DNA from: Symmachiella macrocystis
Lineage (GTDB): Bacteria; Planctomycetota; Planctomycetia; Planctomycetales; Planctomycetaceae
DNA length: 64,000 nt
NCBI RefSeq assembly: GCF_007860075.1
Contig: NZ_SJPP01000001.1
Span: 2,701,490 to 2,765,489 of the forward strand
Reading direction: 5' to 3'
How positions within the stretch are numbered: the stretch's first letter is position 1; each line of letters starts with the position of its first letter. Below are positions 1-64,000 of the stretch, one piece after another. The position numbers and the translations under genes were made by a program. The notes under the pieces are model-generated. The model saw only the letters and a list, made by a program, of their open reading frames with translations, ran no database searches and was not told where the DNA came from.

Positions 1-851
1 CCCACTGCAATATCCGCAGGAACCTCTGGGATGCCATCACCTTTTCCTAACCACATCGAGAGGTCGGTAGGCGGGATCCCCATTAATGTGCATAGGCGGT
101 TGCTCGCTTGGCGAAGTCCTGTCTCTAGAGCGGGTATCGTTGCCGCTGTCCCGTTCAGATTCGCTTCGGCAAGATACACTCCGACTTTACTTGTCTTGCC
201 TTCGTCAAAACGCGTCGTAGAGAGTTGTAGCGATGACTCCTGCACCTCAACGTTCTGACGTGCATATTCGATTCGTTGCTCGAAAGTGCGAATATCAACG
301 TATGCCGCCACGACCTCTGCTAATAGAGACACGAGGACCGCATCGTAGTCGTAGATGGAGGCCTCGAGCCGTGCATCGGCAGTCTCCAACGCACGGCGAA
401 ATCTTCCCCAAACATCGATTTCCCATGAGGCATTGAAACCTACATCCCATTCACCAAACGCTCGAATTGGCGGCGGAAGTGCGACGGATTGGCTTTCCTG
501 GATTCGAAGAGCGTCACCAAATGATTGCTGTACCTGCGGGAAGAGATTGCCCGCTGTGATGGCGCGGCTTGCCTGAGCCTGCATGATTCGACTTCCGGCT
601 TGGCGAAGCGTCAGGTTTTGAGCGAGCGCTGTCTGCACCAGATTGTCGAGGGCGGGATCCTGAAAAACGGACCACCAATACGGATCATCAGGTGGCAGAG
701 GAAGGACATGTTCATTGCTGATGTCGATCCATTGCTCGGCGACTGCCGCAGTGGGCGGATGATAATCAGGTCCCACCTGGAATCCGTTTTGTGCCCATTG
801 AGATAGTCCGCACCCGCTGGCGAGCAAACAACTCACCCCAATGAAGAGCAT
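1..851 (-). CDS. Efflux outer-membrane factor lipoprotein, NodT/OprM type (partial, C-terminus beyond window)
   Basis: The minus strand is open from about 875 to the window edge, so only the N-terminal part of the protein is present. From ATG at 851 the product starts MLFIGVSCLLASGC, a lipoprotein signal with the lipid-accepting Cys in the LASGC lipobox. After it come VGPDYHPPTAA, DPYWWSVFQDPALDNL and a long amphipathic helix, all typical of TolC-like outer-membrane factors of the NodT subfamily, and then the EIDVWGRFRR motif of that family. An in-frame TTG at 875 would add a basic stretch (SARSVHR) that suits a signal peptide better, so the start is uncertain. It is divergent from the DUF1656-HlyD-FUSC genes and most likely supplies their outer-membrane channel. 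Confidence 0.85.
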   Translation of the reverse strand, partial: MLFIGVSCLLASGCGLSQWAQNGFQVGPDYHPPTAAVAEQWIDISNEHVLPLPPDDPYWWSVFQDPALDNLVQTALAQNLTLRQAGSRIMQAQASRAITAGNLFPQVQQSFGDALRIQESQSVALPPPIRAFGEWDVGFNASWEIDVWGRFRRALETADARLEASIYDYDAVLVSLLAEVVAAYVDIRTFEQRIEYARQNVEVQESSLQLSTTRFDEGKTSKVGVYLAEANLNGTAATIPALETGLRQASNRLCTLMGIPPTDLSMWLGKGDGIPEVPADIAV

Positions 852-1140
852 CCGATGAACCGATCGTGCCGACAACGTTGGATTTCCCGGGGCTGGGGGT
901 TTTAAGATGGCTGCCCACTGGAGAACGGGCGCTCTGCGGACGTCTTGCTATATCGTAATAATCGGCAAATCCCTCCCAGGTTTTCACTTCAAGCAAGCGT
1001 AAGTTCCAACATTTATCAACCTATTGGAAAAATGTCCTTTGCAAAACCTGCAGATCTCCTGGACTCTCCGTAGGTTGTGGTTATAAGATGACCGCGTGCT
1101 AGGTTTCTTGTCTTATTCAGGTCTATGCGAAAAGCGAGCC
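852..1140. promoter_or_regulatory. Divergent intergenic region of the efflux locus
   Basis: About 290 bases separate the outer-membrane factor from the DUF1656 gene, so both promoters must lie here. I did not find a convincing palindromic operator or a clear sigma-70 box pair. An open frame at 766-996 on the minus strand overlaps the lipoprotein start in another frame and is not a gene. Confidence 0.4.
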
Positions 1141-1353
1141 ATGATTCAGATACCGGCGGAATTGCAATTAGGGGGAGTCTATTTGCCCCCCTTTTTCCTG
1201 GTGTGCCTGTTAGGATTGTTCGCGACCGTGGCGATTACTCAGATACTGAATTGGACCGGGCTGAGCCGATTGTTCTGGCATCCTCCGTTGGCATTCGTTG
1301 CCATGTGGGTGGCAGCGTCATCGCTGATTGGTTTGGTGGTGATTGCTCCTTAG
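1141..1353 (+). CDS. DUF1656 small membrane protein (AaeX-like)
   Basis: A 70-residue protein with two hydrophobic segments (about residues 14-36 and 45-68) and the early motif ELQLGGVYLPP, typical of DUF1656 proteins such as AaeX. In proteobacteria this small inner-membrane protein precedes the membrane fusion protein and FUSC component of aromatic-acid efflux pumps; its own role is not known. The ATG at 1141 is chosen because the family begins just before the conserved motif; an upstream in-frame ATG at 1096 would add residues without family likeness. The next gene starts 9 bases after its stop, so the two are surely co-transcribed. Confidence 0.85.
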   Translation: MIQIPAELQLGGVYLPPFFLVCLLGLFATVAITQILNWTGLSRLFWHPPLAFVAMWVAASSLIGLVVIAP

Positions 1354-1362
1354 AAGTTCGCG

Positions 1363-2652
1363 ATGCCCGACATTATGAAATTCGCCAAAACATTGATCCC
1401 TAAGCTGATCACATGGACGCTAGTGGCAATAGCGGCCTTCGGCGCATATTCGCTTTACGTGCGCTGGACTTTGCAGCCGTGGACAAGAGACGGTCAGGTG
1501 CGTGCCGACATCGTTAAGATCGCGCCTCAGGTAAGCGGCAATCTCGTTAATGTCGCGGTGCATGACAATCAATTTGTGCACAAAGGTGACTTGCTGTTGG
1601 AGATTGATCAAAGTTCGTATCAGTTGGCTGTCAACAAGGCCAAAGTTGCCGTCGACCAAGCCCGAGACGAGGTCGCCTCACTGGAGGCGTCCGTGCGCGT
1701 CTCTGCTGCGAATTACGAAGAGGCTAAGGTAAGCGTCACGACTGCGGGCAGACAAATCTCTTCCGCGGAAGCCAGTTTGCAATCCGCAAAAGCGTCCATC
1801 GATCAAATGAAAGCCGGTGTCACGGCTGCGCAGCAATTAATCAAACAACGTCAAGCCGAGTTGTCTAACGCAAAGTCTGAAGCTGCACGCGCGAAACGGC
1901 TTGTTGCCAAAAAGGCAGGTTCGATAGAAGATGCCGAGAGTTCCGCCGCAACGGCGATTGCCAAGGAAGCACAACTTGCGAGCGCCCAGGCCGGTTTGAT
2001 ACAGGCCCAGGCCTCGCAGACTCAATCGGAGGCAGCGCTCAATGAAGCGAACGTCAACCTTTTGCTTGCAAAAGATGGATTGTCGGAGTCCAAAGCTGCA
2101 GCGACATCTACCAAAGCGTCACTTGACCAAGCCCAAGCCAACCTGGGAATGCCTGGAGACAAAAACGTGCGTGTGCAAACGGCGATGGTCAGCCTTGCTC
2201 AGGCGCAACTCGATTTGAGCTACACCAAGATCGTTGCTCCCTGCAACGGTTACATCAGCAACCTCTCGATTGATGAAGGAACGTACGCCGTTGTCGGCCA
2301 ACCACTGGTGGTCATCGTGGACAGTGACTCGTTTCGCGTACATGCCTACTTTCAGGAGACGAAACTAAGACATATTCAGGATGGTGATCCGGTTGTCGTC
2401 ACCCTTATGAGTCACCCGGACCGTCAACTCGAAGGCGTAGTGGAAAACATCGGCAACGCGGTGAATCCTCCGAACATCGCTGATACCGAGGGACAACCCG
2501 GTGAAGTGCCACAGATTCAGCCCACGTTCGATTGGGTGCGATTGCCTCAACGTGTACCGGTCCGTGTCCGTCTGACAAAAGTGCCTGATGACATTCAACT
2601 CATTTCTGGGACGACCGCATCAGTCGCCGTGCAGTCGTCTGTTAAGGAGTAA
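1363..2652 (+). CDS. HlyD-family membrane fusion protein (AaeA/EmrA-like)
   Basis: A 429-residue periplasmic adaptor that would link the FUSC permease to the outer-membrane factor. A single membrane anchor lies at about residues 12-32, followed by the first lipoyl half (VKIAPQVSGNLVNVAVHDNQ, near 50), a long alanine-rich coiled-coil hairpin (about 85-285), the second lipoyl half (LSYTKIVAPCNGYISNL, near 290) and a beta-barrel domain. The hairpin is longer than in AaeA, closer to EmrA. It is the second gene of the efflux operon, with 3 bases to the FUSC gene. An internal ATG at 1375 is an alternative start. The substrate cannot be read from the sequence. Confidence 0.85.
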   Translation: MPDIMKFAKTLIPKLITWTLVAIAAFGAYSLYVRWTLQPWTRDGQVRADIVKIAPQVSGNLVNVAVHDNQFVHKGDLLLEIDQSSYQLAVNKAKVAVDQARDEVASLEASVRVSAANYEEAKVSVTTAGRQISSAEASLQSAKASIDQMKAGVTAAQQLIKQRQAELSNAKSEAARAKRLVAKKAGSIEDAESSAATAIAKEAQLASAQAGLIQAQASQTQSEAALNEANVNLLLAKDGLSESKAAATSTKASLDQAQANLGMPGDKNVRVQTAMVSLAQAQLDLSYTKIVAPCNGYISNLSIDEGTYAVVGQPLVVIVDSDSFRVHAYFQETKLRHIQDGDPVVVTLMSHPDRQLEGVVENIGNAVNPPNIADTEGQPGEVPQIQPTFDWVRLPQRVPVRVRLTKVPDDIQLISGTTASVAVQSSVKE

Positions 2653-2655
2653 CTT

Positions 2656-4845
2656 GTGTGGCACCGCATCGTTGGATTGAATTCGGCGCGCACATTGCTC
2701 GCCGCGAAATCTACTGCGGCGATCGTAGTCGGCTACGGTTTGGGGCTGGCTTTTGATTGGAAAGCCTCGTCAATTGCCGTCACAATTATCGTATTGCAGA
2801 CGGCGTCGCTAGGAACCACGCTGAACAAGGCCTCCTTACGGATGATGGGAACGTTTTCAGGCGCACTGGCGGGCGTCGTTATTGTCGCCACTTGTGCGCA
2901 CGATCGAGAGCTTTTCATTTTGGCGATGGCTCTGGTCGCTGCCGTTTGCGTTTGGGGAATGCAGTCGAGCTCCCACCAGTATGCATGGATGCTCGCCATG
3001 CTGACGTGCGCTATTGTGGGGTGGCCGACGGCGATGAACCCCGCGAATACATTCCATACGTGCATTGACCGTGTGACAGCCGTAACTGTAGGCGTGATTT
3101 TGAGTAGTTTGGCCCACGGCGTTTTTTGGCCAGTGACAGCCGGCCAACAGTTTGAGCAGAGCATGCAGCACGTTGTTGAGGGCTGTCGTGACCTGGTGTT
3201 GCTCATCCGTCGGGGCTTACTAAACCAGAACATCGATGTACAAGCCATTGATAAACTGGAAATCAAATTGATCTCCTTTTCGTCATCAATCTCCTCTACC
3301 CTCAATGCAGCACGTGCCGATTCCGAGCACATACGTCGACATTATTCCCAATACAAGCAATTAAGCGACGAGTTAGAAGAACTAATTTTAGCGACAACCG
3401 CGATCGGCGGCACAGTCACGCTTTATCGTGAAGAGCTTATGGTCCCAGCGGTTTCTCAATCAGCGCCGCTGCAACAAATGCTCGACGCGTTGGACGACAT
3501 CTCCGCGGCAACCCTTCAGCAACTGTCGATGCCCCGTGACGGCTCTCACCGCGGAATTGATACGAGTCCCGCTGCAGATTGCGTGTTAAAGGGTCAGACA
3601 TCCTTAGAATCCCAAGGATTCACCGCCTTAAATTTGTTACTGGACACAATGCACACCTTCCAGGGCGCAGCCACAAGTGTGCAATCGGCACTGGCCGAAA
3701 CCGAAGTTGCTTGCATCGAAGCACCTGCGGCTTCGACTATTCCGCAATCGGCTCCGGACTTAAAACTCCGTTTCACGAAGTCAGCGTTGGCTGGCCTTCA
3801 GGTAGTCGCGAGCGCATGGTTCTTCGTATTGCTAAATTGGCCGCTCGGTCTTCAATCCGCGATGATTTTGACAATGATCTTTGTCTATCTAAACGCGCAA
3901 TTACCAGTAGCGCTGACTGCAAGCACCATACTCAAAGCTATGTTAATGGCCTTGCCAATTGCGGCTGTCTTTCATTTTGTGGTGATGCCGACTCTCGATA
4001 GTTTTATCGAGCTTTCCCCTTGGCTCGCATTGCTTTTCTTTCCATTGATGTACGGCGTATCCAGTCGAAACCCTCTGACGGGCATGTCGGCAATGCTCAC
4101 TGTCAATTTGACAAATTCGCTCATCTCCGTTTCAACGACTCCGCCGCAATACGATTTTTCTTCCTTTGCAAACGCATATCTGGGAATGAGTGGCGGTATC
4201 TCCGTAGTGCTCTTACTGGCCTATGTCTTTGAGACTCGGAATCCACGCCGTGGATTGCATGGAGCCCTGACGGCATTGCTCAAACAGTCTACTGACTACC
4301 TCAAGGCGTTGGAAAACGGTGTGCCGCGAACCTCCGCAGGGGCCTCTGCGGCTAAAAGGCAACGCAAGCAATTCATGCAGTGTTTGGCGAAGATGAAGAA
4401 GCTTTCCATGGCAGTGAATTATCGGCAAGACCCCCACGCCCATCGCGATCAAATCCATGCTGTGCTAAAAGCCTGCGATGCGATGGTTGCAAAACTGATC
4501 TGGTCCTCGGTGATCAGCATCCCACCCGGCAAGGGATCCACAATCGCCAAACAGTCTGTGAATCGCGTGCATGATTGGTGCACTGCGACGCTTTCCGCGA
4601 CCGCAAAGTCGCTCTGCTCGCTCCAACCGGTGGACATTCAGCAGCCAGGTGAAACATTGTTTCGTCCTCCGGATATGGCCACGGATACGAGGCGATCGGA
4701 CAACGTCAACGAATCGCCAGTCGACATCGGTAATGTGTCGGGGGCCGAACTCACCTATTACCGCTCGCTTGCTGACGCAATAATGGTATGTCAGCTCAAG
4801 TTGAACAAGGTCGACTGGAAGCGGTGGACTCAAAGTTACTTCTAA
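2656..4845 (+). CDS. FUSC-family inner-membrane efflux protein (AaeB-like)
   Basis: A 729-residue protein starting at GTG. It has the two-block design of the fusaric acid resistance/AaeB family: an N-terminal membrane block (about residues 10-165), a soluble middle region (about 170-370), a second membrane block (about 375-540, including LQVVASAWFFVLLNWPLGLQ) and a soluble C-terminus. Such proteins export aromatic acids with an HlyD partner, which here is the gene just upstream. Together with the DUF1656 protein and the divergent NodT-type lipoprotein this makes a complete tripartite pump. The exported compound is unknown; aromatic carboxylates are an inference from the family. Confidence 0.85.
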   Translation: MWHRIVGLNSARTLLAAKSTAAIVVGYGLGLAFDWKASSIAVTIIVLQTASLGTTLNKASLRMMGTFSGALAGVVIVATCAHDRELFILAMALVAAVCVWGMQSSSHQYAWMLAMLTCAIVGWPTAMNPANTFHTCIDRVTAVTVGVILSSLAHGVFWPVTAGQQFEQSMQHVVEGCRDLVLLIRRGLLNQNIDVQAIDKLEIKLISFSSSISSTLNAARADSEHIRRHYSQYKQLSDELEELILATTAIGGTVTLYREELMVPAVSQSAPLQQMLDALDDISAATLQQLSMPRDGSHRGIDTSPAADCVLKGQTSLESQGFTALNLLLDTMHTFQGAATSVQSALAETEVACIEAPAASTIPQSAPDLKLRFTKSALAGLQVVASAWFFVLLNWPLGLQSAMILTMIFVYLNAQLPVALTASTILKAMLMALPIAAVFHFVVMPTLDSFIELSPWLALLFFPLMYGVSSRNPLTGMSAMLTVNLTNSLISVSTTPPQYDFSSFANAYLGMSGGISVVLLLAYVFETRNPRRGLHGALTALLKQSTDYLKALENGVPRTSAGASAAKRQRKQFMQCLAKMKKLSMAVNYRQDPHAHRDQIHAVLKACDAMVAKLIWSSVISIPPGKGSTIAKQSVNRVHDWCTATLSATAKSLCSLQPVDIQQPGETLFRPPDMATDTRRSDNVNESPVDIGNVSGAELTYYRSLADAIMVCQLKLNKVDWKRWTQSYF

Positions 4846-4884
4846 CAATGTCAGCCGGAACATCGAGGACCACAAAGGTGTTGC

Positions 4885-6096
4885 ATGTCCGAATACCAAG
4901 TTCTAACCATCATTGCCGCATTCGTATTCATTTACAGCCTGGTCGCTTCGCGGCTAGAGAAAACTCCAGTGAATGGGGCGCTTGTCTACGTGGGCATAGG
5001 GATGCTATTTGGCCCCCAATCACTTGGTTTAGTTGACTTGAACGTTGACGGTGAAGCAATTAGCCGCCTAGCTGAAATCGCACTCGCGATCTGTCTGTTT
5101 ACAGACTCGTCCAATGCGGATTTTGGCGTACTACGACGCATCGAAGCGATCCCCTCACGGTTATTGTTGATTGGCTTGCCACTTACCATTCTACTCGGGC
5201 TCGGTCTTGCTTGGTTGATTTTTAGAGACCTCAGTTTTTATGAAATCGCTCTCATCGCCACGATGCTGGCACCAACGGACGCAGCTTTGGGAAAGGCGGT
5301 TGTTACAAATCCCGCTGTCCCCGCTCAAGTGCGGGAGAGTTTGAATGTCGAGAGCGGTTTGAATGATGGCATCTGTGTGCCGGTGATCTTATTTTTCATT
5401 GCGCTGGCAGCCGGTTCGGTCGAAGCATCAGAATCAACCAAGCTGATGTTCAAGTTGCCGCTCGAAGTCATCGGGATTGGATTTGTGGTCGGCCTGGTGC
5501 TTGCGGTAGTGGGTGGATTCGCTTTAAGGACTAGCGCGAGTCGCGGTTGGGTTGCCGGTACCTGGCTGCAGATGCCGATCATCGCGCTGGCCCTTTCCTG
5601 TTTTGGTTTGGCACAGTGGCTAGGGGGGAGCGGCTTCATTGCATCGTTCGTTGGCGGTTTGACGTTCGGCGCCTTAACAAAGACTCACAAAGAGCAATTC
5701 CTCAACGAGGCAGAAGGCATGGCTGACGCCGTAGCGATGCTGACCTGGTTTGCCTTTGGGACGGTCGTGCTGAGCTTGCTTCTAAAAGGCCTCGACTGGC
5801 AAGTTTTGGTGTATGCGATTCTCAGTCTGACTGTTATTCGCATGTTGCCCGTCATTGTATGTCTCATTGGGAAAGGCCTCCGGAAAGACACACTGCTGTT
5901 CATGGGCTGGTTTGGACCGCGCGGCCTAGCCAGTATCGTGTTCGTGGTGATGGTTATTGGCCAACAATTGCCCGGAAATGACAGAATCGTTGCGGCTGTG
6001 ACCTGGACGATCATGCTTAGCGTCCTATTGCACGGCTTGTCAGCGAATCCGTTGGCGAAGGCGTACGGCGCGCGGGTAGGCAACGCCGATATTTAG
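4885..6096 (+). CDS. Cation:proton antiporter, NhaP/CPA1 type
   Basis: A 403-residue polytopic membrane protein, about 12 hydrophobic segments, with hallmarks of CPA1 sodium/hydrogen exchangers: ATMLAPTDAALGKAVV at about residues 130-145 and ESGLNDGICVPVILFF at about 155-172, which carry the ion-binding Asp and Asn-Asp positions, and FMGWFGPRGLASIVF near 340. It would exchange sodium or potassium for protons across the inner membrane. No cytoplasmic TrkA-type regulatory domain is present. It lies 39 bases after the FUSC gene on the same strand and may be in the same transcript. It ends with a normal TAG. Confidence 0.88.
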   Translation: MSEYQVLTIIAAFVFIYSLVASRLEKTPVNGALVYVGIGMLFGPQSLGLVDLNVDGEAISRLAEIALAICLFTDSSNADFGVLRRIEAIPSRLLLIGLPLTILLGLGLAWLIFRDLSFYEIALIATMLAPTDAALGKAVVTNPAVPAQVRESLNVESGLNDGICVPVILFFIALAAGSVEASESTKLMFKLPLEVIGIGFVVGLVLAVVGGFALRTSASRGWVAGTWLQMPIIALALSCFGLAQWLGGSGFIASFVGGLTFGALTKTHKEQFLNEAEGMADAVAMLTWFAFGTVVLSLLLKGLDWQVLVYAILSLTVIRMLPVIVCLIGKGLRKDTLLFMGWFGPRGLASIVFVVMVIGQQLPGNDRIVAAVTWTIMLSVLLHGLSANPLAKAYGARVGNADI

Positions 6097-6139
6097 ACGA
6101 TGCACCATTCGCGGCCTGTGGCGAAACTTTGAATCGCGA

Positions 6140-6232
6140 CGCTATTGGTCCACGTTCGTCGCGGTTCACACCGCACCCCACATCCCCCGCTGCCGCGCCC
6201 AAGCCATCACCGCTGCAATCGGCCGCAGCAAC
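6140..6232. repeat. Dispersed intergenic repeat, copy A
   Basis: The core from about 6181 (CATCCCCCGCTGCCG) to CTGCAATCGGCCG at about 6225 is shared with copies near 16861 and 19940. Similarity to the second copy extends further left, over a block near GTTCGTCGCGGTTCAC. All three copies have the same orientation. Read on the minus strand the core gives RPIAAV followed by a Trp and RQRGM, so it may be the worn tail of an old gene family. Confidence 0.55.
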
Positions 6233-6461
6233 GTCTCATGAATCGGATCACGCCCCGCAAACGTCCGCGGTAGAAATAAATCTCCTCCTGAAAGTTCGGC
6301 GCCAAATGTCGATTAAAATCTGCTGGCAACCATCGCCATGATGCCCGCCTTCATCGCGACCGGCAAAAGGGGCCATATGTTGATCAACTGAGCCAAATCA
6401 TTATCGACTGCGACGGATTCTGCGCCACACTTGCAGCTAACCTGTTAATTTACCAGTGAAA

Positions 6462-6492
6462 ACTCCATTAGTTCGAATCCTGTCTCTGCCAC
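6462..6492 (+). other. Possible tRNA 3'-end remnant
   Basis: The segment contains TAGTTCGAATCCTGTCTCTG followed by CCAC. TTCGAAT matches a T-loop, and CTCTGCC plus A would be an acceptor 3' strand and discriminator base. The T-stem has mismatches and no D-arm, anticodon arm or matching 5' acceptor lies upstream, so it is not a working tRNA. Such 3' fragments are often left where an integrating element used a tRNA gene as its attachment site. Confidence 0.35.
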
Positions 6493-6493
6493 T

Positions 6494-6532
6494 AAAACCT
6501 CGGAGTAGCGAAATGCGCGACCCCGGGGTTTT
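6494..6532 (+). terminator. Terminator-like hairpin after the tRNA remnant
   Basis: AAAACCTCGG pairs with CCGGGGTTTT with one mismatch around a 19-base loop, and ends in four T residues. Its place just after the tRNA-like fragment suggests it was that gene's terminator. The T run is short, so strength is doubtful. Confidence 0.4.
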
Positions 6533-6872
6533 CGCTTGCGGAGAGACAATGGCGATTTTGTCGCAAGAACGCAAGTCTTCGCAACGTGTTGCGTCACCCG
6601 TGGCCGCTCGTCGTAGGCGTGCGTCTTTTGCAAAGAGAGTTTCGCGAATCGCAACGACAACCGTTCTGGCGCCCGCAAACTCCAAAACTCTTGGTTCAAC
6701 AAGAGGGTCTCTTTAGTTGGATTAACGGGTGTTGCTTCCGCTCAATCGGTCCGAAATGTGATGGTTGGGTCCGGAGTAGCGGAACGCACAGGTAAGGCGT
6801 AGCCGCCTTCGCGAGCAATATCATCTACCACCGCCGCGACGGAGTAGTGGGTTGTCACACCTAAGAATTAGG

Positions 6873-6944
6873 GTGCCACTGGCTCTGCCAGTGTTTTGGA
6901 AGTAGTTCCGACATTTGGTCTTGCACTGGCAAAGCCAGTGGCAC
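6873..6944. repeat. Pair of palindromic hairpin repeats
   Basis: Two 17-base hairpins, CACTGGCTCTGCCAGTG at 6877-6893 and CACTGGCAAAGCCAGTG at 6924-6940, each have perfect 7-bp arms and a 3-base loop. They lie in inverted orientation and share flanks (GTGCCACTGG against CCAGTGGCAC), so the two units could also pair with each other. This resembles REP-type elements that recur in planctomycete intergenic DNA. Confidence 0.7.
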
Positions 6945-7059
6945 ACATCCCTCAAATTAAGCCGTGACATAACACTAGTGGCACTTTGAATTCGCAGATG
7001 GCAGAATGCACGCTCGTGACCACCGATGCGGGCACTGGTCCGGCCGGTGGCTAGTTGTG

Positions 7060-7176
7060 TCGAATTCCTGGAGTTTCACGAGACGCCTTTCATGCAACGG
7101 TCGGTTTCACTGATGCGAGTTGGAATCCGACGGCAGCTTCTGAAGTCAATGCGACTTTTGCATCCAACGAATTGAG
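7060..7176 (+). pseudogene. Short coding remnant, unknown family
   Basis: One frame just before a TAG reads HATVGFTDASWNPTAASEVN and continues to NELS, with normal amino-acid composition and no initiator. A second frame just upstream reads LVTTDAGTGPAGG and then stops. Together they look like the frameshifted tail of a lost gene. The family is not recognised. Confidence 0.3.
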
Positions 7177-7389
7177 TTAGGTGGTATCGGTAAGTCGGAC
7201 CGGAGTGAATTCTGTCAAAGTTAGAGCCAACCACTTCAAAAACGTCCAGTTACGATCCAGCCATCTTGCCAATGTGCGGTTCATGATCGCGAGCCTTTCA
7301 CCTTCCCTGCTTGACATATGGCATGTCGATGGCTTTTGATGTTGAAGCGGTCGCCTGTGCATCGTACGACTCAACACAAGGAAGCAGAG

Positions 7390-8031
7390 ATGACTCATAT
7401 CGACGGACTCACTCTGGAGGTTTCAGACGGCCGTGACGTGCCCGCGACGCTAGATGGTGTAAATGCAGTCTTGCGCGATATTGGCGCTGGAGTGTGGCCT
7501 CTCGACTTGAGTGAGGTGGAAAAGGACATTCGGACGCTGTTGTCAAAGAGGAACCTTGACGAGGCCGAAGCGGCCCATGTCAAAAAACACTTCTTACTAT
7601 CGATGGATCGACTCTTAGAGATCACTGCGGCGGCTGGGCGTGAGCCGCAAGTGCCCGGCGGTGGAAGCAGCGAGACAAAGGTTACTAATCATGGATACAG
7701 CTATCCCCAGCTATACGTTGTCGGCGAGGGAATCGACTACAGTCGATTCGATCGTTTTCACATAAACATCGGGGCTGACGGCGCGGGAGTTGATGAAGTA
7801 TTTCAAATGTTGGCCGGAGGCCCATTCGTTATTCATCAACGTCTTGATGATGGCGAATCGTTAATCGTAACGCTCAACTGTCCGACGCCCGGTCATGGCT
7901 GGCTGGGAACGTACAGCGGAATTCGCCCGCATATCGGCAGTGTGGGGTCGGCCGCGGTAGGAAGCAAGTTTTTGGTTCAGGCATTTGGCGCTCCCCAATG
8001 GAATCTTACCTATGTGGATTTAGGCGATTAG
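7390..8031 (+). CDS. Hypothetical protein
   Basis: A 213-residue soluble protein with no signal peptide or membrane segment. The ATG at 7390 is preferred because GCAGAG precedes it and the upstream frame (from 7318) looks non-coding. The first 85 residues are helical and charged; then a glycine/serine linker (VPGGGSS) leads to a beta-rich half with IDYSRFDRFHINIGADGAG and LNCPTPGHGWLGTYSGIRPH. I do not recognise the family. It stands alone between a gene-free stretch and the DUF3179 gene and ends with TAG. Confidence 0.6.
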   Translation: MTHIDGLTLEVSDGRDVPATLDGVNAVLRDIGAGVWPLDLSEVEKDIRTLLSKRNLDEAEAAHVKKHFLLSMDRLLEITAAAGREPQVPGGGSSETKVTNHGYSYPQLYVVGEGIDYSRFDRFHINIGADGAGVDEVFQMLAGGPFVIHQRLDDGESLIVTLNCPTPGHGWLGTYSGIRPHIGSVGSAAVGSKFLVQAFGAPQWNLTYVDLGD

Positions 8032-8279
8032 TATAGCGATCGCGTCTGACCGTCAAACCTTGGCATCATCCTCTAGAGTTTCTTCTGAATAATCAACCTT
8101 TCGGATTCCATCTACCGCCTTCAGTTTGTGATGAGTCGAGCCAGCTGAGGTTGGACAAACCTCCACAGCCAAACGGAGTCTACAACTCGCGTCGGTGTCC
8201 ACGATCGCGTGATCTGAGCGGCTAGTCAGTTTCAATAAGTCGTTGCCCGTGATAGGTGCTGAGAAACCACCCTTTGTTA

Positions 8280-9473
8280 ATGCAGACATCACCTAGTCTT
8301 TCGTGGCGGGCCATAAGGAGAAGTGATTTGATCATCGTATTGTTGGCGATATCCGCCTTGTTAGCACTGATCGGAATATTCGTCCTCACGGATGCCGGTC
8401 AGCTACTGCGAATCGGCAAGACATTCGTGGTTGCCTATTTCCGTTTCCACATCTGGATCATGGCCCTTTCGATCGTACTGTTTCTAGTGGCCCTCTTACT
8501 CAACATACAGCAGGGTGTGCTGCAGCCGTGGATGATGGTGGTCTTCGGGGTGTGCCTGGCAGGCTGTTTTCTGGTGACCAAATACTTGGCCCCGTACGTC
8601 ATGTTCCGTGCCAAGCAGCATGATGCTGTCTACAAATCAGTTCCAGACGCAGTAGCAAACGACTATTTGCAGCCCGAGGACACAGTCTATGTCATCGAGT
8701 ACAACGGTGTCACGAAGGCCTTCCCGCAGAAATACCTGTGGGTGTCGCACATCTTCGGCGGAGACTATGGAGGCGACGAAGTCGTGTTAACATACTGCGT
8801 CCTCACGAACCTACCGGTTCCCTTTGTCAACGAACTTGAGGGGAAGCCGATGAATCTCAAGGTGCTCGCCCAGACCAACAACAACCTGCTGCTGTGGGAT
8901 ACCAGCAGCGGTGAGATTATCCAGCAGATCACGAACACCTGTGAGCTTTCGAGGCGGAAGCTGGAGCCATTGCCTGTCCTGGAGATGACGTGGAAGGCCT
9001 ATCAAGATCTCTTTCCCGATGGCGAGGTTCTGTATAACCCGTTCACGAATCCGATAGAGAGGCTTTTAAGTAAGCTCATGCCGCTCGACGACGCTCATTC
9101 CGGCGAGCGATGGATGTTCAAGACAGTCGCTCTGGATGACGCTCGCCTTCCCTCGAAGGAAAAGGTGATTGGAATCAAAGACGGAGCAGACGCTGTTGCT
9201 TATACGAAGGACTACCTACGGAAAAACGGCGTTGTTAACACCCGAGTCGGTAGCAAGAGCATCGTGATTGCGCACATTCCCGAACATGATCTGTTCGTCG
9301 GCTTCGACCGTATGAACGAGGGCGAAGAAATCGAGGTAACCGATGTTGATGTCTTTGGGAACACCGGAGAGCACGGGACACTCAAACGTGCGTTTATCTA
9401 CAACGGGCCGATGTGGGCAGTCTGGCGACACTATAATCCGGACACGCAGCTCTTCCAATTGCCGAAGGTGTAA
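8280..9473 (+). CDS. DUF3179 domain membrane protein
   Basis: A 397-residue protein with three hydrophobic segments in the first 120 residues (starting about residues 15, 55 and 85), followed by a DUF3179 domain. The domain signature is visible in DTVYVIEYNGVTKAFPQKYL, then VVLTYCVLTNLPVPF, which matches the family pattern of a Cys after TY, and LLLWDTSSGEIIQQ. The function of DUF3179 is unknown; the fold lies outside the membrane in most members. An in-frame GTG at 8256 would add eight residues; the ATG at 8280 is preferred. No partner gene is evident. Confidence 0.75.
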   Translation: MQTSPSLSWRAIRRSDLIIVLLAISALLALIGIFVLTDAGQLLRIGKTFVVAYFRFHIWIMALSIVLFLVALLLNIQQGVLQPWMMVVFGVCLAGCFLVTKYLAPYVMFRAKQHDAVYKSVPDAVANDYLQPEDTVYVIEYNGVTKAFPQKYLWVSHIFGGDYGGDEVVLTYCVLTNLPVPFVNELEGKPMNLKVLAQTNNNLLLWDTSSGEIIQQITNTCELSRRKLEPLPVLEMTWKAYQDLFPDGEVLYNPFTNPIERLLSKLMPLDDAHSGERWMFKTVALDDARLPSKEKVIGIKDGADAVAYTKDYLRKNGVVNTRVGSKSIVIAHIPEHDLFVGFDRMNEGEEIEVTDVDVFGNTGEHGTLKRAFIYNGPMWAVWRHYNPDTQLFQLPKV

Positions 9474-9894
9474 CAGCCGCCAGCGGGAGTGGCGGCCCCA
9501 CACGAGCAACAATCCAACACAATCGGGATTCTGTGTCAAGAACTGGTGAAGCGAGATTCGGTCCTGTAAAACGACCGGAAGATGATACCTTGGCTTTTTA
9601 CGTTGGTAGAGGAGTTTTAGCAAGAGGTTACGGCGATGAAATCTCTCGGCGATCATTGGGAGAGACAGTGTGGCGTGGCGCGGCGCTGCTTGACGGAGGT
9701 TTTGAACCGTGGGGGTGAAAAGTTTTGGTGACTTAACCCGCGTCGGCTATTATTCTGACAGACGTTCGCGGCTCGGTGCATATTAGCTGCGAACGATTTA
9801 GTGGAGATTGGGCAATTCGAAGGCTGACACGAGATGTCAACATGGGCTGCAAGCCGGAAGTTAGCTTTGCACGGCGGGCGTTTTGGTTGCGGAC
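9474..9894. other. Gene-free stretch between convergent genes
   Basis: About 420 bases between the ends of the DUF3179 gene and the AraC-type gene. Small open frames in both strands are shadows or lack protein-like composition. I see no repeat shared with the other intergenic regions and no clear terminator hairpin. Confidence 0.4.
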
Positions 9895-10908
9895 TTAAGG
9901 GTGGAGAAGCGTCTCAGAAGGCAACTCTTCGAAGCGTTCCCGATAGTCTGCTGCGAATTGCCCCATATGCCAGAATCCCCAAGCGTTTGCCACGTCTGCG
10001 ACCTTCGTAATTTTAGATTCTGCAGAACGAAGCTGTCGACGCACCTTGTTGAGCCGTAGGGCTTTCAAGAACTCTTTAGGGCCGATGCCAAACCTCTCTA
10101 GAAACAGGTACTGCAGTGTTCGCTCGCTTACGCCTGCTGCCTGGCATATATCGCGTACCTTAATGTCGCACGAAACGTGTAATTCGATGTAATCTTCGGC
10201 TCGCGTCAGAGCCGTCTGCCTGGTTTGACAAAAAGCCGGGGGACACACTTCTCGCCCGGCTGCGATTGCAGCAACAAGTCGCCTTGGTAGCTCCTGGGTG
10301 AGCAACCGACCCATGTCAGATTCTGAAATGCTGCCTGGATTGTCACGAACGAAATCAGAGGCTTTGGATAAACAACGTCTGAGATTGTCAATCGCCGCTG
10401 CACCTACGCGAATCGCATCGACTCCAGCAGAAAGTTCGTCGAAACTACCGACCTCTAAAGCTTCGCCAACGACTGACAATAACTGATCGGGGAACGAGCA
10501 CGTATAGACGTGGAAGTCAGGGCCTGACACGCTTGACAGTTCCGCACCGATTGGAAATAGCATCAAGCTCTCACTGTCGACCTCTTTACCTCGCCACTCA
10601 AGGCGCATTTCAGGGCAAGCGGGAACAGCGACTGTTCGCATCCCTTTCGGTGGTGAGCCTTTCTGATTCAGCGAGCGACAAAAACGTGCTTCTGAAATGT
10701 GCACGCCACCAGTTGCAAACTGCAAAAGCTCTCCGTCAAACTTGCCTCGCTCTATTTGTCGGAAATCAACGTCCCATTGTCTCGCCTCGGCAGTCAAATC
10801 ATCGACGTCTGCAAAGGTACGTTGCAGGACGTAAGTTGATGGTGAGTCACCAGACATTTTGCTAATTTCAGGGGAGAGAGACAATTTGCGGATTTTTGAT
10901 GTTGTCAC
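9895..10908 (-). CDS. AraC-family transcriptional regulator
   Basis: A 337-residue DNA-binding regulator. The C-terminal 100 residues form the double helix-turn-helix of AraC/XylS proteins: VRDICQAAGVSERTLQYLF (first helix pair), FGIGPKEFLKALRLNKVRRQ, and VADVANAWGFWHMGQFAADY (second pair). The N-terminal 200 residues are a sensor region of the type found in AraC proteins with weak similarity to cupin folds; its ligand cannot be told. It is divergent from the RHH-sulfatase-HlyD run, with 59 bases between start codons, so it is the likely local regulator of that run. Confidence 0.88.
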   Translation of the reverse strand: MTTSKIRKLSLSPEISKMSGDSPSTYVLQRTFADVDDLTAEARQWDVDFRQIERGKFDGELLQFATGGVHISEARFCRSLNQKGSPPKGMRTVAVPACPEMRLEWRGKEVDSESLMLFPIGAELSSVSGPDFHVYTCSFPDQLLSVVGEALEVGSFDELSAGVDAIRVGAAAIDNLRRCLSKASDFVRDNPGSISESDMGRLLTQELPRRLVAAIAAGREVCPPAFCQTRQTALTRAEDYIELHVSCDIKVRDICQAAGVSERTLQYLFLERFGIGPKEFLKALRLNKVRRQLRSAESKITKVADVANAWGFWHMGQFAADYRERFEELPSETLLHP

Positions 10909-10967
10909 GTTATTTATCAGTCTAAACTCCTACAGAATACTTTGCCAGCAATAAATACATCGCCTCA

Positions 10968-11210
10968 ATGTGGAGCCCACCCGTGAATAAGAAGTCGGGA
11001 AGACACCCAACTGCTCGCCAATCGGGTCGCCCTCGATTACCAGTTGAGTGCGCCAGACGCAATCGCGTCGTCACAATGGTTACTGACGGAGAGCTGCAGC
11101 GGCTGCAAGAATGTGCTGACTCAGGCAATACAACAATTTCAGGTCTCGTCCACGACGTCGTGAAGCAGTTTCTTTCCAACAAACCCAACACAACAAGGGC
11201 AAAACAATGA
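10968..11210 (+). CDS. Small ribbon-helix-helix-like protein
   Basis: An 80-residue basic protein. Its second half reads RNRVVTMVTDGELQRLQECA, followed by TTISGLVHDVVKQFL, matching the strand-helix-helix order of CopG/RHH DNA-binding proteins. The first half is rich in Arg, Lys and Pro and looks disordered. Its stop overlaps the ATG of the sulfatase gene (ATGA), so it is the first gene of that operon, and it may autoregulate it. An in-frame GTG shortly after the ATG is an alternative start. No toxin partner is visible. Confidence 0.6.
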   Translation: MWSPPVNKKSGRHPTARQSGRPRLPVECARRNRVVTMVTDGELQRLQECADSGNTTISGLVHDVVKQFLSNKPNTTRAKQ

Positions 11211-12946
11211 TTCGCATCTTCCAAGGATTCATAACCCTAATCCTACTGATTCCACCTTTTGCCGTTGGTGATCGCATCGTCACAGCGCAGGAACAAATCG
11301 TGCACGACGCCGAGTACTACATCCTCGAAGCGCAGAATGGCGAACGATGGTCTGCCGAAAACGAAGATCTTGATGTCAAACTTGCCGCTCTTCGGAAGGA
11401 ACACGGTCGGCCGCCAAATATTATTCACATCATGTGGGACGATACAGCGTTTGGCGATGTTGGCATCCCCGCGATCCAGCAGGTTCGAGGATTGAGAACA
11501 CCGAACCTCAACGAAATGGCCAGAGAAGGCATACTGTTTACGCGCATGTACACCGAAGTGGGATGTACGCCAAGCCGGGCCGCTTGTATCACCGGTCGCT
11601 ACGCCGTTCGCAGCGGCATGTACAACATCGGCATGTTGCGTGAGTCGCACGGGATGCGAGGTGAAGAAGTCACTTTAGCTGAGGTGCTTTCGGAGGAGGG
11701 TTATGCCACGGCGTTTCATGGAAAGTGGCATCTCGGCGACATCGAGGAAAGCTATCCACACAAACAGGGTTTCGACGAAGCGTTCTTTACGGGCTACAAC
11801 CAGATCCTGTCGCTGAATACCAAACTCGCCGAAGGTGCGAACGCGTCGATCGGATTGCACGAAGACATGTTACCCAAAGATCCCTACAAGCTTGACGATA
11901 CGTTTATTACGAAGGGTTGGGTTCAGATCGCTGAAGGCACGAAGGGCGGCCCGACCAAGCAGTGGGGCGACAACTCGCACGAAAACTATATGAAGATCGA
12001 TCCGGAAGCTCAGCGCCGGACACTCGAATTCATCGAACGTAATGCTAAAGCCGGCAAGCCATTCTATGTCGCCAACTGGCCGAACATGACAAGCTTCGTT
12101 CCTAATCCTAAGAAATTCTCGACCGCACGAAGCATCTTGCAAGACGGACTGCAGGGGAATATCGATCCTTTCGTTGGGAAAGTGATCGCGAAGCTGAAAA
12201 AGCTTGGCATCGCAGAAAACACGCTGCTTGTGTGCATGGCAGATAATGGTCCGATGTCCCACAACCCACCTCCAGGGCTTGGAATGGCCGAAACTATTTA
12301 TCGTGGTGGCAAGGGTGACTTTCTGGAGGGGGGCGTTCGCGTTCCGGCTCAGGCTTGGTGGCCTGGCACTATCGAGCAGGGACAACTGGTCGGAGATATC
12401 ATTCACGAAACCGACTTGTACACGACTTTTGCACGTGTGGCCGGCGCTCTCGAGCATGTCCCGAGAGATCGAGTGATCGACGGAGTGGATCAGACATCGC
12501 TACTTGTTAACGGTGACACACACAGCCGCCGCGATAGCGTTTTCATTTATGCGGGCCCGAGGTTGGGCGCGACCGTAAAAGGCAATTACAAGCGACATTG
12601 GATCTCGTCAGACCCAGTTGGCGAATCCAGCGGAATTCCGGCAGCATTCTACTTCTTACCGGCGGACCCTCGCGAAAAAACCCCAATGCTGGTGAACCTC
12701 ATTCACCTTAAGAGTCCCTTCAACCGGATGAAGCTGCGCCACGACCTTTGGAAAAAGAAGTATCCGGACGCGAAGGAAGTCCATGGAATTCCATGGACCG
12801 GCATCGCGAACGCAAGGCCCGAGATTAAAGCGCTCGCGAAACCGCTATTGGATCCCAAGAAGCTGCCCTTCGATCCGCTGGAGTACATCGAGCACTTAGA
12901 TGAACTGCCGTTTGACCCGCAAGCGGACCCGGATTTCGGAGAGTAA
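11207..12946 (+). CDS. Arylsulfatase-type sulfatase (S1 family)
   Basis: A 579-residue secreted or periplasmic hydrolase of the type I sulfatase family, which cleaves sulfate esters with a formylglycine made from Cys. The motif CTPSRAACITGRY has its Cys at residue 120 and matches the CxPSR signature that directs modification. Metal-binding Asp residues are seen in IMWDDTAFGD (about 75-85) and in MADNGPMSHN; AFHGKWHLGD supplies the conserved Lys and His. A hydrophobic N-terminal segment (about 5-23) is a likely signal peptide. It follows the RHH gene with a 4-base overlap. The natural substrate is unknown; a formylglycine-generating enzyme is not encoded in this window. Confidence 0.9.
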   Translation: MIRIFQGFITLILLIPPFAVGDRIVTAQEQIVHDAEYYILEAQNGERWSAENEDLDVKLAALRKEHGRPPNIIHIMWDDTAFGDVGIPAIQQVRGLRTPNLNEMAREGILFTRMYTEVGCTPSRAACITGRYAVRSGMYNIGMLRESHGMRGEEVTLAEVLSEEGYATAFHGKWHLGDIEESYPHKQGFDEAFFTGYNQILSLNTKLAEGANASIGLHEDMLPKDPYKLDDTFITKGWVQIAEGTKGGPTKQWGDNSHENYMKIDPEAQRRTLEFIERNAKAGKPFYVANWPNMTSFVPNPKKFSTARSILQDGLQGNIDPFVGKVIAKLKKLGIAENTLLVCMADNGPMSHNPPPGLGMAETIYRGGKGDFLEGGVRVPAQAWWPGTIEQGQLVGDIIHETDLYTTFARVAGALEHVPRDRVIDGVDQTSLLVNGDTHSRRDSVFIYAGPRLGATVKGNYKRHWISSDPVGESSGIPAAFYFLPADPREKTPMLVNLIHLKSPFNRMKLRHDLWKKKYPDAKEVHGIPWTGIANARPEIKALAKPLLDPKKLPFDPLEYIEHLDELPFDPQADPDFGE

Positions 12947-12964
12947 TCAGAGGGAAACCTATCC

Positions 12965-13234
12965 ATGGACTTTTTGGACATCTTTGCTTTGCTGATTCTC
13001 GTCGTACTGGCAGCTTCCTTGGTTGGCCTGTGGGTCTTGCTGGGGATGCTTCCCGGAATGATCGCGAAGAAGCGTAGGCACCCGCAGGCCGATGCGATCT
13101 CGGTCTGTGGATGGTGGGGGGCCGTCACCATTGGCGTGCTATCGCCAATTGCCTACGTCTGGGCTTATACGAACCCTGATTGGCGTGACGGCAAAAAGGG
13201 CGAACCTCAAGGTGAAGGGGATGGTGACCAATGA
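12965..13234 (+). CDS. DUF3302 inner-membrane protein (YiaW-like)
   Basis: An 89-residue protein with two membrane segments (about residues 5-32 and 45-67) separated by a basic loop (AKKRRHPQ), ending in a charged tail (DGKKGEPQGEG). The start MDFLDIFALLILVV and the spacing match DUF3302, represented by E. coli YiaW, whose gene sits beside the HlyD-like yiaV. Here too it overlaps the HlyD-type gene by an ATGA, so the gene pair is kept. An AGAGGG motif lies upstream of the start. The molecular role of the family is unknown. Confidence 0.8.
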   Translation: MDFLDIFALLILVVLAASLVGLWVLLGMLPGMIAKKRRHPQADAISVCGWWGAVTIGVLSPIAYVWAYTNPDWRDGKKGEPQGEGDGDQ

Positions 13235-14616
13235 TTGTCTTCCTCACGTTGTGTTACGTCGCCATACTCGCGTTGCTCATCCGATTACGCATCATTCCGC
13301 TCAATCTATGGTGGAAGCTTTCACCGATAATGTGGATGCTTGTTTTGCTGGTCGTGCTCTTTCTCCCAATGCAGTGGGGAGCTCCATCAGGCCCGGTGAA
13401 TGTGTATAAGTCTGTTGTGGAGGTCATCCCGAATGTATCGGGAGAGGTCATCGAGATTCCGGTACGTGGATTAGAGCCACTCAAGAAAGGAGACGTCTTA
13501 TTCCAAATCGACCCGGAGCCCTATCAGGTAAAGGTCGATGAATTGCAGGCACAACTTGCCGAGACGAAGCAAAATGTTGAGCGATTGCGAGCCAGCTCCG
13601 AAGCGGCAGCCGCGACCGTAAAAAATACGCTAGCAGAAATCGAGGTCGCGAAAGCGGATGAGGCGTCATCAGTAGCCGCAATAGATGCGGCAAAAGCAGG
13701 GCTTCAAGAAGCAAAAGGGAATAAGCAAAAAGCAGAAGCGGTCGTCGCTGACCTTGGTGTTCAAGTTGCGGCAGCACAGCGGGAGTATGACCGCATTCTC
13801 AGTCTAGTGCCCTCCGGAGTAGCCACAAAATCCGAGCGTGACCGTGGCGAGATTCAATTAACTTCTTTGAAAAGTCAGCTGAACACGGCCCAAGTCGATG
13901 TTCGCGTTGCGGACGACATCATCACCCGAGCTGGGGCTGACGTGACCGCAGCAGAAGCTGCTGCGACTTCTGCGGGACTACGAGTCAAGCAATTCGTCGA
14001 AGCAGACCTCGTTCGCGTAAGGGCGGAGGCTCGTGAAGCGAACTTGCTGGCAAATTCGATGATCGGCGACGAGCACACCAGCGTGGCCACAGCCCATTCG
14101 CAGCTTGCAAAGGCTCAATTCGACCTCGAGCAAACCACCGTAAGGGCACCAAGCGACGGCTACGTTGTCGGGATGAGCCTCAAACCAGGGCAGCGGGTAG
14201 CCGCTTTCCCTGTGCGAACATGGATGAGTTTCGTGCCCACGGATGAGGTCATAGTTGCCGTTGGGATTCCGCAGTATGTGGTGCGGCATGTAGAACCCGG
14301 TCAGAAAGTAGAAGTTGTATTCAAACTTCATCCTGGAAGGGTATTCTCTGCAACTGTAGAGAAACTCATCTACATCAATGAGCAAGGCCAGCTGCATCCA
14401 AGCGGAACCGTTCCGCCGACTCCAGGAGTCGGCCAGTCAACTATCCCTTTTGGGGTGCGGCTAAGCCTAGACAAGAATGATGAGGTAAACATCACCACAC
14501 TCCCGGGCGGAGCTGTTGGAACAGCTTCGGTTTACACTAAGAACGCTCGTGCGACGCACATTATTCGGAGAGTGATACTTAGAATGGAGACATGGATGAA
14601 CTACATCATTCCATGA
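13231..14616 (+). CDS. HlyD-family membrane fusion protein (YiaV-like)
   Basis: A 461-residue protein with two N-terminal hydrophobic segments (about 1-15 and 28-48), then VVEVIPNVSGEVIEIPVRG (first lipoyl half), a long coiled-coil hairpin (about 100-290) rich in Ala, Glu and Lys, and FDLEQTTVRAPSDGYVVGM (second lipoyl half). The double N-terminal membrane segment is that of YiaV-type proteins, which pair with DUF3302 proteins, as here. No ABC or RND permease gene is in the operon, so its transport partner is unknown or the family works without one. Confidence 0.85.
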   Translation: MIVFLTLCYVAILALLIRLRIIPLNLWWKLSPIMWMLVLLVVLFLPMQWGAPSGPVNVYKSVVEVIPNVSGEVIEIPVRGLEPLKKGDVLFQIDPEPYQVKVDELQAQLAETKQNVERLRASSEAAAATVKNTLAEIEVAKADEASSVAAIDAAKAGLQEAKGNKQKAEAVVADLGVQVAAAQREYDRILSLVPSGVATKSERDRGEIQLTSLKSQLNTAQVDVRVADDIITRAGADVTAAEAAATSAGLRVKQFVEADLVRVRAEAREANLLANSMIGDEHTSVATAHSQLAKAQFDLEQTTVRAPSDGYVVGMSLKPGQRVAAFPVRTWMSFVPTDEVIVAVGIPQYVVRHVEPGQKVEVVFKLHPGRVFSATVEKLIYINEQGQLHPSGTVPPTPGVGQSTIPFGVRLSLDKNDEVNITTLPGGAVGTASVYTKNARATHIIRRVILRMETWMNYIIP

Positions 14617-14625
14617 TAATTGCTT

Positions 14626-15480
14626 ATGAATTCCTTTCGCTTATTAGCTGCAGTTTGCTTAACCACCACACTTTTCAATGTGTGCTACGCTGAGGATTCG
14701 CGGCACGTGTCGCTCACGGGCCAATCCAACTTTCGAGACGTCGGTGGATACAAGACAAAAGACGGCAGAAAGGTCAAACGAGGTCACGTCTTTCGCAGTG
14801 GGGAATTGCCGCGACTCACGGATGAAGATGTAGCCCAGTTGGAACAGCTTGGCATCAAAACCGTCGTTAATTTCTTGACGGTGGTTGAGACCGAATCAAG
14901 AGGTAAGGACCGGCTGCCACAAAATGTACGCGAAGTTTCTTTGCCAATTGAAACTGAAGACGGCCTTGCCGCTGCCATCGAAGAAGCACGCAGGACTGCG
15001 GACTTCTCCTCGATGCCACCGAGCATCAATCTCGAAATCCATCGTCTCTTGGTTGACAACGCCCGTGAACAGTATGCGGCGTTGTTAAAGGAAATCGCTC
15101 AGTCAAAAGAGCCGCTCGTGTTTCACTGCTCACATGGCGTCCACCGTACAGGTACAGCAACGGCAATTCTTTTGTGGTCGTTGGGCGTACCATGGGAGAC
15201 CGTACGTGAAGACTATCTGTTGTCGAACAAATACCGGGAAGCCGAGGTCAAGAAGCGGCTAGCACAGCTTAGGGTGCTCTTGGCAAAAAAACAAAATATT
15301 CGACCCGATGAGGTGGATATGACGAACATCGAGGCGTTCTATATCCAGAAGGGCGAGTACATCGATGCCACCCGCGATGAAATAATCAAGCAGCACGGCT
15401 CCATCGAAGGCTACATAAATCAGGGGCTTGGACTATCGGCCAAGGAATTCAATAGTCTCAAGGAAAAGTTACTCCAATGA
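14626..15480 (+). CDS. Secreted tyrosine-protein phosphatase (dual-specificity type)
   Basis: A 284-residue protein with an N-terminal signal peptide (MNSFRLLAAVCLTTTLFNVC then YA). The catalytic P-loop HCSHGVHRTG fits the HCx5R pattern, with Cys at about residue 168 and Arg at 174. LTGQSNFRDVGGYKTKDGR near residue 26 is the start motif of the DSP/tyrosine phosphatase family found in bacteria. The ATG at 14626 is chosen over an in-frame TTG at 14620. It begins 9 bases after the HlyD stop and its own stop overlaps the next ATG, so it belongs to the sulfatase operon. Its target, protein or phosphoinositide-like, is unknown. Confidence 0.82.
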   Translation: MNSFRLLAAVCLTTTLFNVCYAEDSRHVSLTGQSNFRDVGGYKTKDGRKVKRGHVFRSGELPRLTDEDVAQLEQLGIKTVVNFLTVVETESRGKDRLPQNVREVSLPIETEDGLAAAIEEARRTADFSSMPPSINLEIHRLLVDNAREQYAALLKEIAQSKEPLVFHCSHGVHRTGTATAILLWSLGVPWETVREDYLLSNKYREAEVKKRLAQLRVLLAKKQNIRPDEVDMTNIEAFYIQKGEYIDATRDEIIKQHGSIEGYINQGLGLSAKEFNSLKEKLLQ

Positions 15481-16631
15481 AGCCGACTAAAGACCAAGAC
15501 AATGATGTGTCAGTGAATGACGTCCTTCCCCGACGAGGTTTCTTAAAGGCTTCGACGGCTACACCCTTCGGCTTGGCTATGTTTCATGCTGAGGCACACG
15601 CCCAAGAAGCCAATGTTGAGCCTAAGCGATTGCCATTAACTGTCGCTGGATACCCGTATGAACGGGTGACAGCGATTCAAGACGGCCGAGTAAAAATTGA
15701 CCGATGTAAGGTGGATTTCGAAACGTCAAAGATCGGGGAATTGAATCAGCATGTTTTTTCGGGCGCTCAATCACGCGACGTGACAGAGGTTGGCCTCATC
15801 CCGTATTTGTTAGCGTTCTGCAATGACGGATTCCGCGACTATCTGCCGCTGCCCATCTTTGTGCTGAAGGTGTTTCGACACAAAAGTATCTTTGTCCACA
15901 CCGACCGGGGGATCAGTAATCCTGAGGATTTACGCGGCCGTAAGGTCGCCACCGTTGGCTACTCATCCTCCGGGCTGACATGGGTGCGCGGCATTCTGAA
16001 AGACGAGTACGGAGTTTCGCCTGAAGAAATCAAGTGGGTCATAACCGAAAAAGACTCTGCGGCCGGACAGACTGGCGGGGCCTCGAAGTGGGAAAAGCTA
16101 TTGCCTCCGAAAATCTCGGTCGAGAAGGCTCCCGCTGGCAAGGACGAGTCAGACCTGTTGCTGGAAGGAACCGTCGACGCAATTTTCCACCCGGCAGAGC
16201 CGAGGGCCTACGTTGAGCGTCACCCGAAGGTCCAACGGCTGTTTCGAGACTCTCGTGAAGTTGAGCAGCGTTACTTCAAGAAGACTGGGATCTATCCCAT
16301 CATGCACTTGGTCGTGATTCGGCGGGAATTGGCGGAGCAGCACCAATGGTTGCCGAAAGCTGTGTTCGACGCCTACTGTAAATCAAAGCAACTCGACCTT
16401 AGTGAATCAAAAAGAATTCGGTGGGCTTACAGCTCGCTTCCATGGTACGGTCAAGAGTTCAATGAGACGGTCAAACTCATGGGGCCCAACTTCTACTCAT
16501 ACGGCATACCTCAGAACCGTAAGGCCCTCGAAACTGTTTTCCGCTATCTAAACGATCAAGGGCTGGCGAAACGAAGACTGAGTGTTGAAAAACTTTTTCT
16601 TGAATCGACGCTCGAACTTGAAGATGCCTGA
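15477..16631 (+). CDS. Tat-exported substrate-binding protein, dihydroxyphthalate decarboxylase-like
   Basis: A 384-residue protein with a twin-arginine signal (PRRGFLKAST near residue 20, ending at about AHAQEA). The mature part follows the periplasmic-binding-protein type 2 fold of proteins often named 4,5-dihydroxyphthalate decarboxylase or ABC substrate-binding protein: LTVAGYPYERVTAIQDGRV, then EVGLIPYLLAFCND, and NPEDLRGRKVATVGYSSSG. No ABC permease or ATPase lies beside it, so it either serves a distant transporter or acts on its own. It is the last gene of the run that starts with the RHH protein, overlapping the phosphatase by 4 bases. Confidence 0.78.
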   Translation: MKPTKDQDNDVSVNDVLPRRGFLKASTATPFGLAMFHAEAHAQEANVEPKRLPLTVAGYPYERVTAIQDGRVKIDRCKVDFETSKIGELNQHVFSGAQSRDVTEVGLIPYLLAFCNDGFRDYLPLPIFVLKVFRHKSIFVHTDRGISNPEDLRGRKVATVGYSSSGLTWVRGILKDEYGVSPEEIKWVITEKDSAAGQTGGASKWEKLLPPKISVEKAPAGKDESDLLLEGTVDAIFHPAEPRAYVERHPKVQRLFRDSREVEQRYFKKTGIYPIMHLVVIRRELAEQHQWLPKAVFDAYCKSKQLDLSESKRIRWAYSSLPWYGQEFNETVKLMGPNFYSYGIPQNRKALETVFRYLNDQGLAKRRLSVEKLFLESTLELEDA

Positions 16632-17366
16632 CTGTTGTTGAGGCCAAGGGCAACCGTATCGACAGGTCGATTCGTGGTTTGTAGCCGGCTGAAGCCGTGG
16701 TGCACTACCACAATCACCGTATCCTTCTTCAGAAACGCTAGCTGAGACGGACGCGGAATTTGCAGCATCGGCCTAATTAGGCACAATTCGGACCGCAATG
16801 AATGCTATCGCGTCCTATACCCCACACGGACCCCGTGTTCGCCACGGTTCTCAACGCATCCCCCCACATCCCCTGCTGCCGCCCCCAATCCAACTCTGCC
16901 GCAATGGGCGCAGTATTTACCGCTTGAAATGGAATTTTTGGCGTTGAGAACCGGAAGTAAGGCTGTCGCAAGCAAAGTGAAGAACCATGTCGACGGGTCA
17001 TTTATTGTTTAGCAAGTTGCAGCTTTTCGCTTTTGATGACGCGTTTTGAACTGTTGCTTGGCCACGGCAAGAGTTGCCAACCAGTTATTAGTGAATTCAA
17101 GAATTCGACGTCTGGGTCGGGTTTATCGGCCATTCATTCAATACCGGGCCAATTGCCCAAATTGGATGTTCTCGAGGATTCAAAAAATTCTCGAAAAGCG
17201 TTTTCTGCGTCTTTCGACCGATTGACATTTTTTGTGACTGCGAAAACACCGGAGAACGACCGGTTGATGGATAACTTCGCAGTCTCACGTTTGACTCGGA
17301 TCAATTATATGATGTGCGTTTACCGTTTCGGCTGGCGGATGTTTTTTAACCTGCGGAAATGAAACT
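16632..17366. other. Gene-free stretch with a dispersed repeat
   Basis: About 735 bases without a supported gene. It holds copy B of the dispersed repeat. The part from about 17000 to 17366 is AT-richer and should contain the promoter of the type II secretion F gene. Open frames of 60-110 codons here have no recognisable content. Confidence 0.4.
16800..16915. repeat. Dispersed intergenic repeat, copy B
   Basis: The core CCACATCCCCTGCTGCCGCC at about 16864 continues as CCCAATCCAACTCTGCCGCA. It matches copy A over roughly 95 bases with gaps, including the left part near GTGTTCGCCACGGTTCTC. It matches copy C over the core. Read on the minus strand it gives APIAAELDWGRQQGMWGDA. It lies downstream of the binding-protein gene. 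Confidence 0.55.
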
Positions 17367-18725
17367 ATGAAAGCTCAACCTGACTTGCCGACCAATCCGT
17401 CCCTCCCTTTTTTGTCTGCATCTCAACTTGAAAAGATCTGTTATCGACTGGGATCTTCGCTGAAAGCGGGGATTCCGATCGCAAATGCTTGGGCGAATGA
17501 GGTCCCTCAAGTCCCCAGTCGAATTCGAGGATCGTTTGACAAGGTCCATGCGCGACTACTGGACGGTTGCTCGCTGGCTGAGGCACTCATTGCCGAACCG
17601 TGTTTCCCCCCGTTGTTGACTGAGATGGTCCGTGTTGGAGAGGAAACGGGGCAACTGGATCAAGCCTTTTTGAAAATGGCAGACCATTACCGAGCCCTGG
17701 TGAGCATGAAGCGATCATTCCTGCAAGGAGTGACGCGGCCGGTCTTACAGTTGATCACCGCGACTGCCGTGATCACTGCGTTCTTCGTGATACTTCACGT
17801 TTTGCAAACAAGGATTTCGGGACTCGCTGCGCCGGATGTTTTCATGTTGGGCCTCTCGCCGTTGGGGAATTTGGCGCTCTTTTGGGGGGCCGTGATGTTT
17901 ATCACGGTCGGCAGTTATTTGGTCGTCAAAGGAATCCGCAGTGGTTGGTTTGGGGCGATTCCCATGCGCATCGCCTTGGCCGTCCCGTTGCTGGGAGGCA
18001 CGATCAAGACATTGGCCCTATCACGGTTTGCGTGGGCTTTTGGAACGGCAGTGGACGCCGGCATGAACGCGAGTAAAGCTATCCGACTCGGAGTGCGCAG
18101 CACGCAAAACCGTTTCTACCAAGCCCATGAATCGTCCATTGCGACGTCGGTCGTCGATGGCAAGGATTTCTATACGGCTCTTAGGCAGACGGATGCTTTT
18201 CCCAACGACCTATTGCAAGCAGTTCAGACTGGAGAACGCACGGGGGAACTCACGGAGAGCCTGGAACGTCTTTCGGATGACTACCAAGAACAATCGGTGA
18301 TCGATCTGCGACGCATCGGCCAGATCAGTGGTTTTGGCATTTTCATTACGGTCAGCACGCTGATGGGATTTTCAATCTTGTTCCTGTATGCCAGCTACCT
18401 GGGAAGTCTGTCGGATGCACTGAAGGGTCAGACTGTGACGCTAGAGGAAATTCGCGAAGGTCAGCAAACCACCAGCAACCCCGTCATCGCCACGCGAAAC
18501 GAAATGGTGAAAGATTTCGTTGAGAACAATGAGGACTTTAAGCAAATCGAATCAATGTACAAACATCTCGGCAACTACAACGAAATGACACCTGACGAAT
18601 TCCTCGACGGCCTGTTTCCTGAACCAGAAAGGTCTCATGCGCGCACGGGCAAGGCACATGGCGAACAAAAGGCAAATGGCAAGGCAGCAGGCGCCCGTAG
18701 CAAGGAAAGCCGTAAATCTCACTGA
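17367..18725 (+). CDS. Type II secretion system F-family protein
   Basis: A 452-residue inner-membrane protein with two GspF/PilC domains, each a helical bundle before membrane segments. The first domain (about 15-135) has LGSSLKAGIPIANAWANE and EMVRVGEETGQLDQAFLKMA; the second (about 205-330) has FGTAVDAGMNASKAIRLG and AVQTGERTGELTESLERLSD. Membrane segments lie near 125-150, 165-190 and 325-350. The last 60 residues are charged and rich in Lys, Gly and Arg. No GspE, GspD or pilin gene is nearby, so it is an orphan member; such lone F proteins occur in planctomycetes. Confidence 0.85.
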   Translation: MKAQPDLPTNPSLPFLSASQLEKICYRLGSSLKAGIPIANAWANEVPQVPSRIRGSFDKVHARLLDGCSLAEALIAEPCFPPLLTEMVRVGEETGQLDQAFLKMADHYRALVSMKRSFLQGVTRPVLQLITATAVITAFFVILHVLQTRISGLAAPDVFMLGLSPLGNLALFWGAVMFITVGSYLVVKGIRSGWFGAIPMRIALAVPLLGGTIKTLALSRFAWAFGTAVDAGMNASKAIRLGVRSTQNRFYQAHESSIATSVVDGKDFYTALRQTDAFPNDLLQAVQTGERTGELTESLERLSDDYQEQSVIDLRRIGQISGFGIFITVSTLMGFSILFLYASYLGSLSDALKGQTVTLEEIREGQQTTSNPVIATRNEMVKDFVENNEDFKQIESMYKHLGNYNEMTPDEFLDGLFPEPERSHARTGKAHGEQKANGKAAGARSKESRKSH

Positions 18726-18915
18726 AGGGGACTGCGATCGTATCCTCGCCCCTCAACGAGTGTTGCTTTCCGCCGTTTGATTGAGGAATTGCCGACGGTC
18801 GTTCTTCGGTTTGGCGTTGCCGCTGGACCTCATTCGACGCTGACGCGTGCGTGTCGCCGGACGATCGTGTAACCTGGGGTTGGAACAGGAATTGACTTTG
18901 GCGAGGAGTCGTTCG

Positions 18916-19908
18916 ATGTCACAATTCAATCGGCGGGAATTTGTCCAACGGGGATTGGCTGGAACGGCGACCTTGGCGTGGGCGGTCGCGACAGATGCGC
19001 AAGAAACAAGCGTGAGCACCAAAACCTATACCTACAAAAAGGTTGGCGATCTCGAGATCAAAGCTGACGTTCACCGGATCGACGACAATGTCAAACGGCC
19101 CGTCGTGGTTTGGATTCACGGCGGTGCGCTGATTGTCGGAAATCGTGCGGGCATCGACAAGCATGTGAAGGCGAGGATGATTGACGCGGGCTATGCGATT
19201 GTGTCCATCGATTATCGGCTGGCTCCTGAGACGCAATTGCCGGCGATCATTGAAGATCTGGAAGACGCATTTCGCTGGGTGCGGGATCAGGGACCGAAGT
19301 TGTTTCACGTCGATGCCACCAAAATCGCGGTCATGGGCGGTTCGGCGGGAGGCTATCTGACTTTGATGTCCGGCTATCGTGTCAAACCTCGACCAAGCGT
19401 GTTGGTGGCTTTTTTTGGATATGGCGATCTGGTGGGTGACTGGTACAGCAGCCCAAGTAAACACGCGCGACATCAGCAAATTAAACTCACCAAAGCCGAG
19501 GCATATAAACAAGTCAGTGGTCCACCGATTGCCGACACTCGCAACCGAAAAGGCGATGGCGGGGCGTTCTATCAGTATTGCCGCCAACATGGACTCTGGC
19601 CGCTGGCGGTTTCGGGCTGGGACCCGCACTCGGAAACTGAGAAGTTCAATCCCTATATGCCCCTACAGAATGTGACGCGTGATTTTCCTCCGACGATGCT
19701 AATTCATGGAACGAAGGACACCGACGTGCCCTACGAACAATCTGTGTTGATGGCGGAGCAGTTGAAACAGCACGGGGTGGAATATCAACTGGTGACGATT
19801 CCGGGCGGTGAGCATGGCTTGGGGGGTGGCGATCCCAAAATCATCGACGCCGCCTACAAATCGGCCGGCGCGTTCGTCGATCGTTACCTGCAGCCTTCTT
19901 CCTTGTAA
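18916..19908 (+). CDS. Exported alpha/beta hydrolase (carboxylesterase-like)
   Basis: A 330-residue esterase-like enzyme. The ATG at 18916 has GAGGAG 9 bases upstream and gives MSQFNRREFVQRGLAGTAT, a Tat-like signal with the pair RR. The catalytic Ser sits in GGSAGGY (about residue 143), HGG in VVWIHGGALIVGN is the oxyanion motif of the hormone-sensitive-lipase type, and the acid and His are in GTKDTDVPY and GGEHGLGG. It probably hydrolyses acyl or acetyl esters outside the cytoplasm. It stands alone and converges with the glycosidase-like gene. The fold is certain, the substrate not. Confidence 0.82.
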   Translation: MSQFNRREFVQRGLAGTATLAWAVATDAQETSVSTKTYTYKKVGDLEIKADVHRIDDNVKRPVVVWIHGGALIVGNRAGIDKHVKARMIDAGYAIVSIDYRLAPETQLPAIIEDLEDAFRWVRDQGPKLFHVDATKIAVMGGSAGGYLTLMSGYRVKPRPSVLVAFFGYGDLVGDWYSSPSKHARHQQIKLTKAEAYKQVSGPPIADTRNRKGDGGAFYQYCRQHGLWPLAVSGWDPHSETEKFNPYMPLQNVTRDFPPTMLIHGTKDTDVPYEQSVLMAEQLKQHGVEYQLVTIPGGEHGLGGGDPKIIDAAYKSAGAFVDRYLQPSSL

Positions 19909-19937
19909 ACTCATAAACTAACAGCTATCGATTGTCT

Positions 19938-19990
19938 CCCGCATCCCTCGCTGCCGCCCCCAATCCAGCACCGCTGCAATCGGCCGGAGC
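19938..19990. repeat. Dispersed intergenic repeat, copy C
   Basis: GCATCCCTCGCTGCCGCCCC, then CAATCCAGCACCGCTGCAAT and CGGCCGGA, closely match the cores of copies A and B, with the right half nearest to copy A and the left half nearest to copy B. It sits between the ends of two convergent genes in the same orientation as the other copies. Confidence 0.55.
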
Positions 19991-20121
19991 GGCTCATTTT
20001 CTGCTTGCGGTTCCTTCCGGCTTCTCGGCCCAGCGTGATATGCACGTTTGGCAACACAGTCAATCAGTTTCTGACTGCGCAATTTACGTTCCTAACGATT
20101 GAACTTTCAGCGGACGCAAAA

Positions 20122-21648
20122 TCACCGCTGAAACTGAAACGCGTACAATTTGCAGTTTTTCAGATGAAATCGCAACCGAACCGGTTGGTTGGCCAGGCTG
20201 CTGACGTCATCTTGATCACCCCAAGAAACTTGAGCTCGGACTGAATTCGTGTTGACGGGTGTGGCGTCTTGTTTGGTGAAACCGGGCAAGGGGCTTCCAC
20301 TGGAATCCAGCGCTTCGACCAAAACCGACCCGCCTCCACTCGCATCGACGTTGAGTTCTAATCGGTTGCCTTCAAATGAAATTGGCGGGGTGGTGATTTG
20401 GCCTCCTTTGTAGTCCGCATCGGCGGAGACGAATCCATCGAGACGCAAAACGGCTCGTCCGATTCCGGACAAATGTTGGCCATTGGCAGCGGGTTCGATA
20501 TTTCCGTCGTGGTCGCGATTTGAACCGACGTAGTATATCCACAACTCATCGCCCATTGGAACGGGATGAGGCAATGCCCAAACATACCTCGAGTCGAATC
20601 GGCCCGAAGGTCCCATTCCCATGAACGCCTTGCGTTTGCCAATTCGTTGAAACTGTTTCCCATCCCGGCTGGCCGCGAGACGCACGTCGAAACCGGATGG
20701 TCCTAAGCCTTTGAGTGGTTCACGTGACTGCCAATGCCAATAGGCTTCAGCCAGCATGATCTTGAAACCTTCATACTCGAAAACATCAGCGCCGTAATAA
20801 TCAACGGGAGGTTGACCGTTCGGTGACTCTTGCGAGGCCAAATCAATTTCATCGGCTTGTAAAACCACCGTTTCGTTTTCCCAATGTTTGAAATCAGCCG
20901 ATTCCAACCGTCTGACAGTACGGTAGCTCATCTGCCGAGGCTCAAGTCGGACCCAGCGGCGTGTGAACAAAACGTATCGCGAGATATCAGGATCCCAATA
21001 GACAATGCTCTGTGTATCCCAGCCACCGGGTCCCGGTTCGAGGCGTTGGAAGAATTTCCAGTTCAATCCGTCGGGCGAGCTGTGCATATGTAGCTGGCCT
21101 GAAGGGTAAACCTTGGCCTGGGTTTTAAAGCGATGTTCGAGCGGGGCGTTTTCATCAATCCAGACCGAGCAGCCACCAATCACTCCCGGCAACACGATGT
21201 TGTTGACCTTCGATCCGTCGACTTCATGAATGTTTTGAATTGGCTTGACGAAATCAATACCGTTTATCGATTCGGCATAGGCAACGCGCCGCTCATGGTC
21301 GTACGGTCCCGGACCGGTCGGGCGGATGATGTCGTACCATAGCCGAACTTTGCCGTTGTCCTTCAACACACTGGAATAGACACCAATCGATGCTCCCTGT
21401 TCCCATGGTTGATCGCACTTGATCAGCACCTGCCCATCACGGCGAGGCTCGTTCATCGTCAACGTGACATCTTGGCTCGATGCAATAAATCGATTGTCTA
21501 TGAATAACTGTTTTTGAGTGCCAATGCTTATGGCATCTTCATCAGTTTCCGCGGCGCACAACAACCCGCCGCTAAGTACAGCACAGACCAATATGACACA
21601 ATGAAGATGTTGACGACAATTGGTTATCATGGATGTGATTTCAATCAT
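20122..21648 (-). CDS. Secreted glycosidase-like protein (GH32/GH43-type five-bladed propeller)
   Basis: A 508-residue protein with a signal peptide (an alternative start at the internal Met 7 gives MITNCRQHLHCVILVCAVLS). The body has features of five-bladed beta-propeller glycosidase-like proteins: QKQLFIDNRFIASSQDV, a WYD motif in KVRLWYDIIRP, repeated segments such as YAESINGIDF and SSPDGLNWKFF, and YVGSNRDHDG. The last 120 residues form a beta-sandwich-like tail. Planctomycetes carry many such proteins, usually annotated as hypothetical. Catalytic acids cannot be assigned with confidence, so activity on a polysaccharide is an inference. Confidence 0.65.
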   Translation of the reverse strand: MIEITSMITNCRQHLHCVILVCAVLSGGLLCAAETDEDAISIGTQKQLFIDNRFIASSQDVTLTMNEPRRDGQVLIKCDQPWEQGASIGVYSSVLKDNGKVRLWYDIIRPTGPGPYDHERRVAYAESINGIDFVKPIQNIHEVDGSKVNNIVLPGVIGGCSVWIDENAPLEHRFKTQAKVYPSGQLHMHSSPDGLNWKFFQRLEPGPGGWDTQSIVYWDPDISRYVLFTRRWVRLEPRQMSYRTVRRLESADFKHWENETVVLQADEIDLASQESPNGQPPVDYYGADVFEYEGFKIMLAEAYWHWQSREPLKGLGPSGFDVRLAASRDGKQFQRIGKRKAFMGMGPSGRFDSRYVWALPHPVPMGDELWIYYVGSNRDHDGNIEPAANGQHLSGIGRAVLRLDGFVSADADYKGGQITTPPISFEGNRLELNVDASGGGSVLVEALDSSGSPLPGFTKQDATPVNTNSVRAQVSWGDQDDVSSLANQPVRLRFHLKNCKLYAFQFQR

Positions 21649-22203
21649 GAAGGAATTAATAAAGTGGTGACCAATGCATGCAAATCATGGTAACGAAACA
21701 CACCGGGGATTTCAGCGATCATTGGCAAGTGCGCGAGCACATCGAAATTATCGCATTCAATAGAGTGCTGCGAACACATCAATCGATTTCATTCCTAGCG
21801 GCTCACAAGCCCCGTAACCGTCCCCTCAATCCAGCGCCTTCGCCACGTCTACCTCACTGACGTGGTCCCGTTCCACGTCGGCCATCGCTTCCTCCCAGTT
21901 GATCTCGCCCAAGTCGTCGAACCGACGGCCAGAACACGAACGTCAATCTCATATTCAAGGTCTCCTTTCACCCTGATCACAGAGCAAGGCTTATGCCAAA
22001 ATATTCAGTGAGATAGCGGTTTCGCAACTGGTTCTAGTATTGGCACGCTGCTGCGAGCGTTTGAGGCTCCTATTGCATGCTCGCAAATACTGCGATCTCT
22101 GCTGATCAGCACGAGGCAAGCAGGTGGCCATCGGGTTGGGACGATGAATTCATCTCATCGAATCGATTGGATTGCGGACGAAGCGTTGTATTTCGGCGTT
22201 TGG
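21649..22203. other. Gene-free stretch with a coding remnant
   Basis: About 555 bases between the starts of the glycosidase-like gene and the end of the kinase gene. The only protein-like content is the minus-strand remnant listed at 21836-21946. The part near 21650-21780 should hold the promoter of the glycosidase-like gene. Confidence 0.4.
21836..21946 (-). pseudogene. Short coding remnant, unknown family
   Basis: A stop-to-stop minus-strand frame of about 38 codons reads RRFDDLGEINWEEAMADVER and then DHVSEVDVAKALD before TGA. The composition is that of a real acidic protein tail, but no suitable start codon with a ribosome site precedes it. It may be the C-terminal scrap of a deleted gene. 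Confidence 0.3.
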
Positions 22204-23676
22204 TTAACGGCGCTGGAGTCGGATCGTTTCTCGGTTCGAGCGTAATGCAGTGACGGCCGAAACGTAGAGGAGGAAAAGTGCGGAGCACAGCACAAACATT
22301 GGGAGAAAAAACAATGCTCGCGACACTTTGTCTTCCATCATGCCGCCTAGGGTGAAATTAACGAAGCCGCCCCACACTGCGAAATTGAACGTTGCCAACC
22401 CCCAGGAGACGACAAGTCCCGTCCAGATTGCGGGAATGCGGAATTGAATGGTTTTTTTGCCAATAGCCACCATAGAGATGCCCAGGATAATGAAAAGGAA
22501 AAACCATCCAAACACTTTCCAGGCTTGTTCGGGCACATAGGGGAAGACCCAGAAATGCTCGATGTTAAAGAACCGCCGAATCGCTAGTGTGACAATTCCC
22601 AGTACTTCCATCGCGGCGAATCCGGCTCCCAAGAACATCATAAATGTGCCGGCGTCATGAATGCGTTTTAGTTGGCGCGTCCATAGGAACAGCTTCGACA
22701 ATTGCCCCAGCGGGCGCGCCTTGACCGGCTCTTGATTCAGGAAGCGCCGCAAATCGTCTGCGAACTCTTGCGCTGACTGGTAGCGGTGATCGGGTTCCTT
22801 GGAAATCGCCTTAAGACAGATCGTTTCTAGATCCCGCGGGATATTGTGAACAAACTCGCGAGGCCGGGGTGGAGGTGTATGGATCGCCTGCAAAATCAGC
22901 ATGCGGGTGTTGCCCCGAAACGGGCGCTCACCGGTCAAGAACTCAAACAGCATGACCCCTAGGGAATAAACGTCTGAGCGGCTGTCTGCCTGATGCGATT
23001 GTCCAAGAGCTTGCTCCGGAGGAATATAGGCTGCTGTCCCCAGAATCTGGCCGTCCATTGTCATCGTGACATCCTGCGATTCCCGTTTCGCTAATCCAAA
23101 GTCCATCACATGCGGATTGCCGTCCGCATCGATCATAATATTGGATGGTTTGAGATCACGGTGCACGATATTGCGCAAATGGGCATGCTGCAGGCCGTCA
23201 GCGATTATGGCGCAAAGCGTTGCCGCTTCTCGAATACTTGGTGATTTTACCGCAAGCCATTCCGCAGCGTTCAGCCCTTCAACAAAGTCGCTGACGATGT
23301 AGATCCGTCCTTCATCTTGGCCAACTTCATGAACACTAACAATGTTAGAATGATTGAGTTGTGCCGCGGCCCGCGCTTCGCGGACAAACACATCAGCTTC
23401 TTCAGTACTGAGTTGTTCTCTTCTGGGGATTTTGATAGCGACCGAGCGATCGAGTTCTTCGTCGTAAGCTTTCCAGACGACGCCAAAGGCTCCGACTCCA
23501 ATCTCGGAAATCAAGCGAAAGCGGCCAACAAAGGTAGGTTGACTCCCCTCGAACCGAACTGTGTCGGTAGAAATGAGATTGAAGGTGCTCCCACAATCGG
23601 GACATACCAACTCTTTCAATGAAGCCTCAGCATCTACGTCCACCGAATTACGACAATAAGGACAACGGACGATCAT
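22204..23676 (-). CDS. Membrane Ser/Thr protein kinase with N-terminal zinc ribbon
   Basis: A 490-residue kinase. It opens with a zinc ribbon of two CxxC pairs (CPYC and CPDC within residues 5-30), then a Hanks-type kinase domain (about 50-315): glycine loop IGVGAFGVVWKA, catalytic HRDLKPSNIM, DFG in VMDFGLAKRE, and GTAAYIPPEQ. The last 150 residues carry four membrane segments (about 345-375, 390-415, 425-450, 460-480). The kinase would thus face the cytoplasm, with no external sensor domain beyond the membrane block. It is transcribed alone. Planctomycetes have many such kinases; the target is unknown. Confidence 0.9.
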   Translation of the reverse strand: MIVRCPYCRNSVDVDAEASLKELVCPDCGSTFNLISTDTVRFEGSQPTFVGRFRLISEIGVGAFGVVWKAYDEELDRSVAIKIPRREQLSTEEADVFVREARAAAQLNHSNIVSVHEVGQDEGRIYIVSDFVEGLNAAEWLAVKSPSIREAATLCAIIADGLQHAHLRNIVHRDLKPSNIMIDADGNPHVMDFGLAKRESQDVTMTMDGQILGTAAYIPPEQALGQSHQADSRSDVYSLGVMLFEFLTGERPFRGNTRMLILQAIHTPPPRPREFVHNIPRDLETICLKAISKEPDHRYQSAQEFADDLRRFLNQEPVKARPLGQLSKLFLWTRQLKRIHDAGTFMMFLGAGFAAMEVLGIVTLAIRRFFNIEHFWVFPYVPEQAWKVFGWFFLFIILGISMVAIGKKTIQFRIPAIWTGLVVSWGLATFNFAVWGGFVNFTLGGMMEDKVSRALFFLPMFVLCSALFLLYVSAVTALRSNRETIRLQRR

Positions 23677-24217
23677 GTTAGCAAACGCAGAGCTCCACGA
23701 ATTCTTAGGTGACCATGCTTTGATGCCACGCGGCTACGTTCATGGCAGGCAATGAATCGATAGTCGCATTGAAGCGAATTCAGAAAATAACGTCTCTGGC
23801 ACAATTGGATTCTGGCTGCAACCAAAAACAGCGATCCGTCGCTCGGACTGTTCCGGAACGTGCAGTAGACAATGAGTCGCGGAAATGTGTTAAAAAGATC
23901 GTAGCGAACGGAATATCCGATTTCAATTCGTAAGTTGTTTTGGCGATGCGCGCACGAATAGTAACACTCTCGATATCCGGGGGAAGTATAATTCCATGCA
24001 ACACGTTCGCACGACTCAATCAGCCCTCCGCGGGGGTCACAACGAATGCAGGAACTTTGCCGTAGCTTTTTTCACCGCCACCCAAATATGACTCTTCTTC
24101 CCTTTACGCCACGACATTCCGTTTTTCGTTGCGTATTGCTTTCGAATAAGCAATCCTCGAAATGCAGTCGGATGCCCACTCGCTCCACTAGTTTCAATGC
24201 ATTCCGGGGAGGCCGTA
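23677..24217. other. Gene-free stretch
   Basis: About 540 bases upstream of the kinase gene and downstream of the hydrolase gene that follows. I see no repeat, RNA gene or convincing small gene; a plus-strand frame at 23742-23933 and frames near 24040-24300 are not protein-like. The kinase promoter should lie near 23680-23760. Confidence 0.4.
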
Positions 24218-25138
24218 TTAGCGTGCCGGTGCAGCGGCTTTTTTGGCCAGCGCCTTTTTGAAAAAGATGACGATCCATTGCTCCGCCGTCGCCGGGCCAC
24301 GGTGACCGCCGTCGTTGCTGATTTCGATTTCCGCCGCGATTCCCACCTGTTTCAGACGCGCGTGCATGTCGCGTGACTGCAGCCAGGGAACCGTGCGATC
24401 GTTCCGGCTATGCAACAGCAAAACCGGTGGATCGGCTTGGTTGACGTGGTTGATCGCCGAGGCCTGTTGCCAGTCTGCATTGGTCTCTGAGAACTCCGCG
24501 CCGATCCACTCGCCGTTGGTCCGACGTTTCTTTTCCGCATTGGGCTGCAGCGCCAACTGGTCCTTGTCAGTGAATCGGGCGACGAAATCGTAGACTCCGG
24601 CGATCCCAGCCGCCGCCTGGATGCGGCTCGATCCCTCCGCAGCTCCGCCCGGCGGTTCCAAACTTTTGACGCCGTCGCCGACCGCCAACAACACGGCCAG
24701 CGTCGCGCCGGCGGAGCGTCCCATCGCGCCGATGCGGTCGGGGGCGATGCCGTATTCCCCGCTGTGCGTGCGGATAAAACGCACCGCGGAGCGGACGTCG
24801 GCCAGGGTGTCGCGATACTCATGATCCGGCCGGCCGCGGTAGGAAATGAGCGCCGCCGCAAAGCCGTTTTTCGCCAGCCGCTCGGCAATGGGGCGAATCC
24901 GCTGCCCGTCCTGCGCCCTAAACCCTCCCCCTTGGATGACGATCACACAGGGGAACGGGCCGGAGGGATTTTGCGGTCGGTATAAATCGAATGTAAGTTC
25001 CCGATCGCCGCGTGCAAAGACGAGCCCCTTCTGCACCGTGAATTTCGCCTTCGCTTGACCGCCGCACGCCTCCACCGCAACCGCCGTCACCAGCAGCCCG
25101 CACGTTGCCCACAGTGCGAACGCAGATCGTTTTTTCAT
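24218..25138 (-). CDS. Secreted alpha/beta hydrolase (acetylesterase-like)
   Basis: A 306-residue protein with a signal peptide (MKKRSAFALWATCGLLVTAV then AVEACGG). The hydrolase domain has VIVIQGGGFRAQDGQRI, the nucleophile motif GRSAGATLAVLLA (Ser at about 143), the acid in HSRNDRTVPWLQS and the His in SNDGGHRGPAT. This is the pattern of bacterial acetyl-xylan esterase/BD-FAE-type enzymes. The codon use is strongly GC-rich at third positions compared with its neighbours, which may mark a different origin. A Lys/Ala-rich tail (KKALAKKAAAPAR) ends it. It stands alone. Confidence 0.82.
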   Translation of the reverse strand: MKKRSAFALWATCGLLVTAVAVEACGGQAKAKFTVQKGLVFARGDRELTFDLYRPQNPSGPFPCVIVIQGGGFRAQDGQRIRPIAERLAKNGFAAALISYRGRPDHEYRDTLADVRSAVRFIRTHSGEYGIAPDRIGAMGRSAGATLAVLLAVGDGVKSLEPPGGAAEGSSRIQAAAGIAGVYDFVARFTDKDQLALQPNAEKKRRTNGEWIGAEFSETNADWQQASAINHVNQADPPVLLLHSRNDRTVPWLQSRDMHARLKQVGIAAEIEISNDGGHRGPATAEQWIVIFFKKALAKKAAAPAR

Positions 25139-25387
25139 CGACGCTTCCTCGGAGAATCATTGGATAAGAACAGTCGTAGTGGGAAACTGTTGCCATTATC
25201 TCCGAAAACGGACCGGGAAAGCCAGTGGTAACCGGGCGAATCGTGGTCAAGGGTTACAGCTAAGCGCGCTCTGCTGTTCAGTCCATGCTGACTGTTCCTC
25301 GGCCTGGATCAATTTGCGATAAACGTAAATGGCCAAACAACTCGGTATTCCGCATCGACCAAGGTGCTGGGAGAACCTTGGTAGGGG

Positions 25388-26614
25388 TCACGCAGCTGCG
25401 GATTTTCTCTCGAAGGTCATGGGGCGGACCTTCGGCTTCGATTCCAGTGGCAGGATTACTGGGGATGTTTGAGTCGTAATGAAAGGCTTTTCAATTTTCA
25501 AAAACAATAAATAGCAGACCGAAATTGTGCCAGCCAATATTATGGAATCCAAGAGTATTCCTCGAATGGGAATCTGCTTGAGCAGGACAGAGGAGAGAAA
25601 CATCGAGACTTCGTTGTGAAGCAGATAGATTGAGTAGCTGGCCGTTCCCAGTGCAGTGGCCATGCCGGGAAGAAGTCTCATAGTCCAGGACTTCGAGGGG
25701 GACTGCAGCTTTGAGAACCACGCATCGAATGGTTGCAGGCACCATAGAAAAAGGGCTGATAGGAGTGAGAACACCAATTGATCAGGGGTGATACTCGAGT
25801 AGCTAAAATACAGTAGTGTTGAGCTAATGCTTGCAAGCATTGCCAGGCAAATTCTTTTGTCCCAAGAGCCAAGCAACTGTTGTGCAGTCCAGCCCAGATT
25901 GTGGATGTACCACAAAAGTAGGCCGCAAGAAAACCAGCTCCAGTATGGCAGGAAAGTCCCGGCGGCGGCAGTCATTACGAAGGAAGGGTTGTGGAGCCAA
26001 GCCAATAAACTCAGGGCACTGATTGCGACCAAGCCGACTAAATAAAATCGACGTAGCATCAGTAAAATCCCGACTGTGATGTAGAACTGCATCTCGATTG
26101 CCAGGGTCCAGTATGCTCCGTTGACTTGACCAAAGCGTTCCCACCAAGCGCCTTGATCCGATGTGACCCCGCGCGTCAGCGTCAAGACTCCTAGCCAGTC
26201 CACTGCGTCATAGGATGGTAGGCAGGGGTAATATAAACCCGGCACTTTTGCGGTCAATCCATCTTTGCGCAGGGCAATTGCAACACAACGCAGGATGAAA
26301 ATGATTCCTACGGAGAGCCAGAATGTCGGATAAATTCTCCGCATTCGACTACGAAGGAATTGCCAAGGGGACTTGAGGCGTTCCTTAGTTCTTTCCGCCG
26401 CGAGAGCAATGCAATAACCGGAAATAACAAAGAACAACGGAACCGCCATGTCGCCCAGTTTGAAGAAGGAATGGATCGTCGGCAGCGTCGATTGGAATGG
26501 CTTGGAAAATTGATAGTGAAATAGGAACACCCAGATGGCTGCCAAGCCACGAATGGGGTCGAGCAGATAGAATCGATTCGGTCGTTTTGCTTGATTAGCG
26601 ACAGCAAGACCCAT
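25388..26614 (-). CDS. Acyltransferase 3 family membrane protein (OafA/YrhL-like)
   Basis: A 408-residue protein with about ten membrane segments. The N-terminal signature LDPIRGLAAIWVFLFHYQFS, with its Arg and His, and AVPLFFVISGYCIALAAERT are those of acyltransferase 3 enzymes, which put O-acetyl or other acyl groups on sugars outside the membrane. LRSRMRRIYPTFWLSV is the third conserved block. It is divergent from the polysaccharide cluster that starts about 700 bases away and probably acylates the product of that cluster; this link is inferred from position. Confidence 0.85.
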   Translation of the reverse strand: MGLAVANQAKRPNRFYLLDPIRGLAAIWVFLFHYQFSKPFQSTLPTIHSFFKLGDMAVPLFFVISGYCIALAAERTKERLKSPWQFLRSRMRRIYPTFWLSVGIIFILRCVAIALRKDGLTAKVPGLYYPCLPSYDAVDWLGVLTLTRGVTSDQGAWWERFGQVNGAYWTLAIEMQFYITVGILLMLRRFYLVGLVAISALSLLAWLHNPSFVMTAAAGTFLPYWSWFSCGLLLWYIHNLGWTAQQLLGSWDKRICLAMLASISSTLLYFSYSSITPDQLVFSLLSALFLWCLQPFDAWFSKLQSPSKSWTMRLLPGMATALGTASYSIYLLHNEVSMFLSSVLLKQIPIRGILLDSIILAGTISVCYLLFLKIEKPFITTQTSPVILPLESKPKVRPMTFERKSAAA

Positions 26615-27320
26615 TTCATCACTCCATCGATCTGCTCAGAGAAGGAAGCTCTGAATCCGAATCATTCCACGGATTACTCGAACGGACAATACTGAATGGG
26701 GCGAGTACGATCGGAAAACTCAAAACGTGCATGCATGTCCAAGAGTAGCCGAGTGGATTGCCGTTTTTTTTAGGGACAGTCGTCGGACACTCGTTGATGG
26801 CTAGCAGTCACACCGGCAAGTCCCGTCGGGATGTGAGTTTTCCGACGGAACCGATTCTTAGGGTGTTCGTTAATTATTTAGAAGTTGCTCTGACTTTGAT
26901 TTAACATTCATCGTCAGTGTTTTATTGCAAGATTCAACACCGGTTTGCACAGTTGTGAAGAATGTCCCAAAAAGTTACGTCGGACAAAATCCCACATGCG
27001 CCGCAAATCAATGATTTTGCTCTTAAGCAGGCTCGACGAGGAGGGCTCATCTCATTTAGTGCATTTCCGCAGACGCGTGCGCGAAGTTGAGGCATGGCGA
27101 CCGCCGCTCATTGGATCTGCGGACACCAGGGGCGATTTCTAAAGTGAATTGTCACAAAAGCATGTTTTTACACTCTGACGTGTTCTAAATACGCCAGTTT
27201 TTCCGAACAAGCATATCTGCTTGTGCCGATAAAACCGGTATCCAAACTCTGCTCGCCGCTAACAATCCCATCTCGGAATTCACCGATTGCCTTCAAGACA
27301 TTGTCACAAGGTTTGCAGCT
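26615..27320. promoter_or_regulatory. Divergent upstream region of the polysaccharide cluster
   Basis: About 705 bases between the acyltransferase and sugar transferase starts. It is AT-richer than the genes and must hold promoters in both directions. A plus-strand frame at 26945-27142 is basic but has no family likeness and no ribosome site that I can see. I found no palindromic operator. Confidence 0.4.
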
Positions 27321-28046
27321 ATGCGAAACAACACGACTAAGATCGTGCGCGATTCCAAACGGCGAGTATTATCGAATCACTTTTCCGGGACGCTCGTTGT
27401 CGAGGGAGCTCCTTCTGACAAATTTCGTATAGACTCGTTGTCGTATCCCGACGTCAAAGCGATGTCGTTGATGGCGAAGCGGGTGAGCGATTTCACTTGG
27501 TCGTTGGTGTTGCTGATCCTATTAGCGATTCCCATGCTGATCATTGCGGTCTTGGTCAAACTAACGTCTCCTGGTCCGATCATTTATAAACAGACACGCA
27601 TTGGTCGGGGTGGACGCGAGTTTGAACTGTATAAGTTTCGATCGATGTCGGTCGATGCCGAACAAAAAACCGGGCCTGTGTGGGCGGCTAAGAATGATCT
27701 TCGGCCGACGCGCGTGGGGCATTTTTTGCGGCGGTTTTCTCTCGACGAACTACCGCAGTTCATTAACGTGCTTCGCGGTGAGATGAGTTTGGTCGGTCCC
27801 CGCCCGGAGCGACCGCACTTTGTGGATAAATTTACCCAGGAAATCCCTGAGTATCATTTGAGGCATCAAATGCTTCCCGGCTTGACGGGCTGGGCCCAGG
27901 TCTGCGGATGGCGCGGCGACACTTCCCTTCGCAAACGCTTGGAGTGTGACCTGGACTATATCAACGCGTGGTCACTCAAACGGGATGTCTATATTTGTTT
28001 GATGACACCTTGGGAGTTACTGCGGGGCGAAAGCTGTGACCGCTAA
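27321..28046 (+). CDS. Initiating sugar transferase (undecaprenyl-phosphate glycosyl-1-phosphate transferase)
   Basis: A 241-residue enzyme of the bacterial sugar transferase family (WcaJ/WbaP catalytic part). It places the first sugar phosphate on undecaprenyl phosphate to begin a surface polysaccharide. A membrane segment lies at about residues 57-82, followed by SPGPIIYKQTRIGRGGREF, the catalytic DE region in RRFSLDELPQFINVLRGEMS, and VGPRPERPHF, all family hallmarks, and LPGLTGWAQV near 195. It lacks the large N-terminal membrane block of WbaP. It begins the cluster and overlaps the next gene by 11 bases. Confidence 0.92.
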   Translation: MRNNTTKIVRDSKRRVLSNHFSGTLVVEGAPSDKFRIDSLSYPDVKAMSLMAKRVSDFTWSLVLLILLAIPMLIIAVLVKLTSPGPIIYKQTRIGRGGREFELYKFRSMSVDAEQKTGPVWAAKNDLRPTRVGHFLRRFSLDELPQFINVLRGEMSLVGPRPERPHFVDKFTQEIPEYHLRHQMLPGLTGWAQVCGWRGDTSLRKRLECDLDYINAWSLKRDVYICLMTPWELLRGESCDR

Positions 28047-29673
28047 CGCGATTTCGTCCAATTCCCGGCGCCGATTCCTTTGGCTGTCGGTCGCATTGAG
28101 TGTCGCAGCATTGATTCAGATCTTCGATGCGTGGCGTTCACCGGTGATTGCCCGCGATGGCATGCGGTTTATTGCGATCGCCCAAGAGCTGCACCGGCCG
28201 CGCGAAGCATTCGCGTATTTTACTCAACACCCGGGATATCCCGCATGCATTTGCATAGTACATAGAGCTTTGGGGCACTTGAGCGACGGAGCGACTGTCG
28301 GATCGTGGGTTTGGGCAGCACGCCTGGTCAGCGGCGTTTTTGGGTTGGGCTGCATTGTCGCCGTTTGGCTGCTAACGCGAGGACTTGTTGGCGACCTTGC
28401 GGCAAATCTGGCAGCGCTCATATTCGCCGTGCTTCCGATCGCCCGTTTGAATGCCGCTGATGCGCTGAGTGATTCGGGGCACTTATGCTTTTATCTACTC
28501 GGCGCCTGGTTTCTTTGTGATGCCGTCAATGGACGTGGAACGTGGCGATATTTCGCCGCTGGATGTTGTTCTGGATTGGCCTATTGGATTCGTCCAGAAG
28601 GCTGGAGTGTGGCCTTGGTGGGCGGCCTATTTTTGGGATTCGAGCTTTGCCGCAGCACACTGCTGTCGCGACGACAGGCTTGGCGGGGACTGGTCCTGTT
28701 GATGACAGCGACGGCCATCGTTTCGGGGCCTTACGTGCTGTTGTCCGGTAAGATCACCGACAAGGTTCGTCGCAAGGAAAATCTGGTCAAGTTCAGCCGG
28801 CATTTGAAACAGGCAGACGCCAAGTCTCCCAGCAAAGAGACCCCGTCGGCACACATCGAACAAACGGGATTGCCCCTGACCTTAGGAGGGGCGGCTAGTG
28901 TCCTGGCCGCTGCGTTGGCGCAGCTTTTCAAAAATATACTCGAAACGTATCAAGCTCTGCTGTTACCTGCTTGTTGGGCACTGTTGCCCAATAACAAGTT
29001 CCGCTTTCCGGCAGGTCCGGCCCGGGTGATTTGGGGGCTTGCTACGCTGCACATGCTGTTGTTGGTGGGATTGTTTATTACCGGCGGATATATCTCTGAG
29101 CGACATTTGTTGCCGATTTTAGGACTCTCAATGCCGGTGGTGGGGGCCGGACTATTACGACTCGCGGTGGACTTTGCGATTATTATTACCCTACTGGGAA
29201 AGATCGGTACCGCTCGACGTGGGCGTCCCTGGACGTTGGCATTTTTCTTGGCCCTGATGATTGTAACGCTGTTGCCGCAAGCTTTGCGTAATTCGCACGC
29301 ACAGTTTGTTCCCGACTTAGCCGCTGCGGAATGGATCCGGCAGCATAAACGGCCGCTTGATAAAGTGATTACCAACACGCCGTATCCGCTCTTCTATGCG
29401 GAGACTTCGGGGAAGTGCGTTAAGCAGAATGAGGACTTCGGCAGGGAGCTCGCAGGCCTGGCAAATCATCGAGTCCTGGTCATCGTGCAAAGAAAGCAAA
29501 AGCAGCCGCCCGTTGCGACTGCTATAGCTTTTGATTCCGACAACCATACAACCGCATTAGAATTCGTGGCGCAGTGCAAGTTTCGGTCGAAGACTCACGA
29601 AGTTCTCGTGTATGCCTGCGAACCGCGCATTGCGCAGACGGCGGATAATGCACAGCGCCGCATTCAACGGTAA
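28036..29673 (+). CDS. GT39-like multi-pass membrane glycosyltransferase
   Basis: A 545-residue protein with GTG start and about 10 membrane segments. The first outer loop has ARDGMRFIAIAQELHR, a variant of the acidic motif of dolichyl/undecaprenyl-phosphate mannosyltransferase and ArnT-type enzymes, and FTQHPGYPACICIVH after it; ADALSDSGHLCFYLL is the second conserved block. These enzymes move a sugar from a lipid carrier onto an acceptor outside the membrane. The C-terminal 120 residues are soluble. It overlaps the sugar transferase gene, so both belong to one transcript. Confidence 0.75.
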   Translation: MTANAISSNSRRRFLWLSVALSVAALIQIFDAWRSPVIARDGMRFIAIAQELHRPREAFAYFTQHPGYPACICIVHRALGHLSDGATVGSWVWAARLVSGVFGLGCIVAVWLLTRGLVGDLAANLAALIFAVLPIARLNAADALSDSGHLCFYLLGAWFLCDAVNGRGTWRYFAAGCCSGLAYWIRPEGWSVALVGGLFLGFELCRSTLLSRRQAWRGLVLLMTATAIVSGPYVLLSGKITDKVRRKENLVKFSRHLKQADAKSPSKETPSAHIEQTGLPLTLGGAASVLAAALAQLFKNILETYQALLLPACWALLPNNKFRFPAGPARVIWGLATLHMLLLVGLFITGGYISERHLLPILGLSMPVVGAGLLRLAVDFAIIITLLGKIGTARRGRPWTLAFFLALMIVTLLPQALRNSHAQFVPDLAAAEWIRQHKRPLDKVITNTPYPLFYAETSGKCVKQNEDFGRELAGLANHRVLVIVQRKQKQPPVATAIAFDSDNHTTALEFVAQCKFRSKTHEVLVYACEPRIAQTADNAQRRIQR

Positions 29674-29676
29674 TGT

Positions 29677-30504
29677 TTATGCCGCTTTTCTGGCGACGAT
29701 GACTTGGCTTTTTGGCATGAATTGATCGAGGGCGTCACGAACGTGAGCAGACTCGGGATCCGAAATCAGCGTGTACCAAGTTTTCGACCAACTCTTCAGT
29801 AGCGGACCTTCCGGTTCGCTAAGGTCGTGTTTTGCAGACCAAAACAGGATCCACCAGACCGACCAGTAGAAACTGCTGCGGCCGAGATGTTCGATGTCCA
29901 GTCCTACAGATTTGACGAGACCTTGGATGTCCTCACGCTCAAAAATGCGGACGTGGTTCGGCGGCGCCCAATAAACGGGCGGTGCGACGGATTTCTGAAT
30001 ATTTTCCGCCACCGGATCGGGAACGGTGATCAGAAATTCGGCGCCGGGCTGCCCAATTCGAGCTAGTTCGCTGAGGAACTGTGCAGGATCGGGAACATGC
30101 TCCAAGACTTCTGAGCAGATGACTTTGGTCGCAAATCCGTCTGGGATCGGCAAGGGGTTGGAGTCGCTCACGAGTGCGCGGAGGCGTCCTTCGAATTGAC
30201 CTTTCGCCATGTTGTTCACGCGTTCGATGGCATCTTCATCAATATCGGTAGCAAGTACTTCGGCACCTTGGCGGGCAGCGAACATCGCCATGCCTCCCGT
30301 ACCAGTACCCACATCGACCACGATATCGTCGGGCTTAATTTGAAACCCGTCACATAACTGCCCGGTTTCTTCGATATACCAACCCGACTGCTCCGCATCC
30401 ATACTGCGAACTACTTCTGGATCAAGAGCGCCTGGGACACGTCCAGCCGCTTTATAGGCGACTTTTCTTCCTAGTCGCATCCAATTGCGAACTCGATTCA
30501 ACAT
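29677..30504 (-). CDS. SAM-dependent methyltransferase (class I)
   Basis: A 275-residue cytoplasmic enzyme. The SAM-binding motif I is VVDVGTGTGGMAMFAARQ (about residues 60-78), followed by the acidic residue in VLATDIDEDAIERV and by VICSEVLEHVPDP (motif post II), as in UbiE/Methyltransf_11 members. It lies on the opposite strand inside the polysaccharide cluster, 3 bases from the end of the GT39-like gene. A likely role is methylation of a sugar or lipid carrier of the cluster's product, which is inferred from position. Confidence 0.85.
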   Translation of the reverse strand: MLNRVRNWMRLGRKVAYKAAGRVPGALDPEVVRSMDAEQSGWYIEETGQLCDGFQIKPDDIVVDVGTGTGGMAMFAARQGAEVLATDIDEDAIERVNNMAKGQFEGRLRALVSDSNPLPIPDGFATKVICSEVLEHVPDPAQFLSELARIGQPGAEFLITVPDPVAENIQKSVAPPVYWAPPNHVRIFEREDIQGLVKSVGLDIEHLGRSSFYWSVWWILFWSAKHDLSEPEGPLLKSWSKTWYTLISDPESAHVRDALDQFMPKSQVIVARKAA

Positions 30505-30924
30505 GAGAAGCCTCTTTTTCTCAGAGTGTATGTATGGACGTACGATTCACCTATTGTTGGCCAAGAGGTGGAACGTGTGTGGAATGACATCGAAAGGCTG
30601 TGAAGGGGCGGACCATATATGAAGTGGTCGCAGAAGGTCAATAGGTTTTCCAGCGCCTAGGACTCGATGAAACAGGGCTTGCGTTACTACCCTCCCCCCC
30701 GCGCGAAACCACCGCCAAACCACCGGCTCGCATGGGATGATTTAGAAAAACATTGACAGCAATTGGCATCAACTGTACAAGGTCGCCCAAACTCCACATC
30801 CCCAGTTGCCACGGAAGACGACGTCGAAGATCAATCGATGCTTGGCGTAATAGGTGCAGCATTGCCGTGATGCAATGGGGAGCCTTTCGCAGAGATACAC
30901 CTCTCAAAAACGGAGCTGTCGAAA
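30505..30924. promoter_or_regulatory. Divergent upstream region between methyltransferase and glycosyltransferase
   Basis: About 420 bases that should contain promoters in both directions. Open frames on both strands (30638-30907 minus, 30753-31055 plus) overlap or lack protein-like composition. A run of C residues occurs at about 30692-30699. No repeat or operator recognised. Confidence 0.35.
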
Positions 30925-32433
30925 TTGGATTTGCCAGTCAAACATACCGTCGAGGCTCCCACCCGAGGGAACAGAGAGCCCTGCATTTTGTTGACCAGTT
31001 ACGGCACAGGAGCCGGGGTTGGGAAAAAGCTAGGTGTGGCTGGTTACTCGCATGACATCGTTGCCAAGATCTACCGCCCCTTGCTTGAGAAAATTGGTAA
31101 AGTGGTATTGGTGGACGACCCTCGCAGCGAATTGATTCCGCTTGCGGAAGAGGCGCGACGCGATGGTTTGTTTCCACTGCAATTCAGTATCACCCCGTTT
31201 CAAGATGCGGTCTTGCCTCAGTCACTCCCTTCGGTGATTGCGCCGGCGTGGGAATTCCCGGATGTCCCGGATCATGAATTCGGCGACAATCCTCAAAACA
31301 ATTGGCCGGCAACCGCGAATTGTTGTACGCGCGTGGTTGTGAGCGGAAAGTTTACAGCGGACGCGCTGCAACGACGAGGAACCACAGTCCCGATCGATAT
31401 CGTGCAGGTTCCTGTTGCCGACTCGCTGTTTGATATTCCAACGTGGAGCCCCGAGCAAACCGTTGAAATGCACTGCCAACATGTTGAGCTGTGTCACCAA
31501 GAACCGGAGCGCGCTGCTGTCGATTCGCCCGTGGCTGGCGACACACCGAAACGTCGTCGGATAAATTTACGGAGCGCGGTTCTGCCGTTGGCGCGGGGCA
31601 TCTATCGCAATGCTGTGCGGCCGGTCTTCGGAGATCGACTTGCGCGATCACTTCGCGATGCCATTCGCGTTGGTCGGCATACGTGGCGATCACAAAAGCT
31701 CGTTGTCAGTCAGCAATTGCAGACCTCACCGCTGCGGCTCAGCGGCATTGTTTATACGAGTATTTTTAATCCCAACGACGGCCGCAAAAACTGGCATGAC
31801 CTGCTGACCGGTTTTTTGATCGCTATGCGTGATCGTCCCGATGTGACGCTCGTCATTAAATTGGTGACCAGCGACCCGGTATCTGTCGGGCAGTTTATGT
31901 TGTGGTACCAACAACGAATGATATCTCACCAATGTCGTGTGGTGTTGGTGACTGGTTTCTTGCCGGATGAACAAATGCAGGAATTGATTCGGGCCACCAC
32001 CTTTTATGTTCAAACCACTAAGGCCGAAGGAAACTGCTTGCCGTTGATGGACAGCTTGGCGGCTGGGCGGCCGGGGATCTCTCCCAATCATTCGGCAATG
32101 TCTGACTATTTTGATGGCCGCTTCGGGCACGTGATCCAATCCAGCCCCGAGCCGGCCGCGTGGCCGCATGATCCGCGCGGGGGAATTCAGACAACATGGG
32201 CTCGCATCGATTGGTCATCTGTGGTGACGGCTTTGCAAGATAGCTATCGCCAAGTGACGAGCCATTGGGCCGAATATCAAGCGATGTCCGATAGAGCGCG
32301 AGCACATATGTCTGACTGGGCAAGTTGTTCAAGCATTCAGCCTCGCTTGGAAGAAGTCATTCGCCAGACCATCGAGCGTGCTCTGGAGGGTTCGGCGTCA
32401 GATGGCGATGTGCAGGAAAAAATTGCGGCGTAG
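30925..32433 (+). CDS. Glycosyltransferase (GT4-like)
   Basis: A 502-residue cytoplasmic protein, with TTG start preceded by GGAG. The first 40 residues hold CILLTSYGTGAGVGKKLGVA, an N-terminal Rossmann start. The C-terminal part has SIFNPNDGRKNWHDLLTGFL, VVLVTGFLPDEQMQELIRAT and TKAEGNCLPLMDSLAAGRPG, the acceptor/donor site block of GT-B enzymes of family GT4. A basic insert with little similarity lies at about 190-260. It opens the second part of the polysaccharide cluster, 51 bases before the ABC permease. Confidence 0.8.
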   Translation: MDLPVKHTVEAPTRGNREPCILLTSYGTGAGVGKKLGVAGYSHDIVAKIYRPLLEKIGKVVLVDDPRSELIPLAEEARRDGLFPLQFSITPFQDAVLPQSLPSVIAPAWEFPDVPDHEFGDNPQNNWPATANCCTRVVVSGKFTADALQRRGTTVPIDIVQVPVADSLFDIPTWSPEQTVEMHCQHVELCHQEPERAAVDSPVAGDTPKRRRINLRSAVLPLARGIYRNAVRPVFGDRLARSLRDAIRVGRHTWRSQKLVVSQQLQTSPLRLSGIVYTSIFNPNDGRKNWHDLLTGFLIAMRDRPDVTLVIKLVTSDPVSVGQFMLWYQQRMISHQCRVVLVTGFLPDEQMQELIRATTFYVQTTKAEGNCLPLMDSLAAGRPGISPNHSAMSDYFDGRFGHVIQSSPEPAAWPHDPRGGIQTTWARIDWSSVVTALQDSYRQVTSHWAEYQAMSDRARAHMSDWASCSSIQPRLEEVIRQTIERALEGSASDGDVQEKIAA

Positions 32434-32484
32434 CGAGTATTAACCCCGGGATAAGACGCTTCGAAAATAGAATTCTGAAAAACC

Positions 32485-33273
32485 ATGTTTGGATATTTAC
32501 GCGGAATCTATCAGAGCCGTTTGTTTTGCTACTCCTTGGTGCAGCACGACATACGAAAGCGATATCGCCGATCGGCTTTAGGCGTGTTATGGGCCGTCAT
32601 CCAGCCGGTCATGCTGGCGTTGGTGCTCACGTTCATTTTGCATCGCGCATTCCAGCATGCGGCGGTGGATTACTTTTTGTACGTGCTGACCGGTTTGTGC
32701 TTTTGGAATTATATCACGCATGTCGTCAGCGGCGGTTGTCAAAGCATTCAAGGAGCGACGGTCTACATTCTGGAAAACAGAATCCCCATTGCCGTCTATC
32801 CATTGCGATACATGCTCGTGGGTGTGTTCCATCTCGTGATGGCCATGCTGCCGGTTGCGGTGTTGAGTGTCATCATCAGCGGTCTGCCCACTTTGGCAGG
32901 GGTGATTTCGCTGATTCCCGTGGCGCTTTTGCTGTTGGTGCTCGGTTGGTCCTTGTCCTGTTTCTTCGGGATTGCCGCCGTCTACGTGCCTGATGTTTCG
33001 CAAATCACACAAGTTGCGCTGCGGATTTTGTTCTACGCCACGCCGATTATCTGGCAGAAGAACATGGCACGCTTTAAGGAAATCGAATGGGTTGTCTCGT
33101 TGAACCCACTGGCGGCGATGATGGATCTCGTCCGCGGGCCGTTGTTGAATGGTCTTCCGGCGGACAACTTTGCCTCGTTGTATGGACTCTCCTCCTTGCT
33201 GGTCGTCGCTTCTTTTGCCGCTGCATGTGGATTGCTGTTCTGGTGTGAGAATCGACTCGTCTTGCGGCTTTGA
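32485..33273 (+). CDS. ABC-2 type polysaccharide export permease
   Basis: A 262-residue inner-membrane protein with six membrane segments. It has the features of Wzm/KpsM-type permeases: RSALGVLWAVIQPVMLALVL in the first segment, YVLTGLCFWNYITHVVSGG, and YVPDVSQITQVALRILFYATP near residue 175. With the ATPase encoded next it would export the finished or lipid-linked polysaccharide across the inner membrane, so chain export is ABC-dependent, not Wzx/Wzy-dependent. No Wzx or Wzy is seen in the window. Confidence 0.9.
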   Translation: MFGYLRGIYQSRLFCYSLVQHDIRKRYRRSALGVLWAVIQPVMLALVLTFILHRAFQHAAVDYFLYVLTGLCFWNYITHVVSGGCQSIQGATVYILENRIPIAVYPLRYMLVGVFHLVMAMLPVAVLSVIISGLPTLAGVISLIPVALLLLVLGWSLSCFFGIAAVYVPDVSQITQVALRILFYATPIIWQKNMARFKEIEWVVSLNPLAAMMDLVRGPLLNGLPADNFASLYGLSSLLVVASFAAACGLLFWCENRLVLRL

Positions 33274-33389
33274 TCTGGAATGTATGGTGACATCTCTCTG
33301 ACATTGGTGCGACGGCGACATTCGCTGTCTGAATGGAACTCGTCGCATCAAAAATGCACATTGCTCAACTCAACTAGGTAAATAACGCG

Positions 33390-34187
33390 ATGGCCCGGAT
33401 ACATCTGGATGATGTTTCACTGCAGATCCAACTGACGAAGCGAGGCCCCATGCGGATGCGGGATTGGTTGAAGCACCGCTTTGGTTTGTCGGGGGGAGAA
33501 GAAATTATGCAGATCGACGCCCTGCAAGGTGTGGATCTGGATGTGGCTCCCGGTGATCGTATCGGACTGATCGGGCTGAACGGAGCGGGCAAGAGCACGC
33601 TGTTGAAAGTGATGGCGGGAATCTATCCGATCACAAGCGGAACCCGTCAGGTGACGGGCCGCGTGAGTACCTTGTTCAATGTGCTCGTTGGTTTTGAACA
33701 GTTTGCAACGGGTTGGGAAAACATACAGTATCGCGGCTATCTCCAAGGGGAAAGCCGCGAGGGTCTGCGCAGCAAAATGCAGGCGATCGCCGATTTCAGC
33801 GAGTTGGGCAGATATCTAGATCTGCCTGTTTCGACCTACTCAGCCGGCATGAAGATGCGGTTGGGTTTTTCGATCGCCACCGCCATTGAGCCGGAGATTC
33901 TCTTGGTCGACGAAGCGATCAACGCCGGGGACATTGCCTTTCGCGAGAAGGCGAAACACCGTATTCGCGACATGATGTCGACGGCATCGATTGTTGTCGT
34001 GGCGACGCATGACCGTAGTTTTTTACGTGATCTGTGTAGTCACTTGATCTGGATGGAGAGTGGTGAAGTTCGCGCGCAAGGTGATCCGGACGAAGTGTTC
34101 GAAGAATATGAGTCGGTTGTGCTGCAGGGCAACAACCAACGTCCTGGTGGGGCGCTCGTGAAATACGCCGGCAAACGCGCCGCTTAA
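33390..34187 (+). CDS. ABC transporter ATPase for polysaccharide export (Wzt/KpsT-like)
   Basis: A 265-residue ATPase. Walker A is GLNGAGKSTLLK (about residues 64-75), the ABC signature appears as VSTYSAGMKMRLGF, Walker B as ILLVDEAINAGD and the switch His in VVVATHDRS. The Q-loop region and the long stretch before Walker A (VSLQIQLTKRG and ALQGVDLDVAPGDRIGLIG) are those of Wzt/TagH-type exporters. It lacks the extra C-terminal carbohydrate-binding domain that some Wzt proteins use to recognise capped chains. It pairs with the permease just upstream. Confidence 0.92.
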   Translation: MARIHLDDVSLQIQLTKRGPMRMRDWLKHRFGLSGGEEIMQIDALQGVDLDVAPGDRIGLIGLNGAGKSTLLKVMAGIYPITSGTRQVTGRVSTLFNVLVGFEQFATGWENIQYRGYLQGESREGLRSKMQAIADFSELGRYLDLPVSTYSAGMKMRLGFSIATAIEPEILLVDEAINAGDIAFREKAKHRIRDMMSTASIVVVATHDRSFLRDLCSHLIWMESGEVRAQGDPDEVFEEYESVVLQGNNQRPGGALVKYAGKRAA

Positions 34188-34257
34188 TTGATTGCAAAAA
34201 ATAGACGTATTCGTGCTACTTGAGTCATTGTGAATGGACGGCAGGAGGCCCTCGGAA

Positions 34258-35163
34258 ATGCAACTCGACTTTTTGATCCCGGGATTTAGCAAATGCGGCA
34301 CGACGTCTTTGTGCAAGTTCCTCATGCAACATCCGCAGATTTATATTCCTCAGGTGAAAGAGCCGAACTATTTCGCCCATCGTTACGGTATGGGGTGGGA
34401 TTGGTATCAAAAACTGTTTGAGCCAGCTAAGCCGGGACAAATGTGTGGAGACGGAAGTACCTGCTATACGTCCTCAGAATATGAATACCGTGCCTATCAA
34501 CGCGCGCTGGATCGATTTCCAGACATGAAAGTGATTCTGATTGCTCGCGATCCGATTGGGCGATTGGAATCAAGTTTCCGCTATATGCACCATATCGGTC
34601 ACAAATGGAAGGCTTGGGCATCTGATTGTATTGGTGAGACGTTAAAAACGCTGCCGAACATGATGCGGGATACCATGTACTGGCAGCGCTTGATCTGCCT
34701 GCGATCTTATTTTCCCGATGAGCGGATCCATATATTATTTCTAGAAGATTTTAACGCGGATTCCGCAGGGGAATTGGCAAAGTGTTGCCGGTTCCTGGGA
34801 GTGTCGGACGATTTCCAATTTGAGGGACTCGACCATGTCTACAATTCCGGAAGTCGTACCCTCAAAGATACACCCGGAATGCGTTGGCTGCGGCAGGCTC
34901 CGATCACCGGCAGTATCTGCAATCTGATCCCGACAAGATATCAGAATTTGATTGGGATGAAACTGGGGCTTCGTAAAGGCTTTACGGGGCCGGTCACTTG
35001 GAATCAGCAGTCGCTGGACTGGGTGCTCGAACGTATTGCCGAAGATTCGCAGCGTTTCTTGGAATATGCCGGCAAAGCACCGGGCTTTTGGTCGTTGCAG
35101 CCCGAGGCACTAGAAACCGCTCAGAACGAACCTGGAAACGTGAACCGAAAATTCGCAGCCTAG
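34258..35163 (+). CDS. PAPS-dependent sulfotransferase
   Basis: A 301-residue enzyme that moves sulfate from PAPS to a hydroxyl or amine acceptor. The 5'-phosphosulfate loop is PGFSKCGTTSLCKFLMQHP at the N-terminus, and the 3'-phosphate site is in VILIARDPIGRLESSFRYM (about 88-106). The ATG at 34258 is preferred because AGGAGG lies 9 bases upstream and the family starts right there; an ATG at 34234 would add eight residues. Its place between the ABC exporter and two glycosyltransferases suggests a sulfated polysaccharide. It ends with TAG. Confidence 0.88.
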   Translation: MQLDFLIPGFSKCGTTSLCKFLMQHPQIYIPQVKEPNYFAHRYGMGWDWYQKLFEPAKPGQMCGDGSTCYTSSEYEYRAYQRALDRFPDMKVILIARDPIGRLESSFRYMHHIGHKWKAWASDCIGETLKTLPNMMRDTMYWQRLICLRSYFPDERIHILFLEDFNADSAGELAKCCRFLGVSDDFQFEGLDHVYNSGSRTLKDTPGMRWLRQAPITGSICNLIPTRYQNLIGMKLGLRKGFTGPVTWNQQSLDWVLERIAEDSQRFLEYAGKAPGFWSLQPEALETAQNEPGNVNRKFAA

Positions 35164-35189
35164 AAATCCACACCGAGGCCATTACGGTG

Positions 35190-36692
35190 ATGCAAATTCC
35201 TCCGACTCAAGAAGTCGATACAGAAGCGGTGACTCCCAGCAGTGCCGCGGGTGTCGGTCGGCGGATTTTCGTGGATTGCACGAAGACCTATTTCTTTGGT
35301 GGCGGAACAGGTATTCAACGAGTCGTGACGGAACTCGCGCGGCATGCTTCAACTGCTGGCCAGGAAATCAACGTTTCCTGCTCACCCGTCGTTTGGATGG
35401 GATGGGGGTTTTTAGAAATCGGAGAGCATAGCGTGGACCGCAATCCCCGCGCCCGCGTACTCGGTGAATCCCTCCGCCGGACAGTGCTCGCGTTGGTTAA
35501 ATTCATCAAACGCCATTCTGGGAGTTCCACGAAACCACAGGTGGAAAATGACCCACGTCCGAAACGGTCGGGCAGGGGGGCAGGTATTGTTTCCGCTCTC
35601 GCGCGTTGTCTGTTTGTCGTGTTGAGCCTGATCGCGTTGCCTAAAAGTTGGTTGCAGTTTCGCTTTGTCAGATTCCAACGCGACGATGTACTCCTCCTGC
35701 CGGATGCAAATTGGAGCAACATGATCCCGTGGGTGGCACTGGAAAACATTAAGAAACATGGCGCGGGTCTAGTGAGCGTCATGCATGATATTCTGCCGGT
35801 TCGCGTGCCGGATACGTTTGAACCGTCGTTGGTGTCACGGTTTACAAATTGGTTGAATTGGGCCTGCCGGAATCTGGATGCGATGGTCTGTGTGAGTGAA
35901 GCGACACAAGCGGATCTCAACACCTATTTTAAAGAACAACAACTGAGGCACACTCCTCGCCTCGGTGCCTTTCGACTGGGATGCAATCCGAATCAGCGGA
36001 ACGCGTCGCCGCGACCACACATTGTGAAGCAGCTTGAATCGATTGCCGCTACGCCATGTTGTCTGTGTGTCGGCACTTTAGAGCCACGAAAAAACCACCA
36101 GTTACTCTTAGATGCCTGCGAGCAGCTTTGGGAGTCGGGTCACGAATTCGGTTTAGTCATTGTGGGGAAAATCGGTTGGCGGTGCGATGAAATTATGCAT
36201 CGAATGGCGAAGCACTCGCAGTTGGGGAACAATCTGCATTTGTTTCACGACCTGAATGATAGTGAACTCGATTTGGCATACGGGTCCGCGACCGTTGTGA
36301 TTATGCCGTCGATGGCTGAGGGGTTGGGACTGCCCATCGTTGAGGCGTTACGGCGAAAAAAGCCGGTGATCGCTAGTCATATCCCCCCGCACAGAGAAGC
36401 GGGCGGGGACGGTTGTTTCTATTTTGACCCTCAGGATAGTGCGGACCTCAGCCGACACATTGTTTCGGTGTTGAATGGTGGGCGGCCGCAAGGTTTTAAT
36501 CAGTCAAAGCAACGTGACTTGCCCGATTGGCGATCAAGCACGTGTGAGCTTCTTTGCACAGTTGATCAACTGTTGCCGCTGTCTCATGTCGGTCAAGCAA
36601 CCGGCAGGCATCGAGCGCATCGTTTGGTCTCCAAGAGTTCTTTGTCGCAGACAAAACGTTCTCGCGCAACGCGGGATAAAATTCGCAACTAA
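35190..36692 (+). CDS. Glycosyltransferase family 4
   Basis: A 500-residue GT-B enzyme. The ATG at 35190 is chosen because the open frame upstream (to 34998) lies inside the sulfotransferase gene. The N-terminal half has DCTKTYFFGGGTGIQRVVTE and a hydrophobic stretch near residues 130-155. The donor half has VGTLEPRKNHQLLLDACEQL, then MPSMAEGLGLPIVEALRRKK and SHIPPHREAGGDG, the EGxGLPxxEA block that binds the nucleotide sugar. It follows the sulfotransferase by 26 bases and precedes another GT4 gene by 48 bases. Confidence 0.88.
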   Translation: MQIPPTQEVDTEAVTPSSAAGVGRRIFVDCTKTYFFGGGTGIQRVVTELARHASTAGQEINVSCSPVVWMGWGFLEIGEHSVDRNPRARVLGESLRRTVLALVKFIKRHSGSSTKPQVENDPRPKRSGRGAGIVSALARCLFVVLSLIALPKSWLQFRFVRFQRDDVLLLPDANWSNMIPWVALENIKKHGAGLVSVMHDILPVRVPDTFEPSLVSRFTNWLNWACRNLDAMVCVSEATQADLNTYFKEQQLRHTPRLGAFRLGCNPNQRNASPRPHIVKQLESIAATPCCLCVGTLEPRKNHQLLLDACEQLWESGHEFGLVIVGKIGWRCDEIMHRMAKHSQLGNNLHLFHDLNDSELDLAYGSATVVIMPSMAEGLGLPIVEALRRKKPVIASHIPPHREAGGDGCFYFDPQDSADLSRHIVSVLNGGRPQGFNQSKQRDLPDWRSSTCELLCTVDQLLPLSHVGQATGRHRAHRLVSKSSLSQTKRSRATRDKIRN

Positions 36693-36740
36693 CCGCTGGG
36701 AAACTGCAGCAGGCCCGATAACTAACTAGAAAAGGCAACC

Positions 36741-37955
36741 ATGAAGGTCGCACTTGTTCACGATTGGCTCACGGGCATGCGCGGTGGGGAAAAGTGTCTA
36801 GAGGTCGCCTGCCGTCGCTATCCGGATGCGCAGCTTTATACATTGCTGCATCGCAAAAACTCCACCAGTCCAGCCATTGAGCGGATGGCAATTCAGACCA
36901 GTGGCTTGCAGCGAATTCCGGCGATTTCGCGATTCTATCGTTATCTATTGCCGGTCATGCCCACGGCCATCGAACGACTTCAGGTGTCCCAGGACGTCGA
37001 TGTCGTGATGAGTTTCAGCTCGTGTGTGGCTAAGGGGATTCGCAGCCCCGCGGGCGTACCGCATATTTGTTATTGCTTTTCACCGATGCGATACGCTTGG
37101 CACATGAAGGACGCGTACTTTCCAGAAAGTTCCCAAAAACGCGGCTTGCTCGGTAGTGCGCGGTCTGCCGTTGCCGCAACACGCGACCACTTGCTTTCAC
37201 GGATCAAAGAGTGGGACCGCGACAGTTCCGACCGCGTCACGCACTTCGTAGCCAACAGCCACAATGTCGCGCAACGGATTCAACAATGCTACGGTCGCGA
37301 TAGCCGAGTGATTCATTCGCCCGTCGACACGGAGTTTTACACGCCGGAAGCCATTGAACGCCAAGACTTTTATCTGTATGTCTCCGCCTTGGCGCCCTAC
37401 AAGCGGGTTGATTTGGCGATTGAGGCGTGCCAAAAAATGGGCCGCAAGTTGGTAGTCATCGGTAGCGGACAGCTCCTGAAGAAGCTTTCACGAGCGTCAC
37501 TGAAACATGTGGAGATTCTAGGTTGGCGGACGGATGAGGAAATTCGCTGGTATCTAAGACGCTGTCGCGCGCTGTTGTTTCCGGGGTTAGAGGACTTCGG
37601 TATCGTCCCCTTAGAAGCCCAGGCCTGCGGCGCGCCGGTGATCGCTTATGGACGCGGCGGAGTCCTCGAGACCGTCCTTCCCGCCACGAGGGAGACTGAG
37701 GGGACCGGAATGTTCTTTGAAGAACAAACCACCGATGCGCTGTGCGATGCTCTCTTGGAATTCGAGTCCAATTCACATTGGATCAGTCCCCAGTTGTCGC
37801 GCAAACAGGCCGAAAAATTTTCCGTGGAGAATTTTGAACGCAAACTCATTGACTACGTTGACTTGGTGGTCACTGGGCAGTCGAGAGATGAGGCTCCACA
37901 GGATATTGTGCCGTTTCCAAATCTCGTCGAACGCGAACTGCGCCGCGCTGCGTAG
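36741..37955 (+). CDS. Glycosyltransferase family 4 (WbaZ-like)
   Basis: A 404-residue GT-B enzyme. It starts MKVALVHDWLTGMRGGEKCL, the usual start of WbaZ-type mannosyl/rhamnosyl transferases, followed by ICYCFSPMRYAWHMKDAYF. The donor half has YLYVSALAPYKRVDLAIEAC and FPGLEDFGIVPLEAQACGAP, the E(x7)E nucleotide-sugar motif. It closes the polysaccharide cluster and ends with TAG, 60 bases before the end of the convergent kelch gene. AAAGGC lies upstream of the start. Confidence 0.9.
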   Translation: MKVALVHDWLTGMRGGEKCLEVACRRYPDAQLYTLLHRKNSTSPAIERMAIQTSGLQRIPAISRFYRYLLPVMPTAIERLQVSQDVDVVMSFSSCVAKGIRSPAGVPHICYCFSPMRYAWHMKDAYFPESSQKRGLLGSARSAVAATRDHLLSRIKEWDRDSSDRVTHFVANSHNVAQRIQQCYGRDSRVIHSPVDTEFYTPEAIERQDFYLYVSALAPYKRVDLAIEACQKMGRKLVVIGSGQLLKKLSRASLKHVEILGWRTDEEIRWYLRRCRALLFPGLEDFGIVPLEAQACGAPVIAYGRGGVLETVLPATRETEGTGMFFEEQTTDALCDALLEFESNSHWISPQLSRKQAEKFSVENFERKLIDYVDLVVTGQSRDEAPQDIVPFPNLVERELRRAA

Positions 37956-38015
37956 TGGTTGCGTCGAACCGGTTTTGATCTACGTGTTCGGTTGAATCGT
38001 CCTCGGCGGATCGGC

Positions 38016-39260
38016 TCAAAGGCGGCCTTTGAGGAAGTAGTTGTAATGACTTCCTCTTGGTCCCTCGCCGCCAAGGACATAGAGGGTGTCGCCGATGATC
38101 ACGACGGCGGAGTCGTTGAAAACGGCGCCGGGCGGAAGCGTGCCTTTGATTTGTTGCCACTGGTCGTCTTGCACGTCGTATATCCAAGTCAGATCGGACC
38201 AAAAGCTTTTCCGCTCAGGTTTCTCTTTATCACGCATGACCCCGCCGACAATCACGGCATACCGCTGTTGATAGAGCGCGCCTGCCCATCCAGAGATCGC
38301 AACAGGTGGAGGTGTTCGTTTTTCCCAGACGTCTTGCTGTGGACTGTAACGCCACGTTTCGCGGAGACCGACCGTGTTTCCCGATTCGTTCCAAGTGACC
38401 CCGCCCAAAACATAGAGGTGATCCTGAGACGCCGCTGCTGCAGACCAGCCTCGCCCGACTGCTGGAATTGGGGAGCGTGTTTTCCAGCCTAATTCGGGTT
38501 GGCTCAGATCGAAGACCTCCGTCGTGTTTCGAATTGTGTTTTGGCTATAACCCTTCTCTGCCCACTCATATTCATTCCCCCCAGCGACGACTAGGTAGTT
38601 CCCAACACGGCCGACCGCCATGTGAGTCCGGGGAACATTCAGTTGGCTGTGTTGACGCCAGACTGGGGGCTGTTGGAGGAGGTCCAAAGCAAAGCATTCT
38701 CCGTGTGGACGATACGGAGGGTCCTGCTTTTGATATTGCTTGCCGCCGCCGAAGAAATAGAAGTTGTCGCCGGAGCATAATCCCCGCCCGTATTCGCGAC
38801 GATCGGGCGCGTCAGCCAATCGGCTCCAATTGTCAGTAGCCGGGTCATAGATCCAACACCACCGCGAGGTCTTGCGGCTGGTGCGATCGTCCGTTTCATC
38901 TCCACCGGGAATAAAGCCGCCGGCAACGACAATTTTGCCGTTGTGGACATCCATCGCCACGCCACTGATGCCCGCGTATGGACCCTCCTCAACCCAAGGT
39001 AGTTTTGTGGTTTCCCATTTGATGGTTCCAAACGTTGGCAACTGGGAATATGCATCTGGGGGATCCGTCGATAGCGGCGGCGCCGGCTGCACGCCTTTTT
39101 TGGCGGGTGCGGGCTCAACATTATCCTCAGCTGCTAAGATCTTCACGCCCAATGGCGTTGCCAACAGAACGAACAAGAAAATTCCACATCGTGTCATCGC
39201 ATTTGACTCGCTAATGCCGCAGATTGGCGGAGGCGGCAACTTGTGCCTCGTGTATTGCAC
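38016..39260 (-). CDS. Secreted kelch-repeat protein
   Basis: A 414-residue protein with a signal peptide (about residues 20-43, TRCGIFLFVLLATPLGVKIL then AAE). An internal Met at 22 is a possible start. The rest has kelch repeats with paired glycines followed by Tyr and Trp: KIVVAGGFIPGGDETDD, NFYFFGGGKQYQ, YLVVAGGNEYEWAEKG, HLYVLGGVTWNESGNT, YAVIVGGVMRD and TLYVLGGEGPRG, enough for a six-bladed propeller. It probably acts outside the cytoplasm in binding; no catalytic motif is seen. It is convergent with the polysaccharide cluster. Confidence 0.85.
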   Translation of the reverse strand: MQYTRHKLPPPPICGISESNAMTRCGIFLFVLLATPLGVKILAAEDNVEPAPAKKGVQPAPPLSTDPPDAYSQLPTFGTIKWETTKLPWVEEGPYAGISGVAMDVHNGKIVVAGGFIPGGDETDDRTSRKTSRWCWIYDPATDNWSRLADAPDRREYGRGLCSGDNFYFFGGGKQYQKQDPPYRPHGECFALDLLQQPPVWRQHSQLNVPRTHMAVGRVGNYLVVAGGNEYEWAEKGYSQNTIRNTTEVFDLSQPELGWKTRSPIPAVGRGWSAAAASQDHLYVLGGVTWNESGNTVGLRETWRYSPQQDVWEKRTPPPVAISGWAGALYQQRYAVIVGGVMRDKEKPERKSFWSDLTWIYDVQDDQWQQIKGTLPPGAVFNDSAVVIIGDTLYVLGGEGPRGSHYNYFLKGRL

Positions 39261-39344
39261 CTACCGTACCACAAATCAGGCGAGTTGACCTCCCGCAGCC
39301 AAAGCTGGTCGTTGACGGGGGACTGCGATCAAACGGCGGGCCGG

Positions 39345-39826
39345 TTAGGGAACGCGGACGCCGTTGACGAAGATTTGGCCGGTGGTGTCGGCGGCTGAGA
39401 ACGGGGTTGTTGCGCCGGTAATGATGTTGTTTTCCGTCCCGTGAAGTTCGACATTGCTGGTGACCGTGGAGAAGATGATTCCGCGGTCCACAAATCCATC
39501 ACTGCTGAGCAGTGGGATGCTATTGTAGTTGATTGTCACGTCGGACGTACCATTGATCGAGGAGAACAACAGCCCCGTACCGCTTGAGACATTATCCACG
39601 ATCACGTTTTCAAAAATATTGATGTCCGACGATTGGCCAAGAAGACTCCGTCGCCGGTCGCGGTTCGAATGCTGACGTTGCGCACGGTCGCTCCGTCAAT
39701 GTCGTCGCCCAGGATGCCATGTCCCGTAGTCTCTTCGATCGCAAAACCGGAGAATTCAGAACGTGAGGTCAGGGTCAACGCCCGCCTCGGGCATTTCAGG
39801 ACATGGTCAGAAGTCGGAACTCCCAC
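39345..39826 (-). pseudogene. Truncated, frameshifted parallel beta-helix protein gene
   Basis: Two adjoining minus-strand frames give one repeat-like protein. The first (39826 to about 39640) reads FSGFAIEETTGHGILGDDID, then GATVRNVSIRTATGDGVFLA. The reading then continues in another frame as DINIFENVIVDNVSSGTGLL, and on to NNIITGATTPFSAADTTGQI. The repeats with Asn and Gly at turns are those of right-handed parallel beta-helix surface proteins. A one- or two-base shift lies near 39640-39650. No signal peptide or proper start is present, so the 5' part has been lost. It lies 84 bases beyond the start of the kelch gene. Confidence 0.65.
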
Positions 39827-40112
39827 TCTAGCCGCAATTGTATGCCAGCGAAACGTTGGGGCAAACGGTTGTTGGACCGTAGCAGTTCACCGAGTCGTTC
39901 GTGGGAATTGATCAGGTTGAGCAGAATCGTCTCGTTCACCGGTGGCGGATCGCAGCAACACGGCGACAAGAAATATCGGGCGGAATGCGATTTCTCGTGG
40001 CTGAAAACGTCTCGTTGCAGTAACCGGCGAATACGGCCTCGTCGGAGGATCCCTTCCTTACAAATCCTTCGTCTTAGGTCGTAGGCTAGAGCACAACCGA
40101 CTCCTACTGCGG
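39827..40112. other. Gene-free stretch
   Basis: About 285 bases between the beta-helix remnant and the HARE-HTH gene. I see no protein-like frame that continues the beta-helix gene upstream, which supports loss of its 5' part. Confidence 0.35.
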
Positions 40113-40403
40113 TCAGGGCGATTTGTTGAGCCCAAAGTGGTCACGATTGACCTTCACAAACCGTGAGTCGTCACCTTGGCTTTGGATTTCCTGTAGAATT
40201 TCCGCATATAAAGTCGCATCCGGCGTCTTGCCACTGAGACTGGTCCAAATTTTTTCGGCCGCCATTTGCTCAATCATCTGTTTGGCGGTGAGTGGCTCCT
40301 TAGATACGCTGAGCACCTTGGCGGCGGCGTTGATGGTGCTCAGCTTTGGGGCGGCGGCCTTTTTGGTGGTCACTTTTTTCGCTGTCGTTTGCTGGGTGGC
40401 CAT
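40113..40403 (-). CDS. Small HARE-HTH (HB1/ASXL) domain protein
   Basis: A 96-residue basic protein. The start at 40403 is chosen because AAAGGGAC lies about 8 bases upstream; a longer frame from 40478 adds unlikely residues. The first 27 residues are rich in Lys, Thr and Ala (MATQQTTAKKVTTKKAAAPK), like histone H1-type tails. The rest, LSTINAAAKVLSVSKEPLTA, then KQMIEQMAAEKIWTSLSGKT and ATLYAEILQEIQSQG, matches the HARE-HTH winged helix known from RNA polymerase delta subunit and eukaryotic ASXL. It probably binds DNA as a chromatin-like protein; that role is inferred. Confidence 0.8.
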   Translation of the reverse strand: MATQQTTAKKVTTKKAAAPKLSTINAAAKVLSVSKEPLTAKQMIEQMAAEKIWTSLSGKTPDATLYAEILQEIQSQGDDSRFVKVNRDHFGLNKSP

Positions 40404-40994
40404 AGTTTCGTCCCTTTCGTTATTCAGGTTTCGCATCTGTCCTGCGGCCAACGTGCTCGCCGAGAATCGGACATTCACTGACCTCGACGGGCAGCATCAT
40501 CGGCCGCTGTTTGGGAGACAGTTCCGGAAAATAAAACTGGCCCGGTTCAAGTGGGAAACGATCGAATTCATCGGCGGTTGGACGATGAAAAGTGAGAGAA
40601 GATTTCAAAAACCGTTTGGCAGGTGCGCAACGCTGGCAGTGCCTAGTCGCTCACGTCCCCTGTCCGATCTCTTCCAGCATGGCTTGCCCCGCCGTGCCCC
40701 TTCGACTGCCCAGAGTTGTGGTTTCGTTTCGTTGATGTCTACTGTACTCTTAGGTTTTTAATTTTGGGGCTCACAATACCCCGGCCACGATTGCGTCGGT
40801 ACTCGACGACGAAATGGTTCGCGTGTTCGACATTGTCTCGCTTAAAGGATGATTCGCCTAGAGAATCCGGGTATCTGATAACGTGGTACCTGCTTAATAG
40901 GCCTACAGAGATGACTGAATGTAAAACGAACAATACGTAGGAAAAATGTTGTTGGTGTTGTGTCCAACGGTTCGCCAGGCGGACCGCTGTAAGC
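40404..40994. other. Gene-free stretch
   Basis: About 590 bases upstream of the HARE-HTH gene and downstream of the WD40 kinase. A minus-strand frame at 40420-40608 (62 codons) is Pro-rich and has no family likeness; I do not support it as a gene. The promoter of the HARE-HTH gene should be within the first 150 bases. No repeat recognised. Confidence 0.35.
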
Positions 40995-43900
40995 CTACGG
41001 CGAAACGCCGATCACGCTCTCGTAGGTGGTGCCGATCTTCAACTCATCAATCAAATACTTGGCGTTGCGTCCGTTGGTGATACGTAATCGGTCAAAAGTT
41101 ATGTCGGTGCGGATGTCAAGTGCCGGGCCGGACCACTTGACCTCGCTGATGCTATGCGGAAAGGTCTGTGCAGAGGGAATGCTCGCGACGCGACAGCGGG
41201 CCACGTGTTGGCCTTCAGCGTCGGAAGTCACTTGGATGTGCATAAGTAGTAAATAGGCGACGTCATCGGCAACATGTTCCTGCTTGGGGGTTGTGCCTTG
41301 CGAGATCGCTTTCCCCTGCTCAAGTCGTCGCGTGAAGCTAGTTCGACCGCTACTCACACCGAAATGCAATACCGGCATGGTCTCCTTACCCATCAATAAG
41401 ATTTCCAATTCTTCTTGATTGGCGGTATCGGGATTTCCCGTAGGCAGACGCTTGGCTAGCAGCGAGATGTAATACTCACCCGTTTGTGAGAGGTCGATCT
41501 TTTGAACAAGGCCTCTCGATAACGTGTCCTTGACTTGCATCAAGATGGAATGACCGGTCGCTTGAAAATGCCCGCCCTGTATCTCAATGTCATGATCAAC
41601 GACTTCGGCATTGCTGGGTTTCGTCAGATCGCTCAGCGCTGTCCAGCCGCTTCGAAATCCATACCCACCGTTCTTGTTGGCTAGGCTTCCAGCTGGGTAC
41701 TCAAAACCGTCGTATGCCAATTGGCCCTGGAGTTGTGGTTGTTGCACTGCTCGGCTAGGAGGCTGCAAGTTGTTCACTAAGCGTCGTTGAGCATACGGCC
41801 ATTCGTTGGGGCGAAGCGGAACGCGCTTTGTCCAGCGGTGTTTCACGCGGTACCCTGCCGTCACATCCAACCAATGTTCGCCGGGGCTTATCGACAACTT
41901 GCGGATCCGTTGATTCTTGACAGAAAATTCTCGAGACAATCCGTAGCATTTTCCTGTTTCTATGTCCCAGAAGCCGAGATAGCCGTCGCCATCGCCACTA
42001 ATCAATCGTGCTCCGTCACGCGAAAATGTGAGCGCACGTACGGCAAAATTGTGACCGTTCAGTCGGATATGAGACTCTCCGGTTGAGACGTCTCCAAGAT
42101 GAATCGCTCCGTCCTTGTGCCCAGAAGCTAGCCAGCGACTGTCCAGTGAATAGGCCATGCTATAGACATGACCGGCCTTAACGAAAGTACCTTGAGCCTT
42201 CAGTGTTGCTCTGTCAAATATCTGTACACCGAGATTTGACGCAGCAATTATCCGATTGTCCGGGGAGAGCAAAACCGAGCTGGCAAAAGCATTGGGGAGT
42301 TGCTTTTCAAAACGCGCATTTTCTTGTGTGTTGAGCAAATAGAGATTATCCAATTCTTTACCAAAGCCGATCACATGCTGCTGATCAATCGCGACATGCC
42401 CCCAGGCAGTATCCCTTCCAGTTGATTTTCCAAAGTTCCGGCTACCGAGGCTTTGAAGGTTTCCCTGAGAGACATCCCAATACTGAAGATGCTTATTGTC
42501 GCACTGGGCCGCGAGTAGTGATCCACACGGAGAGAAAACCAACGTCCTAGCGAAATGTGGCAGTTTCACTGAAGTTGCCAACAGTTTTCCGCTTTGATAG
42601 TCGGTCAAACGGACGCGATCATCGGTTCCCAGCCAAGCGAAAAGTTTTGAATCATTCGACGTGGCGGTATTCGTTACTCTGATCTCTTCAGGTGCAAAAG
42701 GTTGCTCAGAGTCTAGCTCACCAAAACGATACAGCACGATCGCGCCATCAGTCCCCGACACGAGAGCCATTTCGGAGTTCATCGCACGGATTGCGGTGAC
42801 GGCCCCGTTTACAGCCCGGATCTTTGGCTTGCCTTGGAAAGTGACTTCTCGGTGACCCGAGTTTTCAGTGGTTACTATGTCCGACGACTCAATCCAGCCA
42901 TTGTAAGAGCCGATGAGAATCGTTGACCCGTCGGCCGAAAAAGCCAGACGCTCCCGACCCTTACAATCAAACATGCTTAGACGAGTCCCGGAGACAGCAT
43001 CGACTAAATCGAGCCGGCCCCATTTCCCCACAGGTCCGATTAAGTACGCGGCAAATTGTTGGGACGCATTGTAAGCGAATACAAAGGGAGATTTCTGAGA
43101 GGGGTTGTTGATATTTTTAATCAAAGCTCGCCGGCTTACATCCCACAGCCCGATGGACTTTGTGTCTGAATTTAGAGATGCCAGAGTGAAACCGTCATCG
43201 TCAAACCGAATCATGCTGCTGAAATGTGTGGAACCCGGAATCTTGTGGAGTGTTCCGGCAAGGCCGTCCTGAAAATCCCATACGGCAATATTGCCGTGAG
43301 ACGCAGAAATGAGGTACTTGCCGTCTCCGGAGAAATCCAACGAGCGAATCGTATATGGGAATTTATTGAGCCGCGCCACTTTGCCACCTGTCTTGGCATC
43401 GATCAAGACCACGTGGGAATCGTATGGATAATCCTCTTCGCCATAGGCAATCCAGCGGCTGTCCGGTGATACGGCGACTGCGTGAATTGGCCGGTGATGC
43501 AGTTTAAAACGCCTCAGCAGTGTTGCTGAGCGGATGTCCCAAATCGATATGACACCATCCATACCGGCTGAAGCCACGCGTTTGCCGTCCGGAAACAGAG
43601 CCAAGTCTTGCACACCGGCGGAATGAGTCCCGATGACTCGAAAACGCTCTTTAACTTTGGAGTTAAGATAATGCCATTCCACGTGCCGCAGGTTCGGTTC
43701 GCCCATTGCTGGTATTTGGTCGGCCAGAATCTGTGACGCCTCCATCAACCGATTTTCTTCGTAGCGCTGAAAAGCGAGATTCATTTGTGAGAGATAACTC
43801 GTCTTGCGTGCCCGCGCTGTCTCTTGCTGTGCCAATAGATTGGCTTTGTCCGACGCCTCCTTCTCCTCTTCAACCTGGACCAATGCGGTCCTGAGCTGAT

Positions 43901-45209
43901 CCATGACGGTGCTCATTTCCTGGAAATGCTGACGAGACTGCACCAACTCCCAGGATCCGAATGCGCACAACGCTACTAATAGCAAGGCAAAACTCGTCAG
44001 CTTTCCCCGGTGACGCTTCGCGAATTTTCCCAGCCGGTACGTCACCGACGGCGGACAGGCATGGACCGCTTGTCCCTTCAGATAGCGATCGATGTCTTCG
44101 GCGAATTCCCGCGGCGATTCGTAACGGCGGTTGCGGTCTTTCTCCAGCGCCCGCATTACGATCCAATCTAACTCACCTTGCAGTTTGCGTCCCAATTTGC
44201 GGTGGTCGACTTTTCGTTGATCGGAAATCGTCGCGACTTTCTGCATTTGCAGTGTGCTCAATCGCGAGCTTGGTTTGGGCGGCTCGTCTTCGAGGATGAT
44301 GCGACGCATTTCGTCGAAGCCCGCACTCTCCAAGGTCTCTCGATTAAAGGGCGTCGTCCCTGTCAGCAACTCGTACAGCAGGACCCCGAGTGCGTAAACG
44401 TCGGACCGGGTGTCGACGTCGACTTCATTCAGTTGCGCCTGCTCTGGGCTCATATACATCGGCGTGCCAATCATCTGGCCGAACGCGGTGTAGACCGTCA
44501 TTTCCGTCAAAGGTTGGCTCAATGCCTTGGCGACACCGAAATCAATCACTTTCACGATCGGTTTTTCATCCCGCATCGTGACCATGATGTTTGACGGTTT
44601 GAGGTCCCGGTGGATGATCCCTTTCTGATGCGCATGTTGCACGGCGTGACACGTATCGATAAACAGCCTCAAGCGCTCATCTGTCGTGAGTTTTTGCTGG
44701 TCACAAAACTTGGTGATCGTGGTACCCTTGACCAGTTCCATCACGAAGTAGGGCCGGCCATCAGCCGCAGTGCCGGCATCAAGCACTTTTGCAACATGTG
44801 GATGGTCCATCATGGCTAGTGCCTGGCGCTCAGATTCAAAGCGGCCGACAATATTCTTGGATTCCATCCCAAGCTTAATCAGCTTGAGGGCCACTTTACG
44901 GCGGATCGGTTTGGTCTGCTCGGCCACATAGACCTCTCCAAACCCTCCTTCGCCGATTTGCTCTCGAATCTTGTAGGGACCAATCTTGGTTCCCGGTTGT
45001 AATCCAGAGAAGTGACCCAGGATCGACGGGGCCAGTGGCGCGTCTAAAGGGTTGTTTTCGGTAGCATCGTGACGCAATAACTCTTCAAGTTCGGTCCGCA
45101 GTTCATGGTTGTCGGCACAGGCAATTTCTAAGAACAGAGCTTGCTGCTGCGGATCTGGTATTTCGACGGCGAGATCAAAGAGGTGTTTTGTCTGCGGATT
45201 TATCGACAT
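40995..45209 (-). CDS. Ser/Thr protein kinase fused to WD40 repeats and a C-terminal beta-sandwich
   Basis: A 1,404-residue protein. After an N-terminal helical region (1-75) comes a Hanks-type kinase domain (about 76-395) with IGEGGFGEVYVAEQ, HRDLKPSNIM, VIDFGVAKAL and GTPMYMSPEQ. A membrane segment lies at about 410-428 (LTSFALLLVALCAFGSWELV) and a coiled coil to about 490. WD40 repeats follow from about 535 to 1190, for example HSAGVQDLALFPDGKRVASA and FAVRALTFSRDGARLISGDG, enough for two propellers. The last 200 residues look like a LamG-type sandwich with YISLLAKRLP. The kinase is inside and the propellers outside. Its gene follows the ECF sigma gene, as is common in planctomycetes. Confidence 0.92.
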   Translation of the reverse strand: MSINPQTKHLFDLAVEIPDPQQQALFLEIACADNHELRTELEELLRHDATENNPLDAPLAPSILGHFSGLQPGTKIGPYKIREQIGEGGFGEVYVAEQTKPIRRKVALKLIKLGMESKNIVGRFESERQALAMMDHPHVAKVLDAGTAADGRPYFVMELVKGTTITKFCDQQKLTTDERLRLFIDTCHAVQHAHQKGIIHRDLKPSNIMVTMRDEKPIVKVIDFGVAKALSQPLTEMTVYTAFGQMIGTPMYMSPEQAQLNEVDVDTRSDVYALGVLLYELLTGTTPFNRETLESAGFDEMRRIILEDEPPKPSSRLSTLQMQKVATISDQRKVDHRKLGRKLQGELDWIVMRALEKDRNRRYESPREFAEDIDRYLKGQAVHACPPSVTYRLGKFAKRHRGKLTSFALLLVALCAFGSWELVQSRQHFQEMSTVMDQLRTALVQVEEEKEASDKANLLAQQETARARKTSYLSQMNLAFQRYEENRLMEASQILADQIPAMGEPNLRHVEWHYLNSKVKERFRVIGTHSAGVQDLALFPDGKRVASAGMDGVISIWDIRSATLLRRFKLHHRPIHAVAVSPDSRWIAYGEEDYPYDSHVVLIDAKTGGKVARLNKFPYTIRSLDFSGDGKYLISASHGNIAVWDFQDGLAGTLHKIPGSTHFSSMIRFDDDGFTLASLNSDTKSIGLWDVSRRALIKNINNPSQKSPFVFAYNASQQFAAYLIGPVGKWGRLDLVDAVSGTRLSMFDCKGRERLAFSADGSTILIGSYNGWIESSDIVTTENSGHREVTFQGKPKIRAVNGAVTAIRAMNSEMALVSGTDGAIVLYRFGELDSEQPFAPEEIRVTNTATSNDSKLFAWLGTDDRVRLTDYQSGKLLATSVKLPHFARTLVFSPCGSLLAAQCDNKHLQYWDVSQGNLQSLGSRNFGKSTGRDTAWGHVAIDQQHVIGFGKELDNLYLLNTQENARFEKQLPNAFASSVLLSPDNRIIAASNLGVQIFDRATLKAQGTFVKAGHVYSMAYSLDSRWLASGHKDGAIHLGDVSTGESHIRLNGHNFAVRALTFSRDGARLISGDGDGYLGFWDIETGKCYGLSREFSVKNQRIRKLSISPGEHWLDVTAGYRVKHRWTKRVPLRPNEWPYAQRRLVNNLQPPSRAVQQPQLQGQLAYDGFEYPAGSLANKNGGYGFRSGWTALSDLTKPSNAEVVDHDIEIQGGHFQATGHSILMQVKDTLSRGLVQKIDLSQTGEYYISLLAKRLPTGNPDTANQEELEILLMGKETMPVLHFGVSSGRTSFTRRLEQGKAISQGTTPKQEHVADDVAYLLLMHIQVTSDAEGQHVARCRVASIPSAQTFPHSISEVKWSGPALDIRTDITFDRLRITNGRNAKYLIDELKIGTTYESVIGVSP

Positions 45210-45500
45210 CGAAGCACTGCTCCGTACTACTTACATTCAGATTCTCTGCAGCGCGCGAATTCGTTGTTCAAGCTAGAAGAAAACTGCAGGGCGCTGGCTT
45301 AAGAACCACCTCGCCGGGGATGTCACCTCCATTACATAATGCGAAATCCGAGGGCGATATCAGTCATCATTAATGAAGGATTAAAGAAAAAAAGCAATAA
45401 TAATTATGTTGAAAGTGTCAAAGCGATATAGGCAATAAGCCGAGTCGTTGACGAGAACTAATAAGCCAATTGGCGCCTGAATTGACTTGCGCTTTGAGGG
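45210..45500. other. Gene-free stretch between sigma factor and kinase
   Basis: About 290 bases, AT-rich in the middle (near 45370-45420, with runs of A). The spacing means the kinase may have its own promoter here as well as reading from the sigma gene. No hairpin terminator is obvious. Confidence 0.35.
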
Positions 45501-46061
45501 TTAACCCTTGGGTTGCATCTTCCTCTGCAACCAAGCGCGGGCATAACGCCAATCTCGAACCACAGTTGCATCAGAAATACCTAGGCAGAGAGCCGTCTCA
45601 GCGATTGTCAGCCCCGTGAAATACCGCAGTTTGACGATACAGGCCAGACGCTCATCTTCCTGTTCAAGTTGTTCGAGGGCGTGATGCAGATCTAGAAAAT
45701 CCTCGATCGGTACGTGCGGCTCTACACTGATATTGGTCATTGCCAGCTGATTTTGCGGGGCAGAACGTTTCTGGGCTTTCTTCGCCCGCGCGTTCTCTAC
45801 CAGAATCCTCCGCATCGATTCTGCCGCAGCACTAAAAAAGTGCCCGCGGTTCTCCCAGGGGGTATCACTACTGCTCCCCACGAGGCGGGCATAGGCCTCG
45901 TGAACAAGTGCGGTTGCCTGCAATGTATGATCGGACCGCTCGCTCGCCATCCGCGTAGCAGCCAGCCTGCGCAGTTCGTTATAGATTAATGGCAAAAGAT
46001 GATTCGCGGCGTGTGGATCGCCTTCATCAATTTGACCAAGAATTTCTGTGATGTCGATCAT
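45501..46061 (-). CDS. ECF RNA polymerase sigma factor (TIGR02999-type)
   Basis: A 186-residue sigma-70 family factor. The start IDEGDPHAANHLLPLIYNEL and ATRMASERSDHTLQATALVH, followed by EAYARLVG, are marks of the acidobacterial/planctomycete ECF group. Region 2 has NRGHFFSAAAESMRRILVEN and region 4 has ERLACIVKLRYFTGLTIAET followed by the recognition helix near SDATVVRDWRYARAW. There is no anti-sigma gene next to it; in this group the neighbouring kinase is thought to take that part, which is family knowledge, not shown here. It lies upstream of the WD40 kinase on the same strand. Confidence 0.92.
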   Translation of the reverse strand: MIDITEILGQIDEGDPHAANHLLPLIYNELRRLAATRMASERSDHTLQATALVHEAYARLVGSSSDTPWENRGHFFSAAAESMRRILVENARAKKAQKRSAPQNQLAMTNISVEPHVPIEDFLDLHHALEQLEQEDERLACIVKLRYFTGLTIAETALCLGISDATVVRDWRYARAWLQRKMQPKG

Positions 46062-46384
46062 CTTCGTCAGTCTACAGCACGTTGAACCCCGACGCGAGGT
46101 TCTATTAAACGCAAATCAGACGAGAACTTCACAAGGTCTATGGGAAGCCCACGTTATTGATTCCAAGTAGTTTTTTGGGACTGGAAATGAGTCGACAGGA
46201 CTGGGGGCGTCTATACGTTTCCGTAACAAATGCCGAGGGACAGGTGAAAAACGAGGGTTTAAGACTATGGCTGGATCAGCTAGCATTCGGTTCCCCTACG
46301 AAACCGTGGGCTATGGTAAGGTCCAGCGACAGATGAACTGGGGCAGTGATACTACGTTCGATCAGCAAATAAGGACGAAATTAG
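46062..46384. promoter_or_regulatory. Divergent upstream region of the sigma factor and hydrolase
   Basis: About 320 bases between the starts of the sigma gene and the hydrolase gene; promoters in both directions should lie here. A plus-strand frame at 46267-46620 overlaps the hydrolase gene in another frame and is not a gene. No operator seen. Confidence 0.35.
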
Positions 46385-47269
46385 ATGGGCAAGTTTTCTG
46401 GACAGTTCGTACGCTCCCGCTGTCTTGCGGTATTGGCTTGCTTGATCGGAACAGTCGGGATCACTGCTCACGTGCATGCCGCAGAGCCTTCGATCCAACA
46501 GCTACCGGGGCCGGATGGCAAGGCTGCAATCACCTGTGTTGTTTACGAACCACAACCAATTCCAGAGGGCAAAGCGGGCTTGATTGTTCATCTTTACGGA
46601 AGCGGTGGCTCCCATCGTAAGAACGAATACAACATTGGTCGCGAACCGTACGCCACATGTCGAAAGCTATTGGCAGAACGGGGCTACTGGTTGGTTGTGG
46701 CCGATTTGGGCCGGTATCATTGGATGAACGAGAAAGCCTGCACGCAGCTTGATGCGGTGATCGACGCCATGATTACGGACAAAAACATAGACCCAAAGCA
46801 AGTCCATCTATTCGGCACGAGCATGGGGGCTAGTTCCAGCTTGATCTATACCATGCGACGACCAGAGCGTATCAAGTCTGTTGTGGCTGTGTTCCCAATT
46901 ACGGATTTTACGAAATGGCTTGTGGAAAAACCCAATTATCGCGTTCCCGTTGAAAAGGCACATGGAATCACACCCGAGACACGCAACGAAGCTCTGGCTA
47001 AGCTCTCGCCCTTGATGAATGTCGATGCATTTCAAAAAGTGCCCGTGATGCTGCTCCATGGCGACAAAGACAGAGTCGTTCCCACACATCACAGCCGCGA
47101 CTTTGCTGCGGCGCTGCAAAAGAAAGGCTATCCGTTCATCTTCCATGAAGTGCCCGGTGCGACGCACAATGACAAGATTGCACGCACCTACCAGCACGAA
47201 CTCGCTGACTTTTTGACGGAAGGAATCCAACCAGCTGAGCCTGTCAGCACTCCTCAGAAAAAGCAGTAA
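46385..47269 (+). CDS. Secreted alpha/beta hydrolase (esterase/peptidase S9-like)
   Basis: A 294-residue protein with a signal peptide (MGKFSGQFVRSRCLAVLACL, cleavage near AHVHAAE). The hydrolase domain has LIVHLYGSGGSHRKNEYNIG, the nucleophile motif GTSMGASSSLIY (Ser at about 144), the acid in LLHGDKDRVVPTHHS and the catalytic His in VPGATHNDKIA. This fits the prolyl-oligopeptidase/PHB-depolymerase-like group of esterases. The fold is clear; the substrate is not. A Lys/Gln tail ends it. It is transcribed alone, divergent from the sigma gene. Confidence 0.83.
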   Translation: MGKFSGQFVRSRCLAVLACLIGTVGITAHVHAAEPSIQQLPGPDGKAAITCVVYEPQPIPEGKAGLIVHLYGSGGSHRKNEYNIGREPYATCRKLLAERGYWLVVADLGRYHWMNEKACTQLDAVIDAMITDKNIDPKQVHLFGTSMGASSSLIYTMRRPERIKSVVAVFPITDFTKWLVEKPNYRVPVEKAHGITPETRNEALAKLSPLMNVDAFQKVPVMLLHGDKDRVVPTHHSRDFAAALQKKGYPFIFHEVPGATHNDKIARTYQHELADFLTEGIQPAEPVSTPQKKQ

Positions 47270-47541
47270 GCGACATATCCAGTGCAACCTGAGCAACAGC
47301 AGGCCGCTTGGTACACGGAACCCACCAGACTTGCATGGCAAGCTGGTATCGCGACAGGCAGGGTGTCTGCCATTTCGTTGCTGGCGTTATGAACAAGACA
47401 CCATTTTTTGGACTGCGGAATTACACCCGAACATCAGCCACATCATGTCGTACTTCAGAGGGGCCAACATTTTGAAAAATGCCGTCCAAGGCTTTCTTTT
47501 CGTGATTCGAAATTGACTCGTCCCGTCGATAAGCTGCCATT

Positions 47542-48390
47542 ATGCCTATCCCATGGTGTTTAGACCCTCCTCCATTTGGTGAATCCGCACGTATTTCTGG
47601 CTGGCTAGAGAAGCAACTCGCCTTGTGCGATGACGAGGCTTTCGCGCGAGGCTTTGCCGCATCGTGTCCGGTTTCCGGGTTGAGTCCCGATGCCTACTCA
47701 CACCGGATTTTGGATGTCGAAGGAGAAAAACTTTTAGTTGGAATTCGTTTCAAAGGTGGTGAGGTCGCACAACCGTTCGTTGACCTGATTGCGTGGACCG
47801 GTGAGCCGCGCCTTGGCTGGGTTGTTGCCATCAAGGAAGCCTTTGCGCCGTTTGCTCCTAGGGCAGTTCGATTCCGTTGGTCGAAAGAGACCGCCCCGCC
47901 TTGGTTAGGCGAGGTCGACCAATACTTGTTCGCCGGATGGGCCGCTGGAACGTCAGATGCGCGCGTATCGCCCGCTCGTGACTTGGGCTGGTATGACGAG
48001 TTCAGCCAGGCGTTCGACAAATGGCGAACCACTAGTCCCCTCGGACTGGAGGTGTGGCCTTGCGACCTCGATGATTTGAAAAAGTGCCTCAAAGATGGCC
48101 ACATCGTCGTAGCCACTGAGGGTGACAGATTCCTGGGACTAGCCGCCTGCCTATGGCAATCAGAGCGTGCCTTCGAAGGCTGGGTGATCATGGAGGAGTT
48201 CGTTGTCCTTGAAGCCCAAGGGCGTGGTTTGGGGACCGCACTTCAGCGAGGACTCATGCAACGTCTGCCCCCGGGAGATTTAGTGTGGGGCACCATCCAC
48301 GCGGACAACGTCGCGTCTCAGAAGACTGCTGCTCAATGTGGTCGCAGACCTGTTGAGACATGGTGGTTCATTCCCCTCGGCATGCCATAA
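47542..48390 (+). CDS. GNAT-family N-acetyltransferase
   Basis: A 282-residue cytoplasmic protein. The C-terminal half is a GNAT fold: VVATEGDRFLGLAACLWQSE (strands 3-4), then IMEEFVVLEAQGRGLGTALQ, with QGRGLG as the acetyl-CoA pyrophosphate loop, and HADNVASQKTAAQCGRRPVE. The N-terminal half (about 1-150) has no clear family; it may be a degenerate second GNAT domain. The acceptor is unknown. It stands alone, with its stop 126 bases from the end of the large minus-strand gene. Confidence 0.78.
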   Translation: MPIPWCLDPPPFGESARISGWLEKQLALCDDEAFARGFAASCPVSGLSPDAYSHRILDVEGEKLLVGIRFKGGEVAQPFVDLIAWTGEPRLGWVVAIKEAFAPFAPRAVRFRWSKETAPPWLGEVDQYLFAGWAAGTSDARVSPARDLGWYDEFSQAFDKWRTTSPLGLEVWPCDLDDLKKCLKDGHIVVATEGDRFLGLAACLWQSERAFEGWVIMEEFVVLEAQGRGLGTALQRGLMQRLPPGDLVWGTIHADNVASQKTAAQCGRRPVETWWFIPLGMP

Positions 48391-48515
48391 ACCCCTTGGA
48401 AGATGACACCCCGTTTTACAGCCGCGCAGAACGATAGCGCGCGACTTGTCGGCTCAATTCTTTTTGCGAGTTTCCCAGAAAGCCTCTATTCGCTTTATCG
48501 GTATCAACCCGCGTG

Positions 48516-51500
48516 CTAATCGCCGGTTGTTGGTGACACCGCCGCATGATACCGGTCTGTTCCGATCGTGCCGACAAGAGATTCGACGTAGTCCGGCGAA
48601 CTAACGGTTTCGAGTTGCTGTTGGGCAAACTCTGCTCGTTTCGCAAGCTCCATCACGCTGACGACTCCGGCACTTCGCTGCTTTGTTAAGAAGTCATTGA
48701 CGTAATTGACATGCCCAGACCAAAGCTTGACATCCCGTTGTTGACGAGCCTCAAGCCGGTCCTGGTACCAAGAGCTTTGTAACAATGATTCACGCGTGAA
48801 CATGCTTCTGAAATCCGGATGACTTTCCGTCATCCCTTCGTATTCGCCGTTGGCCATGATCAACAGTAACGCACGTAGCGGCGGGCAGGCATCGTCGATC
48901 GAACCGTCGTCGAGATATTGCTGTGCGACTCGGCGTTGCGCATCAACGATATAGAGCACACCGTCGGCGAATGCGTCGACGTCTTGTCGTTCCGGTTGCA
49001 GGATCAATTCATCGAATAGCTTATTGGGAGAATCAAACACACGCCCAAAAAAGTGCCGAACAAAGCTATTCGTAATGCGGTATCCGAGTCTGTGAGCAGG
49101 AATCGTCGTTCCGTTGTGCTCGAAGTCTTGCACCGGTTCCAGATAACCATGTTCAAGCAGATAGTCGGTTTCCCGTTCGTCGGGTGTCATGCGCGACCAA
49201 ACTTCCGGAATCAGCAAACTAATGTCGTGATCCACCCGAATGTTCGGGCCAATATGGCCAGCAGCCGTCGAGAATCCGGGCAGTTCGGTCAGAATGAAAC
49301 TCACCAAAGCCGCATTCAGATCTGCCGTCATTCGCAAGGAGTTGAACGGTCCTTTGGTGAGGGCCCCTTCGCTACCAAATCCTGTTGTCGAGGGACTGCG
49401 ACCGGTGAGCGAGGTGATCAAATCCATGAACAACTCGGGGATTTCTTGATAGTGAATGGGATTGTAGACAGCTAGACCGCGGATCCCATTGCTTGGATCG
49501 GGGGGATTGTTGCGTCTTCCAATCAAGACCGCGCCGACCGGTAACTGAATCGGGGCCTCAACAGGCAAGGCGCGGGACAGACGCGTTCCCATTTCAGAGA
49601 CATAGCGCGTCATCGGCTGGACCAAATCAGGTCTGACTTGAAGATACCGTGGATTCTTGGTCGGTCTCCCGTCGACCTGCCGTGGGTTTGCCGAACAGAC
49701 AACGTAGCCTGACTGGTGCTCCAGTACATCGTTCAATATTTTCTGCATCGGAGCGCTGAATGCATCGAAATCAACCACATACTTTGCCATTTCGGCGACC
49801 TGTTCATGACTGAGCGGCTCAAAGTTCGAAATGAAGTTGTCGCTTTGAGACAAGTCGTACTCAGCTTGCTTATCAAGCCCGCGATGAATGGCATCATCAG
49901 GTCGTTGGAAGAAACGATACTCGCAGTTCTGCACAAATTTGTAGCTGGACTTGGGGACACCTCGAGGCGGATTACTCAGCCGATTGGCTGGCACCACAAT
50001 GGATGAAGTAATATCGTCCTCAACCTGGATTTTTTCGGAGGCAATGAAATCTTGGCGGACTTTGAACGTCCTCCACGTGTGATCATTGGCGAAGCCCACT
50101 TTGAGGTAAGTTCCCACAAGCGGTCGATCCCGGTATTTGAGTTCGTGGCCAGGTTCGCCGTTAATCACATCGACGTTGAAATGATCAATCCAATTGCTAC
50201 CCCACTCTTGACGATAAAATCGCTTGATCATAAATACAATCGCAAATACATGACTGGGAATTGTATTCAACCAGGCATTGTATTCATCGCTATATTCAGG
50301 AGACGGCGTGAACAGTTTGATGACACTGCCCAGCGACCTCAGCGGGCTGAGAACGCGTCGCGACGGTTGTTGAGAATGATCCGAAGCAACTTTCCATCGA
50401 TCCTGGTAGTCACGTTCAAAAATGTCATTGACGAGCTGCATGTCATGCTCATAGTCGACCACAAACAAGGGACCAAAATGCATGTAGTCCCGAATCGACT
50501 TGCTGATTTCACTCTTGCCGCCGCCGCTGACAGTGCATGGTTTGTGACATAAGACCCCTTCGCCGACGGTACCAACCAGTCGCCACGTGGGGGCCATCGG
50601 GTGTTTTTCCATTCGCAACTGATAGCCGGACGGACCCATATAGACTTTTCCCGGCAAGAGGGGAATCGCCTGTTCAACCTCGTTGTGAGTCCAGACAATC
50701 TTTTGGCTATTGATGTCTGCGCGGGCGTCTTCGCGCACATAGATCAGGTCCGGGTATTCGCGGTCTTGTCCGTACCCTTCAGGGAAGACATTGATGCATG
50801 TGCCGTAATCGGCGACAACGTCGGCAAAGGTCCTGCCGTTATAACGGGAACTGTTGAACTGGAATTCGTCGCCAAGATTGTAGCTGGCAAACGCGATTGC
50901 GCCTCCCGCGTGTTCTTCCTCGTAATTTCCAGACAGATTGGCCGCGTAACTAATCTGTGTTTTGACTTCTTTCTTGCAGTATCCAAAATAATTATCGGAG
51001 ATGACGGTTACGATCACCCCAGATTCATCACGGCAAGTCAGCTTAAAGGGTTGTCCTCCGTTATAAAGTTCTTGCTCATCCTTCCAACACATTTCGTCTC
51101 GTCGCTGCCGCTCCGTGGCTTCACTGTAGGGGGGCAGGCCAAGCTCTTTTTTGGTCAATTGCTCCAAGTGCGGTGCAAGGATTACGGCTCCCGTATGGCC
51201 GGTCCAATGTTCGACATCGAGACCGGCATCGTTTTGCGGGACTTGGGGATCACCGGCATTTCCGAAAATTGATTCTACAAAATCCAGATTGCTGACAAGC
51301 GTCCCGGGTACAAAAAACCGGACTTCCATCGATTTTACGGGAGTGACCGACTGAACTTCGGGGCAGACGATGGGCCGCAACAACAAGGAGACAAAGCAGT
51401 GTGCTTGCTCTTCCTGGTTGGACGTGTAGGGAAGTCGCGTTAAGTCTTGCGGAGGCAAAAGCGCACGTCTTAATAGTTCGGCAGCCACATGTTTGGGGAC

Positions 51501-52010
51501 GGCCCGTTTTTCCAAAGGAATGGGAAGTCCGCCCTCAGCGACGTGAAAGGTCCCTTTGGTCGTACGTCGATCGTGTCGCGGATTGTGCAGCACACCATTT
51601 CGCACACGATACGACTGCACGATTTCGGTTTGGAATTCGTCGCCCCCAGCGGGAAGTGACAACTCGCGGGCCATGCCGTGGCGGTCGATGACGAAAGTAT
51701 TTGCCGGCAGTTGAAGCGGTTGCTGGAGATTCAAATCGTCAAAATATTGAGCGAGAAACGATTCGATTCGAGTATCGACGGGACAACGATAATCCGATAG
51801 TAACTGCGATTGGGATTGGAGTTTGTCCAACAGCCCATGCGTCAATTGGATGAAATTGTCGTCACGATACGCTTTGGCAGGTGGCAGTCCATGCGCGATC
51901 AGTTGGAGGTTGATATAGTCGAGTAAACGGTCCTGACGTGAGTTCTTGACGTTTTCGTCAAACCCCTCGTTGACTCCCAGAGAATCGTGGAGAAATGAAG
52001 ATCGATGCAA
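48516..52010 (-). CDS. Large conserved protein, possibly PPi-dependent phosphoenolpyruvate carboxykinase
   Basis: A 1,164-residue soluble protein with no signal or membrane segment. From memory, its length and the block CTVSGGGKSEISKS (about residue 500) fit the PPi-type PEP carboxykinases described in Entamoeba and Propionibacterium, which are about 1,100-1,200 residues and only distantly like GTP or ATP enzymes. Those enzymes interconvert oxaloacetate plus pyrophosphate with PEP plus phosphate. Other conserved-looking blocks are HAGGAIAFASYNLGDEF, EYPDLIYVREDARADINS and GSEGALTKGPFNSLRMTADL. No ATP-type P-loop is evident. No neighbour supports the role. If the call is wrong, it is an unknown protein of the same family. 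Confidence 0.5.
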   Translation of the reverse strand: MHRSSFLHDSLGVNEGFDENVKNSRQDRLLDYINLQLIAHGLPPAKAYRDDNFIQLTHGLLDKLQSQSQLLSDYRCPVDTRIESFLAQYFDDLNLQQPLQLPANTFVIDRHGMARELSLPAGGDEFQTEIVQSYRVRNGVLHNPRHDRRTTKGTFHVAEGGLPIPLEKRAVPKHVAAELLRRALLPPQDLTRLPYTSNQEEQAHCFVSLLLRPIVCPEVQSVTPVKSMEVRFFVPGTLVSNLDFVESIFGNAGDPQVPQNDAGLDVEHWTGHTGAVILAPHLEQLTKKELGLPPYSEATERQRRDEMCWKDEQELYNGGQPFKLTCRDESGVIVTVISDNYFGYCKKEVKTQISYAANLSGNYEEEHAGGAIAFASYNLGDEFQFNSSRYNGRTFADVVADYGTCINVFPEGYGQDREYPDLIYVREDARADINSQKIVWTHNEVEQAIPLLPGKVYMGPSGYQLRMEKHPMAPTWRLVGTVGEGVLCHKPCTVSGGGKSEISKSIRDYMHFGPLFVVDYEHDMQLVNDIFERDYQDRWKVASDHSQQPSRRVLSPLRSLGSVIKLFTPSPEYSDEYNAWLNTIPSHVFAIVFMIKRFYRQEWGSNWIDHFNVDVINGEPGHELKYRDRPLVGTYLKVGFANDHTWRTFKVRQDFIASEKIQVEDDITSSIVVPANRLSNPPRGVPKSSYKFVQNCEYRFFQRPDDAIHRGLDKQAEYDLSQSDNFISNFEPLSHEQVAEMAKYVVDFDAFSAPMQKILNDVLEHQSGYVVCSANPRQVDGRPTKNPRYLQVRPDLVQPMTRYVSEMGTRLSRALPVEAPIQLPVGAVLIGRRNNPPDPSNGIRGLAVYNPIHYQEIPELFMDLITSLTGRSPSTTGFGSEGALTKGPFNSLRMTADLNAALVSFILTELPGFSTAAGHIGPNIRVDHDISLLIPEVWSRMTPDERETDYLLEHGYLEPVQDFEHNGTTIPAHRLGYRITNSFVRHFFGRVFDSPNKLFDELILQPERQDVDAFADGVLYIVDAQRRVAQQYLDDGSIDDACPPLRALLLIMANGEYEGMTESHPDFRSMFTRESLLQSSWYQDRLEARQQRDVKLWSGHVNYVNDFLTKQRSAGVVSVMELAKRAEFAQQQLETVSSPDYVESLVGTIGTDRYHAAVSPTTGD

Positions 52011-52342
52011 TGTTTTTGTATCCAGATAGCGAATTAATGTTCTGTGGCAGAGTGCCCAAGAAAGCAGCCCCGTGTGCCAGAAAAGTTAGCAGCGTTGATG
52101 GGGGACTGGGCTGCATGCCACTTAAGCGGGCTGGAAGCTTCTGTATGCGAATCCTATTCCGAAGCTGGTGAATCTCTGATGCAACGGCATTGTTGAGATT
52201 CCCAGGGGGGCAGGTCAAGGCGCGCACGGAATTCGTTGGAGTTGAAGAGTGGGACGCTAGTGAGATGTCACAGCCCGTTGCTGACTTTCAATGGTGCCAT
52301 TCAATCAACCCACCCAGCCGTTCGGGGCAAGTCGTCTGTGGA
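52011..52342. other. Gene-free stretch
   Basis: About 330 bases between the start of the large protein gene and the end of nrfA, which reads toward it. The promoter of the large gene should be near 52011-52110. A minus-strand frame at 52288-52590 is a shadow of nrfA. No hairpin is clear. Confidence 0.35.
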
Positions 52343-53893
52343 TTAGTTCGACTCTTCCGGGGGCGATGACGTTTTCGCGGCGGTTCCCAGTTTAAATGCC
52401 AAGCCCTGTGCCTGTCGGCTGTAATCAATCGATTCGCCGAGGATGCGCATCGCTTCTTGATCCGCATGAAAGCCTTTCGAGTTTTCGCTGGCAACAAAAT
52501 CCAGCCGCCACATCGCTTTACGTTGCAGGTCGCGAATCGGTTTGAGTTGCTCCTCGGTTGCACCCGCTTTTTGTGCAGCGACGATGGCATCGAGCATGTC
52601 GGTCATCGCTGCGGCTGCACGGTCGACTTGCGACATCGTGCGTGCTTGAATTCCATCGACGCGAGCCAGTAATTCCTTTTCTGGAACGTTGTGACACGTC
52701 TGGCAGGCGCGGTTGATGTTGAGCATGGGGCTGCGGACCCAGTGGCTGCTGAATTTGGTCGCCCCCTGTTTCTCGAAAGGCATGTGACAGTCGCTGCAAC
52801 TCACACCGGCCCGCGCGTGGATGCCTTGACTCCACAATTCAAATTCCGGGTGCTGGGCTTTGTAGACCTTGGTGCCGGTTTCCTTGTGCACGTAGTCAAA
52901 AAACTTGCCCCCCTCGGGGAATTCGGTCTCATCCCACTCTTGTTCGAGGTCTTCCATTTTCAGGCCGTTGCCCCAGGGAAACGTCAACGTCATCTTGTTC
53001 GCACAGTAGTACTCTACGTGGCATTGGCCGCAGACAAACGATCGCATTTCTTGTCGTGAAGCATCGACGTTGGGATTGTAGGGCGTTTTGGAGTTCGACT
53101 TTCGCCATTGGGCGATACTCGGAAGATGAGGCACCGGATCATCGCTCTCGGCAAGTTTTGCAATGCCTTCGAGAAATCCAGGCCGAGTGACGCGAATCTG
53201 CATGGTGCTGGGATCGTGACAATCCACACAGGAGACCGGATGGGCATGGCCCATGTGGGGATCGCCTTTGTCGTCAGCTGTGGGGATGCCATCGGGTGTT
53301 TTGAGCAGTTCGGCAAAGACATCCTCGTAATTCATCCGGCTCACGGCTTTGAACCCGGCCTGGACTGCCTCTTGGTCAAACGATTCGGCCAGACGCTCTG
53401 GCGTAGCCTCCACTCCTTGTTCTTCTAACCCGATGCGGCGATAGGTCGGAATGATTGAGGCATGGCAATGCAAGCAGGCGCCGGCCTGTTGAAAGTCGGT
53501 GACACGCTTCGTGACTTCTTGATCATGCAGCATGAACGCGTGGCCGCGCGCTTCGCGGTAATCGACACTGAAGGCATACCCCGCAAACAATCGCTTCAGC
53601 CACGGGTATTGTTTTAATTTGCTGGGCGGCAACGCATTGCTGCCGCCGTAATCTGTTCGCTCGGAATCGGCCGTACGCAGATATGTTTCGTACTGGAGCG
53701 GGTGATTCAAGCCCCACGGTTCGGGATCGGTACTGATCTCCGTGACGTCGACGATTTTCACCGTCGGCGTGCGGGCTTCTTGCTTGCGTTCGATGATACT
53801 GACCAGCAGCGCCACGACTCCAAACGAGGTGACGGCCACCAGCAGTGTGAGTAAGACCAGCCAGCGAAAGCGGATATGATCAGTGATTGCCAT
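52343..53893 (-). CDS. nrfA: Ammonia-forming cytochrome c nitrite reductase, CxxCH variant
   Basis: A 516-residue pentaheme cytochrome c that reduces nitrite to ammonium with six electrons. An uncleaved N-terminal anchor lies at about 11-35. Five heme sites are seen: CLHCH (Cys 140), [22 protein letters not shown] and [19 protein letters not shown] before the first site and [20 protein letters not shown] between the third and fourth match NrfA closely. The first site holds the catalytic heme, which in E. coli has Lys (CWSCK); here it is His. CxxCH enzymes are known in some lineages. The gene follows nrfH by 14 bases. Confidence 0.93.
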
Positions 53894-53907
53894 AGTTCAT
53901 GGGCCTG

Positions 53908-54486
53908 TTAGTGGGATTCAGAGGAAGCCGATTCGCGTTGACTGCCGGTTGAATACGGCCGAAATGCATGGCCGACGTCCGCATGGCAGTGGACACAGGA
54001 GAGCGATTCGCCCCCCGCGGCCTGTGGTTGCAGGGCATGCACGAAGTCGCCGTGACAGCTTATGCAGGCATCCTGCGTGACTTTTTGGTTGCGGGGCTTG
54101 GTTTGGATCGGGTCGTGATAGTCGTGGAGCGTGAATGCCACGGAGTGGAAAAACCCATTGTCTGCTTTTGTGATCAAGTTGCCGGGAAATTCGTGCGGCA
54201 AATGGCAATCGTTGCAGACGGCGACGTGATGATGGCTGCTCTTTTGCCAGGAATCAAAATGGTCTTGCATCACGTGGCAGTTGGCACACGATTGGGGATT
54301 GTTACTAAAGTAACTGGCTCCCTTGCCGTATCCGAACGTGAATGTGCCGACCCCCGAAAGAAATCCCAGACCAATGATAAACAGCACAGCCAAGATGAAC
54401 GCGGTTCGTTTTCGGGCAGGCTGAGGCGTCTTCCCCTGGGGAGAGGCTGCGGAATCTTCTAATTCAGCTTTATCGGGTTTGGCCAT
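53908..54486 (-). CDS. nrfH: NrfH-type tetraheme cytochrome c (quinol dehydrogenase subunit)
   Basis: A 192-residue NapC/NirT-family cytochrome that takes electrons from the menaquinol pool and passes them to NrfA. A charged N-terminus (1-26) is followed by one membrane helix (about 27-50) and then four CxxCH sites: CANCHVM, CNDCHLP, CISCH and CVHCH. ANCHVMQDHFDSWQKSSHHH near the first heme is the expected heme-ligand region of NrfH. It lies directly upstream of nrfA. It is slightly longer than usual because of the N-terminal extension and the Ser-rich tail. Confidence 0.93.
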   Translation of the reverse strand: MAKPDKAELEDSAASPQGKTPQPARKRTAFILAVLFIIGLGFLSGVGTFTFGYGKGASYFSNNPQSCANCHVMQDHFDSWQKSSHHHVAVCNDCHLPHEFPGNLITKADNGFFHSVAFTLHDYHDPIQTKPRNQKVTQDACISCHGDFVHALQPQAAGGESLSCVHCHADVGHAFRPYSTGSQRESASSESH

Positions 54487-54829
54487 TGTTATTGCGGTCC
54501 AAGACGATGGCGGACCTAATCAGATGGGGCCTAGGAAAAACAATCGACAATCTTTACAAAAGACGGACCACAAACGTCGGCAAAAGTTGATCGCCCCTAA
54601 GACAATGGGACGATACTTGAGCGGCGAACTACGCCGGAATTGCTTCTGCAGAACATTCGAATGATCGAGAAATGTCCTTGTGTTTTACCTTGCAGTCGCC
54701 TCTCAGACAACGCAGATTCTCCGAAAACAACTCAATAAAAAATAAAGAGGCTTCCCCACCTGTGCCTGCTTTTGATCCACGGACTAACCTTGGTGCTTTG
54801 TGCACCAGTTTTTCTCGCACCGAGGAGAA
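54487..54829. other. Intergenic region between the ectoine operon and nrfHA
   Basis: About 340 bases after the last gene of the ectoine operon and before nrfH, both on the minus strand. The nrfH promoter should lie here. I see an AT-rich run near 54730-54750 but no perfect terminator hairpin, so read-through from the ectoine operon cannot be excluded. Confidence 0.4.
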
Positions 54830-55906
54830 CTATTGAGCGCGCTTTGCTTCGGCGGATTTTATGGCCCGGATGAGTTCGTCGAGCAGTCGCTGACCTTCGG
54901 GGCCGGCTAACTCGACAAACTGTTGTCGGACTGACTGGCTGGCGTCGCGAAATGCCTCGCGTTGCTCCGCGGTTAAGTCGGGTACGATGTTCAGCCCGGG
55001 CTTGTTCTCTTGGATCAATTTCAACCGGTCGCGGTTAAATTCGCGTTGGACTTCTAGAATATAGCCGTTCAATTCATCGACGGTTTCCAGCACCAGTTCC
55101 TGTTGCTCTGATGGCAAGCCTTGGAAAAATTCCAGGTTGGTGACGGAGGTCGTAATGAACGGTGATTGCTTAGCGAAGATCATCCAGTCGGTCACTTCGT
55201 AAAAGCTCATTTCCTGGATCGCAAACACCGGATTTTCCTGGCCGTCAATCATGTTCAACTGCAAAGCGGAATAGACTTCCGAATAGGGCAGGGGGGTCGG
55301 GCTGGCCCCATAAGCGGCGTAGGCGGCCAACAGCAAAGGCGAGGTCATTACCCGCATCTTCACACCGCTAAAATCTTCCGGAGTACGGATTGCTTTTTTT
55401 GTGGTCCACACCTGCCAACCTTCGGAATAGATTGATAACAACTTCAGTCGTTTGCGGGCATACAGTTCATCGAATGTGCGTCGCAACTCCGGATTGTCGT
55501 TGAGCACTTGGTTGTTGATTTCCTCGTCATCGGAAAACACAAAGTGCAACAGGAACACCTGCACTTCGGGGATCAGTTTTCCGAGATGACCCGGGGAGGC
55601 CATGGCGAATTGGATGACGCCCATGTCGACCAGCTCTGTAATCTGATCCGACGTACCGAGCGTGCCGTAAGGATAGATCGTGACTTCAATCGCGCCTTGG
55701 GAGCGCGACTCGATCAATTCCTTGAATTTGAGCGCATATTCATGCTGGACGCTGCCAATCGTTTCTTCGATGGCAAATCGCCATTGAATCGGTCCAGGTG
55801 ATTTCTGCGCGACAGGCCGGCCGCATGAGCAGAGTAGTGCCACGCACGGCAAGATCGCCAATAGCCAGCGGACGCGGATCAATTTTGCTTGAGACATGTT
55901 CATCAT
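54830..55906 (-). CDS. dctP: TRAP transporter substrate-binding lipoprotein, DctP type (probably for ectoine)
   Basis: A 358-residue extracytoplasmic binding protein. The signal MMNMSQAKLIRVRWLLAILP ends in LLCSCG, a lipobox, so it is a lipoprotein. DctP marks are FAIEETIGSVQHEYALKFKE, the conserved Arg in GVKMRVMTSPLLLAAYAAYG and LQLNMIDGQENPVFAIQEMS. It binds the solute and delivers it to DctQM. The position in the ectoine operon points to ectoine or hydroxyectoine, as for TeaA and UehA, but a carboxylate ligand is possible. Its start overlaps the stop of the DctM gene by 4 bases. Confidence 0.87.
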   Translation of the reverse strand: MMNMSQAKLIRVRWLLAILPCVALLCSCGRPVAQKSPGPIQWRFAIEETIGSVQHEYALKFKELIESRSQGAIEVTIYPYGTLGTSDQITELVDMGVIQFAMASPGHLGKLIPEVQVFLLHFVFSDDEEINNQVLNDNPELRRTFDELYARKRLKLLSIYSEGWQVWTTKKAIRTPEDFSGVKMRVMTSPLLLAAYAAYGASPTPLPYSEVYSALQLNMIDGQENPVFAIQEMSFYEVTDWMIFAKQSPFITTSVTNLEFFQGLPSEQQELVLETVDELNGYILEVQREFNRDRLKLIQENKPGLNIVPDLTAEQREAFRDASQSVRQQFVELAGPEGQRLLDELIRAIKSAEAKRAQ

Positions 55907-57192
55907 CCAAACGCCAGATCGCGGAGAAACAGGGAAATCTCGGGAAACGCGATCAACAAAACGGCGGCCAATAACAGGATTGCGATAAACGGCGGTGTCC
56001 CGCGAATGACCTCCCAGTACGGGCGGCGAAACACGGCGATCGCTGTAAAAATATCACAGCCGAATGGTGGCGTCGCAGAACCAATCGCCACTTGCAAAGT
56101 CACCACAATCCCCACCAAGACCGGGTCGATCCCCGCCGCTGCGGCAACTGGATGAAAGATCGGCGTCAAAATTAAAATCACGACAATGGGGTCGACGAAC
56201 ATGCATCCAATAAAAAACGCAGCGGCGATTGTGAGCATGATCGTCCAATATCCCGACGCCGCTGATAAGCCCAGCCAATCGTTGATCAATGCATCGGGCA
56301 ACTGCGCGAAGGAGATGACCCAACTAAATGCGGCGCCCGCACCGACCAAAACAAACACAACGGCGGTGACCACCCCCGTTGAGAGAGCGATGTCCGGGAG
56401 ATCGCGCAGCGACAGTTCCCGGAAAATGGCGATCTCTAAAATCACGGCATACAACACCGAGACCGCGGCCGCTTCGGTGGGGCTGAAGAATCCCGAGTAG
56501 ATTCCACCGATCACGATCACGGGAAATCCTAACGGAAAAATTGCCCCGCGGACTGATTTCCACCGTGTGGCGGAATCCGCCTTGGGCTGACGCGCGATGT
56601 TCATCCGTACCGAGGCGATCCAGCAATAAACACAGAACATGCCCAGGATCATCAAACCGGGACCGACGCCGGCAATGAACAGTTCACCTATCGACGTGCC
56701 GGACACCACACCGTAAACAATCATGCCGATGCTGGGGGGGATCAACAGCGCAATGTCGCTGGCATTAATGATCAGGGCGGTGGTGAACGCATCGGAATAG
56801 CCGGCTTGGAGAAGTCGCGGCCGCAACGGACCGCCGATAGCGACGACGGTGGCTTGCGTCGAACCGGACATGGCTCCGAATAACGTACAGCTCACCGCGC
56901 TGGCGATGGGCAGACCGCCCCGAAGATGTCCGCAATAGGCCATTACCATGTCGAGCAATCGCTGCGCGGAATATCCCCGTGTCATGATGTCGGCTGCGAA
57001 AATAAACATCGGTACGGCCATTAACGCCGCCGGCTTGATGCCGCCGATCATTTGCTGCACGAGCACCGCCGGAGTCACATCCGGATGAAAGACCCATAAG
57101 ACTCCCAGCGCCGCCGCTAGCAGGGGTACCTTCATCGGATAACCCAGCATCAGCAGTACGAGCATGATTCCGATGATCAATAACGCTTCCAC
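55903..57192 (-). CDS. dctM: TRAP transporter large permease, DctM type
   Basis: A 429-residue membrane protein with about 12 segments. Marks of DctM include IGIMLVLLMLGYPMKVPLLA at the start, then VPMFIFAADIMTRGYSAQRL and GAMSGSTQATVVAIGGPLRP, and near the end FVDPIVVILILTPIFHPVAA. It is the ion-coupled transport subunit; TRAP systems of this sort use the sodium gradient. It is co-transcribed with the DctQ gene (28 bases upstream) and the DctP gene (overlap). Confidence 0.92.
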   Translation of the reverse strand: MEALLIIGIMLVLLMLGYPMKVPLLAAALGVLWVFHPDVTPAVLVQQMIGGIKPAALMAVPMFIFAADIMTRGYSAQRLLDMVMAYCGHLRGGLPIASAVSCTLFGAMSGSTQATVVAIGGPLRPRLLQAGYSDAFTTALIINASDIALLIPPSIGMIVYGVVSGTSIGELFIAGVGPGLMILGMFCVYCWIASVRMNIARQPKADSATRWKSVRGAIFPLGFPVIVIGGIYSGFFSPTEAAAVSVLYAVILEIAIFRELSLRDLPDIALSTGVVTAVVFVLVGAGAAFSWVISFAQLPDALINDWLGLSAASGYWTIMLTIAAAFFIGCMFVDPIVVILILTPIFHPVAAAAGIDPVLVGIVVTLQVAIGSATPPFGCDIFTAIAVFRRPYWEVIRGTPPFIAILLLAAVLLIAFPEISLFLRDLAFG

Positions 57193-57220
57193 GCAATATC
57201 TCCGCCTCAGTCGGGCCGCG

Positions 57221-57814
57221 TTAGATTTCCCCGTCGAGGGGTTGGTCGTACTCGTCTTTCACGTCGAATGAAATATAGACGTCCGGCGACATGACGTTCC
57301 GAGCGGTCGTGAGCGCATATTGTATCGCCGCAGAAATCAATCCTAGCGGGACTAGTAAATAAACCACATACAACGGAACCTGCAAAACGGGCGAGACGCT
57401 TTCTAAAAACCGCACGGTACCAATGTATTGGAAGGAATACCAAGCAAGAACCAGCATCAGCGCGGCTGTCGATGCGCTAATGGCGATCATCAGCACCTTC
57501 CGCCCGCGCGGGCTGAATTGGTCATAGAGGGCCGTCATACGGATATGCCGGCCGCGACTGGCCGCATAACTGAGGCCGACAAATGTGACCATGATCATGA
57601 AGAATTGTGACAACTCTCCAGTGAATGGCAGGCTGAATTGCAAAACGGCGCGGCAGAAGACATTGCTGATCGTCAAAGCTGCAATCGCGATGATCGACCA
57701 ACCGAGGAGAAATTCTTCGATGCGTTGAATACCGGCAAACAGCCGCGTCAAAAGGGCCATCGCGTTCCTCTCCCCCGGTCGGTCCGTCTTTTGGGTCTCT
57801 CCATGAATGCTCAC
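57221..57814 (-). CDS. dctQ: TRAP transporter small permease, DctQ type
   Basis: A 197-residue protein with four membrane segments (about 36-58, 70-90, 107-130, 145-170). LLGWSIIAIAALTISNVFCR and FTGELSQFFMIMVTFVGLSY, then AASRGRHIRMTALYDQFSPR, are the DctQ signature. It helps the DctM subunit in the membrane. It begins 43 bases after the doeA stop, so it is part of the ectoine operon. The acidic C-terminal tail (about 25 residues) is longer than in most members. Confidence 0.9.
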   Translation of the reverse strand: MSIHGETQKTDRPGERNAMALLTRLFAGIQRIEEFLLGWSIIAIAALTISNVFCRAVLQFSLPFTGELSQFFMIMVTFVGLSYAASRGRHIRMTALYDQFSPRGRKVLMIAISASTAALMLVLAWYSFQYIGTVRFLESVSPVLQVPLYVVYLLVPLGLISAAIQYALTTARNVMSPDVYISFDVKDEYDQPLDGEI

Positions 57815-57857
57815 TACTCCCGCTCAACTTGAAAAGCGATTTTGGTCATTACTTGAT

Positions 57858-59012
57858 CTAAAGCTGACGCGGCAATTGCGTAATGACTTCGCAACCGTCC
57901 TCGGTGACACGAATGGTTTCCGACAGGCCGATGCCCCCTTTTCCCGGGATTTGTACCCAGGGGATGTTGTGGAACGTCATGTTCGGCTGCAGAACCCGCG
58001 GGTCACGGTGGCGAATGCTCATAATATGCCCCTCACCCCAGTCCGGAGCGAACGCGATGCCGATCGAGTAGGCCGAACGCGTAACTTGCATACCGCCAAA
58101 ATTCGGGGCCGCAAGGGAGATGATCTTACGACTCACTGCATCGACTTCTCCCAACCGTATCCCAGGCTTGATCATCGCGATCGAGGCATCGACTGCTTCT
58201 TGAACAGTCTTGATTGCATCTAAAATCTGCTGATCGGGTTGGCCGACAAAACAGTTCCGCATTATAGCGGCATGGTACCGCTTGAGACAGCCGCTTACTT
58301 CTAAAAATACGCATTCGTTCTTCTTGATGAAGTCGCCCGCCCAAGTTTGGTGGCCGATCGATCCGCGATGGCCGGTGGCTACAAAGGGCGAAATCGCCGG
58401 CCATTCTCCCCCCGCTTTGAACATGGCAAAATGAATATCGGCCGCCACATAATTTTCCGTGGCTCCTTCTTGGACCGCTTCGATGCCCGTCTGCTAACCC
58501 GCTTCGGCAACGCGGGCTGCGCTGCGGATCATCTCGATTTCCAGATCGGACTTGATCAACCGGCCCGCTTCAACAATTCCCGCACAGTCGACAAACGACG
58601 TCTCGTGCGATAAGGCGAATAACCGCTCTTGTTGCACGGCGGTGAAAAACCAACAATCCTTTTCAAAGCCGATGCGGTTGTCGCTCAAGTCATACAAACG
58701 CAGCGTATCGCGCACCTTTTGGATCGGATCTTCCACCTCTTCGTAAGGGCAGCTGATCGCAACCCAGGTGCGGGCCTGCACGCCGCTGTCTTCCATTCGG
58801 CGGGGAACCATGATTGGCTCCCCTTCCAGCGGTACGATCAGCGCGCAGAACGAAAAGTGACCTTGGCTTTCAAAGCCTGTGAGATAACAGATATTTTCCG
58901 GCGTGGTGATCAACACCGCGTCGAGGCCCCGTTCCGCCATACGTTGGCGGAGAGCCTGCATACGCCGTGCATATTCATGCATAGGAAAGGATAAGTCGTC
59001 GCGTTGTCTCAT
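57858..59012 (-). pseudogene. doeA: Ectoine hydrolase (M24 peptidase family), interrupted by an in-frame TAG
   Basis: The reading frame is 385 codons, normal for DoeA/EutD, but codon 173 (58494-58496) is TAG. Upstream is a creatinase-type N-terminal domain (MHEYARRMQALRQRMAERGL, then YLTGFESQGHFSF); it reaches MIRSAARVAEAG at the stop. Downstream, in the same frame, QTGIEAVQEGATEN leads to the pita-bread domain with GECVFLE-like EVSGCLKRYHAA, AFAPDWGEGHIMS and LQPNMTFHN. DoeA opens the ectoine ring to N-acetyl-diaminobutyrate. The stop separates the two domains, so neither piece should work alone. A sequencing error, nonsense mutation or read-through are all possible. A different M24 substrate is less likely given the operon. 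Confidence 0.75.
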
Positions 59013-59015
59013 CGT

Positions 59016-59318
59016 TTAGACTAGCGCTCCGTTCTTGGTTTCCAACTCATTCGCGAAATCCAAGATCGCCTTGGCCATTGCAGCTGCCGTTGAATGGTCC
59101 ATTGCTGTAACGGTACCTTCGACATCGTGCTCGGTGGAACTAAGCTGCTTCGCCAATTGCAGGGCACTTGCTTCGAGATCGGCCGGCCAGTCGTTGAGTT
59201 CGTACATCTGCTTCCAAACCGTTGCGCACGCACCGAGTAATGATTCTGCCAATTCGGGTTCGCGAATCGATAACAATTGTGCCGCCGTACGGATGGTATG
59301 TAATTCTTCAAGCATCAC
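59016..59318 (-). CDS. Small unknown protein within the ectoine operon
   Basis: A 100-residue soluble protein, helical throughout: MLEELHTIRTAAQLLSIREP, ELAESLLGACATVWKQMYEL and then STAAAMAKAILDFANELET. It has no signal, membrane segment or known motif that I recognise. It begins 15 bases after the ectD stop and ends 3 bases before the doeA start, so it is surely transcribed with them. A second frame on the same strand (59021-59311) overlaps it but has the composition of a shadow. It could be a regulator or a partner of the hydroxylase or hydrolase; there is no direct evidence. Confidence 0.65.
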   Translation of the reverse strand: MMLEELHTIRTAAQLLSIREPELAESLLGACATVWKQMYELNDWPADLEASALQLAKQLSSTEHDVEGTVTAMDHSTAAAMAKAILDFANELETKNGALV

Positions 59319-59333
59319 GGGCCCCCTCCCTCA

Positions 59334-60284
59334 TCAAGCGTGTGATTGGACGTTAAGTTCTCGCATGGCCAACGGCGCGACTGCGGTGCGATTGGCGATA
59401 AATTCGGGGCGCGGTATTTTGCCGCAAAACGGTTCAACGAGACGATTGGCGAGACTATTGAAGACAAAAAACAAATTGGATCGCCGAAACGGAGTGATGT
59501 TCCCGTTCGAGCCGTGCATTGTGTTGCAATCAAACAGCACTATTGTGCCGGGCGGCCCGACCACGTTGACGATCCCGCCATCTTCTGCCAATCGCGCAAG
59601 AGATTCCTGGTCCGGAACGCCATATTCTTGTCGCCGCAACGACTTTTGATAGTGATTGTCGGGCGTTTCTCCCTCGCACGATACAAACTGCTGGTGCGAG
59701 CCGGGGATCAGCATGAGTGGACCGTTAAAATTGTAGTTCTCCGTCAGTAGCAGCGAACAGCTGACAGCCCGCATGCGCGGCATTCCATCTTCGACGTGCC
59801 ACGTTTCGAAATCCGAATGCCAGTAGAATTCTTTACCGGCGAATCCCGGTTTCAAGTTGACGCGCGATTGATGAACATACACCTCATCATCAATGATTTG
59901 TGCCGCCATGCCGGCAATGCGCTGATCCGCAGCAACCTCGGAAAAACAGGGGCTGATTTCTGAATTATGCACGGAGAATAGCTAACGCAATTCGCAATGG
60001 TTCGGTTCCAGAATCGCTTCCGGACGCTGTTGGATTTCTCGAGACGCGCAGAGCCTTTTAATTTCTTCCTTATAGGTGGCGATGTCCGTTTCAGGAAAAA
60101 ACGCGGGCAGAATCAGAAACCCGTCGCGCTCAAACTGGCTGAGTTGTGCCGTTGATAGCGGCCCTGGGGCTTCGAAGTCGCAAACGATCGGGTCGCATCG
60201 TTTCAGGAACTCCGGTTCAGGGTAGACCCTTGACGGATAACTGTCTTCCCGCGTATCGATACTGTGTGGGGGTGTTGTCTCCAT
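59334..60284 (-). pseudogene. ectD: Ectoine 5-hydroxylase, interrupted by an in-frame TAG
   Basis: The frame is 317 codons, the usual length for EctD, but codon 101 (59982-59984) is TAG. It falls at a position where related enzymes have Ser, in a stretch reading EPNHCELR, stop, LFSVHNSE. A single C-to-A change in TCG would give it. Downstream is the whole catalytic core: [39 protein letters not shown] (iron ligands His and Asp) and [12 protein letters not shown] (second His). EctD is a 2-oxoglutarate- and iron-dependent dioxygenase that makes 5-hydroxyectoine. The truncated product would be dead. A GTG at 59972 could allow internal restart, but that would lack 104 residues. Confidence 0.85.
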
Positions 60285-60509
60285 GGCGAATCGTATTTAC
60301 TAACCTTCAAAAGCTTTGCGTGGCGTGTAAGTATTCGGTTTCCTTAGAAAATTAAGGACCATGAAAGACACGACACACACGTAAAAATACAGAAAGAACG
60401 ACGGAGCCCTTTATCGCTTCAGTTGAAATCTAACTGTAGTTGCGGTTTGGCCGTGCGCGACTTCGCCGCCAGTTTGATGGTAGTTTTCGATGAGCCACAA
60501 CGACTCGCA

Positions 60510-60905
60510 TTAAGTTTCCGCCGCAGTCGCCGCAGGGTAGGCTCCATTGGCGTTATGGACTTCGCGGCCGGTCACCGGCGGATTGAATACACACACCATT
60601 CGCAATTGCGTTTTCGCGCGGACGCAATGCCGGTCGTTGTCGTTCAGCGCGTACAGCGTGCCGGGACCAATCGGATAGGTCGGCCCATCCGGCAGCACTT
60701 GGATTTCTCCCTCGCCCTCAATGGTGTACACGGCTTCGAGGTGGTTTTCATAACACATTGTGGTTTCGGTGCCGGCATGGATCAGCGTGTCATGCATCGA
60801 GAAACCCATGTTTTCGCCGGCCAGCAACAGCCGGCGACTGTTCCATGTTTCGCCGTGGACATCACGCTCGGTGCCGATAATCTCGCTTAAGTTGGTTACA
60901 ATCAT
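60510..60905 (-). CDS. ectC: L-ectoine synthase
   Basis: A 131-residue cupin that closes the ring of N-gamma-acetyl-diaminobutyrate to give ectoine. MIVTNLSEIIGTERDVHGET is the usual start, followed by TWNSRRLLLAGENMGFSMHD, then ENHLEAVYTIEGEGEIQ with metal-ligand Glu, and GTLYALNDNDRHCVRAKTQL with the Tyr and His ligands. CVFNPPVTGREVHNANGAYP is the conserved C-terminal lid. It lies 38 bases after ectB and 225 bases before ectD, the widest gap in the operon. Confidence 0.97.
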   Translation of the reverse strand: MIVTNLSEIIGTERDVHGETWNSRRLLLAGENMGFSMHDTLIHAGTETTMCYENHLEAVYTIEGEGEIQVLPDGPTYPIGPGTLYALNDNDRHCVRAKTQLRMVCVFNPPVTGREVHNANGAYPAATAAET

Positions 60906-60943
60906 TTTTGCAAATTCCGGATGAGTAGTATCAAAAGATCAAA

Positions 60944-62239
60944 TCAGTTGGCGTGGGTGAGGCCGAGCGACTTCATGGCCTCGGCGTCATTGAGGACGAC
61001 TGTGAAACATTCGGCAATTGTATCCAGCCCGCTGATCAGTTGGTCATCGTCGATCGTCAGCGGCGGCAAACATTTCAGGACATGGCTGTCCGTGCCGCTG
61101 GTTTCGATGATCAATCCGCGTTTGAACGCGGCAGCACTGACCAGTTCCATCAGTTGAGGGCACTCCCGGCAAGCCAGTCCCCAGATCATCCCTTTACCGC
61201 GGACTTCCAGTTCGACATCGTTGATTTCCTCGGCAATCTCTTGCAGGCGTTTCTGTATCAGCGCCCCTTTGCGTTTTACCGATCGCGTCATGGAATAATC
61301 TTGCCAATACAAGTCGATAGCCGCTTTGGCCGATACGAACGCCAGATTGTTGCCGCGAAACGTGCCGTTGTGTTCGCCTGGTTTCCACTCGTCGAGTTCC
61401 GATTTCATGAGGACCAATGACATCGGCAATCCGTAGGCGCTCAGCGATTTTGAGAGCGTAACGATGTCCGGCACAATCCCGGCTTCTTCAAAACTGAAGA
61501 AGGTTCCCGTTCGGCCGCAGCCGACCTGAATGTCGTCGACAATCAGCAGAATTTCGAATTCATGGCACAGTTCTTCGAGCTTTTGCAGCCACTCGATGCT
61601 TGCGACATTCACGCCCCCTTCGCCTTGGACGGTTTCGACAACGACAGCCGCCGGTAGGTCCAAGCCGCTGCTACTGTCGCGCAATAATCGCTCGAAATAA
61701 TCCAGCGTATCAATGTCTTCGCCAAGATAGCCATCGAACGGCATAAACGTGACATTGTTCAGCGGTGTTCCCGCTGCGTCACGGAAGTGGCTATTTCCCG
61801 TAGCGGCCACCGAGCCGAGGCTGACTCCGTGGAAACCGTTGGTGAATGAAACGATATTCGTCCGTCCGGTCACTTTGCGAGCCAGTTTGAAAGCGGCCTC
61901 GACGGCGTTTGTTCCGGTCGGTCCGGTGAACTGAATTTTGTAGTCAAGCTCCAACGGCCACAGAATGTGCTCTTCAAAGGCTTCCAGAAATTGCGCCTTG
62001 GCATCAGTATGCATGTCGAGCCCATGCAGCACGCCGTCGTTCTGCAGATACTCGATGAGCGGGCCTTTGATATCTGAATTGTTGTGGCCGTAGTTCAGGG
62101 TTCCCGCACCGGCGAGAAAATCGATAAAATCCTGCCCGTTCTCATCGGTGAGTGTTGCGTTTTGAGCGGTCGTAAAAGTCGTGGGAAACGAGCGGCAGTA
62201 GCCCCGCACGTTCGATTCAAGACGATCAAAAATAGACAT
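60944..62239 (-). CDS. ectB: Diaminobutyrate-2-oxoglutarate transaminase
   Basis: A 431-residue class III PLP aminotransferase that makes L-2,4-diaminobutyrate from aspartate semialdehyde. MSIFDRLESNVRGYCRSFPT matches the EctB start. The PLP Lys is in VTLSKSLSAYGLPMS (about residue 267), with the upstream Asp in ILLIVDDIQVGCGRTGTFFS, and GPTGTNAVEAAFKLARKVTG is the phosphate-binding region. It follows ectA by 24 bases and precedes ectC by 38, giving the usual ectABC order. Confidence 0.97.
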   Translation of the reverse strand: MSIFDRLESNVRGYCRSFPTTFTTAQNATLTDENGQDFIDFLAGAGTLNYGHNNSDIKGPLIEYLQNDGVLHGLDMHTDAKAQFLEAFEEHILWPLELDYKIQFTGPTGTNAVEAAFKLARKVTGRTNIVSFTNGFHGVSLGSVAATGNSHFRDAAGTPLNNVTFMPFDGYLGEDIDTLDYFERLLRDSSSGLDLPAAVVVETVQGEGGVNVASIEWLQKLEELCHEFEILLIVDDIQVGCGRTGTFFSFEEAGIVPDIVTLSKSLSAYGLPMSLVLMKSELDEWKPGEHNGTFRGNNLAFVSAKAAIDLYWQDYSMTRSVKRKGALIQKRLQEIAEEINDVELEVRGKGMIWGLACRECPQLMELVSAAAFKRGLIIETSGTDSHVLKCLPPLTIDDDQLISGLDTIAECFTVVLNDAEAMKSLGLTHAN

Positions 62240-62263
62240 ATGATTAAAAGATCCTTCTGGTTA

Positions 62264-62752
62264 TTAGTGATTCAATGTGAATGGACCGATGCGGTGCAAG
62301 TCTTCCGGTTCATGCGGATTGGTCTCGTCAAACAATTCTGTTGTAAAACCCTCTTCTCGGTTGCACTCCGTCTCCAGCCGCGCTGCCAGCGACTGAAATA
62401 ATTTTTGCGACGATGTATTGGAGGGTGTGACGGTTGTTTCCAGCCAGTTGACTTGGCCGCACGCGGGGCGGGCCAACAGCTCGTCGAGCAACTGCGAGGC
62501 AACGCCGGCAGAGCGATGTTGGGGATCAACGGCCACTTGCCAAACGAAAACAGTGTCATTCCGTCCGGGCGGACGGTATGCTGACAGGAACCCAGCCAAT
62601 TGAGAGTCGAGCTCCGCGATGACGCAGGTTGCATGAAAATCGCGGCATAACAGCAGGGAAAGATAGTGCGAATTCACGTCCAACGGTGGACACCGTCGAA
62701 CCAGCCGCGTAATCCGAGCCGCGTCGGCTAAAGTCGGCTCCCGGAAATTCAA
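62264..62752 (-). CDS. ectA: L-2,4-diaminobutyrate N-gamma-acetyltransferase
   Basis: A 162-residue GNAT enzyme that acetylates diaminobutyrate, the second step of ectoine synthesis. FREPTLADAARITRLVRRCP followed by PLDVNSHYLSLLLCRDF is the EctA start, and VAVDPQHRSAGVASQLLDEL holds the acetyl-CoA loop. LETTVTPSNTSSQKLFQSLA and FTTELFD near the end are conserved. It is the first gene of the nine-gene run; its start is 35 bases from the palindrome at 62787-62819. Confidence 0.95.
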   Translation of the reverse strand: MNFREPTLADAARITRLVRRCPPLDVNSHYLSLLLCRDFHATCVIAELDSQLAGFLSAYRPPGRNDTVFVWQVAVDPQHRSAGVASQLLDELLARPACGQVNWLETTVTPSNTSSQKLFQSLAARLETECNREEGFTTELFDETNPHEPEDLHRIGPFTLNH

Positions 62753-62786
62753 AGAGATTTGACTACCCTGTTGTTTTGTGGCGAAA

Positions 62787-62819
62787 ACGCATTATTGGCA
62801 GTAATTGCCAATAATGCGT
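62787..62819. promoter_or_regulatory. Perfect palindrome upstream of ectA, candidate operator
   Basis: Arms ACGCATTATTGGCA and TGCCAATAATGCGT are exact reverse complements over 14 bases, with a 5-base centre (GTAAT). It lies 35 to 67 bases from the ectA start codon, where a repressor site would overlap or touch the promoter. A dimeric winged-helix protein such as the divergent MarR gene product is the obvious candidate to bind it. No T run follows, so it is not a terminator. Confidence 0.7.
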
Positions 62820-62923
62820 ATTTACTTTGTACACAATTGAATATAAATGTCCACAGTGATCCCTTTCAAATTCAAGGTTTCGCTGAATTCACCGTTTATT
62901 AACTTGAATTTGTGTCCAGGACA

Positions 62924-62940
62924 ACAGGCATCTTGCCTGT
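62924..62940. repeat. Palindromic hairpin repeat
   Basis: ACAGGCATCTTGCCTGT has perfect 7-bp arms and a 3-base loop, the same design as the two hairpins near 6877 and 6924. I believe this type is spread widely in planctomycete intergenic DNA. It lies near the MarR gene start. Confidence 0.6.
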
Positions 62941-62988
62941 AGATGCTTTCTGTACACACTACTTTCTCTGCATTTTCGGACATGACGC

Positions 62989-63540
62989 ATGGCCGTTCAA
63001 CGGACAACGACGCTGCAGCCCGATGACTTCTTCTGCGAGCAAGTGCTCATTGCACTGCGTCGTATTATCCGTGCTGTCGACCTGCGCTCGCGTAAGCTGT
63101 TGCAGAAACACGGGCTCACCGGGCCGCAACTCACTGTGCTCAAAGCTCTTTGTGAAATTGGTGAGGTGCCGGCTGGTGAATTGGCGAAACAGGTCCACTT
63201 GAGCCAAGGCACGGTTACGGGGATTTTGGATCGGCTGACGCGCCGCGATTTTGTCGTCCGCCGCCGCTGCCCTGTCGATAAGCGTCGGATGCTTGTCGTC
63301 GCGACGCCGCAGGCCACCGAGCTTGTTCGTAGTGCTCCGTCATTGCTTCAAGAGCAGTTCGTTCACGAATTCGCCAAACTGGCCGATTGGGAAAAATCCC
63401 AGACGCTTTCTTCGCTGCAGCGGATCGTCTCCATGATGGAGGCTGAGGAGATCGACGCAACTCCCATGCTGGCCATCGGTGCGATCGGCGAATCGGCCGA
63501 GAAGGCGGCCGACCGTCTCAGCGAACAGCCGCCCGCTTAG
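62989..63540 (+). CDS. MarR-family transcriptional regulator (EctR-like by position)
   Basis: A 183-residue winged-helix protein. LRRIIRAVDLRSRKLLQKHG is the N-terminal dimer helix, LTGPQLTVLKALCEIGEVPA and GELAKQVHLSQGTVTGILDR form the helix-turn-helix, and LTRRDFVVRRRCPVDKRRML is the wing. It is divergent from ectA with 236 bases between. MarR-type EctR regulators repress ectoine genes in halotolerant methylotrophs, so the same job is likely here, perhaps through the palindrome in between. The gene lacks a near neighbour downstream and ends with TAG. Confidence 0.88.
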   Translation: MAVQRTTTLQPDDFFCEQVLIALRRIIRAVDLRSRKLLQKHGLTGPQLTVLKALCEIGEVPAGELAKQVHLSQGTVTGILDRLTRRDFVVRRRCPVDKRRMLVVATPQATELVRSAPSLLQEQFVHEFAKLADWEKSQTLSSLQRIVSMMEAEEIDATPMLAIGAIGESAEKAADRLSEQPPA

Positions 63541-64000
63541 GGGGGTGTTCTAGCGGTGGATCAGGGCGGCACCGGTTCCGCCTGCGTTATGTATCGAGCT
63601 GAGGTGAGAGACCTGCGCTGGGGAAGTGGTTGGCATGCAGTCCTCGTTATCAACAAGAGCAATGGCTCCCGGCTTGTGGGTGGTCGGTCCTGGCAGCGTC
63701 GCGCCTTGGCAAGGCATGTGCGGCGAGTGTCGGTTGTGTAGTTGCACCACTGATTCCGGGCATGAGGTGCGTCTTATTGGCGAGGTGGGAAGTTCATTTA
63801 GGGTTTCGTTGGCGGTTTCGTCGTAAGGCTTGTCGGATCGAATGCTTCTCGCGTTTTGACCTATCGTGCAAACGATGTGCAAATGCGACTCTCCTGGCGG
63901 CCCTGCAGTCGTGAGTCCGCAGGGCCACTCCTTTCTGGGGCAGGCCAGTCGACACCGGTCCCAGAGGGTGATGCTGGACTGAGCTATCCACACAAGACGG
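63541..64000. other. Gene-free stretch at the right edge
   Basis: About 460 bases. A hairpin with arms GGCCCTGC and GCAGGGCC lies at 63899-63926. Open frames exist on both strands, the longest on the minus strand at 63550-63993, but they overlap each other and show no family content. I do not support a gene here; the end of a gene beyond the window cannot be ruled out. Confidence 0.4.

Follow-up and report, generated by a model that had tools for sequence, protein, structure and literature searches.

The window, i.e. the whole 64,000-nucleotide stretch of Symmachiella macrocystis DNA that was analyzed, contains an ectoine operon on the minus strand, in the order ectA, ectB, ectC, ectD, a 100-residue frame, a doeA-like gene and three TRAP transporter genes. 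The genes ectA (62264-62752), ectB (60944-62239) and ectC (60510-60905) are open, ectA being named by its position, since it is homologous to the gene of a sister species and occupies the same place in nine other operons. The ectD frame, for ectoine hydroxylase (59334-60284), is interrupted by one TAG, and is followed by an open frame, here termed orf100 (59016-59318), which is also present in the sister species and has no Pfam or NCBIfam match. The doeA-like frame, of the M24 family (57858-59012), is likewise interrupted and comprises 172 codons, a TAG, 211 codons and a further TAG. The transporter genes, all open and on the minus strand, encode the small membrane subunit DctQ (57221-57814), the large membrane subunit DctM (55903-57192) and the solute-binding protein DctP (54830-55906). 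Divergent from the operon, on the plus strand, lies a gene for a MarR-type regulator, probably EctR (62989-63540), of which the sister copy matches Pfam MarR. The genome holding the window has 7,574,949 bases and is presumably that of S. macrocystis strain CA54; the sister genome used for comparison, a contig of 7,767,809 bases, is apparently that of S. dynata Mal52. The sister operon is ~90% identical over 9.5 kb and collinear, with ectD and doeA both open and no coding indels between the two. The ectABC and TRAP genes are open and conserved, with pairwise omega values against the sister of 0.02-0.11.

Codon 173 of the doeA-like frame is TAG (58494-58496, minus strand), as the initial annotation had reported; the sister has ATG (Met) here, and Met occupies this column in 17 of 20 relatives, the sister counted among them. 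The same annotation had placed the stop exactly between the N-terminal and catalytic domains and had seen no other damage in the gene, neither of which holds. Judged by the domain bounds of the sister's intact DoeA-like protein (Creatinase_N, residues 17-153; Peptidase_M24, from residue 160), the stop lies ~13 residues inside the catalytic domain, and a third TAG, which is the terminal one of the frame (codon 385; 57858-57860, minus strand), replaces a TAC that in the sister is followed by Ile-Lys-stop, so removing the final residues YIK. The triplets ATC AAG TAA are still found 3' of this TAG, at 57849-57857. The sister protein ends in PRQLYIK and DoeA of H. elongata in PRQLFVK; when 19 of 21 loci of DoeA relatives were aligned, two partial loci (L125 and L129) being dropped, a residue was present in the terminal-TAG column in 18 of the 19 fetched relatives, in 8 of them Phe. 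The part downstream of codon 173 retains 96% amino acid identity to the open frame of the sister.

The other in-frame TAG noted for the operon lies in ectD and is indeed present, at codon 101 (59982-59984, minus strand), 1,488 bases from that in doeA and upstream of the HSDFETWH stretch, such that there is no open reading frame for the whole enzyme. The sister has TCA (Ser) at this codon, and in 24 relatives the column is occupied by Ser (22) or Thr (2), with TCG as the codon in 14. Both premature stops are thus two-base differences from the sister codons. Another EctD of the class that carries a TAG (genome G249) was dismissed, its TAG being the normal C-terminal stop.

Read across the stop, the window EctD scores 368.6 bits with TIGR02408 (cut-off 336.5), and the downstream part alone scores 313.6 bits. 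The assignment of the doeA-like gene is less direct: even the sister's intact protein lies below the cut-offs of both ectoine hydrolase models, at 458.5 bits with NF038259 (cut-off 575) and 234.4 bits with TIGR02993 (cut-off 613), and the window protein, read across its stops, scores 442.2 bits against the cut-off of 575. The domains are Creatinase_N plus M24, whole in the sister and in two pieces in the window. Among solved structures the sister protein matches best to PDB 6twk (203.7 bits; next other protein, 119.1 bits), which we take to be the ectoine hydrolase DoeA of H. elongata. Given this match and the context of an ect operon, the gene probably encodes an ectoine hydrolase. A clear DoeB was found in neither genome, the best scores with TIGR02994 being 103.2 bits here and 108.7 bits in the sister (cut-off 402.7).

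The frequency of such interruptions was surveyed by comparing two 400-kb stretches of each genome (800 kb), covering 179 + 236 = 415 coding-like sister genes; stops at 25-90% of gene length were counted in genes with a coding substitution pattern, an identity of 80% or more and a coverage of 85% or more, a filter that loses true early or late stops, a candidate being a 365-residue frame with a TAG near codon 67. Mid-gene in-frame stops were found here in 2 of the 415 genes, only ectD and doeA, and in the reverse comparison 2 of 409 genes were broken in the sister. When the coding filter was lifted the counts rose to 15 of 471 for sister frames read on this genome, and to 22 of 475 in reverse. 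In all 13 frames dropped by the filter here nonsynonymous changes outnumber synonymous ones, which suggests that these frames do not code; among the 20 dropped in the reverse direction none has more synonymous than nonsynonymous changes, one having 16 of each. In a first survey, in which stops near the ends were counted, 27 of 202 sister frames appeared disrupted here and 26 of 206 in reverse, with many of these stops lying near frame ends and attributed to starts placed too far upstream or to displaced ends. For two stops distributed at random among 415 genes, the chance that the second falls in the same nine-gene group as the first is 8/414. The proposal that two TAGs in one operon are unlikely by chance is therefore borne out, these being the only two among 415 genes; and the many stops and frameshifts across the assembly that, according to the initial annotation, would have spoken against its reading were not seen, the survey giving 2 of 415 and the operon being free of coding indels.

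Further changes have accumulated in ectD. Private changes were counted by hand at columns invariant in nine related operons, and the window EctD has five (Y35C, L131I, E185N, P267R and Y275F) in 161 such columns, compared with 10 of 1240 for six further operon genes (Fisher p = 0.022); in the sister the corresponding counts are 2 of 161 for ectD and 3 of 1240 for the control genes (p = 0.10). Both P267 and Y275 are also conserved in the two solved EctD proteins shown. When changes were polarized, ectD plus doeA had 20 window-derived and 4 sister-derived changes, and the six control genes 29 and 12, respectively, indicating that the whole window lineage is faster. The relative-rate excess of ectD plus doeA over the control genes is not significant (p = 0.37), because the latter are also skewed. 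With 13 outgroups, taken from the 19 aligned DoeA loci, 8 of 12 DoeA differences were window-derived and 1 sister-derived; with two outgroups the split was 5 to 1. Across its length doeA gives an omega of 0.032 against the sister (rank 149 of 179), and, because DoeA is otherwise so strongly conserved, any decay is recent.

The highly probable interpretation of these observations is that ectD and the doeA-like gene have undergone recent, lineage-specific inactivation by nonsense mutations. Both genes are disrupted here, open in a close relative and without a second copy of EctD or DoeA in this genome, the next matches being at most 30% identical, as is characteristic of pseudogenes. The two stops are very probably true and would represent ordinary gene loss rather than recoding. 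It may be that neither the production of hydroxyectoine nor the DoeA-like hydrolase remained under selection in the window lineage. For ectD the precursor of the stop was probably TCG, which most relatives use at this position, and the doeA stop probably came via TTG (Leu), or by a double change; that both premature stops are amber would follow because TAG is the only stop one base removed from TCG and from TTG. The terminal TAC of doeA is one base from both TAG and TAA, and recoding is not needed to account for three amber stops. The cell would still make and import ectoine, yet would not convert it by EctD and the DoeA-like enzyme. Of the proposal that the strain makes ectoine but neither hydroxylates nor degrades it, the double loss is thus the best supported part; the statement on degradation is partly extrapolation, since DoeA scores below the cut-offs and no clear DoeB is apparent.

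Three other types of explanation have to be weighed. Errors of base-calling or assembly at both sites, leaving the genes intact in the living strain, would fit with the facts that both TAGs are known here from the assembled sequence alone, that both are two-base differences from the sister, that both lie inside the hexamer GTTAGC and that the assembly contains one or more 100-N gaps (one at contig position 2639390, outside the window). Random assembly noise is unlikely, however, because mid-gene stops are confined to ectD and doeA, with none in the remaining 413 of the 415 genes, and because the operon lacks coding indels; the private changes in EctD and the third TAG are also in keeping with real decay, and overall such errors are improbable. 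A motif-bound base-calling error at GTTAGC was considered and rejected, the hexamer not being enriched (65 here and 67 in the sister per 400 kb). Alternatively, the genes may have been split, with translation stopping at each TAG and restarting downstream to give two-piece enzymes. GTG starts are available at 58448 (doeA) and 59972 (ectD), with open downstream frames of 196 and 212 residues, and the downstream parts are still conserved (omega 0.042 for doeA and 0.096 for ectD). Yet the doeA restart would drop ~29 residues of the M24 domain, no split gene occurs among the relatives compared (20 for doeA and 24 for ectD), and E185N, P267R and Y275F all lie downstream of the ectD stop, making functional splitting extremely unlikely.

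Amber read-through, by a suppressor tRNA, by recoding or in a regulated form, would yield full-length EctD and DoeA. It would fit with the facts that all three stops discussed are TAG and that, with TAG as sense, DoeA would end at the TAA, exactly at the sister's length; regulated read-through had been raised by the initial annotation as a more exotic option. The search for an amber suppressor tRNA that it proposed was run over the tRNA candidates of the genome and none was found: ARAGORN named a tRNA at each of the 74 RF00005 hits, none with a CUA anticodon, and six weaker hits added none, five giving no tRNA and the sixth a tRNA-Ala from a stretch that the scan had covered before. This search scored 150 of 206 first-look candidates and saw 76 tRNAs, so that an odd tRNA could be missed; a published table gives 78 tRNAs for Symmachiella macrocystis CA54 (PMC7716862). 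The genome also contains an array of 20 tRNA genes within 5.6 kb (contig about 4071930-4077520), 18 of which appear in the RF00005 list with E values of at most 0.001 and score 30.3-64.5 bits. Release factor 1 is present, above cut-off, the best PylS score is 22.1 bits (cut-off 178.15), and TAG serves as an ordinary terminal stop, ending 78 of 312 longest frames. The proposed search for other genes with a single in-frame TAG likewise revealed no mid-gene case among the remaining 413 of the 415 coding-like genes, and the replaced Met (doeA) and Ser (ectD) are conserved in relatives. Read-through thus has little in its favor and is very unlikely. Inefficient or conditional decoding of the two TAGs, whether through near-cognate read-through or through a suppressor that went unrecognized, appears more doubtful still; were it to occur, ectoine modification would depend on termination efficiency.

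The distribution of the DoeA type informs on how the doeA-like gene came to be in the operon. At E 1e-80 or better it was found only in the window genome and its sister among 397 genomes of the class, and neither it nor orf100 was found in nine 12-kb ect operon stretches from one other genus of the family; because so few genomes of the class have it and the nine related operons lack it, doeA was probably inserted in this lineage. Outside the class, a relative of doeA in a Chloroflexi MAG (locus L110, 4735-11467) lies beside a peptidase-like gene, two further M24-like genes and ABC transporter genes, a neighborhood which presumably resembles an ectoine-use cluster. Elsewhere in the window, positions 1 to ~22194 belong to a stretch of ~85 kb (contig 2638150-2723683) without a match of at least 800 bases in the sister's syntenic 400-kb stretch. 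It starts just after a tRNA-Met gene, and 24 bases of the tRNA 3' end are repeated at 2657846; this border, the repeat and the lack of a sister match suggest an integrated island.

Should the stops be genuine, ectoine hydroxylation and the DoeA-like step would be naturally absent from a culturable type strain and retained in a close sister, and the two would form a ready-made pair for studying the part that hydroxyectoine and the turnover of ectoine play in marine planctomycetes. No published account of these broken ectoine genes was among the literature matches listed. It also follows that counts of ectD made by similarity alone can overstate the number of hydroxyectoine producers. A study of 163 planctomycete type strains reports ectC in 23 and ectD in 15 (PMC13342039); neither Symmachiella nor doeA occurs in its main text.

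With respect to known systems, the operon resembles the planctomycete ectABCD-TRAP clusters, as described in that study (PMC13342039), in having ectABC, ectD, a MarR-type ectR and a TRAP transporter. It differs, as does that of the sister, in having orf100 and doeA between ectD and the TRAP genes, whereas the order ectABCD-dctQMP is common to the nine operons retrieved from one other genus of the family. The ectD frame is like characterized EctD (TIGR02408; PDB 4mhr and 3emr) in scoring above the cut-off when read across its stop, but is unlike it in the TAG at codon 101 and in P267R and Y275F. By comparison with ectoine hydrolase DoeA (NF038259 and TIGR02993; PDB 6twk), the doeA-like gene lies inside an ectABCD-TRAP operon, and its sister protein has this enzyme as closest solved match; however, the sister protein falls under the cut-offs, and in the window the gene is broken by the stop at codon 173 and shortened at its end. 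Bacterial pseudogenes formed by nonsense mutation have isolated stop codons in otherwise collinear frames. The two genes conform to this pattern, including in being open in a close relative, and are unusual in that two genes of one operon have been struck while the rest of it has been kept.
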